Assembly (NCBI RefSeq): GCF_027622875.1
Contig: NZ_JAPZVP010000001.1
Span: forward strand, 301,142-365,141
From: Glycomyces luteolus
Lineage (GTDB): Bacteria > Actinomycetota > Actinomycetes > Mycobacteriales > Micromonosporaceae
Reading direction: 5' to 3'
DNA: 64,000 nucleotides
In this document: piece by piece, positions 1 to 64,000 of the stretch
Layout: each line of letters starts with the position of its first letter
How positions within the stretch are numbered: position 1 is the stretch's first letter
Made by a program: the position numbers and the translations under genes
Notes under the pieces: generated by a model
Databases searched by the model: none
What the model saw: only the letters and a program-made list of their open reading frames with translations
What the model was told of the DNA's origin: nothing

Positions 1-1
1 G

Positions 2-361
2 TTCACCGCCCTGTCCTTCACCCTCGGCAACCGGACCTACGAGGGCGGCACCATCACCTGGGTCGACCAGATCGCCATGATCGGCCTCGGCGTCATCGGC
101 GCCGGCATCGCCCTCGCCTTCCTGCGCCTGCGCGTCCGCGCCGACGAGAAGGGCATCGAGGTGACCAACGTCGCCTCGAAGCGCTACTTCCCGTGGCAGG
201 TCGTGACCGCCATCAACTTCACGGACAAGATGACTTGGGCCACCGTGGAACTCGCGGACGACGACGAGATGTCGATCATGGCCGTCCAGGTCAGCGACAA
301 GGAGCGCGCTGTGGCGGCGATCAAACACCTGCGAGCACTCATGGAGCGGTCCCGCAGCTAG
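2..361 (+). CDS. PH-domain membrane protein, C-terminal part (5' end outside window)
   Basis: The reading frame is open from base 2 and stops with TAG at 359-361, so this is the last ~119 residues of a longer protein. It has a hydrophobic segment (IAMIGLGVIGAGIALAFL) followed by a soluble part (RADEKGIEVTNVASKRYFPWQVVTAINF) that looks like the bacterial PH-like domain of small actinobacterial membrane proteins. That family is common next to infC or riboflavin genes. The role is unknown; it is probably membrane-associated. The ATG at 77 is internal to the transmembrane stretch and unlikely to be the true start. Confidence 0.6.
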   Translation, partial: FTALSFTLGNRTYEGGTITWVDQIAMIGLGVIGAGIALAFLRLRVRADEKGIEVTNVASKRYFPWQVVTAINFTDKMTWATVELADDDEMSIMAVQVSDKERAVAAIKHLRALMERSRS

Positions 362-518
362 GTGCTAGTATTGCGTGTCGATCGCACCGTGCCGTCTCGT
401 ATGGCCAGCGGTGCCGCAAGCGGAGTCCAGCTCCCACCCGCAGCCGGGACCCTCTCACGGGGAGTCCGACAGGCGAACGGGTCACGTACGGCGACATGAT
501 CGCCGTGCCCTTGGAGTG

Positions 519-549
519 GACCCTGGCTGACGCCGGGGTCTTTTCTTTT
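519..549 (+). terminator. intrinsic terminator / probable attenuator in the infC leader
   Basis: GACCCTGGC (519-527) pairs with GCCGGGGTC (532-540) over a 4-nt loop with one G-T wobble. The T-rich tract TTTTCTTTT (541-549) follows at once. It sits 158 nt after the PH-domain gene and 137 nt before the infC start, which suits attenuation of the IF3-L35-L20 operon. In Bacillus that operon is controlled by L20 in its leader. A plain terminator for the upstream gene is the alternative. Confidence 0.55.
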
Positions 550-685
550 GGGGACCTCACCCGCGTGAGGCCTGTGCTGGGTCACGCTTGCAACGACAAG
601 CCGCCGGGGCTCCCGCCCCGACGACCGGAACAGCCACAGGGGCGCTGACGTTATGTCAGCGAGAATCGCGAACCAAGGAGGCCCC

Positions 686-1345
686 ATCAGCGATCTGCGC
701 ATTAACGACCAGATTCGGACCAAGGAAGTGCGCCTGGTCGGCCCGGCAGGAGAACAGGTCGGCATCGTGTCGATCGACAAAGCCCTGCAACTGGCCGCCG
801 ACGTCGACCTGGACCTGGTCGAAGTCGCACCCACCGCCCGTCCGCCGGTCTGCAAGCTCATGGACTACGGCAAGTACAAGTACGAGTCCGCTCAGAAGGC
901 CCGTGCCTCGCGCCGCAACCAGCAGCAGACCGTCATCAAAGAGATGAAGCTCCGGCCGAAGATCGACAAGCACGACTACGAGACCAAAAAGGGTCACATC
1001 GTGCGGTTCCTCACGGCCGGCGACAAGGTCAAGATCACGATCATGTTCCGCGGCCGCGAGCAGTCGCGCCCCGAGCTCGGCCGGCGCCTGCTGGACAAGC
1101 TCGCGGAAGAGCTCAAGGACCTCGCGGTCATCGAGTCCGCCGCGAAGCAGGACGGCCGCAACATGATCATGGTCGTCGCCCCGATCCGCCCCAAGGGCGA
1201 GATCGTCAAGGGCGGCGGCGGTGGCGGACGCAAGAGCGGACGCGGCGGCGACGCCGAACAGGCCGAAGCGGCCCCGGAAGCGGCACCTGCGGAGGCTCCT
1301 TCGGAAGCCGCCGACGAGGCGTCCACCGAGACGCCCGAGGCCTGA
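686..1345 (+). CDS. infC: Translation initiation factor IF-3, rare ATC start
   Basis: IF-3 binds the 30S subunit, prevents subunit joining and checks the initiator tRNA. The N-terminal domain begins [20 protein letters not shown] and the C-terminal domain includes [16 protein letters not shown] and [12 protein letters not shown]. The strongest ribosome site is AAGGAGG at 675-681; four bases after it comes ATC (686-688), which matches the usual family N-terminus (ISxxPRIND). The upstream ATG at 653 lacks a good site. Non-AUG starts are a known autoregulatory device of infC genes, because IF-3 itself discriminates against them. The last ~45 residues are a Gly-rich then Ala/Glu-rich tail. First gene of infC-rpmI-rplT. 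Confidence 0.93.
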
Positions 1346-1428
1346 CCCCGAGCACCTACTCACCGGCCGGAAGCGGGCGCCCTCGCGCGCCCGCCCCCGA
1401 CCGGCATTGAACACAGAGGAGAAGCACG

Positions 1429-1623
1429 ATGCCGAAGATGAAGACCCACAGCGGTGCCAAGAAGCGGTTCAAGGTGACCGGCTCCGGCAAGCTGATGCGC
1501 CGCAAGGCCGGCAAGAACCACCTCATGGAGCACAAGAGCGGTCGGTTCAAGCGCGAGCAGCAGGGCCGCGGCGAGGTTTCCCCCGCCGACCAGAAGCAGG
1601 TCCGGAAGCTGCTGGGCCGCTAA
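1429..1623 (+). CDS. rpmI: 50S ribosomal protein L35
   Basis: The 64-residue basic protein [20 protein letters not shown] has the full L35 signature and normal length. It is a structural protein of the large subunit. The GAGGAG ribosome site lies just upstream of the ATG. It sits 83 bp after infC and 52 bp before rplT, the conserved bacterial order. Confidence 0.97.
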
Positions 1624-1675
1624 GCCCGCACTCCGTTTGACTACCCATCCGCTTTAAACGCAAGGAGACTGAACT

Positions 1676-2059
1676 GTGGCACGCGTCAAGCGTTCGGTGA
1701 ACGCCAAGAAGAAGCGCCGCGTCGTACTCGAAGAGGCCAAGGGCTACCGCGGGCAGCGCTCGCGCCTGTACCGCAAGGCCAAGGAGCAGCTGCTCCACTC
1801 GTACACGTACTCGTACCGCGACCGCAAGAACCGCAAGCGCGAGTTCCGCAAGCTGTGGATCACCCGCATCAACGCCGCCGCGCGCGCGAACGGCATCACC
1901 TACAACCGCTTCATGCAGGGCCTGTCCCTCGCCGAGGTCGAGGTGGACCGCAAGATCCTCGCCGAGCTGGCCGTCAACGACGCGGCGGCGTTCACCGCCC
2001 TCGTCGAGGTCGCCCGCCAGGCCCTCCCCGCGGACGTCAACGCTCCCGCCGAGCAGTAG
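1676..2059 (+). CDS. rplT: 50S ribosomal protein L20
   Basis: The 127-residue protein starts at GTG after an AAGGAG site (about 1662-1667). [14 protein letters not shown] and the following [14 protein letters not shown] region are diagnostic of L20, which binds 23S rRNA early in 50S assembly. In Firmicutes L20 also represses its own operon through the infC leader; the attenuator at 519-549 makes similar control possible here. Confidence 0.97.
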
Positions 2060-2971
2060 ATGCAACTTGACCCACCCGGGACGGACGCGCTCACCGCGCG
2101 ATCGTCCCGGGTTGTCAATGCCCGGAAGCTGCAGCGCCGCCGCGGCCGCGACAAGGTCGAGCGGTTCCTCGCCGAAGGGCCCCAGGCGGTCCGCGAGGCC
2201 ATCGCCGCCGGAGTGGTGGAAGACCTCTTCTACGACCTCGACGCCGACACCCGCCACTCGGACCTGATCGACGCCGCCGTCGCCGCGGGCGCCCACGTGC
2301 ACCCGTGCACGGATGACGGCCTGGCCGCGCTGGCCGAGACCGTGACCCCGCAGGGGCTCGTCGCGGTCTGCCGGTTCCTGGACCAGTCCCTCCCCGAGGA
2401 GGCGACCCTGGTCGCGGTGCTCCACGGCATCACCGACCCCGGCAACGCCGGGACGGTGCTCCGTGCCGCCGACGCCGCCGGAGCCGATTGCGTGGTCTTC
2501 GCGACCGACTCGGTCGACCCCTACAACGGCAAGTGCGTGCGCTCCTCCGCCGGGAGCCTCTTCCACCTGCCGGTGGTCCGCGCCGCCGACACTGCCGACG
2601 CGCTCGACCTGTTCCCGCACGCCCAGATCCTCGCCGCGGCGGCTGACGGGGACGACCTGTACGCCCTGGACAGCGCTGGGGACTTGGACTCGCCCACGGT
2701 TTGGCTTTTCGGCTCCGAGGCCCATGGCCTCGACGAAGCCACCGCTGCTTTGGCGCACCGCAAGGTGGGCGTCCCGATCTGGGGCAAAGCCGAGAGCTTG
2801 AACCTGGCCGTTGCGGCCGGGGTTTGCCTTTACGCGAGTGCGGCCGCTCAGCGCCGGAAGTTAGACTTGTGGCATGTCAATCGGCTCTCGCGAATTTATC
2901 CAGCCCGCCGGGTGCGGGCTGTGGCGTTAGTCGTCCACGTCTCCAGTCTTGGCGACGCTTGCGAGCCATAA
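2060..2971 (+). CDS. TrmH/SpoU family RNA 2'-O-methyltransferase
   Basis: The ATG abuts the rplT stop with no gap, which implies translational coupling. The protein has an N-terminal substrate-binding region (RNARKLQRRRGRDKVERFLAEG) and the SPOUT knot motifs NAGTVLRAADAAGA, LFGSEAHGL and ESLNLAVAAGVCLYASAA. It likely methylates a ribose in rRNA with S-adenosylmethionine. The family normally ends soon after the last motif (around residue 270); this frame runs ~35 residues further through sequence that also looks like the pheST leader, so the tail is probably non-homologous. A TrmH gene between rplT and pheS is the normal actinobacterial arrangement. Confidence 0.9.
   Translation: MQLDPPGTDALTARSSRVVNARKLQRRRGRDKVERFLAEGPQAVREAIAAGVVEDLFYDLDADTRHSDLIDAAVAAGAHVHPCTDDGLAALAETVTPQGLVAVCRFLDQSLPEEATLVAVLHGITDPGNAGTVLRAADAAGADCVVFATDSVDPYNGKCVRSSAGSLFHLPVVRAADTADALDLFPHAQILAAAADGDDLYALDSAGDLDSPTVWLFGSEAHGLDEATAALAHRKVGVPIWGKAESLNLAVAAGVCLYASAAAQRRKLDLWHVNRLSRIYPARRVRAVALVVHVSSLGDACEP
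2874..2930 (+). CDS. candidate leaderless leader peptide upstream of pheS (18 aa)
   Basis: An ATG at 2874 opens an 18-codon frame (MSIGSREFIQPAGCGLWR) ending in TAG at 2928-2930. The hexamer TAGACT (2862-2867) lies 6 nt upstream, the spacing expected if transcription starts at the ATG itself. Codon 8 is the rare Phe codon TTT. The frame overlaps the 3' end of the TrmH gene in another frame. It precedes paired hairpins and a terminator-like stem before pheS, so it may be the sensor of an attenuator. It has only one Phe, unlike the E. coli pheST leader, so this is tentative. Confidence 0.3.
   Translation: MSIGSREFIQPAGCGLWR
2901..2921 (+). promoter_or_regulatory. leader hairpin able to compete with the pheS attenuator
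   Basis: CAGCCCG (2901-2907) is perfectly complementary to CGGGCTG (2915-2921). The same CGGGCTG recurs at 2982-2988 inside the 5' arm of the terminator-like stem, so the first arm could pair with either copy. This is the layout of a termination/antitermination switch. Seen in sequence only; no structure was calculated. Confidence 0.4.
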
Positions 2972-2979
2972 ATGCGCCT

Positions 2980-3009
2980 GGCGGGCTGCGGCCGAGCCGC
3001 CTGCCTTTT
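2980..3009 (+). terminator. terminator-like hairpin upstream of pheS
   Basis: GGCGGGCT (2980-2987) pairs with AGCCGCC (2995-3001) with one bulged G, followed by TGCCTTTT. It lies 37 nt before the pheS start. It may end the infC-rplT-trmH transcript or act as the pheST attenuator. Confidence 0.45.
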
Positions 3010-3045
3010 CTAGACTCCTTTAGGTCCCGCCAGGAGAAAGACGTT

Positions 3046-4107
3046 ATGAGCACAGACATTGAGGCTGGCCTGCTCCAGCCCGAGGCCCTCGCCGGGGCCG
3101 TCAAGGACGCCGCCGCGATCATCGCGGCCGCCTCCAACCTTGAGGAACTCGCCGCCGCCAAGTCCGCCACGCTCGGTGACAAGGCACCGGTTTCCTTGGC
3201 CCGCAGGGCTATCGGTTCGATCCCGGGCAAGGAGCGCGGTGAGGCCGGCCGCAACGTGAACGCCGCCCGCACCGAGATCACCGGCCTGTACGAGGCCCGC
3301 GAGGAGATCCTCAAGGCCGCCGAGGCCGCGCGCATCCTCCGCGAGGAGACCGTCGACGTCACGGCCCGCACGGCCCGCCGCCGCGAAGGCGCGCGCCACC
3401 CGATCAACGTCCAGATGGACCGCATCGCCGACCTGTTCGTCGCCATGGGCTACGAGATCGGCGAAGGCCCCGAGGTCGAGCTGGAATGGTTCAACTTCGA
3501 CGCGCTCAACATCCACCCGGACCACCCGGCCCGGACCATGATGGACACCTTCCACATCGCCGACGGCAAGGGCGAGTACGGCTCGAACATGGTGCTGCGC
3601 ACGCACACCTCGACCGTGCAGATCCACACCATGCTCACGCAGGAGCCGCCGATCTACACGGTCGCGCCCGGCCGCGTGTACCGGACCGACGAGGTCGACG
3701 CGACGCACTCGCCCGTGTTCCACCAGACCGAGGGCCTCGTGGTCGACAAGGGCATCACCATGGCCGATCTCAAGGGCACGCTCGACCACTTCGCGAAGTC
3801 GGTCTTCGGCGCCGAGGCGATCACCCGCCTGCGCCCCTCGTACTTCCCGTTCACCGAGCCGAGCGCCGAGGTCGACGTCTGGTTCGCCGCGCACAAGGAC
3901 GGGCCGCGCTGGATCGAGTGGGGGGGCTGCGGCATGGTCAACCCGCGCGTGCTGCGCGCCTGCGGGATCGACCCCGACGTGTACTCGGGCTTCGCGTTCG
4001 GGATGGGCGTGGAGCGCGCGCTCATGCTGCGCCACGGCATCACCGACCTGCGCGACATCATCGACGGCGACGTCCGGTTCCCCGCCGGGCTGAAGGTGGA
4101 GGAGTAG
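3046..4107 (+). CDS. pheS: Phenylalanyl-tRNA synthetase alpha subunit
   Basis: The 353-residue catalytic subunit of the alpha2beta2 enzyme charges tRNA-Phe. An N-terminal coiled-coil arm (residues ~15-100) is followed by the class II core: ITRLRPSYFPFTEPSAEVDV, the GGCGMVNPRVL segment and motif 3 GFAFGMGVERALMLRHGI. The ATG at 3046 follows AGGAGA (3032-3037) and gives the usual length; the frame remains open upstream but that stretch belongs to the TrmH region. pheT starts 3 bp after the stop. Confidence 0.97.
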   Translation: MSTDIEAGLLQPEALAGAVKDAAAIIAAASNLEELAAAKSATLGDKAPVSLARRAIGSIPGKERGEAGRNVNAARTEITGLYEAREEILKAAEAARILREETVDVTARTARRREGARHPINVQMDRIADLFVAMGYEIGEGPEVELEWFNFDALNIHPDHPARTMMDTFHIADGKGEYGSNMVLRTHTSTVQIHTMLTQEPPIYTVAPGRVYRTDEVDATHSPVFHQTEGLVVDKGITMADLKGTLDHFAKSVFGAEAITRLRPSYFPFTEPSAEVDVWFAAHKDGPRWIEWGGCGMVNPRVLRACGIDPDVYSGFAFGMGVERALMLRHGITDLRDIIDGDVRFPAGLKVEE

Positions 4108-4110
4108 ACG

Positions 4111-6576
4111 ATGAGGATTCCCGTTTCCTGGCTCGCCGAGTACGCCGCCCTGCCCGATGACCTGACCACGGAGGCGCTGGACGCCGTCCTGGTCGAGGCC
4201 GGGCTCGAAGTCGAAGAGGTCGACGACCTGCGCGGCCGCGTGACCGGCCCGCTCGTGGTCGGCCGGGTGGCCTCCATCGAGGAGCTCACCGAGTTCAAGA
4301 AGCCGATCCGCCACTGCTGGGTGGAGGTCGGCGAGGCCGAGCCGCGCTCGGTCATCTGCGGCGCGCGGAACTTCGCCGAAGGCGACCTCGTCGTCGTGGC
4401 GCTGCCGGGCGCGGAGCTGCCCGGCGGTTTCAAGATCGGTTCGCGCAAGACCTACGGCCGCCTCTCGGACGGCATGATCTGCTCGGCCCGCGAACTCGGC
4501 GTATCCGACGACCACGAGGGCATCATCGTCCTCGAGAGCGGCACCGTGGGCGAGGACGCCCGCCCGGTCGTCGGCCTCGACGACGTCGTGTTCGAGCTCG
4601 CGATCACCCCGGACATGGGCTACTGCTTCTCCGTGCGCGGCATCGCCCGCGAGGTCGCGCACCGTCTCGGAGTCGCGTTCACCGACCCGGCCGCGAAGGC
4701 CGTCGAGCCCGCCGCGACCGAGCACCCGCCCTACCCGGTGCGGGTCGAGACCGACGGCTGCTCGCGCTTCACGCTGCGCGAGGTGCGCGATGTGGACGCC
4801 AACGCGGAGTCGCCGGAGTGGATGGCCAAGCGGCTCACCCAGGCCGGGATGCGCCCGCTGGGCCTGGCCGTGGACGTCACGAACTACCTGATGCTCGAGC
4901 TGGGGCACCCGCTGCACGCCTTCGACCGCGACGCCCTCGAGGACGTCATGGTCGTGCGCCGGGCGAAAGCGGGCGAGACCCTGACCACCTTGGACGACGT
5001 GGAGCGCAAGCTCGACCCCGAGGACATGGTCATCACCGACGGCACCGGCCCGCTCTCGCTCGCCGGCGTGATGGGCGGCCAGACCTCCGAGGTCGGGCCG
5101 ACCACTCGCAATGTGCTCATCGAAGCGGCGCACTGGAACCCGACGGCGATCGCCCGCACCTCGCGGCGGCACAAGCTGACCTCGGAGGCCTCGAAGCGCT
5201 ACGAGCGCGGCGCCGACGCGGCGATCTCGCTGCTCGCCGCCCAGCGCGCGGCGGACCTCCTGGTCGAGTACGGCGGCGGCACCCTCGTCGACGCGGTGGC
5301 CGATATCGACCACCGGGAGCCGATCACGCCGATCACGATCCCGGTCGATCTGCCTTCGAAGACCATCGGCGTCGATTACGACCGCTCCACTGTGGTCGCC
5401 ATGCTCGAGGCCGCGGGGTGCACCGTGGAGGGCGACGAGGTGCTGACGGTGACGCCGGCGTCGTGGCGTCCCGACCTGACCGACCCGGCCGACCTCGTCG
5501 AGGAGGTGGCCCGCCTGCACGGCTACGGCCACATCCCGTCGAGCATCCCGCGCGCGATCGCGGGGACCGGCCTGACCTCCTCGCAGCGGCGCCGCCGCCG
5601 CGTGGCCCGCGCCTTGGCGGACAACGGCTTCGTGGAGACCTACACGTTCCCGTTCGTCTCGCGCGACCGCGCCGACGAGCTGGGCCTGGACGAGAAGGAC
5701 CCGCAGCGCGAGGCCGTCGCCGTCCTCAACCCGCTCGACGACGCGGCCCCCCTGCTGCGCACCACCGTGCTCGCGAGCCTGGTGAACGCGGTCCGCATCA
5801 ACCTTTCGCGCGGCGCCAAGGACCTCGCGGTGTTCGAGGAGGGCCTGGTCTTCCAGCCCGCCGAGGGCTGGAGCGACCTCGAAGTGGTCGAGCTGCCGGT
5901 CTCCAAGCGTCCCGAGGACGAGGCGATCGCGGCCGCGATCCGGCGGCTGCCGGTGCAGCCGCGCCACGTTGCGGCAGTGCTGTGCGGGCAGGCCGTGCCC
6001 GCCGGTGTCGACGCGCCCGGACGGGCTGTGGACTGGGCCGACGCGGTCGAGGCCGCCGAGGTCGTGGCGGCCGCTTCGGGCGTGACGCTCGATGTGGCCC
6101 AAGGGGAGGCCGCGCCGTGGCACCCGGGCCGGTGCGCGGCGCTGCGGGTGGACGGCGTCGTCGTCGGCCACGCGGGCGAGCTGCACCCGGAGGTCTGCGA
6201 GCGCCTCGGCCTGCCGCGGCGCACCGCCGCGATGGAGCTGGACTTGACGGCCCTGCCGCTGCCGGACCTGGCGCCCGCGCCGGTCATCTCGCACTTCCCG
6301 GCGACGCTCATCGACGTGGCGATCGTGGTCGGCGAGACGGTCCCGGCGGGCGAGGTCGAGGCGGCCCTGCGCGCAGGCGCGGGGGAGCTGCTCGACTCGC
6401 TTCGGCTCTTCGACGTCTACCGCGACGCGAAGCTCGGTGAAGGCAAGAAGTCGCTCGCCTTCAAGCTGGAGCTGCGCGCCGCCGACCGGACGCTCACCAA
6501 CGAGGAGGGCGTGGCCGTCCGCGACGCGGCTGTCGCGGTCGCCGCAGAGCGCTTCGGTGCGGCCATTCGGGAGTAA
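4111..6576 (+). CDS. pheT: Phenylalanyl-tRNA synthetase beta subunit
   Basis: The 821-residue protein has the standard PheT order: N-terminal MRIPVSWLAEYAALP, a tRNA-binding OB-fold (GRVASIEELTEFKKP, residues ~45-150), B3/B4 editing region, B5 domain (SKTIGVDYDRSTVVAMLEAAGC), catalytic-like core and the C-terminal anticodon-binding FDX-ACB domain (PVISHFPATLIDVAIVV to the end). Length is typical. It is coupled to pheS by a 3-bp gap and ends before a strong terminator at 6591. Confidence 0.97.
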   Translation: MRIPVSWLAEYAALPDDLTTEALDAVLVEAGLEVEEVDDLRGRVTGPLVVGRVASIEELTEFKKPIRHCWVEVGEAEPRSVICGARNFAEGDLVVVALPGAELPGGFKIGSRKTYGRLSDGMICSARELGVSDDHEGIIVLESGTVGEDARPVVGLDDVVFELAITPDMGYCFSVRGIAREVAHRLGVAFTDPAAKAVEPAATEHPPYPVRVETDGCSRFTLREVRDVDANAESPEWMAKRLTQAGMRPLGLAVDVTNYLMLELGHPLHAFDRDALEDVMVVRRAKAGETLTTLDDVERKLDPEDMVITDGTGPLSLAGVMGGQTSEVGPTTRNVLIEAAHWNPTAIARTSRRHKLTSEASKRYERGADAAISLLAAQRAADLLVEYGGGTLVDAVADIDHREPITPITIPVDLPSKTIGVDYDRSTVVAMLEAAGCTVEGDEVLTVTPASWRPDLTDPADLVEEVARLHGYGHIPSSIPRAIAGTGLTSSQRRRRRVARALADNGFVETYTFPFVSRDRADELGLDEKDPQREAVAVLNPLDDAAPLLRTTVLASLVNAVRINLSRGAKDLAVFEEGLVFQPAEGWSDLEVVELPVSKRPEDEAIAAAIRRLPVQPRHVAAVLCGQAVPAGVDAPGRAVDWADAVEAAEVVAAASGVTLDVAQGEAAPWHPGRCAALRVDGVVVGHAGELHPEVCERLGLPRRTAAMELDLTALPLPDLAPAPVISHFPATLIDVAIVVGETVPAGEVEAALRAGAGELLDSLRLFDVYRDAKLGEGKKSLAFKLELRAADRTLTNEEGVAVRDAAVAVAAERFGAAIRE

Positions 6577-6590
6577 TCCCTGTAACTGTT

Positions 6591-6632
6591 TGGGGCGCAA
6601 CATCGCAGGTGCGATGGTGCGCCCCATTTGAT
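6591..6632 (+). terminator. intrinsic terminator of pheST
   Basis: TGGGGCGC (6591-6598) pairs with GCGCCCCA (6619-6626); inside it ATCGCA (6602-6607) pairs with TGCGAT (6610-6615), separated by symmetric 3-nt internal loops. TTTGATT follows. Confidence 0.8.
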
Positions 6633-6698
6633 TGTCCAAATGGGATGGTTACGCGCAGTAAACGCTGAGCCGGGGGTTAGCGCATCATCCGCGCCTTT

Positions 6699-6711
6699 TA
6701 AGCTACGTGTC
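6699..6711 (+). promoter_or_regulatory. -10 element of a leaderless promoter
   Basis: TAAGCT (6699-6704) lies 7 nt before the GTG start at 6712, so the transcript would begin at or next to the start codon. No Shine-Dalgarno is present. Confidence 0.45.
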
Positions 6712-8298
6712 GTGAATAACGGGAACCCCTCTCGCGTCGGCAGGCGGCGGAGGCGGACCGGCTCGCAGCAGGGCGGTTCGTCCGGGCACCGTCGGGCCGG
6801 GGCCCGCAGCTCCGGCTACAGCGGCAAGCGCCGCGCGGCAGGTGCGGCGGCCGTCGCGATCCCCTTGCCCGGCAAGCTCGACGACCTCGAGCTGAACAAG
6901 CTCCACCTGGCCGTCGCGGGCGCCGTGGGCCTCGTCATCGCCATCGGCGTCACCATCGTGCTCGGCAACCTCCCCGACGGCGGCGCGGGCGGCGCCGACC
7001 AAGAGGACGCCGCCTACCTCTACGCGGGCGGCCAGGCCCTCCCCGACGATTTCGCCGACCAGCACCCCTCGCTGGTCGAGCAGATCAACGCCGAACTCGA
7101 AGCGCGCTACGGGCTCACCCCAGAAGCGCTCTACGACGAGGCCTCCCGGCCCGACGGCCTCCGCGTCGTCCTCACCCTCGACCAGACCCTCCAGGAAGCC
7201 GCCGAAAAGACCTCCGGCGAGGCCGGCGTCGTCGCCGTCGAACCCGGCACGGGCGCGGTGCGCTGCTACTACGGCGCCGAGGGCGCCACCGGCACCGACC
7301 AGGTCGGCGCCGCCTCGCCGCACCCGCCCTCCTCGGTGTTCGACATGATCACCGCCGCCACCGCGCTCGAAGCGGGCGCCTCCATCGAATCCTGGTGGAG
7401 CGACCAGGACGACGACGTCACGCTCGCCGCGGCCGTCCAGGAGTCCCGGACCGGCGCGATGGACGCCGTCGCCCTGAAATACGGCGTCGAAACGGTGCTC
7501 GAAACCGCGAAGAGCATGGGGCTCAACACCATCGCCGACGGCCAAGGCACCGTCTACGATCTGGACACCGGCGAGTACGGCGGGCTCAACGCCGCCGACT
7601 TCGGCACCTACCCCGTGAGCGTCGTCGACATGGCGAGCGTCTACGCCACCATCGCCGCCGACGGCCTCCAGGCCGAGACCCACTTCATCGAACGCGTCAT
7701 CGACTCCGGCGACGAAGCGATCCCGGCCGAGCAGGAGATCGCCACGAACCAGGCGCTCGCCGAGACCACCGCCCAGGACCTCCAGTTCCTCGGCCTCGGC
7801 GAAGCCCAGGCCATCGAGGACCGCGACTTCTTCGGCGCGGGCGCCGACTACCACGGCGAGACCACCCAAGCCTGGTTCGTCGGTGCGATACCCCAGCTCA
7901 GCGTCGCCGCCTGGGCCAACGGCCAAGCCGCCGCCGACGGCGGTGTATCGCTGTGGCGCAACGTCATCGACACCGCGATCGAAGCGAACGACTACGAGGC
8001 CGAGCAGCTGCCCGGGGCCTCCGGGGAAGGCGAGGACCTCACCGACGACATCGTGGGCGACGACGGCCAGATCGATCCCGACAGCGCCTACTGCGAAGCC
8101 AACCCCGACGCCGAAGGGTGCGACGGCGCATCGTCCTCGCCGAGCGCCTCCGACTCGCCCTCGCCCGACGACACCACCGAAGAACCCGAACCCGACCCCG
8201 ACCCCACCTCCTCGGAACCCGAGCCCGAGCCCTCGGATAGCTCCGAACCCGACCCGGAACCCTCTACAACGGAGGAGTGCAACTGGCCGTTCTGCTGA
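6712..8298 (+). CDS. Membrane protein with a degenerate, probably inactive penicillin-binding transpeptidase domain
   Basis: A basic cytoplasmic N-terminus (residues 1-~60) leads to one transmembrane helix (LHLAVAAGVGLV-like, ~residues 65-90) and an extracytoplasmic domain that aligns with the transpeptidase fold of class A/B PBPs. VVLTLDQTLQEAAEK matches TLDxxLQ, VVAVEPGTGAV matches the VAxxPxTG strand and AWFVGAIPQLSVAAW matches the region after KTG. The three catalytic motifs are all altered: SxxK is S208-V-F-D211, SxN is S245-R-T247, and KTG is H-G-E at 381-383. There is no glycosyltransferase domain. The acidic Ser/Pro/Glu tail ends in ECNWPFC. It is likely a non-catalytic scaffold or ligand sensor at the cell wall. 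The GTG at 6712 is chosen for its leaderless promoter. Confidence 0.7.
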   Translation: MNNGNPSRVGRRRRRTGSQQGGSSGHRRAGARSSGYSGKRRAAGAAAVAIPLPGKLDDLELNKLHLAVAGAVGLVIAIGVTIVLGNLPDGGAGGADQEDAAYLYAGGQALPDDFADQHPSLVEQINAELEARYGLTPEALYDEASRPDGLRVVLTLDQTLQEAAEKTSGEAGVVAVEPGTGAVRCYYGAEGATGTDQVGAASPHPPSSVFDMITAATALEAGASIESWWSDQDDDVTLAAAVQESRTGAMDAVALKYGVETVLETAKSMGLNTIADGQGTVYDLDTGEYGGLNAADFGTYPVSVVDMASVYATIAADGLQAETHFIERVIDSGDEAIPAEQEIATNQALAETTAQDLQFLGLGEAQAIEDRDFFGAGADYHGETTQAWFVGAIPQLSVAAWANGQAAADGGVSLWRNVIDTAIEANDYEAEQLPGASGEGEDLTDDIVGDDGQIDPDSAYCEANPDAEGCDGASSSPSASDSPSPDDTTEEPEPDPDPTSSEPEPEPSDSSEPDPEPSTTEECNWPFC

Positions 8299-8350
8299 CC
8301 CAGAGTGCTACGGTGCTGGCGCAAGCTCGCCCAACCTCAAGGAGCCCGCG

Positions 8351-8725
8351 ATGACGTTCGACCCCTACGCGCAGCAGCAGTCCCAGCCTCCGGGGATGCA
8401 GCCGCCCCCGGCCTACCCCCAGCAAGCCCCCGGCTACCCCCAGCAGCAGGCCGGGGTCGAGATCAACGGCAAGGCCGTCGCCGCCCTCGTCTGCGGCGTC
8501 CTCTTCTGCACCGGCCTGCTCGGCATCATCTCGCTCGTGCTCGGCAAGAGCGCCCAGCGCGAGATCGACATGGGCATGGGCATCGGCCGCCCGATGGCCA
8601 AGGCCGGACGCGTCCTCGGCTGGATCGGCATCGCCTTCTCGCTGGTCTGGGTGGCCTACTTCGTCATCATGATCTCCGTGATCTCCACAGCCGCGACAAC
8701 GCTCACCAACACCCCGGGGTACTAA
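8351..8725 (+). CDS. DUF4190 family small membrane protein
   Basis: 124 residues: a Pro/Gln-rich cytoplasmic N-terminus (PYAQQQSQPPGMQ and PQQAPGYPQQQAG) followed by two transmembrane helices (AVAALVCGVLFCTGLLGIIS and VLGWIGIAFSLVWVAYFVIM) with the short polar loop LGKSAQREI between them. This is the DUF4190 pattern. Function is unknown. GGAG (8341-8344) lies about 6 nt before the ATG. A second copy of this family lies at 9463. The next gene starts 1 bp after its stop. Confidence 0.75.
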   Translation: MTFDPYAQQQSQPPGMQPPPAYPQQAPGYPQQQAGVEINGKAVAALVCGVLFCTGLLGIISLVLGKSAQREIDMGMGIGRPMAKAGRVLGWIGIAFSLVWVAYFVIMISVISTAATTLTNTPGY

Positions 8726-8726
8726 C

Positions 8727-9434
8727 TTGACTCCCAACGGCTTCCCGCGATCGCGACTGCTCCTCGCCCTCGCGATCGCGGTGCCGTTGGCGGTGCTCGG
8801 CGACGCGATCTGGGTGCGCACCGACCCCGAAGGCCCGCCCTGGCAGGGCCTCGACGACTGGTGGAACGGCCTCGTCGGCAGCCCCGTCGGCAGTCCCCTG
8901 TGGTACGTCGCGGAGTGCTTCAACCTCCTCGGCGGCGCACTCGGCCTCGTCCTCGGCGCGGTCGCGGTGGTGGCGCTGCTCGTCGTGCGGCGCTGGCGTT
9001 CCGCCGTCTACGTTGGTGCGGCGCTGGCGGCTACCAAACTCGTCACCGACGGGCTCAAAGCCGTCGCCGAGCGGCCGCGCCCGACCGACATCACCGTGGA
9101 CACCGGGTCATGGGCGTTTCCCTCCGGGCACGCCTCCCGGATGGCCGCCGTCGTGGTCGTCATCGCCGTCCTGATGGTCCCGGCCCGGCACCTGCAACGC
9201 TGGTGGCCGGTCGCGGTGGTCCTGACCTGCGCCATGATGCTCGCCCGGAACTGGCAGCACGCCCACTGGCTGACCGACACGGTCGCGGGCGCCGCCACCG
9301 GCGCCGCCGTCGCCGTCTTCGTCTGGTGGGCCCTCTCGCCCCTCCTCGACCGCGAACGCGCCCTTCGGGAAGGCGTCGCGCTCGAGACGGCGGATTCGGG
9401 GACACAGGGGACTGGCTCCGAGCACCTAAGCTGA
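8727..9434 (+). CDS. PAP2 family membrane phosphatase
   Basis: 235 residues with several membrane helices. The three PAP2 catalytic motifs are present: K-x5/6-RP (KAVAERPRP, ~residue 112), PSGH (~132) and R-x5-H-x3-D (ARNWQHAHWLTD, ~175-186). The family dephosphorylates lipid phosphates such as undecaprenyl pyrophosphate or phosphatidic acid on the outer membrane face. The start is TTG (8727-8729), 1 bp after the DUF4190 stop, suggesting coupled translation. Confidence 0.85.
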   Translation: MTPNGFPRSRLLLALAIAVPLAVLGDAIWVRTDPEGPPWQGLDDWWNGLVGSPVGSPLWYVAECFNLLGGALGLVLGAVAVVALLVVRRWRSAVYVGAALAATKLVTDGLKAVAERPRPTDITVDTGSWAFPSGHASRMAAVVVVIAVLMVPARHLQRWWPVAVVLTCAMMLARNWQHAHWLTDTVAGAATGAAVAVFVWWALSPLLDRERALREGVALETADSGTQGTGSEHLS

Positions 9435-9462
9435 TGGCAGTTCATTCTGAGAGGTGCCCTAC

Positions 9463-9915
9463 ATGACCACGCCCGACCCGAACTCCCAGCCCCAGGGACC
9501 GCCGCCGTACCAGCCGCCCGTCCCGCCTCCGTACGCGCCGTACCCGCAGCCGCCGCCCTACGGGTATCCGTACGTCCCGCCGCGCCCGACGAACGGCATG
9601 GCGATCGCGGCGATGATCTGCGGCATCGTCGGCGTATGCAGCCCGATCGGCATCCTCGCGCTCATCTTCGGCAACATCGCGAAGCGCCAGATCCGGGAGA
9701 CCGGCGACCAGGGCGACGGCATGGCCACCGCCGGTATCGTGCTCGGCTGGATCGGCGTGGCCGCGACCATCTTCTGGATCGCGTACTACATCTTCGTGTT
9801 CGTGGTCGTCGGCACCGCGGTCAACGAGCTCGAGAACGGCGACTGGTACAGCGACTTCCCGACCGACGACCCGACCTGGGCGTTCAGATTGCTGGGCGGG
9901 TTCGGACGTACGTGA
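9463..9915 (+). CDS. DUF4190 family small membrane protein (second copy)
   Basis: 150 residues: a Pro/Tyr-rich N-terminus (PPPYQPPVPPPYAPYPQ) then two membrane helices (GMAIAAMICGIVGVCSPIGI and TAGIVLGWIGVAATIFWIAY) around the polar loop FGNIAKRQIRETG. It is related to the gene at 8351. The ATG at 9463 is preferred over GTG 9454 because GAGAGG (9449-9454) gives it a normal 8-nt spacing. TAAGCT at 9427-9432 is a plausible -10. Its 3' end overlaps the convergent YrdB-like gene by 32 bp. Confidence 0.75.
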   Translation: MTTPDPNSQPQGPPPYQPPVPPPYAPYPQPPPYGYPYVPPRPTNGMAIAAMICGIVGVCSPIGILALIFGNIAKRQIRETGDQGDGMATAGIVLGWIGVAATIFWIAYYIFVFVVVGTAVNELENGDWYSDFPTDDPTWAFRLLGGFGRT

Positions 9916-10300
9916 TGACCGCCGTGTTCGCGGCCGCGAGGACCGCGAACGCGACGGCCGCCGCCGGGTATCCCACGCCCCACAGCGCCAGCGCGCTGCC
10001 GCCGTACGCGGCCAGCTTGAACACGACGGTCCACGCCGTCGGCAGCGGGTAGCGGGCCCTGGGCGAGACCAGCAGCCCCCACAGGGTCGCGAGGCCGCCG
10101 AAGGCCGCGACGGCGAGCGGGATCCTCGCCCACAGTGCGAGGTCGAGCGTGAGGACCCACCAGACGACGAAGGCGAACATCGCCATCTCCAGCACGAACG
10201 CCAGGAGCGAGTTCAGGAGCACGAGCGTCCGGACCGGGCCCGAGTAGCGGACCCATTCGGGACCGGCGGGGGCGTTCGAGGGGCGTTCGGGTTCGGGCAC
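9884..10300 (-). CDS. YrdB/DUF2568-like membrane protein
   Basis: About 138 residues with four predicted transmembrane segments (LLNSLLAFVLEMAMFAFVVWWV, LWARIPLAVAAFGGLATLW, WTVVFKLAAYGGSALALWGVG, AAVAFAVLAAANTAVIT). The pattern of a Glu in the first helix (FVLEMAMF) and a conserved Leu/Trp tail resembles the YrdB/DUF2568 family of unknown role. The GTG at 10300 is the most likely start; the frame is open further upstream to a TTG at 10351 but that part is not hydrophobic or conserved-looking. Confidence 0.6.
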   Translation of the reverse strand: MPEPERPSNAPAGPEWVRYSGPVRTLVLLNSLLAFVLEMAMFAFVVWWVLTLDLALWARIPLAVAAFGGLATLWGLLVSPRARYPLPTAWTVVFKLAAYGGSALALWGVGYPAAAVAFAVLAAANTAVITYVRTRPAI

Positions 10301-10416
10301 GCGTCCATGATGTCGGTCCGCGCGAGGTGCGGCCGCGCCGGGTGCGACCAAAGTCGGAGTCCGGGATAGGCATCCAGACCGAGGCCGCGAGCGGCCGGAC
10401 GTGATGGGATGGGTCC

Positions 10417-11652
10417 ATGACCAGCCCGCCCCGCCGCAGCGTCCTCAACCTCTGCGCGGTCAAACGCGCCGATGCGATCGCGGCAGTCCTCCTGTTCGCG
10501 GTGGGCTCGCTGCTGCTCGCTCTCGGCAGCTACGAGCGGTTCGGCATCGAGGCGCCGCAATGGGTGCGGTTCATCCCGCTGGCCTTCGTCTGCACGGGCG
10601 TCGTCCTGCGGCGGGCCCGGCCCGGGCTGACCCTCGCCTTGGGCCTCATCGGCTTCGGCGCCGAGGTCGCGATCGGCTTCTCGCTCGCGGTCGTGTTCGT
10701 CTTCACCGACAACCTGTACGCGTACGCCCGCTACGGGTCCCGGCGCGGGCTGCGGATCATGCTGCCGGCGGCGGTCGCGGCGGTGCTCGCGACCGGCGTC
10801 TACGTCGCGGTCGTGGACGGCCGGGCGGCCGCGGTGATCAGCATGCTGGCGATCGCCGCGCTGGTCCTCGCCTCCCCGATCTTCTCGGCGATCATCGTCC
10901 GCCAGGCCCACGAGCGGGCGATGCTCGAGTCCGAACGGGCCGAGCAGACCGCGCGGCTCGCCGACGTGCGCCGCCGTGAAGCGGTCCTGCGCGAGCGCAC
11001 GCTGATGGCGCGCGAGCTGCACGACACCGTCGCGAACTACCTCTCGGCGATCGCGTTGCAGTCCACCGCGCTCCAGGCCCGCAAGGACCTCGACGCCGAG
11101 ACCGTGCGCACTTCCGTGGCGGCGATCCGCTCCTCGAGCGTCGAGGGGCTGGCGGAGCTGCGGCGCATCATCGGCCTGCTGCGCGCGACGGACAACGGGG
11201 CCGGTGAAGAGCTGGCGTCGTTCCGGCTCGACCAGGTGCCGGAGTTGGTCGGACGGATGCGCAAGGTCGGCCTCGAGGTGGCGTTCACCGTGGAGGGGCC
11301 CGAGCGGGCGCTGCCGGGCGAGGTGGAGCTGACCGCGTACCGGGTGGTCCAGGAGGCGTTGACGAACGTGCTCAAGTACGGTTCGGACGCCGCGGTCGCG
11401 ATCCGGTACGGCGACGAGCGGATCACCGTCGAGGTCGAGAACGCGGTCCGTCCCGGCGGGGACGAGGTGCCCAGCGGGGGAGCGGGACTGGTCGGCATGA
11501 CCGAGCGGGTGCGGATCCTCGGCGGCGAGGTGCGGGCCGGGCCGGAGGGCCGCCGCTGGCGCGTCCGCGCCGAGATCCCCGCCGGCGGCCTCGACGAGCC
11601 CGCATCCCCGGCGCCCGCCGGCCGCTTCCCGAAACGGAGTGCACAACGATGA
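10417..11652 (+). CDS. Sensor histidine kinase, NarL/HisKA_3 type
   Basis: 411 residues. Five to six membrane helices fill residues ~20-165, then a short coiled coil (HERAMLESERAEQTARLADVRR) leads to the HisKA_3 dimerisation box ARELHDTVANYLSAI with phospho-acceptor His202. The ATPase domain has N-box VVQEALTNVLKY and G-box GGAGLVGMTERV. The stop overlaps the response-regulator start by 4 bp (ATGA), so the two form one unit. The signal is unknown because the sensor is purely membrane-embedded. Confidence 0.9.
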   Translation: MTSPPRRSVLNLCAVKRADAIAAVLLFAVGSLLLALGSYERFGIEAPQWVRFIPLAFVCTGVVLRRARPGLTLALGLIGFGAEVAIGFSLAVVFVFTDNLYAYARYGSRRGLRIMLPAAVAAVLATGVYVAVVDGRAAAVISMLAIAALVLASPIFSAIIVRQAHERAMLESERAEQTARLADVRRREAVLRERTLMARELHDTVANYLSAIALQSTALQARKDLDAETVRTSVAAIRSSSVEGLAELRRIIGLLRATDNGAGEELASFRLDQVPELVGRMRKVGLEVAFTVEGPERALPGEVELTAYRVVQEALTNVLKYGSDAAVAIRYGDERITVEVENAVRPGGDEVPSGGAGLVGMTERVRILGGEVRAGPEGRRWRVRAEIPAGGLDEPASPAPAGRFPKRSAQR

Positions 11653-12290
11653 TCAAGGTCCTGCTCGCCGACGACCACGCGGCGGTCCGCGCCGGGTTGC
11701 GGATGCTCCTGGACAGCGCCGACGACATCGAGGTGGTCGGCGAGGCCGCCGACGGGGTCGAGGCGGTCGCGCTCGCGAGGGGACTCCGACCCGACGTGGT
11801 CGTCATGGACGTGCGGATGCCCCGCAAGGACGGCATCGCGGCGGCGGCCGAGCTGCGCGGCGTCGCGGACGTGCTGGTGCTGACCAGCTACGGCGAGGAC
11901 GAGAACGTGTTCGACGCGCTCCGGGCCGGGGCGAGCGGGTTCCTGCTCAAGGACGCCGACGCCGAGACCCTGGTGGAGGCGGTGCGCACGATCGCGCGCG
12001 GGGACGGGCTCATCTCCCCGGCGGTCACGCGCGGGCTCATCGCGGAGTTCGCGCGCTCGCGTCCGGCCTACGCGCCGATCGCGGTCGACCACGCGGGGCT
12101 GGCGAACTTGACGCCGCGCGAGACCGAGGTGCTCGCACTCATCGGCGAGGGGATGTCGAACGCGGAGATCGCGGGGGAGCTCGGGATGGCCGAGGCTACG
12201 GTGAAATCCCACGTCACGCGGGTACTCGCGAAACTCGGGCTGGCCAGTCGGGTGCAGGCGGCCATCTTTGCGCGCGAGCAGGCACGCTGA
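11649..12290 (+). CDS. Response regulator, NarL/FixJ family
   Basis: 213 residues: receiver domain with acidic pair DDH (~9-11), phospho-acceptor Asp54 (VVVMDVRMP) and Lys ~103 (LLKDAD), then a LuxR-type HTH (LTPRETEVLALIGEGMSNAEIA, KSHVTRVLAKLGL). Partner of the overlapping histidine kinase. The last codons (REQAR) form the beginning of a tandem repeat that continues beyond the stop. Confidence 0.93.
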   Translation: MIKVLLADDHAAVRAGLRMLLDSADDIEVVGEAADGVEAVALARGLRPDVVVMDVRMPRKDGIAAAAELRGVADVLVLTSYGEDENVFDALRAGASGFLLKDADAETLVEAVRTIARGDGLISPAVTRGLIAEFARSRPAYAPIAVDHAGLANLTPRETEVLALIGEGMSNAEIAGELGMAEATVKSHVTRVLAKLGLASRVQAAIFAREQAR

Positions 12291-12402
12291 GGGCGGGGCC
12301 TTGGCGGACGGCGGTCGGCTCTCGCCCGCGAGCAGGCACATTGACCGCGGGCGGGGCCTTGGCGGACGGCGGTCGGGTCGTCCCTCGCGAACAGGGGCGA
12401 TG
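12272..12402 (+). repeat. ~57-bp imperfect tandem repeat at the end of the response-regulator gene
   Basis: The block CGCGAGCAGGCAC ... GGCGGGGCCTTGGCGGACGG (each part under 20 nt) occurs at about 12272 and again at about 12329. A third partial start, CGCGAACAGG, lies near 12386. The first unit overlaps the 3' coding end of the response regulator. It looks like a local tandem duplication that added non-coding sequence before the arg promoter. Confidence 0.7.
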
Positions 12403-12443
12403 ATCACGTCTCAGCTTCCGGTATACAAGTGCGACGCCCGACC

Positions 12444-12477
12444 TGAATGCTGATACAGTACTCTGCATAGTCATTCA
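12444..12477 (+). promoter_or_regulatory. tandem ARG boxes (ArgR operators)
   Basis: Two sites fit the ARG-box consensus TGnATnnnnATnCA: TGAATgctgATACA (12444-12457) and TGCATagtcATTCA (12464-12477). They are 20 bp apart start to start, on one DNA face as expected for a hexameric repressor. They lie just before the argC ribosome site GGAGG (12482-12486). ArgR is encoded in the same operon, giving arginine feedback. Confidence 0.85.
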
Positions 12478-12492
12478 GCATGGAGGTTTCCA

Positions 12493-13506
12493 GTGACTTT
12501 TCAGGTCGCCGTGGCGGGCGCAAGCGGCTACGCCGGGGGCGAGGTGCTCCGGCTGCTCGCCGACCACCCGCAGCTCGAGGTCGTGGCCGCGGGCGCGCAC
12601 AGCAACGCCGGTGAGTACATCACCGCAGTCCACCCCCACCTCACCGCGTACGGCGACCGACGCTTCACCCCGACCAGCCCGGAAGCCTTCGCGGGCGCCG
12701 ACCTGGTCATCATGACCCTCCCGCACGGGCAGTCGGCCGCGCTGGCCGCCCAGCTCCCGGCAGAGCAGAAGATCGTGGACCTCGGCGCCGACCACCGGCT
12801 CGAGAACGCCGCGGCCTGGGAAGCCTACTACCCGGGCCCGCACGCCGGGACCTGGACATACGGCCTGCCCGAGCTCCCCGGCCAGCGCGAAGCCATCGCC
12901 GCGGCGACGCGGGTCGCCGCGACCGGCTGCTACGCCGTCGCCACGATCCTCGCCCTGCGGCCGCTCCTGGACGCCGGGATCGCCTCGCCCGAGGACGTGG
13001 TGGTCGTCGCGGCCTCCGGCACCTCCGGCGCGGGCAACGCCCCCAAGAAGAGCCTCCTCGCGAGCGAGGTCATGGGCGCGATGAGCCCGTACAAGGTCGG
13101 CGCGCACCAGCACGTGCCCGAGATCAAGCAGGCCTCCGGCGCCGCCTCGATCTCGATGACGCCGCTGCTGGCCCCGATGCCGCGCGGCATCATCTCCACT
13201 GTGACCGCCAAGGCCGCCGCCGAAGTGAACGCCGCCGACGTCCGCGCCGCCCTGTCGAAGGCCTACGACGGCGAGCACTTCGTGCACGTCCTGCGCGAAG
13301 GCCAGTGGCCCTCCACGGCCTCCACGTTCGGCACCAACGCCGTCCAGCTCCAAGGCACCGTGGACAAGGACTCGGGCCGGATCATCGTCACCTCGGCGAT
13401 CGACAACCTCGGCAAGGGCGCGGCCGCGCAGGTCGTGCAGTGCGCCAACCTCATGCTCGGCCTCCCCGAGGCCGCGGGCCTCACCGTGAACGGAGTGGCA
13501 CCGTGA
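12493..13506 (+). CDS. argC: N-acetyl-gamma-glutamyl-phosphate reductase
   Basis: 337 residues. It reduces N-acetylglutamyl phosphate to the semialdehyde with NADPH, the third step of arginine synthesis. The N-terminal Rossmann motif is VAVAGASGYAGGEVLRLL and the catalytic Cys146 sits in AATGCYAVATI. The GTG start follows GGAGG with 6-nt spacing. It is the first gene of argCJBDFRH and directly follows the ARG boxes. Its stop overlaps argJ (GTGA). Confidence 0.97.
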   Translation: MTFQVAVAGASGYAGGEVLRLLADHPQLEVVAAGAHSNAGEYITAVHPHLTAYGDRRFTPTSPEAFAGADLVIMTLPHGQSAALAAQLPAEQKIVDLGADHRLENAAAWEAYYPGPHAGTWTYGLPELPGQREAIAAATRVAATGCYAVATILALRPLLDAGIASPEDVVVVAASGTSGAGNAPKKSLLASEVMGAMSPYKVGAHQHVPEIKQASGAASISMTPLLAPMPRGIISTVTAKAAAEVNAADVRAALSKAYDGEHFVHVLREGQWPSTASTFGTNAVQLQGTVDKDSGRIIVTSAIDNLGKGAAAQVVQCANLMLGLPEAAGLTVNGVAP

Positions 13507-14657
13507 CCGTTACGACCCCCAAGGGCTTCAAGGCCTCCGGCGTCACCGCCGGACTCAAGGCCTCCGGCAAGCCGGACATGGCGCTCGTCGTGAACGAGGG
13601 CCCGCTCCAGGTCGCCGCGGGCCGCTTCACCGGCAACCGCGTGAAGGCCGCCCCGGTCAAGTGGACCCAGCAGGTGCTCACCACCGGGCAGCTCAAGGCC
13701 GTCATCCTCAACTCCGGCGGCGCGAACGCCTGCACCGGCGCGCAGGGCTTCCAGAACACGCACGCCACCGCCGAGAAGACCGCCGAGCTCCTCGGTTGCG
13801 GCGCAGTCGAAATCGCGGTCTGCTCCACCGGCCTCATCGGTGAGCAGCTGCCCATGGGCAAGCTCCTGCCCGGCGTCGAAGCCGCCGCCGCCGCGCTCAC
13901 CGCCGACGGCGGCGAGCAGGCCGCGTCCGCGATCATGACCACCGACACCGTCGCGAAGAACGCCGTCGTCACCAGCCCCGCCGGGTGGTCCGTCGGCGGC
14001 ATCGCCAAGGGCGCGGGCATGCTCGCCCCCGGCCTCGCCACGATGCTCGTCGTGCTCACCACCGACGCCGTCGTCGACCAGCCGCTCGCGGACGCCGCGC
14101 TCGGCACCGCCTGCCGGTACTCGTTCGACCGGCTCGACTCCGACGGCTCGATGTCCACCAACGACACCGTCCTCCTCCTCGCCTCGGGCGCCTCCGGCGT
14201 CGAGGCCGAAGCGGACGCGTTCATCGCGGCGCTCACCGAGCTCTGCCAGGACCTCGCCCAGCAGCTCCTCTCGGACGCCGAAGGCTCCACCAAGGACGTC
14301 ACCATCACCGTCTCGGGCGCCGAGGTCGAGGACGACGCCGTCGAGGTCGCCCGCTGCGTCGCCCGCGACAACCTCGTCAAGACCGCCCTCTTCGGCTCCG
14401 ACCCGAACTGGGGCCGCATCCTCGCCGCCGTCGGCACCTCCAAGGCGCCCTTCGACGCCGACGCGGTCGACGTCGCCGTCAACGGCGTGTGGATCTGCAA
14501 GGCCGGCGCCGCCGGGGAACCGCGCGAACTCGTCGACCTCAAAGGCCGCGACGTGAAGATCGACATCCAGCTCCACAACGGCCCGGCCTCGGCCACCATC
14601 TGGACCAACGACCTGTCCCACGACTACGTTCACGAGAATTCGGCGTACAGCACATGA
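13503..14657 (+). CDS. argJ: Bifunctional ornithine acetyltransferase / N-acetylglutamate synthase
   Basis: 384 residues. It recycles the acetyl group from N-acetylornithine to glutamate. The self-processing motif [13 protein letters not shown] carries the nucleophile Thr180, cleaved after Ala179 to give alpha and beta chains. KGAGMLAP and [17 protein letters not shown] are further signatures. The GTG at 13503 overlaps the argC stop; the frame is open upstream inside argC but only this start gives a normal ArgJ. Confidence 0.97.
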
Positions 14658-15556
14658 GCCTTACCGACGACCTCGCACCGCACCTCCAGAAGGCCCTCGG
14701 CAAGGCCGAGACCCTCATCGAGGCCCTGCCGTGGCTGCAGCGCTTCACCGGCTCCATCGTGGTGGTCAAGTACGGCGGCAACGCCATGATCAACCCCGAG
14801 CTCCAGGCCGCGTTCGCCGCCGACATGGTGTTCCTGCACTACGTCGGCATCAAGCCCGTCGTCGTGCACGGCGGCGGCCCGCAGATCTCCTCCATGCTCG
14901 CGAAGCTCAACATCGCCTCCGAGTTCAAGGGCGGCCTGCGCGTCACCACCCCCGAGGCCGCCGACGTGGTCCGGATGGTCCTGGTCGGCCAGGTCGGCCG
15001 GGAACTGGTGGGGCTCATCAACAACCACGGTCCGTTCGCCGTCGGCATGTCCGGCGAGGACGCCCAGCTGTTCACCGCGAAGCGGCGCTGGGCCGACGTG
15101 GACGGCGAGCAGGTCGACGTCGGCCGCGTCGGCGACGTCGCGTCCGTCAACACCGCCGCCGTGGACGACCTCATCGACGCCGGGCGCATCCCCGTCGTCT
15201 CCACTGTGGCCCTCGACCACGACGGCGTCCTCTACAACCTCAACGCCGACACCGCCGCCGCCGCGCTCGCCGAAGCCCTCGGTGCTCAGAAGCTCATCGT
15301 CCTCACCGACGTCGAAGGCCTCTACGAGAACTGGCCGGACAAGGGCTCGCTCCTGCGGCAGATCACCACCGACAAGCTCGCCGGCCTGCTGCCCTCCCTC
15401 CAAGCGGGCATGGTCCCCAAGATGGAGGCGTGCCTGCGCGCCGTCAAGGGCGGCGTCCCCCAAGCGCACGTCATCGACGGGCGCGTCCCCCACTCCACAC
15501 TGCTGGAGATCTTCACGACCGACGGCGTCGGCACCATGGTCCAGGAGACGAAATGA
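14654..15556 (+). CDS. argB: Acetylglutamate kinase
   Basis: 300 residues. It phosphorylates N-acetylglutamate and is usually the arginine-inhibited step. The amino-acid kinase motifs [17 protein letters not shown] and the nucleotide loop [14 protein letters not shown] are present. The N-terminal helix [19 protein letters not shown] is typical of the arginine-sensitive hexameric form. The ATG overlaps the argJ stop by 4 bp. Confidence 0.97.
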
Positions 15557-16755
15557 CCTACACCGAGCAGATCAAGGCCCGGTACACCGCCGCGCTCATG
15601 GGCAACTACGGCCTCCCGCCCGTCGCCATCCGCGAGGGCGAAGGCCGCACCGTGACCGATGTGGACGGCAACACCTACCTCGACATGATCGGCGGCATCG
15701 CCGTCTCCAGCCTGGGCCACAACCACCCCGCGCTGGTCGAGGCCGTGAGCGGCCAGGCCGCCCGCCTCGCCCACACCTCGAACCTCTTCCTGCACGAGAA
15801 GGAGATCGAACTCGCCGAGAAGCTCCTCGAACTGTGGGGCAACCCCGGCAAGGCCTTCCTGTGCAACTCCGGCACCGAGGCCAACGAGGCCGCACTCAAG
15901 CTCGCGATCCTCCACGGCACGGCCACCGGCAAGACCCGGATCGTCGCCACCGAGAACGGCTTCCACGGCCGCACCCTCGGCGCCCTGTCGATCACCGGCA
16001 AGGCCGCGATCCGCGAGCCCTTCGCGCCCTTCGGCCGCGACGTCGTGTTCGTGCCCTACGGCGACATCGACGCCCTCAAGGCCGCCGTCGACGAGACCGT
16101 CGCCGCCGTGTTCCTCGAGCCCACCCAGGGCGAGACCGGCGTCGTCCCCGCCCCGGCCGGATACCTCAAGGCCGCAAGGGAACTCACCGCCGAGCACAAC
16201 GCGCTGCTGATCCTCGACGAGATCCAGTCCGGCTTCGGCCGCACCGGCGCCTGGTTCGCCCACCACGCCGAAGGCATCGTCCCCGACGTCGTGACCCTCG
16301 CCAAGGGCCTCGGCGGCGGCGTCCCGATCGGCGCGGTGCTCGCCACCGACGCGGCCGCCGCGCTCTTCACCAAGGGCGTCCACGGCTCCACGTTCGGCGG
16401 CAACCCGATCGCGTGCGCCGCGTCCCTCGCGGTGATCGACACGATCGAGCGCGACCACCTCTTCGAGAACGTGCTCACCCTCGGGCAGCGCCTCGGCGAC
16501 CGGCTCCTCGCCGACCCGCGGATCACCGAAGTGCGCGGCCAGGCCCTGTGGCGCGGCATCAACCTCTCCGCACCGGTCGCTGTCGAAGCGGTCGAGCACC
16601 TCATCGGCCTCGGCGTGCTCGCCAACGCCCCCCGTCCCGACACGGTCCGGATCGCCCCGCCGCTCACCATCACCGAGTCGGAGCTGGACGCCTTCTGCGA
16701 CAAGCTCATCGAAGCCCTCGACATCGTCATCCCCGCGCCCGGAGGTCGACCGTGA
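15553..16755 (+). CDS. argD: Acetylornithine aminotransferase
   Basis: 400 residues, fold-type I PLP enzyme. It transaminates N-acetylglutamate semialdehyde to N-acetylornithine. [14 protein letters not shown] binds the cofactor phosphate, [14 protein letters not shown] supplies the Asp that contacts the pyridine nitrogen, and Lys251 ([13 protein letters not shown]) forms the Schiff base. The ATG overlaps the argB stop by 4 bp. Confidence 0.97.
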
Positions 16756-17696
16756 CCGCAAAGCACTCGGCTCCGCCGAACCTGAAGCACTTCCTCAAGG
16801 ACGACGACCTCACCGTCGTGCAGCAGGCCGAGGTCCTCGACCTCGCCGCGAAGATGAAGGCCGACCGCTACGCCTACCCCGCGCTCGCGGGCCCCAAGTC
16901 CGTCGCGGTCGTCTTCGAGAAGCCCTCCACCCGGACCCGCCTCTCCTTCGACATCGGCATCGCCGAGCTCGGCGGCCACTCGGTCGTGATCGACGCCCAG
17001 TCCACGCAGCTCGGACGCGGCGAGACCGTCGCCGACACCGCGCGGGTCCTCTCGCGGTACGTGAGCGCCATCGTGATCCGCACCTTCGGCGACGACCGCA
17101 TCGAGGAGCTCGCCGCGAACGCGACCGTCCCGGTCGTCAACGCGCTCACCGACGGCTGGCACCCCTGCCAGCTCCTCGCCGACCTCCAGACCATCGCCGA
17201 GCACAAGCCGCTGAAGGGCACGAGCATCGCCTACCTCGGCGACGCCGCGTTCAACATGGGCAACTCCACGGTGATCGCCTGCTCGATGGCGGGCATGCAC
17301 GTCCGCGTCGGTGCTCCCGAGGGCTACCAGCCCGCGCCCGAGGTCCTGGCCCGCGCGTCCGCGATCAACACGTCGACCGGCGGCTCCGTCGTCGTCACCG
17401 AGGACCCGGTCGAGGCCGTCTCCGGCGCGGACGTCGTCTCGACCGACGCCTGGGTCTCGATGGGCATGGCCGACAGCGAGAAGCGCATCGGGGAGCTCAC
17501 CCCCTACCAGCTCAACGGGGCACTTCTCGATCACGCCGCCGACGACGCGATCGTCCTCCACTGCCTCCCCGCCCACCGTGGCGAGGAGATCACCGACGAG
17601 GTCATGGACGGCCCGCACTCGCGCGTGTTCGACCAGGCCGAGAACCGGCTCCACGCCCAGAAGGCCCTCCTCGCCTGGCTGCTCAAGGAGCGGTGA
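16752..17696 (+). CDS. argF: Ornithine carbamoyltransferase
   Basis: 314 residues. It makes citrulline from ornithine and carbamoyl phosphate. STRTR (residues ~59-63) binds carbamoyl phosphate, HPCQ (~138-141) and HCLPAHRG near the C-terminus complete the active site. The GTG start overlaps the argD stop by 4 bp. Confidence 0.97.
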
Positions 17697-18241
17697 TGAA
17701 CCAACCGACCACGAAGGCGGCCCGCCAGGCCCGCATCGTCGAGCTGATCTCGGGCCGACCGATCCGCTCGCAGACCGAGCTCGCGAACCTCCTCGCCGAC
17801 GACGGCATCGAGGCCACCCAGGCCACGCTCTCGCGCGACCTCGAAGAGCTCGGCGCGGTCAAGGTGCGCGGTACCGACGGCGGCAGCGCCGTCTACTCGA
17901 TCTTCGCGGAAGGCGAACGGCCCCTTCGCGACACCGAGGTCGCCTCCGACCGCCTCCAGCGGCTCCTGCGCGAACTGCTCGTCGGCGCCGACCACTCAGG
18001 AAACATGGCGGTCCTGCGCTGCCCGCCCGGCGCGGCCCAGTACCTCGCCAGCGCCATCGACCGCTCCGGCCTCTCGGACGTCATCGGCACGATCGCCGGG
18101 GACGACACGATCGCCGTGATCGCCCGCGACGGCGTCACGGGCGCCCACGTGGCCGACCAGATGCTGCACTGGGCCGGCAAGGGGCCCGATCCATACGCCA
18201 ACGACGAGCCTGTGAACAACGCCAAGGAGCACCAGCAATGA
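17696..18241 (+). CDS. argR: Arginine repressor
   Basis: 181 residues. The N-terminal winged helix ([47 protein letters not shown]) binds ARG boxes. The C-terminal domain ([35 protein letters not shown]) forms the hexamer and binds arginine. The ATG at 17696 shares one base with the argF stop and has AAGGAG (17685-17690) at correct distance; GTG 17693 is too close. It likely represses its own operon through 12444-12477. Confidence 0.95.
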
Positions 18242-18273
18242 CCGTGAAGCACACTGAGGGGGACGCGGCGTAA
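18238..18273 (+). CDS. 11-codon micro-ORF bridging argR and argH
   Basis: ATG at 18238 overlaps the argR stop by 4 bp (ATGA), and its TAA (18271-18273) shares one base with the argH ATG (TAATG). It encodes [11 protein letters not shown] and has AAGGAG upstream inside argR. This arrangement could carry ribosomes from argR to argH. It occupies the place of argG in the common actinobacterial order argCJBDFRGH, so it may be a scar of argG loss. Confidence 0.4.
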
Positions 18274-19667
18274 TGGCGAAACTGTGGGGAGGCCGCTTCT
18301 CCGGCGGCCCGGCCGCCGCCCTCGAGGCGCTGAACGCCTCGATCGGCTTCGACTGGCGCCTCGCGCCGTACGACCTGAAGGCCTCGAAAGCCCATGCGCG
18401 CGTGCTCAACCGGGCCGGGCTGCTCACCGCCGACGAGCTCGCGAAGATGCTCACCGCGCTCGACGAACTCGGCGAGGACGTCGCCTCGGGCGCCTTCACC
18501 GGCACCGTCGCCGACGAGGACGTGCACACCGCGCTCGAACGCGGCCTCGTCGAACGCCTCGGCGATCTCGGCGGCAAGCTCCGGGCGGGCCGCTCGCGCA
18601 ACGACCAGATCGCCACGGACCTGCGCCTGTACTGCCGCGACCGCGCGCGCGGCCTCGCCGCCGACCTCACCGACCTGGTCAGCGCCTTGACCGAGCAGGC
18701 CGCCGGTCTCGTGGACGCGCCCGCGCCGGGCATGACCCACCTCCAGCACGCCCAGCCGATCACCCTCGGCCACCAGCTCCTGGCCCACGCCCAGGGCCTC
18801 CTGCGCGACCTGGACCGCCTGCGGGACTGGGACAAGCGCGCCGCGCTGTCCCCGCTGGGCTCCGGGGCGCTCTCTGGCTCGTCGCTGCCGCTGGACCCGG
18901 TCGCGGTCGCCGAGGAGCTCGGCTTCGACGGTCCCGTCGCGAACTCGCTCGACGGCGTCTCCGACCGCGACTTCGCGGCTGAGCTCTTGTTCGTGTGCTC
19001 GATGGTCGGCATCCACCTCTCCCGCCTGGGGGAGGAGGTCATCCTCTGGTCGAGCCAGGAATTCGGCTGGGTCGCTCTGGACGACGCGTTCTCCACGGGC
19101 TCTTCGATCATGCCGCAGAAGAAGAACCCCGATGTCGCGGAGCTCGCGCGCGGCAAGTCGGGCCGCCTCGTCGGCAACCTGACCGGCCTGCTCGTCACGC
19201 TCAAGGGCCTGCCGTTCACGTACAACAAGGACCTCCAGGAGGACAAGGAGCCGGTCTTCGACTCCCTTGACAACCTGGCGCTCCTGCTTCCGGCCGTGAC
19301 GGGCATGGTCGCGACCATGAAGTTCAATGTGGAGGTGCCGCGCGCGTCGGCCCCTACGGGCTTCAGCCTCGCCACGGAGATCGCGGACTGGCTGGTGCGC
19401 AAGGGCGTCCCGTTCCGCAGCGCCCACGAGATCGCCGGTTCCTGCGTGGCGCACTGCGAGACGCGCGGCATCGAGCTCCACGAGATCGCCGACGCCGACC
19501 TGGCGGGCATCTCCGAGCACCTCGACCCGTCGGTGAAGGCGGTCCTCGACGTGGACGGCGCTTTGGCGGGCCGCACGACCCCGGGCTCGACGGGCCCGAA
19601 GCCGGTGGCCGACCAGCTGGCGCAGGTGCGCGAGCAGATCGACGCCTGGAAGGCCTGGGCCGAGTAG
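18273..19667 (+). CDS. argH: Argininosuccinate lyase
   Basis: 464 residues, fumarase/aspartase superfamily. It splits argininosuccinate into arginine and fumarate. The signature [12 protein letters not shown] (~residues 276-287) holds the catalytic Ser loop; [16 protein letters not shown] and [10 protein letters not shown] are other active-site regions. The ATG overlaps the micro-ORF stop by 1 bp. Its substrate is made by ArgG, which is not encoded in this window. Confidence 0.97.
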
Positions 19668-19683
19668 CGGCCCACTACCGCTC

Positions 19684-19722
19684 GACGACAGCGGCCCGTG
19701 CGATGCACGGGCCGCTGTCGTC
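19684..19722 (+). terminator. terminator of the arg operon
   Basis: A perfect 18-bp stem (arm GACGACAGCGGCCCGTGC at 19684-19701, complement at 19705-19722) closes a 3-nt loop. No U-tract follows, which is common for GC-rich actinobacterial terminators. It lies between argH and a convergent gene and can serve both strands. Confidence 0.8.
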
Positions 19723-19730
19723 TGCATCCG

Positions 19731-20228
19731 CTAAGCGGGCGGCGTGATGACGATCTTTCCGGCGCAATGCTGGGAGGGGTTGCCGATGACCGGTTCAGTG
19801 CGGCAGAGGGCCACGGTCAGGTAGTCGATCGAGGCGGTCTCGTCCGCGGTGAGCGCGAACGCGTAGCCGAATGCGTCGCCGCGGTCCGGCATCGCGATGC
19901 GCTCCACGTCCACGGGGGCGTCCTTGTCGTAGGCGATGAACTCGAGGTGGCGGTCGAACGGCTCTACGCCCAGGCAGATGCGGCCGTCCCGGAAGAACGT
20001 GGTCCAGGCCTTGCCGGAGACGTTCACCGTCGGCTCGACGGCGATGTCGGCCCATTCGGCCTCGCCGGCGGTTTCGTAGAGGGTGCAGTAGTCCTCGCCG
20101 AGCGCCTCGGTCGCGAACCCGACCGGTGACGCGGCCGATGCCGGGGTGGCGGTGAGGACGGCGAGTATAGCGATGAGGACCACCAAGGTGGTCCTCATCG
20201 CGTGTCGGAGTGTGTGCGGCGGGTTCAT
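19731..20228 (-). CDS. Hypothetical secreted protein
   Basis: 165 residues with a clear signal peptide (MRTTLVVLIAILAVLTA then TPASA-A cleavage). The mature part has four Cys residues (EDYCTLYE, RICLGVE, ALCRTEP, SQHCAGK), possibly two disulfides, and no family I recognise. ATG 20228 is preferred because GGAG lies 5 nt before it; ATG 20198 starts exactly at the signal peptide but has no ribosome site. The signal-peptide region carries a 32-bp perfect inverted repeat. Confidence 0.65.
   Translation of the reverse strand: MNPPHTLRHAMRTTLVVLIAILAVLTATPASAASPVGFATEALGEDYCTLYETAGEAEWADIAVEPTVNVSGKAWTTFFRDGRICLGVEPFDRHLEFIAYDKDAPVDVERIAMPDRGDAFGYAFALTADETASIDYLTVALCRTEPVIGNPSQHCAGKIVITPPA
20170..20201. 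repeat. 32-bp perfect inverted repeat inside a signal-peptide coding region
   Basis: The arm GCGATGAGGACCACC (20170-20184) and its exact complement (20187-20201) are separated only by AA. It covers the internal ATG at 20198 and the signal peptide start of the 19731-20228 gene, so the mRNA would form a 15-bp hairpin just after initiation. Confidence 0.85.
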
Positions 20229-20296
20229 GGCGACTCCAAGTCGTCTGAAGGGGTGCGCGCCCAACCTTCGCGCTCCGTCGTCTTATATGTACATTC

Positions 20297-20866
20297 CTAA
20301 ATATCCGTGAAGTCCTGGCGGGCGTCAAGCTCCTTGGCGAGCCGCCGCAGCCGCACCGCCGTGAAGACGGTGAAGAATCCCCAGATGATCGCGAAGAACC
20401 CGATGGTCACGACCAGCGCGACGGCGCCTTCGTCCGGGTTGACCAGCAGCAGGATGCCCAGGACGACCCCGGCGAGACCGGAGATGACGAACAGCCAGCG
20501 TCCGCCCGCGTCGCGCGAGAGGCCGAACCCGCTCACGATCGAGCCGACGCCGGTGATGATCGCCCAGAACGCGATCACGTACAGCAGCGCGAGAGCGCTG
20601 ATGCCCGGCCAGACGAGCGCGATGAGGCCGGCGACCACGCCGACGACGCCCATGAAGATGAAGAAGCCGCGTCCGTTGGATCGCTTCGCGCCCATGACGA
20701 TCGCGGTGACGCCGTCAACGATCGCATAGGCGCCGAACAGGACGATGAGCACGTACAGCGTGATCCCGGGCCAGAACACCGCCACGGCGCCGAACACGAT
20801 GGTGAAGATGCCCCGCACCAGCACCCAGGCCCAGTTCTTGGCGAGCAATTCGAGCATCGCGACCAC
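20297..20866 (-). CDS. HdeD/DUF308 family membrane protein
   Basis: 189 residues with six transmembrane helices in repeated pairs (WAWVLVRGIFTIVFGAVAVFW, GITLYVLIVLFGAYAIVDGV, GFFIFMGVVGVVAGLIALVW, LLYVIAFWAIITGVGSIV and two more). The VRGIFTIVFGAVAVFWPGITL start is the hallmark of HdeD-like acid-resistance proteins. In most actinobacteria the role is unknown. Start is GTG 20866; ATG 20857 is an alternative three codons in. The tail KELDARQDFTDI is cytoplasmic. Confidence 0.85.
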   Translation of the reverse strand: MVAMLELLAKNWAWVLVRGIFTIVFGAVAVFWPGITLYVLIVLFGAYAIVDGVTAIVMGAKRSNGRGFFIFMGVVGVVAGLIALVWPGISALALLYVIAFWAIITGVGSIVSGFGLSRDAGGRWLFVISGLAGVVLGILLLVNPDEGAVALVVTIGFFAIIWGFFTVFTAVRLRRLAKELDARQDFTDI

Positions 20867-20926
20867 CCCGTTCCACCTGCGATAACACTTCTATTTCCGA
20901 GGCTAGACCCAACCGGACCGACCAAC

Positions 20927-21106
20927 ATGAATTCCCTGAAACCCGGCAGGGCGGGCATAGCGGAACGGTCGACGCGCATGCCGGTCGATCAGCTGCGGAC
21001 CATCGACACCCAGTACATCGCCGGGGATCTCGTCGATTTCCTGAACCGTGAGGACATGGAGCAGGTCGAGTACGCGGTGGTCCGGTACCTCGGGCTGATG
21101 GCCTGA
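20927..21106 (+). pseudogene. MazF/PemK toxin C-terminal remnant
   Basis: A 59-codon frame whose second half, MPVDQLRTIDTQYIAG followed by DLVDFLNREDMEQVEYAVV and RYLGL, has the pattern of the MazF/PemK C-terminus (DQxRTxDxxxLxxxxGxLxxExMxxVxxALxxxLGL). The N-terminal ~60 residues with the catalytic Arg/Thr core are absent, and no antitoxin gene is next to it. Best read as the eroded end of an endoribonuclease toxin gene. The alternative is a free-standing small protein. Confidence 0.55.
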
Positions 21107-21163
21107 ACCGACCGGCAGGGACGGCGGGCCGAAAAATCGGTTCGCCGTCTCGCGACGGCTGCG

Positions 21164-21175
21164 TAGGCTGCGGGC
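21164..21175 (+). promoter_or_regulatory. -10 element of a leaderless promoter
   Basis: TAGGCT (21164-21169) lies 6 nt before GTG 21176, and no Shine-Dalgarno is present. Confidence 0.4.
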
Positions 21176-21841
21176 GTGAGTGATGCGCTGCGCGGGTTCC
21201 CGTCCGATCCGGCCGCTCTGGCGGAGTTGAACCATCGGGAGGCGGCCGGGTGGCTGCTGGCGGACGGGTGGAACGTCTGCGGTGTGGGGGACTGGGCGAC
21301 GGTGTGGCGCTCGCCCGACGGCGAGCTGGCCGCCCGGGTCAGCCCGTTCGAACCGGCCTACGCGGTCTTCGTGAGCCTGTGCCGCTCGCTCCCCGGCAAT
21401 CCGCTCCTGCCGCGCATCGAGCTCGACTCGCCGCTCGAAGGCGGCGGGCGGCTCTCGGTGATGGAGTTCCTGGCCCCGTCCGATGCCGACCAGGCCGCCT
21501 CGGTCTGGAAACGCTGGGACGAGCCGGAGGCCGACGACCCGGTCATCGCGGTGCGGCGCGAGGCCGAGCGACTGAATAAGGAAGCGGCCCAAGCGATCCC
21601 GTACTGGGGCGGTCTCGACCGCAACCCGAGCAACGTCATGGCGACGCCCGCCGGCGAGCCGCGCCTGGTCGACCTCTTCTACGCCGATGGACTCGCGATC
21701 TACCCCGATCTCCTGGCGGACCCGGCGAAGGTGCTCGCGAGCTTCCCCGCAGAGCTGCGCCGCTACATGGCCGAGATCGGCGCGGTCACGCGGCTGTCGT
21801 CGCCGACCGAAATCGCCGCGATCCGGACCGCCGCCGGCTGA
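21176..21841 (+). CDS. Kinase-like protein of unknown function
   Basis: 221 residues, soluble. DRNPSNVMATPAGEPRLVDLFYADG resembles the catalytic and metal-binding loops of the protein-kinase/aminoglycoside-phosphotransferase fold (D-x4-N then LVD). GDWATVWRSPDGELAARVSPFE resembles the nucleotide-binding strand, although the usual VxK Lys is replaced by AAR. It could be an atypical or inactive kinase. The GTG start fits a leaderless transcript. It converges on the MMPL gene with a shared terminator. Confidence 0.5.
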   Translation: MSDALRGFPSDPAALAELNHREAAGWLLADGWNVCGVGDWATVWRSPDGELAARVSPFEPAYAVFVSLCRSLPGNPLLPRIELDSPLEGGGRLSVMEFLAPSDADQAASVWKRWDEPEADDPVIAVRREAERLNKEAAQAIPYWGGLDRNPSNVMATPAGEPRLVDLFYADGLAIYPDLLADPAKVLASFPAELRRYMAEIGAVTRLSSPTEIAAIRTAAG

Positions 21842-21849
21842 GGCGTTCG

Positions 21850-21894
21850 GGAGCACTGCGGCCCCGACGGTTCGCGTCGGGGCCGCAATGCTCC
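21850..21894. terminator. bidirectional terminator
   Basis: GGAGCA-c-TGCGGCCCCGAC (21850-21868) pairs with GTCGGGGCCGCA-a-TGCTCC (21876-21894), an 18-bp stem with one internal mismatch, followed on + by TGTTTCCGTT. It separates two convergent genes. Confidence 0.85.
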
Positions 21895-21910
21895 TGTTTC
21901 CGTTGGGGTT

Positions 21911-24040
21911 CTAGCGGGCCGCGACCGGTTCGCGTTCGGCCTGCTTCGGCTCGGTCTCGGGTTCGACGGTGACGTGCGGCAGGGCCTTGTCGAGCCACTG
22001 GGGGATCCACCAGGCGCCGCGTCCCATGACCTTCATGATCGCGGGGACGAGGAGGCTGCGGATCACGAAGGCGTCGATGAAGATCGCGACGGCCATGCTG
22101 ATGCCGAACTGCTGGAGGAGGCGGGCGTCGTCGAGGATGAAGGAGCCGAAGACGGCCATCATGATCGCCGCGGCGGCGGTCACGACGCCGCCGGTTGAGG
22201 CGAGGCCGCGGCGGACCGCTTCAGTCGCGTTGCCGGTGCGCTGCCATTCCTCGCGCATCCGGGACATGAGGAAAACCTCGTAGTCCATCGAGAGCCCGAA
22301 GATGATCGCGAAGGACATCACCGGCACGAAGGCCTCGACCGGTCCGGCCGGGATGCCGAACATGCCCTCCTGGAAGATCCAGGCGACCACGCCGAGGCTC
22401 GCGCCGATCGTCATCAGGTTGAGGATCGCGGCCTTGACCGGGATCAGGACCGAGCGGAACACGATCATCAGCAGCAGGAGCGACAGGCCGACGACGAAGA
22501 GGAGGAACAGCGGGGCCTTCTCGATCATGATGTCGCTGAAGTCGATCGCGGCGGCGGTGGAGCCGCCGACGAGCTGCGTACCCTCGACGTCGTTCAAAAC
22601 GTCGTCGCGGAGCTCGTGGACGAGATCCACAGTGGCCTGATCGGCCGGCCCGGCGGTGCCGACGACCGTGGACAGCCACAGGTCTTCGCCGATCGCGAAG
22701 GGCGGCGAGGCCAGCTCCACGGTGTCCATGCCGGACATGGCGTCGTAGGCGGCGGTCGCTTCGGCTTCGGTGCCGTCGGTGACGACCATCAGCGGGCCGT
22801 TGAAGCCCTCCCCGAATCCCTCGGAGAGCATGTCGTAGGCCTCGCGGCTGGTCGTGCCCTCGGCGTCGGTCCCGGCGTCGGCGAAGCCCAGGCGCAGGTC
22901 GAGCAGCGGGGTCGCGAGGGCCGCGAGTCCGGCGGTGACCACGATGATCGCGAGCCACGCCCGCTTCTCGACGAACCGGGACCAGCCGACCCAGCGGGAA
23001 CCCGGGGCGCGCTTGGCCTTCGCGGCCCTCTTGCGCACGGACTTCTCGATCCGCTTGCCGAACAGCGCCAGCAGCGCGGGCAGCAGCGTCACCGAGGCGA
23101 GCATCGTCACGAGCACGGTGAGCGCCACCGCGATCGCGACCGCCTGGAGCGAGCCCAGGCCGAGCGCGAACAGGCCCATCAGCGCCACGATGACCACCGA
23201 ACCGGCGAACAGGACCGAGCGTCCGGCCGTGTCGAGCGCGGTAGCGGCGGCGGCCTTGCGGCTCGCGCCGTGCTGGAGCTCGGCGCGGAAGCGGGCGAAG
23301 ATGATCAGCGCGTAGTCCACGCCCACGCCGAAGCCGACGAGGAACATGATGGGCGTCAAGAAGGTCGGCAGCGTGACCACATGGGACACCAGCATCGACA
23401 GGCAGAACGCGGTGCCCACGGCGAACACGGCGGTGATGAGCGGGAGGCTCGCGGCCAGCAGGGACCCGAACATGAGCACGAGGATGACGAGGGCCGCGAG
23501 CATGCCGATGCCCTCGGCCGCGCCGCCGCCGCCCTCGCCGGCCTCGCGGATCACGTCGCCGCCGAGCGCGAACGTCACGCCGTCGCCGGAGGCCTCCTCG
23601 GCCATCGGGATCAGCTCCGCCGCCTCAGCGGTGGTGCCCTCCCAGGTCGCGGTGGCGTAGCCGACCGTGCCGTCCTCGCTGACGGCGCCGTACTCGGCGA
23701 ACGGGTCGTTCACGCCGGTCACGCCCGGCTCGCCGGCCAGGTCGTCGAGAAAGGCCGTGACCCGGTCCTGCTGGGCGGCAACGTCATCGGCGCCGAAGAC
23801 CACCTGCACGGTGGACTCGTTGGCTTCGGGGGCGCGCTCGTCGAGGAGGTCGGAGAGCTCCTGCGACTCGGTGCCGGGCATCGAGCTGTCGTCTTCAAAA
23901 GCGGAACCGGCCATGCTCGACGCGCCGATGGCGGCGGCGAACACGAGGACCCAGAGGAGGAGTGCGATCAGCGGGCGGCGCTGCGTCCAACCGGACAGCC
24001 GCGCGAGCGCTGAGGGCCTTGCGTCAAGGTGTGGCTTCAT
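21911..24040 (-). CDS. MMPL family RND-type transporter
   Basis: 709 residues. Twelve transmembrane helices are arranged as 1+5 twice, each followed by an extracytoplasmic domain: the first helix is RRPLIALLLWVLVFAAAIGAS, a loop (~residues 45-175), then helices with GVGVDYALIIFARFR (the MMPL proton-relay motif), and a second half with GLSMDYEVFLMSRMREE. Such proteins export lipids, siderophores or drugs using the proton gradient. ATG 24040 is taken as start; GTG 24049 is possible. No adjacent regulator is evident. Confidence 0.92.
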   Translation of the reverse strand: MKPHLDARPSALARLSGWTQRRPLIALLLWVLVFAAAIGASSMAGSAFEDDSSMPGTESQELSDLLDERAPEANESTVQVVFGADDVAAQQDRVTAFLDDLAGEPGVTGVNDPFAEYGAVSEDGTVGYATATWEGTTAEAAELIPMAEEASGDGVTFALGGDVIREAGEGGGGAAEGIGMLAALVILVLMFGSLLAASLPLITAVFAVGTAFCLSMLVSHVVTLPTFLTPIMFLVGFGVGVDYALIIFARFRAELQHGASRKAAAATALDTAGRSVLFAGSVVIVALMGLFALGLGSLQAVAIAVALTVLVTMLASVTLLPALLALFGKRIEKSVRKRAAKAKRAPGSRWVGWSRFVEKRAWLAIIVVTAGLAALATPLLDLRLGFADAGTDAEGTTSREAYDMLSEGFGEGFNGPLMVVTDGTEAEATAAYDAMSGMDTVELASPPFAIGEDLWLSTVVGTAGPADQATVDLVHELRDDVLNDVEGTQLVGGSTAAAIDFSDIMIEKAPLFLLFVVGLSLLLLMIVFRSVLIPVKAAILNLMTIGASLGVVAWIFQEGMFGIPAGPVEAFVPVMSFAIIFGLSMDYEVFLMSRMREEWQRTGNATEAVRRGLASTGGVVTAAAAIMMAVFGSFILDDARLLQQFGISMAVAIFIDAFVIRSLLVPAIMKVMGRGAWWIPQWLDKALPHVTVEPETEPKQAEREPVAAR

Positions 24041-24245
24041 GATGACCACTGTCGCCGTCCGACACGCCTCCCCGCATCGGCTCAGCAGCGGTGTCCGCCC
24101 TACGTCCCAGGGATGAGACCCACCGCCCTGGCCTACGTCCTGAGTCGCATCGCCCGCGATTGACCGTCTCGGATCCGTTCAGCCCGGTCCGGCGGAGCAC
24201 GTTGAATTCACAAGAGCGCGTCATATCGCCTGAACACATGGTTAG

Positions 24246-24256
24246 GTGATCATCAC
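24246..24256. promoter_or_regulatory. short dyad in the divergent MMPL/DUF3494 promoter region
   Basis: GTGATCATCAC is a perfect 11-bp palindrome 66 bp before the DUF3494 start. It may be an operator; the cognate protein is unknown. Confidence 0.3.
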
Positions 24257-24322
24257 GTGCTCTTTGGGGTATTGCTCAGGACGATGGGTCGTTCCGACAC
24301 GGACGACGGAAACGGGAATCAA

Positions 24323-25393
24323 ATGAAGGCAAGCCTGCGGAGACTTCGGTGGCGAACGCTCACTCCAGTGGCCGCCGTTCCAGCAACCGTGGGGATCGCC
24401 GCCGCCTTGACGATGTCCTTTCCAGCGGGCGCCCAAGCCCAGGAAGCGCCGGTCGGATTGGGGACCGCCGACGAATACTCGGTTCTGGCGGGCTCGACCG
24501 TCACCAACACGGGGGACACCACTCTGGAGCAGAGCCTCGGCGTCAGTCCCGGCAGCACCGCCACAGGCTTCCCGCCCGGCACCGTAGGCGGAGAGACGCA
24601 CCTGGCGGATGCGGATGCCGACCAGGCGAAGCTCGATCTCACGACCGCCTACAACGACGCGGCCGGACGCACCCCGTTCACGGACCTGGACGCGGAACTG
24701 GGCGGTGAGACCCTGACGGCCGGGGTCTACCGCATCGCCGCGGCACAGCTCACCGGACAGCTGACGCTCGACCTCGAAGAGGACCCCGAGGGCGTCTTCA
24801 TCTTCCAGATCGAGTCCACACTCATCACCGCGTCCGACAGCAGCGTCATCTTCGTCAACGGCGCCTCGCCGTGCAACGTCTACTGGCAGGTCGGCAGTTC
24901 GGCGACGCTCGGGACCGGGACCGACTTCATAGGGAACATCATGGCCTCGGCCTCGATCACCATGAACACCGGCGCGAACCTGGAAGGCCGCGCACTGGCG
25001 CAGACCGCCGCGGTGACGCTCGACACCAATACCATCACCGCACCGGCTTGCGCACCGACGTCCCCGCCGACGGACGGCCCGACGGACAACCCGACCGACG
25101 GTCCTGGCGGAACTGGCGGAACTGGCGGAACTGGCGGGCCCGGTGGCGGTTCCGGCGGTCCGGGTGGGAACGGCGGCTCGGGTGGGAACGGCGATTCCGG
25201 AGGGAACGGCGATTCGGACAACGACGGCTCAGGCTCGGGTGTGGATGATTCGGCCGACGGCTCCGGGAACGGCGAAGGACTGCCCACCACCGGCAACGGC
25301 GTATCGACAGCCGTCGTGAGCGCGGGTCTTGCGCTCATCGCAGCGGGCGGACTGTTCGCGATCGTCGCACGGCGCCGCGCACGACAAAACTGA
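24323..25393 (+). CDS. Sortase-anchored DUF3494 (ice-binding-like) surface protein
   Basis: 356 residues. A twin-basic signal peptide (MKASLRRLRWRT, then a hydrophobic core ending GAQAQ) is followed by a DUF3494 domain (~residues 45-235: GLGTADEYSVLAGSTVTNTG, TAYNDAAGRTPF, ELGGETLTAGVYRI, FIFQIESTLITAS, PCNVYWQVGSSATLGT, GNIMASASITMNTGANLEGR, ALAQTAAVTLDTNTI). This beta-helix fold is known from ice-binding and adhesin proteins. A Pro/Thr then Gly-rich linker (with three GGT copies) precedes LPTTG, a membrane helix and RRRARQN, a complete sortase sorting signal. It is therefore wall-anchored; ice binding itself is unproven. Confidence 0.85.
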   Translation: MKASLRRLRWRTLTPVAAVPATVGIAAALTMSFPAGAQAQEAPVGLGTADEYSVLAGSTVTNTGDTTLEQSLGVSPGSTATGFPPGTVGGETHLADADADQAKLDLTTAYNDAAGRTPFTDLDAELGGETLTAGVYRIAAAQLTGQLTLDLEEDPEGVFIFQIESTLITASDSSVIFVNGASPCNVYWQVGSSATLGTGTDFIGNIMASASITMNTGANLEGRALAQTAAVTLDTNTITAPACAPTSPPTDGPTDNPTDGPGGTGGTGGTGGPGGGSGGPGGNGGSGGNGDSGGNGDSDNDGSGSGVDDSADGSGNGEGLPTTGNGVSTAVVSAGLALIAAGGLFAIVARRRARQN

Positions 25394-25497
25394 TCAACGC
25401 CGGCCGGTCCGCCTCCGGATGGACCGGCTGCGCCGTGCCACCAGGTTCCGGCGCGGGCCGGTCGCTCTGATCACCGGCGCAGGAGCGACCGCGAGCG

Positions 25498-26169
25498 TCA
25501 CTCGCCGTCGGTCCAGGTCGGCCGCACCAGGCCCGACTCGTACGCGGTGACGACCAGCTGCGCCCGGTCGCGCGCCGAGAGCTTCGACATGATGCGGCTG
25601 ACATGCGTCTTCGCCGTGGCGGGGGAGAGGAACAGGGCCCCGGCGATCTCGTCGTTGCTCATGCCCGTGGCCACCAGCTTGAGCACCTCGGTCTCTCGCT
25701 CCGTGAGCGCGTTCAGCTTCGAACTCGGCTCCGGCCGGGCGATGCGCCCGGCGAACTCGCCGATGAGCCGCCGCGTGACCTTCGGCGAGATCAGCGCGTC
25801 GCCGGCCGCGACCACCCGGATCGCGTGGATCAGTTCGTCGGGGTCGGTGTCCTTCACGAGGAACCCGCTCGCGCCCGCGCGCAGCGCCCGGTACACGTAG
25901 TCGTCCTCGTCGAAGGTCGTCAGGATCACCACTTTGACGCCGTCGAGCTTGGGGTCCTTCCCGATCCGCTCGGTCGCCTCCAGGCCGTCCATATCGGGCA
26001 TCCGGATGTCCATGAGCGCCACGTCGGGACGGTGCCGCCGCGCCAGCTCCAGGGCCTCCGCCCCGTTGCCCGCCTCCGCGACCAGCTCGATGTCCTCCTC
26101 GTCGCCGAGGATCGAGGCGAAGCCCGCCCGAACCAGCCGCTGGTCGTCCACCAGCATCACCCGGATCAC
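25498..26169 (-). CDS. Response regulator, NarL/FixJ family
   Basis: 223 residues. Receiver: VMLVDDQRLVRAGF, phospho-acceptor Asp in VALMDIRMPDMDG, Lys in LVKDTD. HTH: LTERETEVLKLVATGMSNDEIA and KTHVSRIMSKLSARDRAQLV. Its ATG overlaps the stop of the upstream kinase by 4 bp, so they are co-transcribed as kinase then regulator. Confidence 0.93.
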   Translation of the reverse strand: MIRVMLVDDQRLVRAGFASILGDEEDIELVAEAGNGAEALELARRHRPDVALMDIRMPDMDGLEATERIGKDPKLDGVKVVILTTFDEDDYVYRALRAGASGFLVKDTDPDELIHAIRVVAAGDALISPKVTRRLIGEFAGRIARPEPSSKLNALTERETEVLKLVATGMSNDEIAGALFLSPATAKTHVSRIMSKLSARDRAQLVVTAYESGLVRPTWTDGE

Positions 26170-27305
26170 CTGTCAACCTCCAGCGGCCATGTGGCCTCGA
26201 CCGTGAAGCCGCCGTCATCGCGCGGCCCCGCGTTGAAGGTACCGCCGAGGCTCTCGGCCCGCTCGCGCATCCCCGTCAGGCCGTTTCCGGCTTCCTTGGC
26301 GCCCTTGGCGTCCCCCGCGCCGTCATCGATCACCGCGACCGCGAGCGTCGACGTCCCGGTGACGATCTTGACCAGCACCCGCTTCGCCTTCGCGTGCCGC
26401 AGCACGTTCGTCAGCGACTCCTGCACCACCCGGTACGCCGCCGCGTCCACCGCCACCGGCAGCTCGGCACTGCCGTCCTTCCGCAGTTCCACCTCGAGGC
26501 CCGACGCCCGCGCCGCCGCCAGCAGCGAGGGCAGCTGCTCCAGACTCGGCCCCGGCCCGGTCGGCGAATCCTCACCTGGCTCGCGCAGCACCCCGACCAT
26601 CGCCCGCAGCTCCCGCAGCGACATCTGGCTCGTGTCCGCGATGACCTGCAGCGTCTCCTCGGTGCGGAACGCGGGGTCCCGCTTGAGCTTCCGCAGTGCC
26701 GCCGCCGTCTGCACGTTGATGAGCGACAAGTGGTGCCCGACCGCGTCGTGCAGCTCACGCGCGATCCGCAGTCGCTCCTCGGCCACGCTCCGCCGCTGCG
26801 TCTCCGCAAGGGCCACCGCCGTTTCGGCCCGGTACCGCCGGTAGTGCGCCACGACCGCGCCGATCGCCGGGACCGCGATGATCCATCCGCCGAGCATGAA
26901 CGTCTCGCTCTCGGTCATGTGCGCGAAGTCCGCCATGATCTCCGAGATCACCACCGTCAGGAACACCAGCCCCGCGATCACGCCCGCCGCGCAAAACCGC
27001 CCCAGCGCCGCGAGCGTGTACAGCGCGATCACGAACGCCAGGAGCATCGGCCCATCGGTCGACGACGCCGGGTAGTACACGATCGTGCAAGCCATCGTGA
27101 TCAACGTGACCGCGAGCGGGAACGCGCTGCGGAGGAACAGCACCGCGCACGAGACGAACAGGACCGTCCACGCCAGGGACTCGTTCAGCCCCTCCGTGTC
27201 CCGCACCCGCATGGCCCACTGCGTGAGCGTCCAGCCCAGCACGATCACGGCGTTGAGGGCCCCCACGAGGAGATCCATGCGGGAGATCGAGAAGCGTTGC
27301 GACAC
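26166..27305 (-). CDS. Sensor histidine kinase, NarL/HisKA_3 type
   Basis: 379 residues. Membrane helices occupy residues ~10-155, then HisKA_3 with His186 in RIARELHDAVGHHLSLI, N-box VVQESLTNVLRHAKA and G-box GNGLTGMRERAESLGG. The GTG at 27305 is 7 nt after TAGGCT (27313-27318, minus strand), so it is probably leaderless; GGAGG is too close (1 nt) to serve as a ribosome site. Confidence 0.9.
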   Translation of the reverse strand: MSQRFSISRMDLLVGALNAVIVLGWTLTQWAMRVRDTEGLNESLAWTVLFVSCAVLFLRSAFPLAVTLITMACTIVYYPASSTDGPMLLAFVIALYTLAALGRFCAAGVIAGLVFLTVVISEIMADFAHMTESETFMLGGWIIAVPAIGAVVAHYRRYRAETAVALAETQRRSVAEERLRIARELHDAVGHHLSLINVQTAAALRKLKRDPAFRTEETLQVIADTSQMSLRELRAMVGVLREPGEDSPTGPGPSLEQLPSLLAAARASGLEVELRKDGSAELPVAVDAAAYRVVQESLTNVLRHAKAKRVLVKIVTGTSTLAVAVIDDGAGDAKGAKEAGNGLTGMRERAESLGGTFNAGPRDDGGFTVEATWPLEVDR

Positions 27306-27322
27306 GCCTCCAAGCCTAAGGA

Positions 27323-27350
27323 GGAGCGCCCGGCCGCGGCCGGGCGCTCC
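27323..27350 (-). terminator. terminator of tex
   Basis: GGAGCGCCCGGCC (27323-27335) pairs perfectly with GGCCGGGCGCTCC (27338-27350). It lies just downstream of the tex stop and upstream of the histidine kinase start on the same strand. Confidence 0.75.
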
Positions 27351-27361
27351 GACATCCGCGG

Positions 27362-29698
27362 CTACTTCGTGAGCCCGGCCCGGCGCAGCGCCTCGGCCAT
27401 CGCGCTCTGCGGGGCCGCCTGCTGGCCGCCGCGCTGCTGGCGCGGCTGCTGCCGCCCGTTCCCCTTGCCGCCCTTGCCGCCGCCTCCGCCTTGGCGCTGG
27501 CCGCCGCGCGGCTCGCTGCCGCCGGCCCCCACCTCGTCGTCGAGGCGCATCGTGAGAGCGATGCGCTGGCGCTGCAGATCGACCGAGACGACCTTGACCT
27601 TGACCACGTCGCCGGGCTTGACGATCTCGCGGGGGTCTTCCACGAACCGGTTGGCGAGCGCCGAGATGTGCACCAGGCCGTCCTGGTGGACGCCGATGTC
27701 GACGAACGCGCCGAAGGCCGCGACGTTCGTCACGGCCCCTTCGAGGAGCATCCCGGGCTTGAGGTCCGAGACCTTCTCCACGCCCTCCTTGAAGGTGGCG
27801 GCCTTGAACTCCGGCCGCGGGTCGCGGCCGGGCTTCTCGAGCTCGGCGAGGATGTCGGAGACTGTGGGCACGCCGAAGCGGTCGTCGGCGAAGTCGCCGG
27901 GCCTGAGCTTGCGGAGCGTCTTGGCGTCGCCCACGAGCCCGCCGATCGGCGCTCCCGTGGCGGCGAGGATGCGCTCGACCACAGGGTAGGCCTCGGGGTG
28001 CACCGCCGAGGCGTCGAGCGGGTTGGCCCCGCCCGCGACCCGGAGGAACCCGGCGGCCTGCTCGAAGGCCTTGGGGCCCAAGCGGGGCACGCTCAGCAGC
28101 GCCTTGCGGTCGGCGAAGCGGCCGTTCTCGTCGCGGTACGCCACGATGTTCGCGGCCACGCTCTCGGAGAGGCCCGACACCTGCGACAGCAGCGGAACGG
28201 AAGCGGTGTTCAGGTCCACGCCGACCGCGTTCACCGCGTCCTCGACCACGGCCTCAAGGGATTTGGTGAGTTTGGACTCAGTCAGGTCGTGCTGGTACTG
28301 ACCTACGCCGATGTGCTTCGGCTCGATCTTCACCAGCTCCGCGAGCGGGTCCTGGAGCCGCCGCGCGATCGAGACGGCCCCGCGCAGGGACACGTCCATG
28401 CCCGGGAGCTCCTTCGTCGCGTACGCCGAAGCCGAGTAGATCGAGGCCCCGGCCTCGGAGACCACGATCTTCGCCAGATCGGGACTGCCGAGGGCCTTGA
28501 TGAGGTCGGCCGCGAGGCGGTCGGTCTCGCGCGAGGCCGTGCCGTTGCCGATCGCGATGAGCTGCACGCCGTGCTTCTTGACGAGCGCCCCGAGGGTCGC
28601 CAGCGAAGCGTCCCACTGGTTCTGGGGCTGGTGCGGCATGATCGCGGTCGCGTCGAGCACCTTGCCGGTCGGGTCGACCACGGCCACCTTGACACCAGTG
28701 CGGTAGCCCGGGTCGAGGCCCATCACGGTCTTCGGCCCGGCTGGGGCCGCGAGCAGCAGGTCCTTCAGGTTCGCGGCGAAGACCTTCACGGCCTCGTCCT
28801 CCGCGAGCTGCCACAGCCGCATCCGCAGGTCCACGCCCAGCTTGACGAGGATGCGCGTGCGCCATGCCCACGAGACGGTCTTGGCGAGCCACGCGTCGGC
28901 GGGCCTGCCCTCATCCCGGATCCCGAACTTCGCGGCGATCACGGCCTCGCAGTCGGCCCCGTCCACCTCGGACTCGCCGGGCTCCAGGGACAGCGAGAGC
29001 ACCTCCTCCTTCTCGCCCCGCATGAGCGCGAGCACCCGGTGCGAGGGGAGCGTGGTGAACGTCTCCGCGAACTCGAAGTAATCCGAGAACTTCGCGCCCT
29101 TCTCCTGCGCCCCGTCGCGGACCTTCGAGACCAGCCGGCCCCGCCGCCACATGCGTTCGCGCAGGTCGCCGATGAGGTCGGCATCCTCGCTGAACCGCTC
29201 GGTGAGGATCGCGCGGGCCCCGGCCAGCGCGGCGGCCGCGTCCGGCACCTCCTTCGCGGCGTCGACGTACGCGACGGCAGCGGTCTCCGGGTCCTGTGAG
29301 GGATCACTCAGCAGGAGTTCCGCGAGCGGCTCCAGGCCGGCCTCGCGGGCGATCTGGGCCTTCGTGCGGCGCTTCACCTTGAAGGGCGCGTAGAGGTCCT
29401 CGAGCCGCGCCTTCGTGTCGGCGGCGTCGATCTGCGCGGCGAGCGCTTCGGTGAGTTTGCCCTGCTCGGCGATCGATTCGAGCACCGCCTTGCGGCGTGC
29501 CTCCAACTCGCGCAGGTAGCCGAGGCGCTCCTCGAGGGCGCGCAGCTGCTCGTCGGAGAGGCCCCCGGTGGCCTCTTTTCGGTACCGGGCGATGAACGGA
29601 ACGGTGGAGCCGTCGTCGAGTAGCGCGACGGCCGAGCGGACTTGATGGGAGCCGACCGAGAGTTCCTCGGCGATGCGTTGATCGATAGCTTGAGCCAC
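27362..29698 (-). CDS. tex: Tex family RNA-binding transcriptional accessory protein
   Basis: 778 residues, the normal Tex length. Order: N-terminal helical region ([27 protein letters not shown]), YqgF/RNase H-like domain ([28 protein letters not shown]), helix-hairpin-helix ([17 protein letters not shown]) and a C-terminal S1 domain ([28 protein letters not shown]). A basic Gly-rich tail follows. Tex binds nucleic acid and RNA polymerase. The GTG at 29698 gives the family N-terminus; the frame stays open upstream through the tRNA genes, which is not coding. Confidence 0.93.
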
Positions 29699-29834
29699 GG
29701 GAGGATTCTGCCAGAGGGCTGCGACAACATGGTCCGAAGCCGGAAGCCCCGACCCCCCGGTGGACGCTCGGTCGGGCATTGGGTAAAGTTCTATCCCGTC
29801 GCCGGGGGAACGAAAAAGCCCCTGGAAATGACAT

Positions 29835-29907
29835 GCGGACGTAGCGCAGTTGGTAGCGCGACACCTTGCCAAGGTGTAGGTCGCCGGTTCGATCCCGGTC
29901 GTCCGCT
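29835..29907 (+). tRNA. tRNA-Gly (GCC)
   Basis: Cloverleaf: acceptor GCGGACG/CGTCCGC, D-arm GCGC...GCGC, anticodon stem ACACC/GGTGT with anticodon GCC at 29868-29870, T-arm GCCGG-TTCGATC-CCGGT. TAAAGT at 29784-29789 may be the -10. Identical over 73 nt to the copy at 44469. No CCA is encoded. Confidence 0.96.
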
Positions 29908-29931
29908 CGGAGCTCGAAAGAGCGCTATCCC

Positions 29932-30003
29932 GGACGATTAGCTCAGCGGGAGAGCACTCCCCTGACACGGGAGAGGTCACTGGTTCAATCCCAGTATCGT
30001 CCA
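29932..30003 (+). tRNA. tRNA-Val (GAC)
   Basis: Acceptor GGACGAT/ATCGTCC, anticodon stem CTCCC/GGGAG with loop CTGACAC, T-loop GTTCAATCC. It is 24 nt after tRNA-Gly and probably co-transcribed. Confidence 0.95.
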
Positions 30004-30013
30004 CCGAAGTGGA

Positions 30014-30045
30014 AGGCCCAGGTTCACAAGGCTTGGGCCTTTCGC
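30014..30045 (+). terminator. hairpin between tRNA-Val and tRNA-Cys
   Basis: AGGCCCA (about 30014-30020) can pair with TGGGCCT (about 30034-30040), followed by TTCG. It may be a terminator of the Gly-Val transcript or a processing hairpin. Confidence 0.5.
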
Positions 30046-30050
30046 GTCAG

Positions 30051-30121
30051 GGTGGGTTGTCCGAGTGGTTAGGTAACGGCCTGCAAAGCCGTGCACACGG
30101 GTTCGAATCCCGTACCCACCT
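30051..30121 (+). tRNA. tRNA-Cys (GCA)
   Basis: Acceptor GGTGGGT/ACCCACC, anticodon stem GGC/GCC-type with loop CTGCAAA (anticodon GCA), T-arm CGGGTTCGAATCCCG. Last tRNA of the Gly-Val-Cys cluster and the left edge of a decayed region. Confidence 0.95.
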
Positions 30122-30564
30122 CCACACTCTTCTCGTCGCTTCGGCCCGGTTCGCGGGCCCCGCCGCCACCCGATCCACGTTTGGTCCATCGTTGGTCCGT
30201 GAGACCAAGGGGTTCCTGGATAACCATCGTGGCGGCGTATCGCCTGCTCAGAAGTCATGTCGCCCGATCAGGGGGGAATCGCTCGGATTCCTCTGGGGTG
30301 CGCGTGTGCGCCTCGAAGCCGTTAGGCCGGCGAACCGGTGGACCTCGCTACTCGACCTGCAGTAGCAGTGTCAGCGTGCTTGAAGTTCGCACCCCGGTTG
30401 CGGAGGAGGGCGGTCGGTTCAATCAGATCCATGAGCGTCCTCCGGTTTGCAGCGTGCTTCCATAGAACGGAATTTCGATTGCGACCCGTGATGACTCTGA
30501 GTCCGCAGTCCCGAGGGCCATTAGTGCAGTTGAAGTAACCGATGCATCGATTGTTAATGGCGTC
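30122..30564. other. decayed region downstream of tRNA-Cys, no convincing gene on the + strand
   Basis: No frame here reads as a conserved protein. On the minus strand the runaway end of the TetR frame (30322-31614) passes through it. A dyad TTGGTC-N5-GACCAA sits near 30192-30208. The position directly after a tRNA, the lower GC and the neighbouring broken genes suggest an old insertion or deletion scar, but I see no integrase or clear att repeat. Confidence 0.45.
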
Positions 30565-31614
30565 ATGACTTATGCAGTGCATGGCGCCACCGGCGCCCAA
30601 GGAGGTCCCGTCATCACCGCGCTCGCCGCGAAGGGGGCGCCGGCCACCGCTATCACCCGCATACGGAGCTGGACTGCGCGCGAGGACGCTCATCGTCGAC
30701 CTCGCCTCGCGTGAGCAGCTCGAAGAGGCCTGCCGTGGAGCGGACGGCGTGTTCGTCCACCTGCCAGTGGTCGATCCGCAGACGCGGGAGTCATACGCCG
30801 CCAACATCATTGCCGCGCCGACCGCGGCCCGCCCGGGGGTAGAGCAAAGCGGCCCGGGCGACCGGGGGTGGAGATCGCCCGGTGGGGTGGGTGGCGGGTG
30901 CGCGCATCCACCCGGGGTTCTCGAGAAGGACTGCCGCCGACTCCGGCGGCGGCTGGAAGCTGCTGTCTCGTGGCCGCGAGTCGGTAATGACCGGTGCGGG
31001 CGCGTGACGGGTGCCGGTTCCGTCAGCGGTGCGATGGCGTTCATGGCCTCGTCCAGCAGCGCGCCGAGCGGCTGCTGGTTGTCCTCGGACACCCATGCGG
31101 ACTGAGCGGAGTCGAGGGCGGCCAGGGCGGCGCCGACGAGTGCGACCGCGGCGATCCTCCCCAGTTCACGGCCGTCCTCGGACAGGCGGCGCTGCAGCAC
31201 GTCGGCGAGCGCGTCCCGCCACAGGGCGTGCTTGTGCAGGTGAGTGGCATGCAGCGCAGGGGTATTCAGGACCATCCGGGTGATCTGGAGCGACTGCGGC
31301 CGATCGCTCAACCCCTGCACGAGGTCGTCGAAGGCCCGGCGCAGTGCGAGCCACGGGCGCTCTTCGGTCGGACGTGATCCCAGGGCCGTGGCGAGCTGCC
31401 GGCCCGTTTCCACGAACCACTGCCCGAACACGTCCTCTTTGCTGGCGAAGTAGCGGTGGAAGCTGCGGCGGGACAGTCCCGTCGCGGCCGCGATCTGCTC
31501 CACCGTGGTCGCCTCGAAGCCCTGCTCGACGAACAGCTTCAGGGCTGCCTGCGCCAGCTCCGCGCCCACCGCGTTGCGGGTGCGCTCGCGCAGTCCCACC
31601 TTCGGCTCCTCCAT
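30322..31614 (-). CDS. TetR family regulator with a runaway C-terminus
   Basis: 430 residues. Residues ~1-200 are a normal TetR protein: HTH AALKLFVEQGFEATTVEQIA then ATGLSRRSFHRYFASKEDVF, and an alpha-helical ligand domain (ALRRAFDDLVQGLSDRP to LGALLDEAMNAIAP). The remaining ~225 residues are Arg/Ser/Pro-rich and antisense to the NmrA pseudogene, so the original stop was lost. ATG 31614 is the start. The divergent SDR gene is the probable target. Whether the fused protein folds is unknown. Confidence 0.7.
   Translation of the reverse strand: MEEPKVGLRERTRNAVGAELAQAALKLFVEQGFEATTVEQIAAATGLSRRSFHRYFASKEDVFGQWFVETGRQLATALGSRPTEERPWLALRRAFDDLVQGLSDRPQSLQITRMVLNTPALHATHLHKHALWRDALADVLQRRLSEDGRELGRIAAVALVGAALAALDSAQSAWVSEDNQQPLGALLDEAMNAIAPLTEPAPVTRPHRSLPTRGHETAASSRRRSRRQSFSRTPGGCAHPPPTPPGDLHPRSPGPLCSTPGRAAVGAAMMLAAYDSRVCGSTTGRWTNTPSAPRQASSSCSREARSTMSVLARSPAPYAGDSGGRRPLRGERGDDGTSLGAGGAMHCISHDAINNRCIGYFNCTNGPRDCGLRVITGRNRNSVLWKHAANRRTLMDLIEPTALLRNRGANFKHADTATAGRVARSTGSPA
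30565..30817 (+). pseudogene. NmrA-like NAD(P)-binding protein, frameshifted and truncated
   Basis: ATG 30565 begins MTYAVHGATGAQGGPVITAL then AAKGAPATAITR, a typical atypical-SDR nucleotide-binding start (GATGxxG). Near 30655-30665 the similarity moves to the +1 frame: GAGLRARTLIVDLASREQL, EEACRGADGVFVHLPV and DPQTRESYAANIIAA, again classic NmrA/HSCARG. After that both frames become meaningless. One indel plus a 3' deletion explains this; about two thirds of the gene is gone. Confidence 0.75.
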
Positions 31615-31670
31615 GACGACAGCGTACACCGCTCGACACGAAGAGTTGCCTTGAGCACATCTGGCCTGAC

Positions 31671-31701
31671 TTGACTCACTGAGACATGTTAGGCGTATAG
31701 T
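31671..31701 (+). promoter_or_regulatory. candidate promoter of the SDR gene
   Basis: TTGACT (31671-31676) and TATAGT (31696-31701) are separated by 19 bp, slightly long, in the divergent TetR/SDR intergenic region. The region is noticeably A/T-richer than its surroundings. Confidence 0.4.
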
Positions 31702-31780
31702 GAAGTCATCGAAGGCGTCGCCGCAAGTCGCCGGCGCCGCATCGCTCCCGGCTTCCGCCGGAGGATCGAAGGGACTTCCA

Positions 31781-32596
31781 ATGTCGAAGACATGGCTCAT
31801 CACGGGCGCCTCCCGCGGCTTCGGCCGCGCCTGGACTACCGCCGCCCTCGAACGCGGCGACCAGGTCGCCGCCACCGCCCGCGACACCGAAACGCTGAAG
31901 GAACTGAGCGACCGCTACGGCGAGGCCGTACTGCCGATCCAACTCGACGTCAACGACCGCGACGCCGACATCAATGCCGTCCAGGCCGCGCACCGGCACT
32001 TCGGCCGCCTCGACGTGGTCGTCAACAACGCCGGCTACGGCCACTTCGGGACCACCGAAGAGACCACCGAGGACGAGGCCCGCGCGCAGATGGAGACCAA
32101 CTTCTTCGGCGCACTGTGGATCACCCAGGCCGCGATCCCACTGCTGCGCGAACAGGGCGGCGGGCACATCGTCCAGGTTTCCAGCATCGGCGGTGTGACC
32201 GCGTTCCCCGGGCTGGGCGTCTACAACGCCTCCAAATGGGCCCTGGAAGGACTCACCGAGGCGCTGGCCGGAGAAGTCGCCGGATTCGGCATCAAGACCA
32301 CCTTGATCGAGCCCTCTGGCTTCGCGACCGACTGGGCCGGCGCCTCCGCCAGCCGCTCGCAGGCGAACCCGCTGTACCAGCCGCTACGCGATGCGATGGC
32401 GAACTGGGGCCGCGGTCCGACGCCGACCGCTGAGGACAGCATCGAAGCGTTCTTTGCGGCCGTCGACGCGGCCGAGCCGCCCACCCGCCTCATCCTCGCC
32501 TCTCAGGGATACGACCTGGTCCTCGCCGCCCACGAGCAGCGCATCGAGACCTGGCGGGCCTGGGAGAAGACCGCTCGCTCCGCCGACCCCGCCTGA
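31781..32596 (+). CDS. Short-chain dehydrogenase/reductase
   Basis: 271 residues, classical SDR: TGASRGFG cofactor motif (~residues 8-15), NNAGYG (~84-89), catalytic Ser in VSSIGG and YNASK (Y~150, K~154). It probably oxidises or reduces an alcohol or ketone with NAD(P). The ATG at 31781 gives the normal N-terminus MSKTWLITGAS. It is divergent from the TetR gene. Confidence 0.92.
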   Translation: MSKTWLITGASRGFGRAWTTAALERGDQVAATARDTETLKELSDRYGEAVLPIQLDVNDRDADINAVQAAHRHFGRLDVVVNNAGYGHFGTTEETTEDEARAQMETNFFGALWITQAAIPLLREQGGGHIVQVSSIGGVTAFPGLGVYNASKWALEGLTEALAGEVAGFGIKTTLIEPSGFATDWAGASASRSQANPLYQPLRDAMANWGRGPTPTAEDSIEAFFAAVDAAEPPTRLILASQGYDLVLAAHEQRIETWRAWEKTARSADPA

Positions 32597-32715
32597 ACGC
32601 GTCGCGGCAGCCGTGCTGACACGTCCCGGCTGAGTATGCCGCGGAGGTAGGAGCCCCAGACCTGTTCGGGGAGCAGGCCAGGGAGCAACCGACCCGGACC
32701 GATCTGGGGGATTCG

Positions 32716-32865
32716 ATGACTGCTACCTGGTCCGGGGCTGAGCAGGTCGTGAACGCGATCAGGGACGGCGAACCCGTCACGGTCACCTACCACTTCTGGG
32801 GCGGCGACTCGGTCACCTACACGGTCGCCAAGAACGGCACCACCATGTCCGGAACGGCGTCGTAA
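32716..32865 (+). CDS. small hypothetical protein (49 aa)
   Basis: ATG 32716 follows GGGGG with ~5-nt spacing and opens a 49-residue frame (WSGAEQVVNAIRDGEPV, TVTYHFWGGDSVTYTVA) ending at TAA 32863. It has the alternating pattern of a small beta-rich protein and C/G-rich third positions. I recognise no family. It could also be chance. Confidence 0.4.
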   Translation: MTATWSGAEQVVNAIRDGEPVTVTYHFWGGDSVTYTVAKNGTTMSGTAS

Positions 32866-32977
32866 TCGCGTCCTTCCCGCCACAAAGGCGGATCCTTCAC
32901 AGGACAAGCCGCCGGGGCCGCGCACCAGCGCCGGCCCCGCGGCCGTCATTGAATTCAGAGGCTCCGGTGTTGTGCGG

Positions 32978-35900
32978 CTAAGCCTCCGTCAGTCCGGCGA
33001 TCGCGTCGGCGAAACCCGAGACCGCGGTGTCCACCTCCTCCTGGGTGGCGCCCTTGCCGTCCTTCGCGGCCTGGGCGGCGTCGCGTGCTGCGACGAGCGC
33101 TGCCCAGGACTCCGGAGTCCAGTCGGCCTCGTTCAGTGCCGCCGCGTCGGCCAGGAGCACGTCGATCCCGGTCTTGTCGACGACCTTGACCAGGAACTCG
33201 AGTTCGGCCACGTTGCAGTAGCCGTTGCCGCCGCTGAGGCGCAGCGCCCCGTATCTGACCGGCTCGGCCAGCGGGACGGTGTTCCAGCCGCGCACCGGGG
33301 TCCCGGTGTTGGCGAACGTGGTCCAGGTGGCGCCGCCATCGCTGGAGCCGTCGATGGACATGTTGGTCGCGCGGTTCGCCGCGGAGTCCTTCGGGAAATA
33401 CCTGATGCCCACCACCTCGAACCCGGTCCCGTCGGTCGGGAGCACGGTGTTCGTGCACGACTTCGTGGTGGTGTCGGTCCAGGTGCCGGGGTCCCCGTCG
33501 AACATGCGCCAGCCGTTGTCGGCCGCATTGAGCTGGCCGTCCCAGCTCACGGTGCTCGCGGTGACCCAGGCCCGGTCGAGCGCGGCCGGGGCCTCGGTTA
33601 CCAAGGGGTCCAAGAGGTTCCAGGCGTCGATGAGCCGCCGCGCGAGCGCGTCCTCATCGGCGCCCGGCTCCTCGCGGGCCTCCCGGACCGCCGCCACTTC
33701 GCGCGGGAAGAGGATCCGCGATCCGCGCGTGTACGCTTCCAGGTTCACGGCGTCGGCCTGCTCCAGCACGGTGTCGAGGTCGCCTCCGATGTCGCCGAAG
33801 AGCCTGAACTCCGAGATCGAGATCGCGTACCGGTTGCGCAGTCGCAGGTACCGGTACGGGGTGTCGTCGTCGCTCTCCAGGTTCTGCCAGTCGAAGCCCC
33901 TGAACGCCGGTTCGGTGAGCGTCGTCCAGTTCTGGAGGTCGTTGGAGCCCTGGAAGACCAGGTTGTCGATGAGTCCATGGAACCTGGGGTCCTGGTTGGT
34001 CAGGAAGTCGACGCGGTCGAGCGCGAGCCCGCGGCCTGCGCCGAAGTCCCAGGTCACGTGGTACTCGCCGGTGGTTCCACTCAACGCGCCGATGCTGTTC
34101 ACCTTGCCGTCGAGCATGAGCGCGGCCTGCGCCTCCCTCATGGCGTCGGATGCGCCGTTGTCGTCCACGACCTCGGCGAATGTCGCCGGGTCGACGATGT
34201 TCCGTTCATCGGAGAAGTACAGCCGGCTGAAGTCGGTCGTCCCGAGCACCGTCGGTGCGGCTTCGCCGTCGATGCTGTAGTCGATGCTGAACGTGATGTC
34301 CCCGACGGGCGTGTCCTCGCCGAGTTCGAGGCTGGCCTTCCACGACAGCCCGTCCTCGCTGACCGCTTCGACCTGGTGGCCGCCGATCTCGACCGCCACA
34401 TCGCTGATCGCCTCGTCGCTGGTGAACTTGAGTTCGGCGGTGTCACCGGCCGTCACCCGCTCCCGCAGCGCGCCAGGGGAAGTGAAGGACACCTCGTCGA
34501 TCGCGCCGGGCAGTTCGGTGCGCTCGCCCATGATGTGGAACTCGTCGACGATCCAGATGCCCGGGTAGGCCGGGTCGTTCGGCAGGGCGGGCTCGTCGAC
34601 CTGCAGCTTGAGGAACCGGTACTGCTCCTCGCGGTGCTCCTCGATGACCGGGATGTGCTCCCAGCTGTTGACCTCGGCGGTGGGCCGCTCCGACAGCAGG
34701 TCCCACTCGATCCCGTCGTTCGATCCGTACACGTTGGTCCCGGCCGAGCGCATCGCGAACGCGAACGGTCCCTGGAACGCGAACTCCTCGGCCGCGACCC
34801 GGAAGCGGGTGCCGAAGTCGAGCACGAATGAGGTGTGGAGAATATTGCCGGTGTGGCCGGGGCGGACGATGGTGTCCACCTGGGCGGCGGTGACGTCGTG
34901 CGGTGTGACCATGCCGCCGGAGATGTCGAGGCCGCCGTCTTCCAGGCGCGGGTTGAGCAGTCGCATCCCCTCGGCCGCGTCCCGCAGCGCTTCGAGCGCG
35001 GTCAGGAACGCTTCGTCCGTGCCCGATTCAGAGGCCTCCTTGGCCTCGCGCAGAACCGAGTCGAAGTGCGCGGCGCTGGCGGTCTCGTACACGGCGTCGG
35101 GATCGTAGAGGTCGGCGAGCATCGCGTCGATCGTCTTGGGGCGATTGGCCGCGACGACGAGCTCGAAGGTCCGGGACTGGACCGTCTGGCCGTCGTCGGC
35201 GATGATCTGCACCTCGTGGCGGCCCCGGTCGACGTCGCCGGGCGTCCAGGAGAAGTCGCCGGTCGCAGTGTCGAACGAGGCGCCCTCAGGCAGGCCGTTC
35301 ACCGAGTACGACACGTTCCCGCCGGTGTCGACCGCCTTGACATCGAGCGTCCGCTCCATGCTCGCGGCGAGGTAGAGAGTGCCGTCGGCCTGCGGGAACT
35401 GCGGCGGCGTCAGGTCCTTCGCGCCGGTCGTAATCACACTGTCCATGTCTACAGTGGTGCCTTCGGCGCCGGAGAGCCGGAAGTAGTTGATCGGATTGCC
35501 GGTCATGGGGTACGCGACGTAGCGCCACTCGCCATCGGTGTCGGGGAGGTCGCGCACCGCCAAGATGCTCTTGGGCGCCTCATGCGGGTTGAGCCCCGAG
35601 GGCTCGGGGTTGTGGAGCACCTCCAGGCGCGCCGGGCCGTCACTGCGGAACTTCAGGCCGAACACGGCGTCCTTGGGGAACTCCACGCGGGACATGGCAC
35701 TCGTCGTGCCCTCCTCGCTGAGGCTCGCGCGCGCAAACGTTTGACCGCCTTCGGTGACGAGCTCGGTCCGGTCGTCGAGCAGGAGTCCCGCCTTGTCGAA
35801 CCGCCAGGCGGGGTCCTCGCGGGACGGCGGCGGCACGGTTCCGGCCAGCTCCTCGGGGAACGCGACCCAGTACTCGGGGTTCTTGTCGCCCGGGACCCAG

Positions 35901-37255
35901 AAGTTCGCCGTCGTCGAGGAGCCGCGGGTGTAGATCGGACCGTCCATCCGGGACGCCAGGCGGGCCAGCCACGGCGCCTCGGCCTCCACGTCGACGCCGC
36001 GTTCGATCTTGTACTCGTAGTACAGCTCCGCGACCGAGATCGTGTTGAAGATGCGGCCCCGGTACGACTGCGAGACGGTGCCGAACCAGTCCTCGCCGCG
36101 TTCGTCGACCCACGGCATCCACGCGCCCTGCATGTACTTGTAGAACTGCTCGGCGCCTTGGAGGAGCCGCTGGTCCAGGAAGTCGTAGGCGGAGACGGCG
36201 TCCTCGGCGGTCGAGACGGTCCCGTCCACGGGGTCGACCTTGGTGCCCTGCAGTTCCACCATCCGCGCGAGCCCGGCGAAGTTGTCGATGTTGGTCTCGC
36301 CGTGGGCCTGGTCGCGACCCATCTCGCGGACCTGCACGAAGTCGTAGCCGTACGGGTTGATCGGGTTGTCGGCCTCGATGAGCGGCATCTGCTCGGCCAT
36401 CGAGCCGTTGTCGTAGGCGTCGTCGCCCTCGTTGACGGTGTACCACTCCACGCCCTTGGCGTAGCCTGCGGCGTCGTCCGAGTAGATCGCGGTCGCGATC
36501 CGTCCGAACAGGCCGAAGTTGTGCTGGTTCATCCAGTGGTGGTTGGAGGCCAGGAACGTCTCGAGGACGGGGTTGGCGAAGTTGCCGAGCAGCCGCTCGT
36601 CGTCTTCGGCGCTCCAGACCACGTCGTACCCGTCGTGCTGCCCGGGGGTGTCGTCGTCAGCCGGTTCGGTAGCCCGGATGATCTCGGCGGCCATGAGGAA
36701 CTGGTAGAGCGGGTGCCCGGTGTGGATGTGCGCGTCGGGGAAGTACGTGTAGCCGTTCGGGTCCATGTCGGCCCAGACGCGCAGGGCCTGGATCGCGTTC
36801 TTGCGGTAGACCTCGTCGCCTGTGGTGACCCACATGAGGGACTGGGTGAGCGCGCCGAAGGAGTCATTGGTCTCCCGGCCGCGCATCCCAGCGTTGTCGA
36901 ATACCCGGGTCCGGGCCTTGTCGGGTTCGGCCGCAGACAAGGCGTTTGACGCCCGCCAGGTCGTGGACGCGAAGCCGGTCTTCGACATGGCGTCGAAGTA
37001 GGACGCCCACGGCTCCTGCCCGGACCGGACCATCTCCTGGGTGGTCCGCAGATCCTCGGCCGAGAGTCCCACGCCGGGGTGGACGAACCCGGCGTCGCTC
37101 ACGGTCTCGTTGATCGCGACCACGTTGTCGGTGATCAGCCCGTTGTACTCGGCGGCCTGCACCGGAGATGCGAACACGACCATGCTCGCCACGACCGCCA
37201 GCACGGCGGTCACCACTATCGGCCATGGTCGTGCAACGGCTCTGCGTTGGTTCAT
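32978..37255 (-). CDS. Large secreted multidomain alginate-lyase-like polysaccharide lyase
   Basis: 1425 residues. A signal peptide (VVTAVLAVVASMVVFASPVQA, ~residues 13-34) precedes an (alpha/alpha) alginate-lyase-type catalytic domain (~60-450) with SNHHWMNQHNFGLFG (~236-250) and ETNIDNFAGLARMVELQG. Then follow a carbohydrate-binding-like region, an Ig-like domain (SYSVNGLPEGASFDTATG, ~640-700), a FIVAR helix bundle (~710-760), two or three F5/8-type discoidin domains (GSNDGIEWDLLS, GSNDLQNWTTLTEP, DGSSDGGATWTTFA) and a C-terminal FIVAR (AKDGKGATQEEVDTAVSGF). No sorting signal is present, so it is released. Likely substrate: a uronic-acid polysaccharide. It has its own promoter and operator-like sites. 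Confidence 0.75.
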   Translation of the reverse strand: MNQRRAVARPWPIVVTAVLAVVASMVVFASPVQAAEYNGLITDNVVAINETVSDAGFVHPGVGLSAEDLRTTQEMVRSGQEPWASYFDAMSKTGFASTTWRASNALSAAEPDKARTRVFDNAGMRGRETNDSFGALTQSLMWVTTGDEVYRKNAIQALRVWADMDPNGYTYFPDAHIHTGHPLYQFLMAAEIIRATEPADDDTPGQHDGYDVVWSAEDDERLLGNFANPVLETFLASNHHWMNQHNFGLFGRIATAIYSDDAAGYAKGVEWYTVNEGDDAYDNGSMAEQMPLIEADNPINPYGYDFVQVREMGRDQAHGETNIDNFAGLARMVELQGTKVDPVDGTVSTAEDAVSAYDFLDQRLLQGAEQFYKYMQGAWMPWVDERGEDWFGTVSQSYRGRIFNTISVAELYYEYKIERGVDVEAEAPWLARLASRMDGPIYTRGSSTTANFWVPGDKNPEYWVAFPEELAGTVPPPSREDPAWRFDKAGLLLDDRTELVTEGGQTFARASLSEEGTTSAMSRVEFPKDAVFGLKFRSDGPARLEVLHNPEPSGLNPHEAPKSILAVRDLPDTDGEWRYVAYPMTGNPINYFRLSGAEGTTVDMDSVITTGAKDLTPPQFPQADGTLYLAASMERTLDVKAVDTGGNVSYSVNGLPEGASFDTATGDFSWTPGDVDRGRHEVQIIADDGQTVQSRTFELVVAANRPKTIDAMLADLYDPDAVYETASAAHFDSVLREAKEASESGTDEAFLTALEALRDAAEGMRLLNPRLEDGGLDISGGMVTPHDVTAAQVDTIVRPGHTGNILHTSFVLDFGTRFRVAAEEFAFQGPFAFAMRSAGTNVYGSNDGIEWDLLSERPTAEVNSWEHIPVIEEHREEQYRFLKLQVDEPALPNDPAYPGIWIVDEFHIMGERTELPGAIDEVSFTSPGALRERVTAGDTAELKFTSDEAISDVAVEIGGHQVEAVSEDGLSWKASLELGEDTPVGDITFSIDYSIDGEAAPTVLGTTDFSRLYFSDERNIVDPATFAEVVDDNGASDAMREAQAALMLDGKVNSIGALSGTTGEYHVTWDFGAGRGLALDRVDFLTNQDPRFHGLIDNLVFQGSNDLQNWTTLTEPAFRGFDWQNLESDDDTPYRYLRLRNRYAISISEFRLFGDIGGDLDTVLEQADAVNLEAYTRGSRILFPREVAAVREAREEPGADEDALARRLIDAWNLLDPLVTEAPAALDRAWVTASTVSWDGQLNAADNGWRMFDGDPGTWTDTTTKSCTNTVLPTDGTGFEVVGIRYFPKDSAANRATNMSIDGSSDGGATWTTFANTGTPVRGWNTVPLAEPVRYGALRLSGGNGYCNVAELEFLVKVVDKTGIDVLLADAAALNEADWTPESWAALVAARDAAQAAKDGKGATQEEVDTAVSGFADAIAGLTEA

Positions 37256-37319
37256 CGAAGGGTTCCTTCCGTGGTTCGGCGCGCTCGGGGGGACGAGACT
37301 GCGGCACGCCGAAGAATCG

Positions 37320-37389
37320 GGATATCGTTATCCTTCAATTGATGCTAATGATCGAGGAAACAGGAATCAAGACCTCGATATCGTTTTCC
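37320..37389 (-). promoter_or_regulatory. promoter of the lyase gene flanked by two similar operator-like sites
   Basis: On the minus strand TTGATT (37365-37370) and TAGCAT (37342-37347) are 17 bp apart, a good -35/-10 pair giving an ~80-nt 5' UTR. GGATATCGTTATCC (37320-37333, a perfect 5+5 dyad) lies downstream, and CGATATCGTTTTCC (37376-37389, 12 of 14 identical) lies just upstream of the -35. Paired sites around a promoter fit substrate-controlled repression with looping. Confidence 0.6.
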
Positions 37390-37565
37390 TGGAAGCGCAT
37401 GCCGCGCCGATCGGGCGCCCGTCCGCCCTTGGTCCGCCCAATGATCCAAAAGAGCGTGACAGTCGACATCGACAGCGCCGCAGTCAACTGAAGCCGAGCA
37501 CGCGGGCGCCGAGGCCGTCGGCCTGGTGCATCGACGATGCGCATTCCTTTCGCGGACATGCGAAC
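37390..37565. other. intergenic sequence between the lyase promoter and hsp20
   Basis: I see no coding frame or conserved element here beyond the flanking lyase promoter and the hsp20 terminator. Confidence 0.4.
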
Positions 37566-37589
37566 GGCCCCGGGGTCTCCTCCGGGGCC
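37566..37589 (-). terminator. terminator of hsp20
   Basis: GGCCCCGG (37566-37573) and CCGGGGCC (37582-37589) form a perfect 8-bp stem with an 8-nt loop, 15 bp past the hsp20 stop. Confidence 0.65.
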
Positions 37590-37604
37590 ATCGGCTTCAG
37601 GTGA

Positions 37605-38102
37605 TTACTCGGCGTCCTCGGACGTCGCCTCGCCCTCGACTGCGCTTCCTTCAACCACTGCGGCCTTGGGCTCGACGCCCTTGATCGGGATGCGCTGGGC
37701 CTGCGGGGCCGGCTTGACGGCGCCCGAGATGCGAATCGTCAGGATGCCGTCGGTGACCTCCGCGCTGAGCTGGTCGGCGCTGATGCCCTCGCGAAGCTGG
37801 AACTCGCGGCGGAACGTGCCGCCGGCGAGACCCCGCACGAGGTAGCGGTCGCCCTCGGCCGCCTCGCGCTGGCGGCGCTCGGCGGTGATCGAGAGGCGTC
37901 GCCCTTCGAGCTCGACCGTGACGTCCTCTGGGCTCACGCCCGGAACCGCGGCGGTGACCACGAGGTCCTCGCCTTCGGTGTAGACGTCGGAGCGAAGCGT
38001 GTACTGAACCGAGCGCTGGCCGAAGCCTGCTCGGGCCAGGCGCTCGAACTCGCGGTCGAACTGCCGGAACGCCGCGTAAGGGTGCTGGTAGCGAACGATC
38101 AT
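37605..38102 (-). CDS. Hsp20/alpha-crystallin small heat-shock protein
   Basis: 165 residues. The alpha-crystallin domain (~residues 35-130) has SDVYTEGEDLVVTAAVPGVS, ITAERRQREAAEGDRYLVR, GTFRREFQL and the LxAEVTDGILTIRI core; the C-terminal IPI motif (QRIPIKG) supports oligomerisation. It binds unfolding proteins. ATG 38102 follows GGAG by 8 nt. A perfect CIRCE element 24 nt upstream implies HrcA control. Confidence 0.93.
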   Translation of the reverse strand: MIVRYQHPYAAFRQFDREFERLARAGFGQRSVQYTLRSDVYTEGEDLVVTAAVPGVSPEDVTVELEGRRLSITAERRQREAAEGDRYLVRGLAGGTFRREFQLREGISADQLSAEVTDGILTIRISGAVKPAPQAQRIPIKGVEPKAAVVEGSAVEGEATSEDAE

Positions 38103-38125
38103 GGTGGCTGTCTCCTTCCTCAGGA

Positions 38126-38152
38126 TTAGCACTCGGCGGTGGAGAGTGCTAA
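38126..38152 (-). promoter_or_regulatory. CIRCE element (HrcA operator)
   Basis: TTAGCACTC (38126-38134), 9-nt spacer, GAGTGCTAA (38144-38152): an exact match to the CIRCE consensus. It lies in the hsp20 5' region; TATAGG just upstream (minus strand, about 38156-38161) may be the -10. Confidence 0.95.
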
Positions 38153-38293
38153 CGACCTATACGACGTCCGGCCGGATCCGAATATTTCTGCCGTGGCTCA
38201 GATCACGCGGAGTCGTCGCGCAGTGGCAGGTGGTTCGACTGAGGTCCGGATTCCCGCTTGCGCCGTGGCCTCGCGCGGCCCCAGACTGATCCG

Positions 38294-39268
38294 GTGGAAA
38301 TCGCCATTCGCCCCAAGCTCGACCGCGCCGACGTCGAGGAGATCGCCCGGAAGCACCTCCCGGGACCGGTCGAGGTCATCGCCCATGAAGAGTTCAAGGA
38401 CGGGTTCTTCAACGCCGCGCACGCTTTGGAGCTCGCCGACGGCCGCCATGTGGTCGTCAAGGTCGCCCCGGACAAGGCGCACAAGCTGCTGCGCTACGAG
38501 GTCGACCTCATGGCGACCGAGATCGAGTGCTTCGAGCGCGGCCTCGCCGCGGGCGTGCCGATGCCGGCGCTGCACTTCGGCGATCCCGAAGGGGGCGTGA
38601 TGATCATCGACCGCCTCAAGGGCATCTCGTTCCCGAAGGCCAAGGACGACATGTCCAAGGCGGACCTGCTGGTCGTGCGCCGCGAGATCGGCGCCCTGAG
38701 CGCCCGCTTCGCCACGGTCTCGGGGGAGCGCTTCGGCTATCCGCGCAAGAGCGGCCGCACCGTCGCCGACACCTGGTCGGCGTCGTTCCAAGCGATGATC
38801 GCGGACGTGCTCGCCGACATCGCGGAGAACGGCTCGCCGCTGCCCTGCCCCGCCGGGGAGATCACGGCGCTCGTCGCGGCCGAAAGCGACCTGCTCGACG
38901 AGGTGACCCGGCCCGCGCTCGTCCACTTCGACCTGTGGGACGGCAACGTCTTCGTGGAGCGGGCCGACGCCGGTTGGCGCGTCGAGGCGTTCATCGACGG
39001 CGAGCGGGCATTCTACGGGGACCCGATCGCCGAGATCGTCTCCCTGGAGTTCTGCCCGGACGATGAGTCGGCGGCGGCCGTGGAAGGCTTCCTCGGCCGC
39101 GGGTTGACAGCAGGGGAGGAGCGGCGGCTGACCCTCTACCGGATCTACCTGATGCTCATTCTCATCGCCGAATGCGAGGTGCGCGGCTTCGACGAGGAGC
39201 TGACCGCGAATCAGCGCGGCTGGTCGACCGAGAGCCTCGTCAAGAACCTCGCGTCCCTGAAAGCCTGA
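38294..39268 (+). CDS. Aminoglycoside phosphotransferase-like kinase
   Basis: 324 residues. The APH/ChoK fold is shown by VVVKVAP (ATP-binding Lys), LVHFDLWDGNVFVE (catalytic H-x-D-x4-N) and FIDGERAFYGDPIAEIVSLEF (metal-binding Asp). It probably phosphorylates a small molecule; antibiotic resistance cannot be inferred. The GTG at 38294 is taken as start (VEIAIRPKLDRADVEEIAR); the frame extends 12 codons further up. Confidence 0.8.
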   Translation: MEIAIRPKLDRADVEEIARKHLPGPVEVIAHEEFKDGFFNAAHALELADGRHVVVKVAPDKAHKLLRYEVDLMATEIECFERGLAAGVPMPALHFGDPEGGVMIIDRLKGISFPKAKDDMSKADLLVVRREIGALSARFATVSGERFGYPRKSGRTVADTWSASFQAMIADVLADIAENGSPLPCPAGEITALVAAESDLLDEVTRPALVHFDLWDGNVFVERADAGWRVEAFIDGERAFYGDPIAEIVSLEFCPDDESAAAVEGFLGRGLTAGEERRLTLYRIYLMLILIAECEVRGFDEELTANQRGWSTESLVKNLASLKA

Positions 39269-39274
39269 CCGAGC

Positions 39275-39757
39275 CTAGTGGACGGCCCCGGCCTCGTGGT
39301 CGTGGTCGTCCGGGTCGGTGCGGGTCGCGTCCCGCTCCTTGGTGGCACGGGCGAGGCCGTACGGCGGCATGTTGATGTACGAGGTGTCGTAGTCGCCGGC
39401 GCGGACCTTGTAGAGCTCGTGCCACAGCCCGACCTCGCCGTTGCTCTTCACGTTGCGGTTGAACCACTTCCAGAAGCCGCGGTGGGCGTGCGCCTGCGAG
39501 TGCGCGTAGCGCTCCAGGTGCTCCTCGCTGCGCCAGTACTGGACGACCATGATGACGCGGCCGCCGATCATGGTCCGCGAGTCGAGCAGGCCCAGGTCGG
39601 GGTCGGCTTCGAGTTCGCGGAGCATCTTCGGCATCGACGCGAACACCGGCACCCACTTGCGGAACTTCCAGAACTTGTTGATCCGCATGCCGACCGTGAA
39701 GACCACGAGGTCCTCGCTGTAGTCGACCACGACGCGACCGGGCCTGACCTTCGCCAC
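39275..39757 (-). CDS. DUF4188 family protein
   Basis: 160 residues. FTVGMRINKFWKFRKWVPVF, MPKMLRELEADPDLGLLDSR, VMVVQYWRSEEHLERYAHS and HRGFWKWFNRNVKSNGEVGLWHE match the DUF4188 family, a dimeric alpha/beta-barrel-like fold often annotated as monooxygenase-like. Function unknown. GTG 39757 follows GGGAGG at normal spacing. Its 3' end nearly touches the convergent APH-like gene (6-bp gap). Confidence 0.75.
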   Translation of the reverse strand: MAKVRPGRVVVDYSEDLVVFTVGMRINKFWKFRKWVPVFASMPKMLRELEADPDLGLLDSRTMIGGRVIMVVQYWRSEEHLERYAHSQAHAHRGFWKWFNRNVKSNGEVGLWHELYKVRAGDYDTSYINMPPYGLARATKERDATRTDPDDHDHEAGAVH

Positions 39758-39868
39758 GTGCAGTCCTCCCAGGGGGTTGCGAGCATGCCTCCCCTTAGAG
39801 ACTAACGAAACGTGTTCACCTCGTGTCAAGGCGCTGGACGAATCCGGCTGCGCCGCTTCGGTATCCGT

Positions 39869-42253
39869 CTAGTGCGGCCACTGCCATTCGGCGACCGCGG
39901 GCAGGTCCTCGCCGTGGGTGCGGGTGTGCTCGCGGGCGGCGTGCCGCGCGTCGACCATCCGCTGCCGCAGGCCCGCCGCGTTCTGGCCGAGGCCGGGCAC
40001 GCGGTCGATGACGTCCATGACGAGGCGGTACCGGTCGAGGTCGTTGAGCACGACCATGTCGAACGGCGTGGTCGTGGTGCCCTCCTCCTTGTAGCCGCGC
40101 ACGTGGATGTTGTCGTGGTTGGTGCGCCGGTACGTGAGCCGGTGAATGAGCATCGGGTAGCCGTGGAAGGCGAACAGGACCGGCTTGTCGGCGGTGAAGA
40201 TGGTGTCGAACTGGCGGTCGCCGAGGCCGTGCGGGTGCTCGGTGTCGGGCTGGAGCCGCATGAGGTCGACGACGTTGACGACGCGCACCTTGAGCCGGGG
40301 CAGGGCCTGGCGCAGCAGGTCCGCGGCGGCCAGCACCTCCAATGTGGGCGCGTCCCCGGCGCAGGCGAGCACCACGTCCGGCGACTGGCCGTCGTCGGTG
40401 GAGGCCCACTCCCAGATGCCGAGGCCGCGCTCGCAGTGGCGCACGGCCTCGTCCATGCTCGTGTACTGCAGCGAGGGCTGCTTCCCGGCGACGACCACGT
40501 TGACATACTGGCGGCCGCGAAGACAGTGGTCCATGGTGGACAGCAGGGTGTTGGCGTCCGGCGGCAGGTAGACGCGCACGATGTCGGCCTTCTTGTTCAT
40601 CACGTGGTCGATGAACCCGGGGTCCTGGTGCGAGAAGCCGTTGTGGTCCTGGCGCCACACGTGGCTCGACAATAGGTAGTTGAGCGAGGCGATCGGCTGG
40701 CGCCACGGGATCTTGCTCAAGGAGTCGAGCCACTTCGCGTGCTGGTTGAACATCGAGTCGACGATGTGGATAAACGCCTCGTAGCTGGTGAACAGGCCGT
40801 GGCGGCCGGTCAGCAGGTAGCCCTCCAGCCAGCCTTCGCACAGGTGCTCCGAGAGGGCCTCCATGACCCGCCCGTGCGGGGCCTGGTGCTCGTCCGTGGG
40901 CAGGATCTCGGCGGTCCACTGCCGATCGGTGGTCTCGAAGGCCGCGTCGAGCCGGTTGGAGGCGACCTCGTCGGGACCGAAGAGCCGGAACCGGTCCGGG
41001 TTGGCGCTGATGACGTCGCGGATCCATTTGCCGAGGACCCTGGTGGCCTCGCCGGTGGTGCGGCCGTGGCCCTCGATCGCGAGGCCGTAGTCGCGGTAGT
41101 CGGGCAGCACGAGGTCGCGCAGGAGCAGCCCGCCGTTCGCGTGCGGGTTGGCGCTCATGCGCCGCGCGCCCTGCGGGTGGAGGCCGAGGAGTTCAGGCGC
41201 GGGCCCGCCCATGGCGTCGAACAGCTCCTCGGGCCGGTACGAGCGCATCCACTCCTCGAGCATCGCCAGGTGCTCCGGGTTGGAGCGCACTGCCGCGAGC
41301 GGCACCTGGTGGGCCCGCCACGTGCCCTCGACCGGTACACCGTCCACTTCGTCTGGTCCGGTCCAGCCCTTCGGGGTCCGGAGGACGATCATCGGCCAGC
41401 GCGGCCGCACGGGCTTCCCGTTCACGTTCCGGCGCGCGTCGGCGCGGATCTCGGCGATCCGGTCGAAGCAGGCGTCGAGCGCGGCGGCCAGCTGCTGGTG
41501 GACGCTCGCGGGGTCGCCGCCCTCCACCAGGAACGGCTCGTAGCCGACGCCGCGGAAGAAGGACATGCGGTCCTCGTCGGAGATGCGCGCGAAGATCGTC
41601 GGGTTGGCGATCTTGTAGCCGTTGAGATGCAGGATCGGCAGGACCGTGCCGTCGGTGACCGGGTTGAGGAACACGTTCGAGAACCACGAGCCGGCCATCG
41701 GGCCGGTCTCGGCCTCGCCGTCGCCGATCACGCAGGCCACGGTGAGCTCGGGGTTGTCGAACGCGGCCCCGTACGCGTGCGAGAGCGCGTAACCGAGTTC
41801 GCCGCCTTCGTGGATCGAGCCGGGCACTTCGGCGGCCACGTGCGAGGGGATGCCGCCGGGGAAGGAGAACTGGCGGAAGAGCCGCTTCATGCCCTCTTCG
41901 GAGTGGTTCACCGAGGGATGCAGCTCCGGGTAGGTGCCTTCGAGCCAGGTGTTGGCGACGATCGCGGGGCCGCCGTGGCCGGGGCCGGTCACGAAGATCA
42001 TGTCGAGGTCGCGGGCGGCGATGCAGCGGTTCAGGTGCGCATAAATGAGGCTCAGGCCGGGGCTGGTGCCCCAGTGTCCGAGCAGGCGGGGCTTGATGTG
42101 CTCGGGGCGCAGCGGCTCCCTGAGGAGCGGATTGTCGAGCAGGTAGATCTGGCCGACGGTGAGGTAGTTCGCCGCCCGCCAGTAGGCGTCGATGCGGGCT
42201 AGCTCTTCGTCGGTCAAGGGCGCGGTGGCGAGGCCCGATTGCGTCGTGTCCAT
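39869..42253 (-). CDS. xfp: Xylulose-5-phosphate/fructose-6-phosphate phosphoketolase
   Basis: 794 residues, the family length. It is a thiamine-diphosphate enzyme that cleaves xylulose-5-P (and often fructose-6-P) with phosphate to acetyl phosphate plus glyceraldehyde-3-P or erythrose-4-[52 protein letters not shown] and [15 protein letters not shown] are diagnostic. ATG 42253. Its product feeds Pta and AckA encoded at 51.1-54.4 kb. Confidence 0.97.
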
Positions 42254-42326
42254 GCGTCCGAGGGTGCCGTATAGGGCGCGCCTTAACCGCGATTCACGCG
42301 AATTCCTCGCGTGGGCGCTCGCGCTG

Positions 42327-42572
42327 TCAGCCGACCTCTTTGAGCATCCGCTCCACCGACACGAGACGGGACTTGACCTCGATGAGCGAGGCCTTGATCT
42401 CGGCGGAGTCCATGCCGGCCTTCTCCGCGAGTTCGCGGTAGTTCGCCTCGCGGGCGGCCGAAGCCTGCGCCTTCTTCGTGGTGGCCCAGACGAACATCGA
42501 GGCGATCACGATCGCGGCTATCAGGAAGAAGAAACCGAAGACGAACAGCATTCCGGCGTTGGCGGTGGACAT
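42327..42572 (-). CDS. single-pass membrane protein with coiled coil
   Basis: 81 residues: a transmembrane helix ([22 protein letters not shown]) and a charged helix ([37 protein letters not shown]) likely to coil. It resembles small phage-shock-like proteins only in layout. Its ATG lies inside the 3' end of the ArsR-type gene (52-bp overlap), so the two are coupled and the regulator probably controls it. Confidence 0.7.
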
Positions 42573-42922
42573 AACGAGGCTTCCTTCTCTGGGTCGGCGG
42601 CAGTGGTTGCGGTGTCGGGCAGGGTCGGCAGCGCCGACTTCACGATTTGCGGTGTGATCTCCAAGGCGAACGGGACCGCATCGAAGTACTTGACGGCCTT
42701 GCCGTCCTCCGAGAGCTCCAGCGACCCCGTCACCAGGCCCGCAGCCTGGAGCTTCTGCAGGTGCATGTGGAGCAGCGGGCGGCTCATCCCGAGCTGGCGG
42801 GCGAGAAGGCTCACGTACTGCCTCCCGTCCGCGAGCGCGCCCAGAATGCGCAGCCGGTGCGGGTTCGCCAGGGCCGAGCAGGCCGCGAGCAGGGCCGCGC
42901 CGGTCAACTCCTCGGGCTCCAT
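42521..42922 (-). CDS. ArsR-type winged-helix regulator
   Basis: 133 residues. ACSALANPHRLRILGALADG, QYVSLLARQLGMSRPLLHMH and LQKLQAAGLVTGSLEL form a typical winged HTH. No Cys metal site is present in the HTH, so it is probably not a metal sensor. ATG 42922 is chosen because AAGGA lies 8 nt upstream; ATG 42931 is too close. It is followed by an overlapping membrane protein gene and preceded by a perfect dyad. Confidence 0.85.
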   Translation of the reverse strand: MEPEELTGAALLAACSALANPHRLRILGALADGRQYVSLLARQLGMSRPLLHMHLQKLQAAGLVTGSLELSEDGKAVKYFDAVPFALEITPQIVKSALPTLPDTATTAADPEKEASLCPPPTPECCSSSVSSS

Positions 42923-42941
42923 GAGAACCATCCTTGTCGTA

Positions 42942-42959
42942 TGTCAGAAAATTCTGACA
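42942..42959. promoter_or_regulatory. 18-bp operator dyad in the divergent ArsR/GNAT promoter
   Basis: TGTCAGAA-AA-TTCTGACA is a perfect inverted repeat; a third half-site TGTCAG follows at 42962-42967. It lies 20 bp before the regulator start, so autoregulation by the ArsR-type protein is likely. Confidence 0.75.
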
Positions 42960-43030
42960 CATGTCAGCGGCGACTGCAAGCCGCGAATTTCGATTGCACC
43001 CTCGCACGCCCGCCCGGAAGAATCTGACCC

Positions 43031-43693
43031 ATGCTCGCCGACCACCTGCCGATCTACCGACTGCGCCTCAGGACCGAACGCCTCGAACTGCGCCTGCCCG
43101 AGAACTTCGACGAGATCGCCGAACTGGCCGACACCGCGGCAGCGGGCGTCCACGACCCCGGCTTCATGCCCTTCGGCATCCCGTGGACCGCCGACGGACC
43201 CAAGACCACAGCCCGGAACGTCGCGATCTACTACCACCACGTCATCGGTCGCTGGGACGCCCGAGCCTGGACCCTGCCCTTCTACGTCTTCCTCGAAGGA
43301 CGACCTATCGGCGTGCAGGACATCAAAGGCGTGGAACTCGACGTCACCCGCGAAGTCGCCACCGGCTCCTGGATCGGCCGCGCCCACCAGGGCAAGGGCA
43401 TCGGCAAGGAGATGCGTGCCGCCGTGCTCCACTTCGCCTTCGCCGAGCTCGGCGCCGACTACGCGACCAGCAGCTCGTACGACGCCAATGCCGCTTCCGC
43501 CGGCGTCTCCCGCAGCCTCGGCTACCGCGACGACGGCATCAGGCTCCCTGTGGTGCAAGGCGTTCGACGCACTGAATTGCGCTGGCGGCTCTCACGCGAT
43601 GACTGGGAGGCCCACCGCAAACACGAGGTCGTCGTCGAAGGGCTCGACGACGACGTGAAGGACATGCTCGGTCTAACGAAGGAAACCTCATGA
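43031..43693 (+). CDS. GNAT acetyltransferase, RimJ/RimL-like (copy A)
   Basis: 220 residues. The acetyl-CoA loop is GRAHQGKGIGKEMRAAVLHFA, followed by DANAASAGVSRSLGYRDDG. It belongs to the Acetyltransf_3 type that modifies protein N-termini or small molecules; the substrate is unknown. The gene overlaps copy B by 4 bp (ATGA). The two are roughly two-thirds identical along their whole length. Confidence 0.88.
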   Translation: MLADHLPIYRLRLRTERLELRLPENFDEIAELADTAAAGVHDPGFMPFGIPWTADGPKTTARNVAIYYHHVIGRWDARAWTLPFYVFLEGRPIGVQDIKGVELDVTREVATGSWIGRAHQGKGIGKEMRAAVLHFAFAELGADYATSSSYDANAASAGVSRSLGYRDDGIRLPVVQGVRRTELRWRLSRDDWEAHRKHEVVVEGLDDDVKDMLGLTKETS

Positions 43694-44352
43694 CGCTCGC
43701 CGACCACCTCCCGATCTACAGGCTCCGGCTGCGGACAGAGCGCCTCGAGCTCCGCATCGCTCGCGACGACGAAATCGGCGCCTTGGCGGACGCCGCCGCG
43801 GCGGGCGTCCACGACCCGGACTTCATGCCCTTCCTCTTCCCCTGGACCGACGCCACTCCCGCCGAGCGCGGCCGCAGCGTCGCCCTCTGGTGCCACCGCG
43901 TCATCGGCCGCTGGAGCAAGGACGACTGGACCCTCCCCTTCACGGTCTTCTTCGAGGGCCGACCCATCGGCATCCAGGAGATCGACGGCAAGGAGTTCGC
44001 CCTCAAACGCGAAGTGGGCACGGGCTCGTGGCTCGGGCTGGCGAACCACGGTAAAGGCATCGGGACCGAGATGCGCGCCGCGGTACTCCACTTCGCCTTC
44101 TCGGGCCTCGGCGCGGACTGGGCCACGAGCGCGTCGTTCGACGGCAATGCCGCTTCGGCGGGCGTCTCTCGCAAGCTCGGGTACCAGGCGGACGGCCGCG
44201 AATACCACATCGTGCAGGGCGTGCGGCGACTCGACTGGCGCTGGCGTCTCTCCCGCGAGGACTGGGAGGCCCACCGCAAACACGAGGTCGCGATCGATGG
44301 TCTGGACGCCGAGGTCCTCGCGATGCTCGGCCTGGGCGAGTCCGAGCAGTGA
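43690..44352 (+). CDS. GNAT acetyltransferase, RimJ/RimL-like (copy B)
   Basis: 220 residues, paralogue of the gene before it: both start xLADHLPIYRLRLRTERLEL and end in RLSRxDWEAHRKHEV. The acetyl-CoA loop is GLANHGKGIGTEMRAAVLHFA. The substrate-side residues in the first third differ most, so the copies may act on different targets. Confidence 0.88.
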   Translation: MTLADHLPIYRLRLRTERLELRIARDDEIGALADAAAAGVHDPDFMPFLFPWTDATPAERGRSVALWCHRVIGRWSKDDWTLPFTVFFEGRPIGIQEIDGKEFALKREVGTGSWLGLANHGKGIGTEMRAAVLHFAFSGLGADWATSASFDGNAASAGVSRKLGYQADGREYHIVQGVRRLDWRWRLSREDWEAHRKHEVAIDGLDAEVLAMLGLGESEQ

Positions 44353-44359
44353 CCGGGGC

Positions 44360-44387
44360 GGGCGCGGCTCAGGCGTGAGCCGCGCCC
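44360..44387 (+). terminator. terminator of the GNAT pair
   Basis: GGGCGCGGCTCA (44360-44371) pairs perfectly with TGAGCCGCGCCC (44376-44387) over a 4-nt loop. Confidence 0.8.
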
Positions 44388-44468
44388 CAATCGGTCCCAA
44401 GGCCCTATCAAGGCCCGGTGAACGATGCGCTAAAGTAATCACCGTTCCCCGGTCAACACCGGAGAAAT

Positions 44469-44541
44469 GCGGACGTAGCGCAGTTGGTAGCGCGACACCT
44501 TGCCAAGGTGTAGGTCGCCGGTTCGATCCCGGTCGTCCGCT
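44469..44541 (+). tRNA. tRNA-Gly (GCC), second copy
   Basis: Same 73 nt as the gene at 29835 with all stems intact; anticodon GCC. TAAAGT at 44431-44436 is a likely -10, as in the first copy. It heads the tandem array that follows. Confidence 0.95.
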
Positions 44542-44554
44542 CAGAAGGAGAAGG

Positions 44555-44578
44555 CCCGGTAGTGATGCCGGGTTTTTT
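44555..44578 (+). terminator. terminator of tRNA-Gly copy 2
   Basis: CCCGGTA-gtga-TGCCGGG followed by six T. The same hairpin, with compensating or wobble changes, recurs every 164 bp downstream. Confidence 0.9.
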
Positions 44579-44607
44579 CGTTGCCCGGGAATCGGGGCCT
44601 GCTCGGG

Positions 44608-44705
44608 GGGGACGTAGCGCAGTTGGCGGTGCTGATTGCAGCGCTTCGCGCTGGTGCGACACCTTGCCAAGGGGTAGGTCGCCGGTTCGATCCCGGTCGT
44701 CCGCT
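44608..44705 (+). pseudogene. D-loop-expanded tRNA-Gly derivative, unit 1
   Basis: Compared with the intact tRNA-Gly: the D-loop grows from 8 to 33 nt and contains the extra hairpin CAGCGC-TTC-GCGCTG; the acceptor has a G2-G71 mismatch; the anticodon stem has an A29-G41 mismatch. Anticodon GCC, T-arm and the D-stem (one G-T wobble) are kept. It may be a pseudo-tRNA or a tRNA-like non-coding RNA. Confidence 0.85.
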
Positions 44706-44771
44706 CAGAAGGAGAAAGCCCGGCAGTGATGCCGGGTTTTTTCGTTGCCCGGGAATCGGGGCCTGCTCGGG

Positions 44772-44869
44772 GGGGACGTAGCGCAGTTGGCGGTGCTGAT
44801 TGCAGCGCTTCGCGCTGGTGCGACACCTTGCCAAGGGGTAGGTCGCCGGTTCGATCCCGGTCGTCCGCT
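44772..44869 (+). pseudogene. D-loop-expanded tRNA-Gly derivative, unit 2
   Basis: Identical to unit 1 over 98 nt; the following spacer carries ATTGAG and GTAGCGA variants. Confidence 0.85.
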
Positions 44870-44935
44870 CAGATTGAGAAGGCCCGGTAGCGATGCCGGG
44901 TTTTTTCGTTGCCCGGGAATCGGGGCCTGCTCGGG

Positions 44936-45033
44936 GGGGACGTAGCGCAGTTGGCGGTGCTGATTGCAGCGCTTCGCGCTGGTGCGACACCTTGCCAAGG
45001 GGTAGGTCGCCGGTTCGATCCCGGTCGTCCGCT
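44936..45033 (+). pseudogene. D-loop-expanded tRNA-Gly derivative, unit 3
   Basis: Identical to unit 1 over 98 nt; the following spacer carries ATTGAG with GCAGTGA. Confidence 0.85.
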
Positions 45034-45099
45034 CAGATTGAGAAGGCCCGGCAGTGATGCCGGGTTTTTTCGTTGCCCGGGAATCGGGGCCTGCTCGGG

Positions 45100-45197
45100 G
45101 GGGACGTAGCGCAGTTGGCGGTGCTGATTGCAGCGCTTCGCGCTGGTGCGACACCTTGCCAAGGGGTAGGTCGCCGGTTCGATCCCGGTCGTCCGCT
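45100..45197 (+). pseudogene. D-loop-expanded tRNA-Gly derivative, unit 4
   Basis: Identical to unit 1 over 98 nt; its spacer diverges after the terminator and runs into the end of the array. Confidence 0.85.
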
Positions 45198-45246
45198 CAG
45201 AAGGAGAAGGCCCGGTAGCGATGCCGGGCTTTTTCGTTTCCTGCAG

Positions 45247-45276
45247 AAAGGGCCGCCCGAATGGGCGGCCCTTTTT
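45247..45276. terminator. bidirectional terminator
   Basis: AAAGGGCCGCCC (45247-45258) pairs perfectly with GGGCGGCCCTTT (45263-45274), with T- and A-runs on the two strands. It closes the tRNA array and the convergent TetR gene, whose stop is 3 bp away. Confidence 0.9.
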
Positions 45277-45278
45277 CG

Positions 45279-45923
45279 CTATGCCTTCGCGTCCTTCGGG
45301 ATCCAGCGGGCGTTCATTTCCTCCTCTGTGGGGGGCGTGCCCGGCAGCGGGCCCGCGCCCGGGGCGCGCAATGCCTGAAGGTACAGCTCCAGGCTCCGCA
45401 GCCGCACTTCCCGGGTCCGCTCGGTGTCGCCGATGTCGATCGAGGCCAGCGACTCGGTGATCATGATGACGTCGCCGATCTTCGCGTCATCGCGGATGAC
45501 GCCCGCGTCGTGCAACTTCCTCATGAGCACGTCGTTCAATTCGGCCGCCGCGGCGCCCGCCCCGAACATGTCCGGCGTCGGCGTGAACGTCCCCGCCAGT
45601 TTGACCGTGATCGACGCGGTGTCGGCCGCGACGACCTGCCTCATGAAGCGGCAGAAGGCCTCCCACAAGTCGCCTTCGGAGTCGACGGCATCCTGCACCA
45701 GCTCCACGTGCTTGGCCAGGCCGTCGCCGCAGAGCTTGCGGAGCAGGTCCTCCTTGCTCGGATAGCGCCGGTACAGCGCGCTGATGCCCACCCCGGCACG
45801 CTTGGCGACCTCCGCGATCGGCGCGTCCGGGTTCGCGACGAACACCTCGTGGGCCGCCTCGAGGATCAGCTTGTCGTTGCGGGCGGCCTGCGCCTTGCGC
45901 CCGCTCAGCGGCTTGTCGGTCAT
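45279..45923 (-). CDS. TetR family repressor
   Basis: 214 residues. HTH at ~20-65: LILEAAHEVFVANPDAPIAE, VAKRAGVGISALYRRYPSKE, DLLRKL. Ligand domain follows. TAGGAT (45930-45935, minus) lies 6 nt before the ATG, so it is probably leaderless and it has no ribosome site. AACAGA-N9-TCTGTT just upstream shares the GGAACAGA word with the operator of the MFS gene. It likely represses both. Confidence 0.9.
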   Translation of the reverse strand: MTDKPLSGRKAQAARNDKLILEAAHEVFVANPDAPIAEVAKRAGVGISALYRRYPSKEDLLRKLCGDGLAKHVELVQDAVDSEGDLWEAFCRFMRQVVAADTASITVKLAGTFTPTPDMFGAGAAAAELNDVLMRKLHDAGVIRDDAKIGDVIMITESLASIDIGDTERTREVRLRSLELYLQALRAPGAGPLPGTPPTEEEMNARWIPKDAKA

Positions 45924-45938
45924 GACGGCATCCTATCC

Positions 45939-45961
45939 GGAACAGAGTGATTCATTCTGTT
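45939..45961. promoter_or_regulatory. candidate operator of the TetR gene
   Basis: AACAGA (45941-45946) and TCTGTT (45956-45961) form an inverted repeat in the -35 region of the leaderless TetR promoter; GGAACAGA here also occurs in the MFS operator at 47597-47611. Confidence 0.55.
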
Positions 45962-46032
45962 GAGCCTTCCTTGCGTAACGCCTGCGACCGGCCGCGCCCG
46001 CGAAGGCCCGACCGGTCAGAGGACTCAGTGGC

Positions 46033-47562
46033 TCAGTGTTCGGCCTTGGCCTGCTTCGGCAGCCCGAAGGCCACCAGGAATGCCACCACCGTCAGGCCCA
46101 CGGTCAGGCCCGTGACCCACTGGGCCGCGCCCATCGCCTCGGCCGCGCCGCCGCCGATCGCGAAGCGGCTGAAGAACACCGTCCCGAGCACCGCCACCCC
46201 CAGCGCCGCCGCGCCCTGCTGGAAGGACTCGAGCAGACCCGAAGCCGAGCCGACCTCGTGGTCCTCGAGCTCGCCGGTGATGATCCCGAACAGCGGCACG
46301 AAGATCATGCCCATCCCGATCCCGTAGAACAGCAGGGCCGGGGCCAGCGCCCACGTGCCGGGCGCAGCGGCGGCACCGAACTGGAGCCACAGCGCTACCA
46401 GGCTGGCCGTCATGATCGCGAGACCGAGGTGCAGCACGCCGCGTCCGAGCTTCGGGGCGAGGCCAGCGCTGGCGCCGGAGCCGACGAACGCGCCGACCGC
46501 CCACGCCGCCATCGCGAGGCTCGCCTTGAGCGGGCCGAACCCCAGGCCGAGCTGGAGGAACAGGCCGACCGCGAGCGAGAAGCCGGTGACGGCGCCGAAG
46601 AAGACGACCACGAACGCGATACCGGAGGTGTAGGAGCGCTTGGCGAACACGCTCAGTTCGATCAGCGCGGTGCGGCCGGAGCGGGCGCGCTTGACCTGGG
46701 TGCGGACGAAGTAGGCGAGCACCGGGACGGAGGCGAGGAGCATCGCGATCGACCAGGCGGGCCAGCCCAGCTCGCGGCCCTCGACGAGCGGGACGAGCAG
46801 GAGGCTCATGCCGACGGCGGCGATGACCGCTCCGCCGAGGTCCAGCTTCAGGCCCGGGGTCTTGGGGGCTCCGGCCGGAAGGACCTTGGCGCCCAGGACG
46901 AGTGCGGCGATGCCGAGCGGCAGGTTGATGAGGAAGATCGAGCGCCAGCCGGTGCCGAAGAGGTCGGCGTCGACGAGGAGACCGGCCGCGATCGGGCCGG
47001 CGATCGAGGCGAGGCCGATGAGCGGGCCGAAGACGGCGTAGGCCTTGCCCATGTCGCGGCCGAACAGGTCGCGGATGAGCCCGAAGCACTGCGGCACCAT
47101 CACGGCCGCGAACGCGCCCTGGACGACGCGGGCGGCGAGCAGCAGCTCGATCGTTCCGGCGGCGCCGCAGGCGAGCGAGGCGACGAGGAAGCCGACCAGG
47201 CCGATCATCAGGACCCGCTTGCGGCCGAACATGTCGCCGAGGCGTCCGCCGGTGAGGAGGCCGACCGCCAGGGCGAGGGTGTATCCGGCGGCGAGCCACT
47301 GGATGGTCGAGGCGGTGCCACCGAGTTCGGTGCGGATCGCGGGGGCGGCGACGTTGACGATCGAGGCGTCGAGCAGGTTGAGGAGGGTCGTCGCGAGGAT
47401 CGCGATGAGCCCGAGCCAGCGCCGGGGGTAGGTCGCGGGCGCTTCGGTCGGGGCCGAGACGGTCTCGGCGGTGTCGAGGGACGCGGCGCCTGCGGGCGCG
47501 GCGTCGGTGGTCGGGGTTTCGGCGGTGAAGGTCACGGCTGCCTCCGGGCTATCTGTGTTCAT
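46033..47562 (-). CDS. MFS multidrug transporter, DHA2 (EmrB/QacA) type
   Basis: 509 residues, 14 predicted helices. A 45-residue Thr/Ala-rich N-terminus precedes WLGLIAILATTLLNLLDASI (motif D1-like LLDASIVNVAAPAI), AGYTLALAVGLLTGGRLGDMFGRK (motif A) and the later motif C-like GPLIGLASIAGPIAAGLLVD. It likely exports hydrophobic toxins by proton antiport. ATG 47562; the TetR gene lies 109 bp downstream on the same strand. Confidence 0.92.
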   Translation of the reverse strand: MNTDSPEAAVTFTAETPTTDAAPAGAASLDTAETVSAPTEAPATYPRRWLGLIAILATTLLNLLDASIVNVAAPAIRTELGGTASTIQWLAAGYTLALAVGLLTGGRLGDMFGRKRVLMIGLVGFLVASLACGAAGTIELLLAARVVQGAFAAVMVPQCFGLIRDLFGRDMGKAYAVFGPLIGLASIAGPIAAGLLVDADLFGTGWRSIFLINLPLGIAALVLGAKVLPAGAPKTPGLKLDLGGAVIAAVGMSLLLVPLVEGRELGWPAWSIAMLLASVPVLAYFVRTQVKRARSGRTALIELSVFAKRSYTSGIAFVVVFFGAVTGFSLAVGLFLQLGLGFGPLKASLAMAAWAVGAFVGSGASAGLAPKLGRGVLHLGLAIMTASLVALWLQFGAAAAPGTWALAPALLFYGIGMGMIFVPLFGIITGELEDHEVGSASGLLESFQQGAAALGVAVLGTVFFSRFAIGGGAAEAMGAAQWVTGLTVGLTVVAFLVAFGLPKQAKAEH

Positions 47563-47583
47563 TGGAACGGAACGCTTGATTCC

Positions 47584-47613
47584 ACTATAACAGACCGGAA
47601 CGATCTGTTCCAA
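47584..47613 (-). promoter_or_regulatory. promoter and operator of the MFS gene
   Basis: On the minus strand TTGGAA (47608-47613) and TATAGT (47584-47589) are 18 bp apart. GGAAC-gatct-GTTCC (47597-47611 read on +) sits between them, a classical repression position. ATTGGAAC also recurs inverted at the start codon (47561-47568). Confidence 0.7.
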
Positions 47614-47662
47614 TAGAAGGGCCGAGTATTTCGGAGGTTCCGGAAGCCGGTCCTGAGCAGCC

Positions 47663-47691
47663 AAAACGCCCGGCCGACGAGCGACCGGGCG
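47663..47691 (-). terminator. terminator of the 47708-47947 gene
   Basis: CGCCCGG (47667-47673) pairs with CCGGGCG (47685-47691); on the minus strand TTTT follows. Confidence 0.75.
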
Positions 47692-47707
47692 TACGCGGCA
47701 GCAGGGG

Positions 47708-47947
47708 TCAGGTCTGCTGCGTCCCCTTGAGCAGCTCGAAGATGATGATCATCGCGACCGCCGCGATCACCAGCCACAGCGTGGCCTTGCGGAACTTGTG
47801 GCGGGCGCCCGGGGAGAACCACATGACCGCCGCGATGATGAGCAGCACACCGACCACCACGCCCGGTGCGGAGCTGATGCCTTCGTCCAACTTGATCCCA
47901 ATCCCGTCCGATGCGACCGTGCCTCGATCTTTGTACCGGTCGCTCAC
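47708..47947 (-). CDS. small membrane protein of unknown function
   Basis: 79 residues with two hydrophobic helices (GVVVGVLLIIAAVMWF and ATLWLVIAAVAMIIIFELL) joined by a short basic loop (PGARHKFRK). GTG start. No family recognised. Confidence 0.6.
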   Translation of the reverse strand: MSDRYKDRGTVASDGIGIKLDEGISSAPGVVVGVLLIIAAVMWFSPGARHKFRKATLWLVIAAVAMIIIFELLKGTQQT

Positions 47948-48004
47948 TCAATCATTCAGGCCGGGGCCTGGCAGGTCAACCCGCTCCGTCGTCTTGTCAC
48001 CGGT

Positions 48005-49441
48005 TCACCACCCGCAATCGACAGGGCTGGTCCGCCGGTGGTAGGACAAACTGATCTGCGTGGAGTAGTCGACGGTCTGGCCGCTGGCAGGGTTCTGGCT
48101 CATCACTTCGCAGTGCTCGGGTTCCGGATCGACGTCATACCATCCGAGCTCGGCGACCACGTTGGTGAATCCCAGGCCCTCCAGGTGATCCCTGGCCTCG
48201 AACGTGGTCATGCCCGTGACGGGCGGGACCTCGCCGCTATTCTCGTTCACCGTCTCGTTGTCGCTCGTGTCGTCGTCGGAGCCGGTCTCGTCGGGGCTGT
48301 CGCCTACGGTGCCGCTGACCTCCTCTGCGGCTTCCGTCTCCTCGGCGGTCGCCGTTTCGGCAGCCGTCTCAGATGCGGTCGCCTCCTCGGTCACGGCAGG
48401 GCTCCCCGCCGTCTCCTCGGCGGTTCCCGTCGCGGCCGAAGTACCGCCGTCGCCCCCTCCTGCAATCCCCGGGGTGTCGCCGCTCCACGGGCTCCACACC
48501 ACGACCGCGAGCACCGCCAGCACCAATGCCGTGGCGATGCCGACGAGCGCCAGACGCGTCCGGTTCCGCGGCGGTTCCGCCTCGGTCGGCCCGGCCTCCG
48601 GCTCGGGCGGTGCCGGGATCAGGATCTCCCCGGTGACCGCGGACCGGCACGCCTCGGCCAGCTCTTCGCCCGACTCCCAGCGCTCACCCGGGTCCTTCTG
48701 GAGCGACCGCGCCACCACCGTTGCGATCTGCGGCGGGATCGACTCAGGCAGAGCGGGCGGCTCGTCGTACAGGTGGCTGTGGATGACCGCCATAGGGTCC
48801 TGCGCGGGGAACGGCGGCGTCCCGGTCAGGCACTCGTAGGCGACCGCGCCGAGCGAGTACAGATCGGACTTCCCGGTGACGTCCTGGTTCCGCAGCCGCT
48901 CGGGGGAGACGTACGGAACCGTGCCGAGCATTTCCTTGCTGTCGGTCAGCCGCGAACGCCCCACGAGCAATGAGATGCCGAAGTCCACCAAGCGGACCCG
49001 GTTGTCGGCGTCGATGAGAAGGTTCGCGGGCTTCACGTCGCGGTGGATGATCTCCTTGCGATGGGCCGCGCCGAGCGCGTCGGCGGCCTCGGCGATGATC
49101 CGCATTGTCCGCGCTGGGTCCAGGTTCCCCTCGCGTGCGAGCAGCCGTGCCAGGGAGACGCCCTCGACCAGCTCCATCACCAGGAACTGGATCGTGCGGT
49201 CGCCTTCGAGCTCCTCGCCGAAGTCGTAGACCTCAACGTAGTTCGGGCCCTTGAGACTTGCGAGGATCTGCGCCTCCCGCTCGAAGCGCTCCCCGGTCCC
49301 GTCGAGGCCCGGCAGGAGGATCTTGACCGCGACCTCGCGGCGCAGTCGCTCGTCGCTGGCGCTCCACACGGCGCCCATGGCGCCGGAGTCGATCGACCGG
49401 TCCAGTCGGTAACGGCCGGCAATGAGCGTTCCGGAGTCCAC
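48005..49441 (-). CDS. Ser/Thr protein kinase with one PASTA domain (PknB-like)
   Basis: 478 residues. Kinase domain ~8-265: AVKILLP (ATP Lys ~41), IIHRDVKPANLL (catalytic Asp ~137), LVDFGISLL, GTVPYVSPERL. A Pro/Glu linker, one transmembrane helix (LALVGIATALVLAVLAVVVW, ~292-311), an acidic Thr/Glu stalk (~320-400) and a single C-terminal PASTA domain (VTGMTTFEARDHLEGLGFTN to ASGQTVDYSTQISLSY) follow. PASTA domains sense peptidoglycan or lipid II. GTG 49441 follows GAGG. TAGAGT (49547-49552, minus) may be the -10. Confidence 0.93.
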   Translation of the reverse strand: MDSGTLIAGRYRLDRSIDSGAMGAVWSASDERLRREVAVKILLPGLDGTGERFEREAQILASLKGPNYVEVYDFGEELEGDRTIQFLVMELVEGVSLARLLAREGNLDPARTMRIIAEAADALGAAHRKEIIHRDVKPANLLIDADNRVRLVDFGISLLVGRSRLTDSKEMLGTVPYVSPERLRNQDVTGKSDLYSLGAVAYECLTGTPPFPAQDPMAVIHSHLYDEPPALPESIPPQIATVVARSLQKDPGERWESGEELAEACRSAVTGEILIPAPPEPEAGPTEAEPPRNRTRLALVGIATALVLAVLAVVVWSPWSGDTPGIAGGGDGGTSAATGTAEETAGSPAVTEEATASETAAETATAEETEAAEEVSGTVGDSPDETGSDDDTSDNETVNENSGEVPPVTGMTTFEARDHLEGLGFTNVVAELGWYDVDPEPEHCEVMSQNPASGQTVDYSTQISLSYHRRTSPVDCGW

Positions 49442-49755
49442 GGGCAAACCTCGTTCGGGGTGTCCAGTCGCGCGATCGCCTGCGGGCCATGGGGAGACGG
49501 AAACCGGCGGCTCTCGGTGTCGGCGCTGCTGTCGGGCAGGAGGTCCACTCTAAAGCGCACCTGCCATGCGCCGGGAACCGCCCGAGGAACCTCTTCCGCA
49601 CCAGTGCGCCGCCCCGACGGCCGGGCGTGAGGTTCCGAGTGGCCGTTCGGGCCCTCGCCGGGGTAAATCCCGTAGGCTGACAAGCGAACCGGAGCGGCGA
49701 TCTCGACAGCAGGTGTCACGGGCGGCCAAGAGGCGCGTCGGACGAGGAGTACCCA
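49442..49755. other. divergent intergenic region, kinase / citrate synthase
   Basis: No coding frame is convincing. TAGGCT (49673-49678) is a likely -10 for the citrate synthase gene with an ~70-nt 5' UTR; TAGAGT on the other strand (49547-49552) suits the kinase. Confidence 0.4.
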
Positions 49756-50901
49756 ATGACCGAATTCATCGAAGTCCCCAAAGGCCTGGACCGCGTCATC
49801 GTCGCCGACACCGAGATCGGCGACGTCCGCGGCGAAGAGGGCTTCTACCACTACCGCGAGTACAACGCCGTGGAACTCGCGCAGCGGTGCTCGTTCGAGC
49901 AGGTCTGGTACCTCATGACCCACGCCGCGCTGCCCACGCGTGCCCAGCTCGAGGAGTTCAAGGCCCAGGTCGCCCCCTACCGCGCCCTCACCCCCGGACT
50001 CCGCGAGCTCCTGCCCCACCTCAAGGGCTCCACGCCGCTCGACGGCCTGCGCACCGCGCTCTCCGCGGCGTGCGCGTCCCGGCCCATGAAGCCCCTGCTC
50101 GACATCGACGAGGCCGCCCGCGCCGACGACGCGCTGTTCGCCTGCGCCGTCACGCCCACGATCCTCACCGCCATGTGGCGCATCGGCCAGGGCCTCGAAC
50201 CCCTCGACCCGCGCGACGACCTCGGCTACGCCGCGAACTACCTGTACATGATGACCGGCGAGGTTCCCTCCGAAACCGCCGCGCGCGCCGTCGAGCACTA
50301 CCTCATCCTCACCATCGACCACGGCTTCAACGCCTCCACGTTCACCTCCCGCGTCATCGCCTCCACCGGCGCCGACCTCGGTGCGGCCCTGGTCGGCGCG
50401 ATCGGTGCGCTCTCCGGCCCGCTGCACGGCGGCGCGCCCGCCCGCGCGCTCGACGCCCTCGACGCCATCGGCGGACCCGACAACATCGACGCCTGGATCC
50501 GCGGCGAACTCGAAGCCGGGCGCCGCATCATGGGCTTCGGCCACGCCGTCTACAAGACCGACGACCCGCGCTCACTGCACCTGCGGGACGTCGCCGACGG
50601 ACTCGACGGCGAGATCGTCGACTTCGCCAAGACCGTCGAACGCCGCGTCGTCGAAATCCTCGCCGAGGTCAAGCCCGGCCGCAAGCTCTACACCAACGTC
50701 GAGTTCTACGCCGGCGTGGTGATGGACCTCGCCGGAGTGCCGCGCACCATGTTCACCCCGACGTTCACCACCAGCCGCGTGGTCGGCTGGAGCGCCAACA
50801 TCCTCGAACAGGCCCGCGACTCCAAGATCATCCGACCGAGGGCCCGCTACACCGGCACCCCGCCTCCGCAGCCCGTCCCCGAGGACGGCTACGCCGACTG
50901 A
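49756..50901 (+). CDS. Citrate synthase (CitA-like)
   Basis: 381 residues. It condenses acetyl-CoA and oxaloacetate. Catalytic His224 lies in SGPLHGGAP and His263 in MGFGHAVY. At the position of the usual catalytic Asp (NVDFYSG) this protein has Glu316 (NVEFYAGVV), as I recall for actinobacterial CitA-type enzymes. A GAGGAG ribosome site precedes the ATG. It lies 5' of pta-ackA, which fits use of acetyl-CoA. A 2-methylcitrate synthase role cannot be excluded. Confidence 0.88.
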   Translation: MTEFIEVPKGLDRVIVADTEIGDVRGEEGFYHYREYNAVELAQRCSFEQVWYLMTHAALPTRAQLEEFKAQVAPYRALTPGLRELLPHLKGSTPLDGLRTALSAACASRPMKPLLDIDEAARADDALFACAVTPTILTAMWRIGQGLEPLDPRDDLGYAANYLYMMTGEVPSETAARAVEHYLILTIDHGFNASTFTSRVIASTGADLGAALVGAIGALSGPLHGGAPARALDALDAIGGPDNIDAWIRGELEAGRRIMGFGHAVYKTDDPRSLHLRDVADGLDGEIVDFAKTVERRVVEILAEVKPGRKLYTNVEFYAGVVMDLAGVPRTMFTPTFTTSRVVGWSANILEQARDSKIIRPRARYTGTPPPQPVPEDGYAD

Positions 50902-51093
50902 GACGAGCGGTCCTCGCAGGCGCTCACGCTTTCGGGCGACACCATCGCCTTGACGGCGCGTTCCTGTCGGACCCCCGCGGCAATGTGGGACCTACCTTTC
51001 CCCGGGCGGGTGGGGGCTTGGGATGGCGGACACGGGCGCAAGCTCACAGGTGAGACGCCGCGCAGATCCGCTGCGCGGCTCGCACGGGATGGA

Positions 51094-51106
51094 TAGCGTT
51101 GGAGCC
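51094..51106 (+). promoter_or_regulatory. -10 element of a leaderless pta promoter
   Basis: TAGCGT (51094-51099) is 7 nt before GTG 51107; the only GGAG is 2 nt from the start and too close to act as a ribosome site. Confidence 0.4.
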
Positions 51107-53164
51107 GTGGCTCAAAGTCTCTACCTCGCCAGTCTCGACCCCGGCAGCGGCAAGTCCGCCGTAGCGGTCGGCGTCATGGACCTGCTCACCCGGCGGGCCG
51201 GCTCCGTCGCCGTATTCCGCCCCATCGTCCGCGACGACAACACCGTCGCCGGCGACCCCGTCATCACCCTCCTCCGCGACCAATACCGCCTGCCGAGCCC
51301 CTACGAGGCCTCGGTCGGCGCCACCTACTCCGACGTCCGCGCAGACGCCGACGCCGCCCTCACCCAGATCGTCGAGCGCTACCACGCGCTGGCCGACGCG
51401 CACGACGTCGTCCTCGTCGTCGGCTCCGACTACTCCGATGTGGGCGCTTCGGTCGAGTTCACCTTCAACACCCGCGTGGCCGTGAACCTCGCCGCGCCGA
51501 TGCTCCTGGTCATCACGGGCTTCCACAAGAGCCCCCCGGACATCGCGGCGGCGCTGCGATTCGGTGTGGCCCAAGCCGAAGCCGAACACGCGACCGTGCT
51601 CGGCACCATCGTCAACCGCGTCGACGCCTCCTATGCCGACGCCGTGAAGGGCGCGCACCCCGGCACCGGCGTGATCGTCGAAGACCCGGAGATCGAGGCC
51701 CCCACCGTCGGCGAGCTCATCGCCGCCGCCGACGCCACCCTCATCTCCGGCGACCCCGACGTCTTCACCCGCACCGTCGGCGACGTCGTCGTCGCCGCGA
51801 TGACCCTCCCCAACCTCCTCACGCGCCTCGCCGACGACAAGGCCGTGATCCTCCCCGGCGACCGCTCCGAAGTCCTCCTCGGACTCCTCGCCGCCCACCT
51901 CGCCGAAGGCACGCCGAGCCTCTCGGCCGTGTTCCTCACCGGCGGCATCCGGCCCGAGCCGCAGATCCTCGACATCGTCGCCGGACTCGACTCGCGCCTG
52001 CCGATCGCCCTGGTGCAGCACGACACCTTCGACATGGCGAACCTCGTCGGCGACGTCTCCGGCTCGCTCGCCGCCGGCGGTCAGCGCAAGATCACCCGCG
52101 CCCTCGAGGACTTCGCGGCCGGTGTGGACGGCGACGACCTGCTCGACCGGCTCGCGCTGTCGAAGCCGACCGTGGTCACGCCGATCATGTTCGAGCACGC
52201 GATGATCGGGCGCGCCAAGGCCCTCGACAAGCACATCGTGCTCCCCGAGGGCGCCGAACCGCGGATCCTCAAGGCCGCGGAGATCCTCATGCGGCGCGAC
52301 GTCGCCCGCCTGACCCTCCTCGGCGAGGAGTCCGAGATCCGCTCGCAGGCGGCGCAACTGGGCGTGGACCTGGGCGGTGCCTCGATCCTCAACCCGGGCG
52401 ACCACGAGATCCGGGAGCGCTTCGCGAAGGAGTACGCGCAGCTGCGCGCGCACAAGGGCGTCACCGTCGACCAGGCCTACGACACGGTCGCGGACGTCTC
52501 CTATTTCGGCACGATGATGGTCCACACGGGCATGGCCGACGGGATGGTCTCGGGCGCGGTGCACACCACGGCCCACACGATCCGGCCGTCGTTCGAGATC
52601 ATCAAGACGAAACCCGAAGTGGCCGTGGTCTCCTCGGTGTTCTTCATGTGCCTGGAGGACCGCGTGCTGGTGTACGGCGACTGCGCGGTCAACCCGAACC
52701 CCGATGCCGAGCAACTGGCCGACATCGCGCTATCCTCTGCTGACACCGCCATCGAGTTCGGCGTGGAACCGCGCGTGGCGATGCTCTCCTACTCCACCGG
52801 CACCTCGGGCCACGGTGAAGCCGTGGACAAGGTCCGGGCGGCCACCGAGATCGTCCGGACCCGCAGGCCGGGCCTCCCGGTGGAGGGTCCCATCCAGTAC
52901 GACGCCGCCGCCGACGCCGGCGTCGCCGGTACGAAGCTGCCCGAATCGCAGGTGGCGGGGAAGGCCACGGTCTTCATCGTCCCCGACCTGAACACCGGCA
53001 ACAACCTGTACAAGGCCGTGCAGCGCTCCGCCGGGGCGATCGCGGTGGGCCCGGTGCTCCAGGGCCTGCGCAAGCCCGTGAACGACCTGTCGCGGGGCGC
53101 GACCGTGCCCGACATCGTCAACACCGTCGCGCTGACCGCCATCCAGGCGAGCCAGCCGGCTTGA
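51107..53164 (+). CDS. pta: Phosphate acetyltransferase, long form
   Basis: 685 residues. It interconverts acetyl-CoA and acetyl phosphate. The N-terminal P-loop-like domain (SLDPGSGKSAVAVGVMDLL) and a DRTGG domain (~residues 210-320) are followed by the C-terminal catalytic PTA_PTB domain (IMFEHAMIGRAKALDKHIVL, LSYSTGTSGHGEAVDKV, GPVLQGLRKPVNDLSRG). The GTG at 51107 begins AQSLYLASLDPGSGKS as in other long Pta proteins. ackA starts 50 bp after the stop. Confidence 0.95.
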   Translation: MAQSLYLASLDPGSGKSAVAVGVMDLLTRRAGSVAVFRPIVRDDNTVAGDPVITLLRDQYRLPSPYEASVGATYSDVRADADAALTQIVERYHALADAHDVVLVVGSDYSDVGASVEFTFNTRVAVNLAAPMLLVITGFHKSPPDIAAALRFGVAQAEAEHATVLGTIVNRVDASYADAVKGAHPGTGVIVEDPEIEAPTVGELIAAADATLISGDPDVFTRTVGDVVVAAMTLPNLLTRLADDKAVILPGDRSEVLLGLLAAHLAEGTPSLSAVFLTGGIRPEPQILDIVAGLDSRLPIALVQHDTFDMANLVGDVSGSLAAGGQRKITRALEDFAAGVDGDDLLDRLALSKPTVVTPIMFEHAMIGRAKALDKHIVLPEGAEPRILKAAEILMRRDVARLTLLGEESEIRSQAAQLGVDLGGASILNPGDHEIRERFAKEYAQLRAHKGVTVDQAYDTVADVSYFGTMMVHTGMADGMVSGAVHTTAHTIRPSFEIIKTKPEVAVVSSVFFMCLEDRVLVYGDCAVNPNPDAEQLADIALSSADTAIEFGVEPRVAMLSYSTGTSGHGEAVDKVRAATEIVRTRRPGLPVEGPIQYDAAADAGVAGTKLPESQVAGKATVFIVPDLNTGNNLYKAVQRSAGAIAVGPVLQGLRKPVNDLSRGATVPDIVNTVALTAIQASQPA

Positions 53165-53214
53165 TTCCTGGAAGGCCTGAGCTCCCGCGGGCCTGAGCGC
53201 GAGAAAGGAAAGCC

Positions 53215-54399
53215 ATGAGCGCACCGGTCCTGGTGATCAACTCCGGGTCGTCGTCGATCAAGTACCAGCTGGTCGACGGCGAGACCTTGGAGGCCTCGAC
53301 CTCGGGCCTCATCGAGCGCATCGGGCAGGCGGAGTCGATCCTCACCCACAGGCACGCGGGCGAGAAGCACCAGGCGACCGCGCACCTCGCCGACCACGCC
53401 GCCGGGCTGGAGGCGATGGTCGCGGCGTTCGAGGAGCACGGGACCCCGCTCTCGGAGGCCGGGCTCATCGCGGTGGCGCACCGGGTGGTGCACGGCGGCG
53501 AGCGGTTCGTGCAGCCCGTGGTCGTGGACGACGAGGTCGAGCAGGCGATCGAGGAGCTGTCGGCGCTCGCGCCGCTCCACAACCCGGCGAACCTGGAGGG
53601 CGTCCGGGTGGCGCGCAAGCTGTTCCCGAAGCTTCCGCAGGTCGCGGTGTTCGACACGGCGTTCCACGCGACGATGCCCGAGCGCGCGCACCTGTACGCG
53701 GTGCCGAGCGCCTGGCGCGAGGAGCACGGGGTGCGCCGGTACGGCTTCCACGGCACCTCGCACGCGTACGTCTCCCGGAAGGCCGCCGAGCTGCTCGGCA
53801 GGAGCCCCAAGGAAGTCAACGTGATCGTGGCCCACCTCGGCAACGGCGCTTCGGTGTCCGCTGTGGAGCGCGGGCGCTCGATCGACACGTCGATGGGGCT
53901 GACGCCGCTGGAGGGCCTGGTGATGGGGACGCGTTCGGGCGACATCGACCCGGCGATCGTGTTCCACATGCACCGCCAGACAGGCGCCTCGTTCGCGGAT
54001 CTGGATGCGGCGCTGAACAAGGAGTCGGGGATGCTCGCCCTGACCGGGCAGATCGACATGCGCGCGGTCGAGGCGGCCGCCGCGTCGGGCGACCGGTCGG
54101 CGCAGATCGCCCTGGAGATCTACTGCTACCGGATCCGCAAATACATCGGCTCGTACATCGCCGCGCTCGGCGGGGCGGACGCGATCGCGTTCACCGCCGG
54201 AGTGGGGGAGAACAGCGCTGAGGTGCGCGCGGGCGCGCTCGGTTCGCTGGTGGCGCTCGGCGTGCACCTCGACGAGGCGGCGAACGCGGCGGGCGGACCG
54301 GTCATCTCGACTCCGCAGTCGCCGATCACGGTGATGGTCATCCCGACCAATGAGGAAGGCGAGATCGCCTCGCAGACGGCCGCGCTCCTGCGCTCCTGA
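53215..54399 (+). CDS. ackA: Acetate kinase
   Basis: 394 residues, ASKHA fold. It makes ATP and acetate from acetyl phosphate. Signatures: VINSGSSSIKYQLVD (residues ~6-20), GFHGTSHAYVS (~178-188) and AFTAGVGENSAEVR (~324-337). ATG 53215 follows GAAAGGAAAG. Forms an operon with pta; a terminator follows at 54423. Confidence 0.97.
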   Translation: MSAPVLVINSGSSSIKYQLVDGETLEASTSGLIERIGQAESILTHRHAGEKHQATAHLADHAAGLEAMVAAFEEHGTPLSEAGLIAVAHRVVHGGERFVQPVVVDDEVEQAIEELSALAPLHNPANLEGVRVARKLFPKLPQVAVFDTAFHATMPERAHLYAVPSAWREEHGVRRYGFHGTSHAYVSRKAAELLGRSPKEVNVIVAHLGNGASVSAVERGRSIDTSMGLTPLEGLVMGTRSGDIDPAIVFHMHRQTGASFADLDAALNKESGMLALTGQIDMRAVEAAAASGDRSAQIALEIYCYRIRKYIGSYIAALGGADAIAFTAGVGENSAEVRAGALGSLVALGVHLDEAANAAGGPVISTPQSPITVMVIPTNEEGEIASQTAALLRS

Positions 54400-54422
54400 C
54401 GCCCCGGCAGCCGCCACCGACC

Positions 54423-54451
54423 GAGCCGCGTCCCGATTCCCGGCGCGGCTC
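54423..54451 (+). terminator. terminator of pta-ackA
   Basis: GAGCCGCG (54423-54430) pairs with CGCGGCTC (54444-54451), 24 bp after the ackA stop. Confidence 0.65.
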
Positions 54452-54537
54452 CGTGCTTTCTCCGAACGATGACACGCACAGTGTGCTTATCATCACCCTC
54501 GGAAACGGGTCCTGAACCCGAACAGGAGGGCACCACG

Positions 54538-54993
54538 ATGAGAGTCACTTACCGCATCCTCGCGTACATCATCGCCGCCAATGTCGCGATCCAGGCCGCG
54601 TTCATGGCTTACGCCATCGCCGGACTCGGCATCTGGATCGACGACGGCGGCGTCCTCGACTCGGCCGTCATCGAAAGCGACGACGCCCCGTTCGACGAGG
54701 TCATCGGCTTCGCCGTCCACGCCATCAACGGCATGTTCGTCATGCCCGCGCTCGCCCTGATCCTGCTCATCATCTCGTTCTTCGCCAAGATCCAACGCGG
54801 CGTCGTCTACGCGCTCATCCTCCTCGGCTGGGTGATCGTCCAGATCTTCCTCGGCATCTTCGGCCATGAGGCCGCGATCTTCGGCCTCCTCCACGGCCTC
54901 GTCGCGTTCGCGGTCTACGGGACCGCCTTCATGGCCGGCTACCGCGCCAAGAAGCCCACTCCGGAGCCCGCGGCCGGGAATGCGCCTTTCTAG
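54538..54993 (+). CDS. four-helix membrane protein (DUF6220-like)
   Basis: 151 residues with four membrane helices (AYIIAANVAIQAAFMAYAIAG, VHAINGMFVMPALALILLII, VVYALILLGWVIVQIFLGIF, AIFGLLHGLVAFAVYGTAFM). His residues in helices 2, 3 and 4 (AVHAING, FGHEAAIF, LLHGLVAF) could bind haem or copper. The AGGAGG site (54524-54529) is strong. It overlaps the multicopper oxidase gene by 14 bp, so they probably work together. Confidence 0.65.
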   Translation: MRVTYRILAYIIAANVAIQAAFMAYAIAGLGIWIDDGGVLDSAVIESDDAPFDEVIGFAVHAINGMFVMPALALILLIISFFAKIQRGVVYALILLGWVIVQIFLGIFGHEAAIFGLLHGLVAFAVYGTAFMAGYRAKKPTPEPAAGNAPF

Positions 54994-56431
54994 ACGCGCC
55001 AAAGCCCTCACCGCGGTCGCCGCGGCCGTCGCGGTCCTCGCGCCCGTCGCCTGGTTCTGGCAGGCCAGTCTGCTGCCCGAGTCCTATTCGGTCACCGACA
55101 TGGGCGACCACGACCACGGCGGCCACACCGGCGACCCGAGCGCGTCCACCGTCCCGGTGGACGCGCTCACCGTCCCCGACGACCTCGAAGCCGACGTCAA
55201 GGTCGAGCTCACCGCCGAACACGGGCGCTTCACGCTCGCCTCCGGCCGCGAGGTGGACGGCTACACCCTCAACGGGGCGTCGCCGGGCCCGGAGATCCGC
55301 GCCGAGCAGGGACAGCTCGTCGAGGTCGTCCTCGAGAACTCGGACGTCCGCGACGGCGTCACCCTCCACTGGCACGGCGTCGACGTGCCCGGCGCTATGG
55401 ACGGGGCCGCCGGGGTTACCCAAGACGCCGTCGGCGTCGGCGAGTCGTTCGTCTACCGGTTCGTCGCCGAACAGGTCGGCACCTTCTGGTACCACTCGCA
55501 TCAGGTCTCCCACGAGCAGGTGCTGGGCGGGCTCCTCGGCCCCCTCGTCATCACCCCGGCGGGCGGCACCGGCGCCGACGTCGACGTGCTCGCGCTGTCG
55601 CACCTCTACGACGGGCGGCGCACCGTGAACGGCCGCGACGGCGAGCACCGGGTCGCGGCCGAGCCGGGCGACACGGTCCGCGTCCGGGTGGTGAACACCG
55701 ACTTCGGGGTGATGCCGGTCTGGGTCGACGGCGCCCCGTTCCGCGTTGCCGCCGTCGACGGCACCGACCTCCACGGTCCCGAAGGGGTCGAGGGCGCGGT
55801 CGTCGAGGTGACCGCGGGCGGACGGAACGACCTCGTGTTCACCGTGCCCGAGAGCGGCGTCGTCCGCGTCAACCTGAGCGCGTCGGCGGCCCTGCTCGTC
55901 GGCGAGGGCGACATCGAGGCCTCCGCGCAACCGGATGACGTCCTCGATCCACTCCACTATGGCACTGCGGCGCCGATCGGTTTCGACGCCGCGGACGCGG
56001 ACCGCGAGTTCGAGTTCGGCATCGGCCGCCGGCCCGGATTCCTCGACGGCAAGCCGGGGTTCTGGTGGACCGTCAACGGCGCCATGGTCCCCGACGTGCC
56101 GATGTTCACCGTCGCGTACGGCGACGTCGTTCGGATGCGCATCGCCAACGACAGCGGCGAGGCCCATCCGATGCACCTGCACGGCCATCACGCCGTGGTG
56201 CTCTACCGCGACGGGGTCGCCGCGACCGGCAGCCCCTGGTGGGTCGACTCGCTGGAGGTGCGCGACGGCGAGGAGTACGAGATCGCCTTCGTCGCGGACA
56301 ACCCGGGGATCTGGATGGACCACTGCCACAACCTGCCGCACGCCGCGGAGGGCCTGGTCGCGCACCTGTCCTACGAGGGGGTCGGCGAGCCGTTCCGCAT
56401 CGGCGGTCCCGCCGGGAACCGCCCGGAATGA
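54980..56431 (+). CDS. Multicopper oxidase, membrane-anchored or secreted
   Basis: 483 residues. An N-terminal signal or anchor helix (ALTAVAAAVAVLAPVAWFWQA) is followed by a His-rich linker (GDHDHGGH) and cupredoxin domains. Copper ligands: H130-W-H132-G, W-Y-H172-S-H174, HPMHLHGH (~396-403) and H448-C-H-N-L-P-H (type 1/3 cluster). It oxidises phenols or metal ions while reducing oxygen to water; the substrate is unknown. The ATG lies 14 bp inside the upstream membrane gene. Confidence 0.92.
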   Translation: MRLSRRAKALTAVAAAVAVLAPVAWFWQASLLPESYSVTDMGDHDHGGHTGDPSASTVPVDALTVPDDLEADVKVELTAEHGRFTLASGREVDGYTLNGASPGPEIRAEQGQLVEVVLENSDVRDGVTLHWHGVDVPGAMDGAAGVTQDAVGVGESFVYRFVAEQVGTFWYHSHQVSHEQVLGGLLGPLVITPAGGTGADVDVLALSHLYDGRRTVNGRDGEHRVAAEPGDTVRVRVVNTDFGVMPVWVDGAPFRVAAVDGTDLHGPEGVEGAVVEVTAGGRNDLVFTVPESGVVRVNLSASAALLVGEGDIEASAQPDDVLDPLHYGTAAPIGFDAADADREFEFGIGRRPGFLDGKPGFWWTVNGAMVPDVPMFTVAYGDVVRMRIANDSGEAHPMHLHGHHAVVLYRDGVAATGSPWWVDSLEVRDGEEYEIAFVADNPGIWMDHCHNLPHAAEGLVAHLSYEGVGEPFRIGGPAGNRPE

Positions 56432-56444
56432 CCGCAGCGGCGCG

Positions 56445-56482
56445 GCGAAAGGGCCGACCGGGTTCCCGGTCCGCCCTTTCGC
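56445..56482. terminator. bidirectional terminator
   Basis: GCGAAAGGGC-cg-ACCGGG (56445-56462) pairs with CCCGGT-cc-GCCCTTTCGC (56465-56482). It lies between the convergent multicopper oxidase and SsgA-like genes. Confidence 0.85.
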
Positions 56483-56506
56483 TCACTGGTATGGCAGGTC
56501 GGCGGG

Positions 56507-56941
56507 CTAGACGCCGCCGGCCAGGAGCTTGGTGAGGGTCGTGTCCATGTCCACGTAGCCGGATTCGCGGCCGCGCGGCACCAGGCTGTAGGCCCGGCGG
56601 AGGAACCGCTGGACGACGCCCCGGTTGATCTCGAACAGCGCGTTCCCGTCAGGCGAGGACAGCGCCAGCGCGACCGACTCGCCCCGAGGGGTGGTCCAGG
56701 GCCACACCCGCACGTCGCCGATCCCGGTGGGCTCCTCCAGCCCCTTCGCGAGCAGCTCCCGCGAAAAGGACCAGGCCACCTGATCGGCGTCCGTGCCGTC
56801 GGGGTGGAACATGACGCAGACGGCGTAGGGATCGTCCGGGTCGTAGCGCAGGCTCGCGCGCACACTGACCGTCGCGAAATCGGGCGCGACGAGCCGCATG
56901 GTGGTGCCGATATCGACTGTCGCCGATCGTGCCATGCTCAT
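56507..56941 (-). CDS. SsgA-like sporulation and cell-division protein
   Basis: 144 residues. RLVAPDFATVSVRASLRYDP, DDPYAVCVMFHPDG, WSFSRELLAKGLEEPTGIGD, VRVWPW and ALSSPDGNALFEI match the SsgA/SsgB family throughout. SsgB-type members place FtsZ at division sites in sporulating hyphae. The family is restricted to morphologically complex actinomycetes. ATG 56941 follows GGGGGG; ATG 56935 is an alternative. Confidence 0.9.
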   Translation of the reverse strand: MSMARSATVDIGTTMRLVAPDFATVSVRASLRYDPDDPYAVCVMFHPDGTDADQVAWSFSRELLAKGLEEPTGIGDVRVWPWTTPRGESVALALSSPDGNALFEINRGVVQRFLRRAYSLVPRGRESGYVDMDTTLTKLLAGGV

Positions 56942-57341
56942 AGCGTTACCCCCCAGTGTGCGACCGGCTCCCCCCGAAGCCAGCCGTCATTCCAATCCGC
57001 CGCCGCACCGGAGGTCCGGAACCTCGGCCGCGAACAAGTCGTGATTCAGGTCTATCATTCAAGCCGTTGCGCCGTACGACGATCCGCAAGACCGAGACCG
57101 GCGCGTTCCCCTGATAAGGGTGCAAATCCCGACAAAAAACCACGGTCAATCATCGTTCTGTGTCGTAATTACAACAACGTCCTTCACTCTTTAGCGGTAC
57201 TATTCCCGACCTCCAGTCGGGGTAGTCGCAAAACGGCGTTACGACTCGGTTGCGAATCCCGGAAATCATAGGCGTGAATCGGGCGCGGCGGCGGTGATAG
57301 CGTTTGACCGACGTTCTCGGACTCCTTGGAAGGAGCGAACC
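56942..57341. other. 400-bp A/T-richer divergent promoter region
   Basis: No gene is convincing. The near-perfect dyad TGTCGTAATTACAACA (57161-57176, 7 of 8 pairs) could be an operator. TAGCGT (57297-57302) is a possible -10 for the methyltransferase. The low GC relative to the window suits a regulated promoter for the SsgA-like gene. Confidence 0.4.
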
Positions 57342-58007
57342 ATGGGCCAGGCGCAATGGACCGAAGTCGACGCGTTCCTCACCTCACTGCTCGTCGGCGA
57401 AGACGAGGCCCTCTCCGAGGCGACCGCCGCCGCGCAGCGCGCCGGACTGCCGCCGATCTCGGTATCGCCCGCCCAGGGGAAGCTCCTGTACCTGCTCGCC
57501 AAGACCCTCGGCGCGAAGCGCGTGCTCGAGATCGGGACGCTCGGCGGCTACAGCGCGATCTGGATGGCGCGGGCGCTGCCCAAGGACGGGCACCTCGTGA
57601 GCCTCGAGTACAGCCCGCGGCACGCCGAGGTCGCGAGCGGGAACATCGCCCGCGCGGGCCTGGTGGGGATCGTCGAGATCCGCGTCGGCGCCGCTGCCGA
57701 AAGCCTCCCGAAGCTGGCCGCCGAGGGCGGCGAGCTCTTCGACATGGTCTTCATCGACGCCGACAAGGGCGGGTATCCGGCCTATCTCGACTGGTCGCTC
57801 CAGCTGACCCGGTCCGGCGGACTCATCGTGGCCGACAACGTGGTGCGCGGCGGGGCCGTGGCCGACGGGCTCAGCCGGGACCCGAACGTGCAAGGCGTGC
57901 GGTCCTATCTGGAGAAGGTCGCGGCCGACCCGCGCCTCGAGGGCACCGTCATGCAGACCGTGGGCGTCAAAGGCTATGACGGCCTCTCGATCGCCCGCGT
58001 CGTCTAG
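57342..58007 (+). CDS. SAM-dependent O-methyltransferase, CCoAOMT-like
   Basis: 221 residues. VLEIGTLGGYSAIWMARALP is the SAM-binding motif I, FDMVFIDADKGGYPAYLDW holds the metal-binding Asp pair and LIVADNVVRGG the third ligand. It probably methylates a catechol-type hydroxyl with Mg2+. ATG 57342 follows AAGGAG (57330-57335). Confidence 0.92.
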   Translation: MGQAQWTEVDAFLTSLLVGEDEALSEATAAAQRAGLPPISVSPAQGKLLYLLAKTLGAKRVLEIGTLGGYSAIWMARALPKDGHLVSLEYSPRHAEVASGNIARAGLVGIVEIRVGAAAESLPKLAAEGGELFDMVFIDADKGGYPAYLDWSLQLTRSGGLIVADNVVRGGAVADGLSRDPNVQGVRSYLEKVAADPRLEGTVMQTVGVKGYDGLSIARVV

Positions 58008-58011
58008 CGCG

Positions 58012-58815
58012 TCAGCGGCGCTGGTAGTCCGCGAAGCGGCGCAGGACCAGGCCGATCAGGCGGGTCATGAGCCGCCGCGGGCGGCGCGGCAGCAGATGCG
58101 CCTCCGGCCAGTTCTTCCAGTCCGGGACCACGTAGCCCTTGTCGCGGTCGAGCGCCCGCAGCGACTGCCGCACGATCGACTCCGGGTCGGCCAGCAGCCA
58201 GCCCAGGCGCCGCTCGTCGTACTTGATGCCGTTGGCGATCGGGAAGTCCGTGTCCACCGGGCCCGGGCACACCGCCAGCACCTTCACCCCCGTGCCCTTC
58301 GTCTCCACCCACAGCCCGAGGCTGTAGTTCACGACGAACGCCTTCGTCGCCGCGTACAGCGCCATGTACGGCTGCGGCTGGAACCCCGCCATCGACGACA
58401 CGTTCACCACCGCGCCCGACCCGCGCGCGATCATCCCCGGCAGGAACCGCTGCACCAGGTCCGCGACCGCCACCACGTTCACCATCGCCACATCGCGGTT
58501 GTAGTCGGCGCTGATCTCGGCGTCCCGGCCGAACGTGCCGATCCCCGCGTTGTTCACCAGCACCTCGACGGCGATCCCAGCCCCCGCCACGGCCTCCGCG
58601 ATCCGCTCTGCGGCGCCGGGCGCCGCCAGATCCTGCACCGCCACCCGCGCCTCCACGCCGTACGCGGACCTGAGCTCGGCCGCCAGCGCCTCCAGCTTCG
58701 CCTCGGACCGCGCCACGAGAACCAGGTGGTGCCCGCGCGCCGCCAACTGCCGCGCGAAGGCCGACCCGAGTCCCGCCGAAGCGCCCGTGACCAGCGCCCA
58801 CGTTCCCTCGGCCAT
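58012..58815 (-). CDS. Short-chain dehydrogenase/reductase
   Basis: 267 residues. TGASAGLG cofactor motif, NNAGIG, catalytic Ser in NVSSMAG and YAATK (Y~155). A basic C-terminal tail (PRRPRRLMTRLIGLVLRRF) suggests membrane association as in DltE/HSD-like SDRs. ATG follows GGGGG; CATTAT about 20 nt further up may be the -10. Convergent with the methyltransferase, only 4 bp apart. Confidence 0.9.
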   Translation of the reverse strand: MAEGTWALVTGASAGLGSAFARQLAARGHHLVLVARSEAKLEALAAELRSAYGVEARVAVQDLAAPGAAERIAEAVAGAGIAVEVLVNNAGIGTFGRDAEISADYNRDVAMVNVVAVADLVQRFLPGMIARGSGAVVNVSSMAGFQPQPYMALYAATKAFVVNYSLGLWVETKGTGVKVLAVCPGPVDTDFPIANGIKYDERRLGWLLADPESIVRQSLRALDRDKGYVVPDWKNWPEAHLLPRRPRRLMTRLIGLVLRRFADYQRR

Positions 58816-58937
58816 GCCGGTCCCCCTCTGCGATAATGGAAAGGCAGGCCCCAGCCTAGCGAGCGGCGCCGCCGGAGCGGTCGCGCCGCAGGCAGTGGCG
58901 GGAAGGGCAGAAAAGCAGCAGGTAGGCTTGCCGCACC

Positions 58938-60242
58938 ATGTCGATACCGGCCAATCCCATCACGCGGCGACTGGCCCTTCCGGGCTGGTCGGTCCTGCGA
59001 TTCAGCCTCACACTCGTCGCAGGGGCGCTCCTGGCCGCCGCGATCGTCACCGGCGTGCTCGTCGTCTTCTGGATCGGCATCCCCGTCGCCGTCTTCGTCC
59101 TCCTCGCCATCCGCGTCTGGGCCAACACCCAGCGGCGCGTCATCGGCGAGCAGCTCGGCGTCCACATCCCCGCCCCGTACCGGCCGCGGTCGAAGGGCCG
59201 CTTCGACCAGCAGGCCCTGTGGCTCATCCGCGAGGCCGCCACCTGGCGCGACTTCGCGTGGCTCGCGATCGACGCGACCCTCGGGTTCCTCGTGAACCTG
59301 CTCTACCTCGGGGTCTTCGGCATCGCCGTCTACTACCTGGTGCAGCCGCTGCTCCTCGCGACGGTCTTCCACGCCGCGCCGAGCCCCTTCGTCAACGACT
59401 TCGGGTTCTACGAGTTCGACTCGCCCGCCAAGACGCTCATGCTGGTGCCGTTCGCGCTGGCCTGCGGCGTCGCCTGGTGGCGCTGGGGCGAGCTGCTGCT
59501 TCGCTGGTACGCGCACCTGGGCGTGCTGCTGCTCGGGCCCACCGCGAAGGCCCTGCTCACCGAGCGGGTCTCGGAGCTGCGGCAGGCCCGCGACCAGACC
59601 GCCGGCCACGCCGCGGCCGAGCTGCGGCGGATCGAGCGGGACCTGCACGACGGCGCGCAGGCGCGGATCGCCGCCCTCAGCCTCACCCTCGGCATGGCGG
59701 AGGAGCTGCTCTCGCAGAACCGGCCGGGCCAGGCCGCGGCGCTCGTCGGGGAGGCCCGGCAGGCCTGCTCGGACGCGCTGGAGGAGATCCGGCAGCTGGT
59801 GCGGGGCATCCACCCGCCGGTGCTGGCGGACCGGGGCTTCACCGGTGCGCTGCAGGCGATGGCGCTCGACCACCCGCTCCCTGTGTCTGTTGTGGACCGT
59901 CTGGTCGACAAGCTGCCCGCGCCCCTCGAGGCCGCCGCGTACTTCGCGACGAACGAGGTCCTCACCAACATCACGAAGCACGCCGAGGCCACCCAGGTGC
60001 AGGTCGTCGTCAACCGCGAGCAGGACCAGGTGGTGATCGAAGTCCGCGACGACGGCGTCGGCGGCGCGTCCTTCTCCGCGGGAGGCGGGCTCGACGGCGT
60101 GCGCCGCCGCCTCGCCGCGTTCGACGGCACCGTCAACGTCGACAGCCCCGAAGGGGGCCCCACCGTGGTCACCATGACGATCCCCGCCGCCGCGGTCGCG
60201 CCCGGCGGCGCTCATAATGCGGCCAGGTCGAATCCGGGCTGA
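58938..60242 (+). CDS. Sensor histidine kinase, NarL type
   Basis: 434 residues. An N-terminal PF13796-like membrane sensor with two helix pairs (~20-55 and ~115-195) is followed by HisKA_3 (RIERDLHDGAQARIAALSLT, phospho-His ~238), EIRQLVRGIHPPVLADRG and an ATPase domain (FATNEVLTNITKHAEAT, GGLDGVRRRL). TAGGCT (58923-58928) suggests a transcript with only a 2-nt leader. Partner regulator starts 112 bp downstream. Confidence 0.9.
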   Translation: MSIPANPITRRLALPGWSVLRFSLTLVAGALLAAAIVTGVLVVFWIGIPVAVFVLLAIRVWANTQRRVIGEQLGVHIPAPYRPRSKGRFDQQALWLIREAATWRDFAWLAIDATLGFLVNLLYLGVFGIAVYYLVQPLLLATVFHAAPSPFVNDFGFYEFDSPAKTLMLVPFALACGVAWWRWGELLLRWYAHLGVLLLGPTAKALLTERVSELRQARDQTAGHAAAELRRIERDLHDGAQARIAALSLTLGMAEELLSQNRPGQAAALVGEARQACSDALEEIRQLVRGIHPPVLADRGFTGALQAMALDHPLPVSVVDRLVDKLPAPLEAAAYFATNEVLTNITKHAEATQVQVVVNREQDQVVIEVRDDGVGGASFSAGGGLDGVRRRLAAFDGTVNVDSPEGGPTVVTMTIPAAAVAPGGAHNAARSNPG

Positions 60243-60354
60243 GGCGGCCGCAGGGCGTGTCACGCGTGACATGTCATATGGCACAGTGCAACGCCGGATC
60301 GGCGCCGCCGACCGGAGACGTTGAATGATCGAGCTGAACAACAAGGAGTGCCAG

Positions 60355-60996
60355 ATGGACGTCGTCCTCGCCGAAGACCACTCGCTCCTGCGCGACGGCC
60401 TGACCCGCATGCTCGAAGCCCACGACTTCACCGTGGTCGAGGCGGTCGACAACGGGCCCGCGCTCACCGCCGCCCTTCTCAAGCACCGGCCCGACGTGGC
60501 AGTGGTCGACATCCGCCTCCCCCCGACGTTCACCGACGAGGGCCTGCGCGCCGCCATCGAGGCCCGCCGCCACATCCCGGCCCTGCCGATCCTCGTGCTC
60601 TCCCAGTACGTCGAGCAGTTGTACGCCCGCGAACTCCTCGGCGACCGCCGCGGCGGCGTCGGCTACCTCCTCAAGGACCGCGTCTCGAACGTCGCCGAGT
60701 TCATCGAGGCCCTGCGCCGCGTCGCCGCGGGCGGCACCGCCATGGACCCCGAGGTCGTCGCCCGCCTCCTCGGCAGGCAGCAGAACCGGCTCGACGCGCT
60801 CACCCCGCGCGAACTCGAGGTGCTGGGCCTCATGGCCGAGGGCCGCACCAACGCCGCGATCGCCGCGAGCCTGTTCATCACCGAGAAGGCCGTGGGCAAG
60901 CACTCCGCGAACGTGTTCCGCAAGCTCGGCCTCGGGCAGTCCGAGGACGACAACCGCCGCGTCCTCGCCGTCCTCGCCTACCTCGAAGGCAACTGA
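60355..60996 (+). CDS. Response regulator, NarL/FixJ family
   Basis: 213 residues. Receiver DVVLAEDHSLLRDGL with phospho-acceptor in VAVVDIRLPP and Lys in LLKDRV; HTH LTPRELEVLGLMAEGRTNAA and GKHSANVFRKLGL. ATG 60355 is chosen over ATG 60325 because AAGGAG (60343-60348) is 6 nt before it. Cognate of the kinase at 58938. Confidence 0.92.
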   Translation: MDVVLAEDHSLLRDGLTRMLEAHDFTVVEAVDNGPALTAALLKHRPDVAVVDIRLPPTFTDEGLRAAIEARRHIPALPILVLSQYVEQLYARELLGDRRGGVGYLLKDRVSNVAEFIEALRRVAAGGTAMDPEVVARLLGRQQNRLDALTPRELEVLGLMAEGRTNAAIAASLFITEKAVGKHSANVFRKLGLGQSEDDNRRVLAVLAYLEGN

Positions 60997-61125
60997 CCGG
61001 GAGGGTCTACGTCCCCTGTGGCGAGGGGCATCAGCGGCCCGAAACGCACCGATCCGCCCCACTGCGCCAGCGCCCGTACGGGACGACGATTGAGCTGTCG
61101 GACGAATCGAAAGCGAGGACGTGCG

Positions 61126-62091
61126 ATGGCTACTCTCACGCAGACGGGCCCCACCCCGGGCACCCCGGCGGTCACGACCGGTCCCAAACCGATCCTCGGC
61201 GACGTGCGCGACGCCGGACGGCAATCCCTGATCTACCTGTTCCTCCTCGTGCCGATGGCCGCGCTCGCCGCCGCCGTCCCGTTCGCCTGGAACACGGGCC
61301 TGCTCAGCTGGACCGACATCGGCCTCGCCGTAGGCTTCTACCTCCTGACCCTCCACGGCGTCACGGTGGGCTTCCACCGCCTCTTCACGCACGGCTCGTT
61401 CAACCCGAACCGGCCGGTGAAGATCGCGCTCGCGATCCTCGGCAGCATGGCCGTGCAGGGCCCGCTCATCACCTGGGTCGCCGACCACCGCCGCCACCAC
61501 GCGTTCTCCGACAAGGAGGGCGACCCGCACTCGCCGTGGCTGTTCGGCACCTCCGCGCTCGCTCTGACCAGGGGATTCTGGCACGCCCACATGGGCTGGA
61601 TGTTCCAGCCGCGCAACACGTCCAACGAGGAGCGCTTCGCGCCGGACCTCCGCCGCGACCGCGACCTCGTCATGGTCGACCGCCTGTTCTGGGTGTGGAC
61701 GGTGGCGACGTTCTTCCTGCCGGCCGTGCTCGGCGGGCTCATCGCCGGCTCCTGGACGGGCGCGGCCACCGCGTTCTTCTGGGCGAGCCTGGTCCGCGTC
61801 TCGGCGCTGCACCACGCCACGTGGTCGACGAACTCGATCTGCCACATGATCGGCGAGCGGCCCTTCAAGAGCCGCGACAAGGCCGCGAACTTCTGGCCGC
61901 TCGCGCTGCTCTCCGGCGGCGAGTCCTGGCACAACTCCCACCACGCGGACCCGACCTGCGCCCGCCACGGCGTCAAGCGCGGGCAGATCGACACCTCGGC
62001 CCGGATCATCTGGTTCATGGAACGCGCGGGCTGGGTCTCGGACGTGAAGTGGCCGCGGCCCGAACGGTTCGCGAAACTCGTCGCAGACTAG
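61126..62091 (+). CDS. Acyl-CoA/acyl-lipid delta-9-type fatty-acid desaturase
   Basis: 321 residues, four membrane helices. The three His boxes of the di-iron site are HRLFTH (84-89), HRRHH (121-125) and HNSHH (269-273). It inserts a cis double bond into membrane acyl chains with oxygen and an electron donor. It follows a two-component pair, which could be a membrane-fluidity sensor as in DesK/DesR; that link is inference. Confidence 0.93.
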   Translation: MATLTQTGPTPGTPAVTTGPKPILGDVRDAGRQSLIYLFLLVPMAALAAAVPFAWNTGLLSWTDIGLAVGFYLLTLHGVTVGFHRLFTHGSFNPNRPVKIALAILGSMAVQGPLITWVADHRRHHAFSDKEGDPHSPWLFGTSALALTRGFWHAHMGWMFQPRNTSNEERFAPDLRRDRDLVMVDRLFWVWTVATFFLPAVLGGLIAGSWTGAATAFFWASLVRVSALHHATWSTNSICHMIGERPFKSRDKAANFWPLALLSGGESWHNSHHADPTCARHGVKRGQIDTSARIIWFMERAGWVSDVKWPRPERFAKLVAD

Positions 62092-62162
62092 GCGTTTCCG
62101 CAGGCCGCACGCGCGAGGCGGATCCGGTCAGGAATCGAGAAGCGAGCGTCGGACCCTCCCTC

Positions 62163-62175
62163 TAGAGTGGCGGTC
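62163..62175 (+). promoter_or_regulatory. -10 element of a leaderless promoter
   Basis: TAGAGT (62163-62168) is 7 nt before ATG 62176, with no ribosome site. Confidence 0.45.

Positions 62176-64000
<1,825 letters not shown>

Follow-up and report, generated by a model that had tools for sequence, protein, structure and literature searches.

A tRNA-Gly derivative with an added arm at one locus of Glycomyces: tandem copies of a candidate non-coding RNA gene

The window examined here, a stretch of 64,000 nucleotides from the genome of Glycomyces luteolus (designated G000 in the genus comparison, in which G002 is G. niveus), contains an intact tRNA-Gly(GCC) at 44469-44542, identified by ARAGORN and Rfam (69.8 bits), with four units of 164 bp directly behind it. 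Tandem Repeats Finder reports a single tandem array (44492-45238; period 164, 4.6 copies, 97% matches, score 1417), and within each unit ARAGORN and Rfam locate a tRNA-Gly derivative of 98-99 nt, with starts at 44608, 44772, 44936 and 45100. An intact tRNA-Gly(GCC) followed by four such units had been proposed in a preliminary description made by reading the sequence, and all three programs bear this out. The features of the locus are listed below.

44431..44436, + strand: TAAAGT, a -10-like element upstream of the intact tRNA-Gly (sequence reading; sigma-70 scan without a promoter here)
44445..44466, + strand: 5' leader hairpin of the intact tRNA-Gly precursor (folding of 13 genomes)
44469..44542, + strand: intact tRNA-Gly(GCC) (ARAGORN, Rfam; identical in 20 of 21 genus loci)
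44555..44578, + strand: terminator-like hairpin and T-run after the intact tRNA-Gly (sequence reading; stem also in minus-strand scan)
44608..44706, + strand: tRNA-Gly derivative, copy 1 (ARAGORN, Rfam, alignment)
44639..44653, + strand: inserted hairpin of copy 1, with a 6-bp stem and a 3-nt loop (conserved in Glycomyces)
44719..44742, + strand: terminator-like element after copy 1 (sequence reading; minus-strand scan reading)
44772..44870, + strand: tRNA-Gly derivative, copy 2 (ARAGORN, Rfam, alignment)
44803..44817, + strand: inserted hairpin of copy 2 (15-mer match)
44883..44906, + strand: terminator-like element after copy 2 (sequence reading)
44936..45034, + strand: tRNA-Gly derivative, copy 3 (ARAGORN, Rfam, alignment)
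44967..44981, + strand: inserted hairpin of copy 3 (15-mer match)
45047..45070, + strand: terminator-like element after copy 3 (sequence reading)
45100..45198, + strand: tRNA-Gly derivative, copy 4 (ARAGORN, Rfam, alignment)
45131..45145, + strand: inserted hairpin of copy 4 (15-mer match)
45211..45234, + strand: terminator-like element after copy 4 (sequence reading; minus-strand scan reading)

Each derivative copy scores 34.7 bits against the Rfam tRNA family (RF00005; gathering score 29), the only family to reach threshold between 44340 and 45320, where the other families gave 12 sub-threshold matches. The tRNA parts of all four copies are identical, as the preliminary description had held, and this identity extends across 103 bases; whole units are 97-98% alike among the copies in the window. 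The mismatches G2-G71 and A29-G41 are likewise visible in all four copies, as are spacer variants that occur between units in mixed combinations, both as originally described. Because every copy has both mismatches, they must be older than the amplification; among the rows aligned they are confined to the species of the window. Every derivative copy read through the region from D-loop to anticodon arm, here and in relatives, contains about 25 extra bases. ARAGORN assigns all four derivatives of the window (44608-45198) to tRNA-Glu(TTC), a misreading, because the inserted hairpin is mistaken for an anticodon arm; derivatives of relatives are called Glu, Ala (G009) or unknown isotype (G002, G011). 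For annotators this means that copies of the derivative are reported by ARAGORN as additional tRNA-Glu genes, and automatic annotation may be inflating Glycomyces tRNA counts in this way. A second intact tRNA-Gly(GCC) of the window lies at 29835, within a Gly-Val-Cys cluster.

Terminator-like hairpins, read in the sequence as CCCGG-N8-CCGGG with a T-run, follow the intact tRNA and each derivative copy, and separate the units of the array. The earlier claim that every unit has its own terminator stands in so far as hairpin and T-run are visible after each. The terminator scanner picked up no more than three of these stems, each of them on the minus strand; shuffled sequences averaged 1.3 sites, compared with these 3. 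A -10-like (TANNNT-like) word occurs in all 13 intact tRNA-Gly leaders read, and none was seen on reading the spacers of the array. A sigma-70 scan gave no promoter in the region, a weak negative, since it misses the intact tRNA's own promoter too. The leader hairpin of the intact tRNA-Gly forms in 12 of the 13 leaders folded (G012 folds otherwise), and its sequence varies among species. The derived unit of G001 and of G003 is a repeat of the intact precursor that runs from approximately the expected transcription start to the terminator and takes in the leader hairpin; the trailer behind the intact tRNA resembles that behind the derivative within G000, G001 and G002, and differs from it in G008, G011 and G013. 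Downstream, 19 of 21 loci have a TetR-family gene; no TetR match was seen in the 6-kb stretch of G003, where the derivative is present. Upstream of the tRNA, at 43031-44352 of the window, lie two adjacent paralogous GNAT acetyltransferases (Pfam Acetyltransf_3), of which relatives have zero, one or two at this place. A functional link between derivative and GNATs was considered and rejected: G001 and G003 carry the derivative with no GNAT match in the stretch, and G004, G005, G018 and G019 have GNATs and no derivative.

The genus was compared with one genome per species. The tRNA-Gly locus is present in 21 of 22 Glycomyces genomes, that of the window included, and was not found in G007, where a tRNA-Phe match was the only one. 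The search for the insert in relatives and the comparison of copy number, both suggested in the preliminary description, gave a derivative with hairpin at the same locus in 15 of the 22 genomes, and copy numbers from 0 to 4 across the genus; an exact hairpin pattern matched 14, always at the tRNA-Gly locus, G009 having a loop variant. Complete units occur in 11 genomes, four in G000, three in G. niveus and one in each of nine (G001, G003, G006, G008, G009, G011, G012, G013, G016). The derivative is interrupted by an assembly gap in two others (G014, by a run of N; G015, where the contig ends), which may hold further copies; it is decayed with retention of the hairpin in G010 (T-arm and T-loop disrupted) and G017 (3' half lost), reduced to a 5' stub in G021, and missing from five of the 21 genomes that have the locus (G004, G005, G018, G019, G020). 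Since draft assemblies may collapse repeats, these copy numbers are minima and the losses possibly in part artefacts of assembly. In G001, G006 and G021 a third unit is present only in part, which has the appearance of a contraction. Carriers fall on both sides of the main split in a tree based on parts of four proteins encoded in the flanks (542-1687 residues from each genome; rooted by choice, with no outgroup), and the derivative is therefore probably ancestral to the genus. The five losses and three decayed forms also imply that it is dispensable. Random decay or absence in close relatives, along with the lack of any transcript, had been named at the outset as the outcome that would speak against a meaningful array, and this is half borne out, by the eight genomes just mentioned.

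Outside Glycomyces the derivative was not found by exact-pattern or similarity searches. The exact pattern, a tRNA-Gly(GCC) whose D-loop and anticodon arm are 18-48 bases apart, which sees only relatives with matching flanking letters, was run over 84,980 species (one genome each) and returned 30 stretches: 12 from Glycomyces (11 records) and 18 from elsewhere, the latter comprising 3 ordinary tRNA-Gly with a chance upstream match and 15 in which no tRNA was called. Among viral contigs it returned 5 stretches, none with a tRNA called. A covariance-model search with stricter filters, covering 121 genomes of the family (8 of them Glycomyces), gave 104-nt matches solely in Glycomyces among the matches listed, those listed from other genera being 79 nt long, hence without the insert, and below 78 bits. 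On direct reading, three genomes of other genera (G025, G033, G034) have tRNA-Gly(GCC) with ordinary D-loops. Phage or plasmid origin was rejected, in that the 3 phage and 2 plasmid records found match 26-41% of the unit, namely its tRNA part; one of these matches starts inside the last bases of the hairpin. Open-licence full-text literature yielded no description of such an element among the matches listed. The derivative of G010 has a second inserted hairpin, in its T-arm and also with a UUC loop (reverse complement of L038, about 3021-3451). A dispersed palindrome or mobile hairpin family was rejected: the hairpin 15-mer of the window occurs in its own genome in the derivatives alone, with no second exact copy elsewhere, the 18-base form is confined within the genus to the tRNA-Gly locus, and the 15-mer of the second G010 hairpin occurs once in G010 and in none of three other genomes searched.

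The insert was initially read as a hairpin within a D-loop enlarged to 33 nt. An alternative reading, in which a normal D-arm is closed by the first GYGY and an extra arm precedes the anticodon stem, is better by 1.6-5.3 kcal/mol in all 11 sequences on which both shapes were imposed. Pairing between the first GYGY and the GCGC of the D-stem holds in 11 of 11 covering rows, two positions of the GYGY being variable, and this pairing, together with the imposed energies, makes a normal D-arm plus fifth arm the likelier shape. The truncated G017, outside the 11-row count, breaks the pairing, and for G009 the D-loop pairing comes out ahead in free folding (0.86). When folded freely, all 11 sequences have a minimum 6.5-14.8 kcal/mol below the five-arm shape; the five-arm form is dominant in five (G002, G003, G006, G008, G011), and the probability of the hairpin is at least 0.66 in seven and at most 0.16 in four (G000, G016, G009, G012). 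In the copy of the window it is 0.02, the 3' strand of the hairpin pairing with the D-stem, and this copy folds no better than its shuffles (z -0.66, 56 of 200). These predictions suggest that the derivative RNA may be two-state or may need a partner, or that the conserved thing may be DNA. In the 13 aligned rows used for counting hairpin pairs (G010 and G017 left out), the hairpin is paired in every cell, and one pair is changed on both sides (G-C in 9, A-U in 4), a single instance, because the four A-U genomes form one clade; the other pairs do not vary. The number of pairs with a two-sided change, 1, is no higher than shuffling yields (0.8; 412 of 500). The covariation score does exceed that of shuffles (1 of 500), but related sequences can pass this control even where there is no structure, and the alifold covariation term is +0.15. 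Template switching can produce double changes in one mutation, according to the available excerpt of PMC8794818.

A more telling property of the insert is its rate of change. Parsimony changes were counted on the flanking-protein tree for 15 genomes, giving 3 changes over 16 sites (0.19 per site) for the hairpin with its preceding G and none over the 5 sites of the GTGCG behind it, versus 21 over 5 sites (4.2 per site) for the linker before it, so that per-site change in the hairpin is about 20 times lower than in the adjoining linker. The CxGYGY ahead of the linker had 10 changes over 6 sites, five of them at x, the first GYGY being only fairly stable (5 over 4 sites), and the tRNA body of the derivative had 4 over 19 sites in its 5' part and 7 over 47 in its 3' part. 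Fourfold sites in the neighbouring genes changed 2.3 times per site in TetR (61 sites), 2.1 in MFS (206) and 2.6 in phosphoketolase (52), about 2.2 overall; 54 of the total of 319 were unchanged, and among 100,000 resamples of 16 such sites, treated as independent, none had 3 or fewer changes (mean 35.9). Bounds that make no use of the tree agree, allowing at most 9 changes over 16 sites in the hairpin and at least 9 over 5 in the linker. No exact donor was found for the 15-mer in its own genome or for the 18-base form in the genus, so that conversion with any exact copy found does not explain the uniformity of the insert. This, with the slowness of the hairpin, argues for probable purifying selection on the added arm, as judged from comparative sequence. 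The tRNA body, for its part, could be kept alike by conversion with its intact neighbour. Selection on the RNA had first been suggested from the uniformity of the RNA parts within the window, an argument that is weak, since units 97-98% alike look like recent amplification and exchange; what sustains the suggestion is conservation of the insert across much of the genus.

Two rivals to a selected RNA are serious, an unselected array and a palindromic DNA site. According to the first, which we regard as unlikely, a damaged duplicate of the tRNA forms a neutral, unstable array on which crossing-over and conversion act without selection. Much about the locus is in keeping with it, including the range of copy number from 0 to 4, the partial third units, the decayed forms and five losses, the trailers alike in three genomes (though not in G008, G011 and G013), the uncompensated pair breaks in the tRNA part and the lack of any promoter seen in the units. 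Parts with no donor should nonetheless drift at the neutral rate in such an array, and the donorless hairpin, at 0.19 per site, does not approach the linker or the fourfold sites. This slow change disfavours plain amplification of a damaged tRNA, one of the options initially offered, and supports selection on the added arm.

The second, distinctly less likely, supposes an element acting at the level of DNA, namely an inverted repeat that a recombinase or a dimeric DNA-binding protein would recognise, with the tRNA copy as its carrier. The conserved 15-mer is indeed a perfect palindrome with a 3-base centre, its sole stem change is symmetric, and a TetR-family gene adjoins 19 of the 21 loci. 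Set against these points, the exact 15-mer lies nowhere else in its own genome, which argues, for exact matches only, that there is no second operator such as one at the TetR promoter; G003 carries the derivative with no TetR match in its 6-kb stretch; and conservation extends asymmetrically into GTGCG while the first GYGY keeps its pairing with the D-stem, as would be expected of RNA.

A working five-arm isodecoder of tRNA-Gly, charged by GlyRS and used in translation or as a non-ribosomal donor of glycine, is a slightly weaker candidate again. The derivative keeps G18-G19 in all covering rows and the G-U at 49-65 and the anticodon loop with GCC in all 13 aligned rows, and of the 11 genomes in which units are complete, 7 keep every stem pair. 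Nevertheless, the changed pairs in its acceptor, anticodon and T stems are all broken (5 pairs, 0 compensated), with breaks in the acceptor or anticodon stem in G000, G013, G009 and G014 and in the T-stem in G012, and G003 has changes in the T-loop; at the same locus the intact tRNA-Gly is identical in 20 of 21 genomes, and the window alone has two intact tRNA-Gly(GCC) genes. Uncompensated stem breaks beside a near-invariant intact tRNA argue that the derivative is not a normal translational tRNA. Nor does it have the normal-length D-arm, junction and anticodon arm of a functional tRNA-Gly(GCC), and it is better classed as conserved tRNA-derived sequence without the constraint of a translational tRNA. 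In Staphylococcus, glycine of the cell-wall bridges is added by Fem enzymes. A role as glycine donor for a FemAB-type peptidoglycan enzyme found no support, PF02388 having matched in 0 of 22 Glycomyces genomes at E 0.001, in a search whose control matched in 3 of 14 genomes. Very improbable is a decoy competing with tRNA-Gly for a glycine T-box riboswitch: the GCC anticodon loop is kept in 13 of 13 rows as such a decoy would need, but a search for RF00230 in the 22 genomes gave none over the cut-off and weak matches in 7. Three of these were read with their flanks, and two T-box-like RNAs below the Rfam cut-off, L104 (G020) and L106 (G001), adjoin an open frame that by its look we take to be the start of an isoleucyl-tRNA synthetase; a glycine T-box decoy is thus not supported.

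On balance, then, we favour a selected functional RNA, that is, a Glycomyces-specific non-coding RNA gene derived from a duplicated tRNA-Gly(GCC), as the somewhat more probable than improbable account of these sequences. Its best reading places the derivative outside general translation, with the added arm as its putative working part. That this arm is a binding module for a protein or RNA partner is a tentative proposal. More tentative still is the idea that the derivatives form a genus-specific class of five-arm, tRNA-derived small RNAs in which insertion of the hairpin made a tRNA gene into a two-state, copy-dosed regulatory scaffold; as a basis for two states, which we hold with the same reserve, the D-stem could pair with either the first GYGY or the invariant GUGC, and is matched also by a strand of the hairpin. 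A history of the selected RNA may be envisaged in which a transcript-length piece, from leader to terminator, would have been duplicated early in the genus, and unit number altered later by unequal crossing-over. Leak-through from the promoter of tRNA-Gly would account for transcription of the derivative, which tRNA-processing enzymes would then excise, yielding a tRNA-like small RNA whose added arm might bind its protein or RNA partner, and whose tRNA body would serve as a scaffold that owes its uniformity in part to conversion with the adjacent intact tRNA-Gly. With four copies the dose of the RNA would be higher.

Several known systems offer partial parallels, as far as the available excerpts of the reports describe them. 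The tRNA-Other of Bacillus cereus is a pseudo-tRNA with a Trp anticodon and a putative promoter upstream, inside a larger transcript (PMC3399842); like the derivative, it resembles a tRNA gene but lies outside translation, occurs in some of the relatives and can be dispensed with, and it has been proposed as part of a regulatory RNA. The derivative differs in its GCC anticodon and added arm, in its tandem position directly after the parent tRNA, and in that no promoter was seen. The non-proteinogenic tRNA-Gly isoacceptors of Staphylococcus, which supply glycine for cell-wall bridges (PMC4052509), are likewise additional tRNA-Gly genes with a possible role outside translation, yet have lost the G18-G19 and G49-U65 that the derivative keeps, in a genus where FemAB was found in none of the 22 genomes. 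Unusual natural tRNAs such as tRNA-Sec and those of mitochondria have longer D-stems or missing arms (PMC7609411), and so share an altered arm geometry, but not a fifth arm between the D and anticodon stems. Bacterial tRNA pseudogenes (PMC9858662) are similarly tRNA-derived and longer than functional tRNAs; unlike them, the Glycomyces insert is conserved at one locus genus-wide and changes slowly.

From a broader perspective, a tRNA gene that gained a fifth arm, and kept it while its old stems decayed, would, if our reading is true, be a clear case of re-use. This derivative can be traced through one genus in its natural losses, single copies and amplifications, all among cultivated strains, and its function is therefore testable by simple deletion. 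To our knowledge, bacterial relatives of tRNA outside translation are few and mostly found singly.

Two genomes show further variation at the locus. In G004, which lacks the derivative, a series of short palindromes around GTAC lies between tRNA-Gly and TetR (L044, about 2112-2542). In G021 (L045), a second near-intact tRNA-Gly, with GGGA in place of GGTA in its D-loop, lies between the intact tRNA-Gly and the stub of the derivative, as if exchange had removed the insert.
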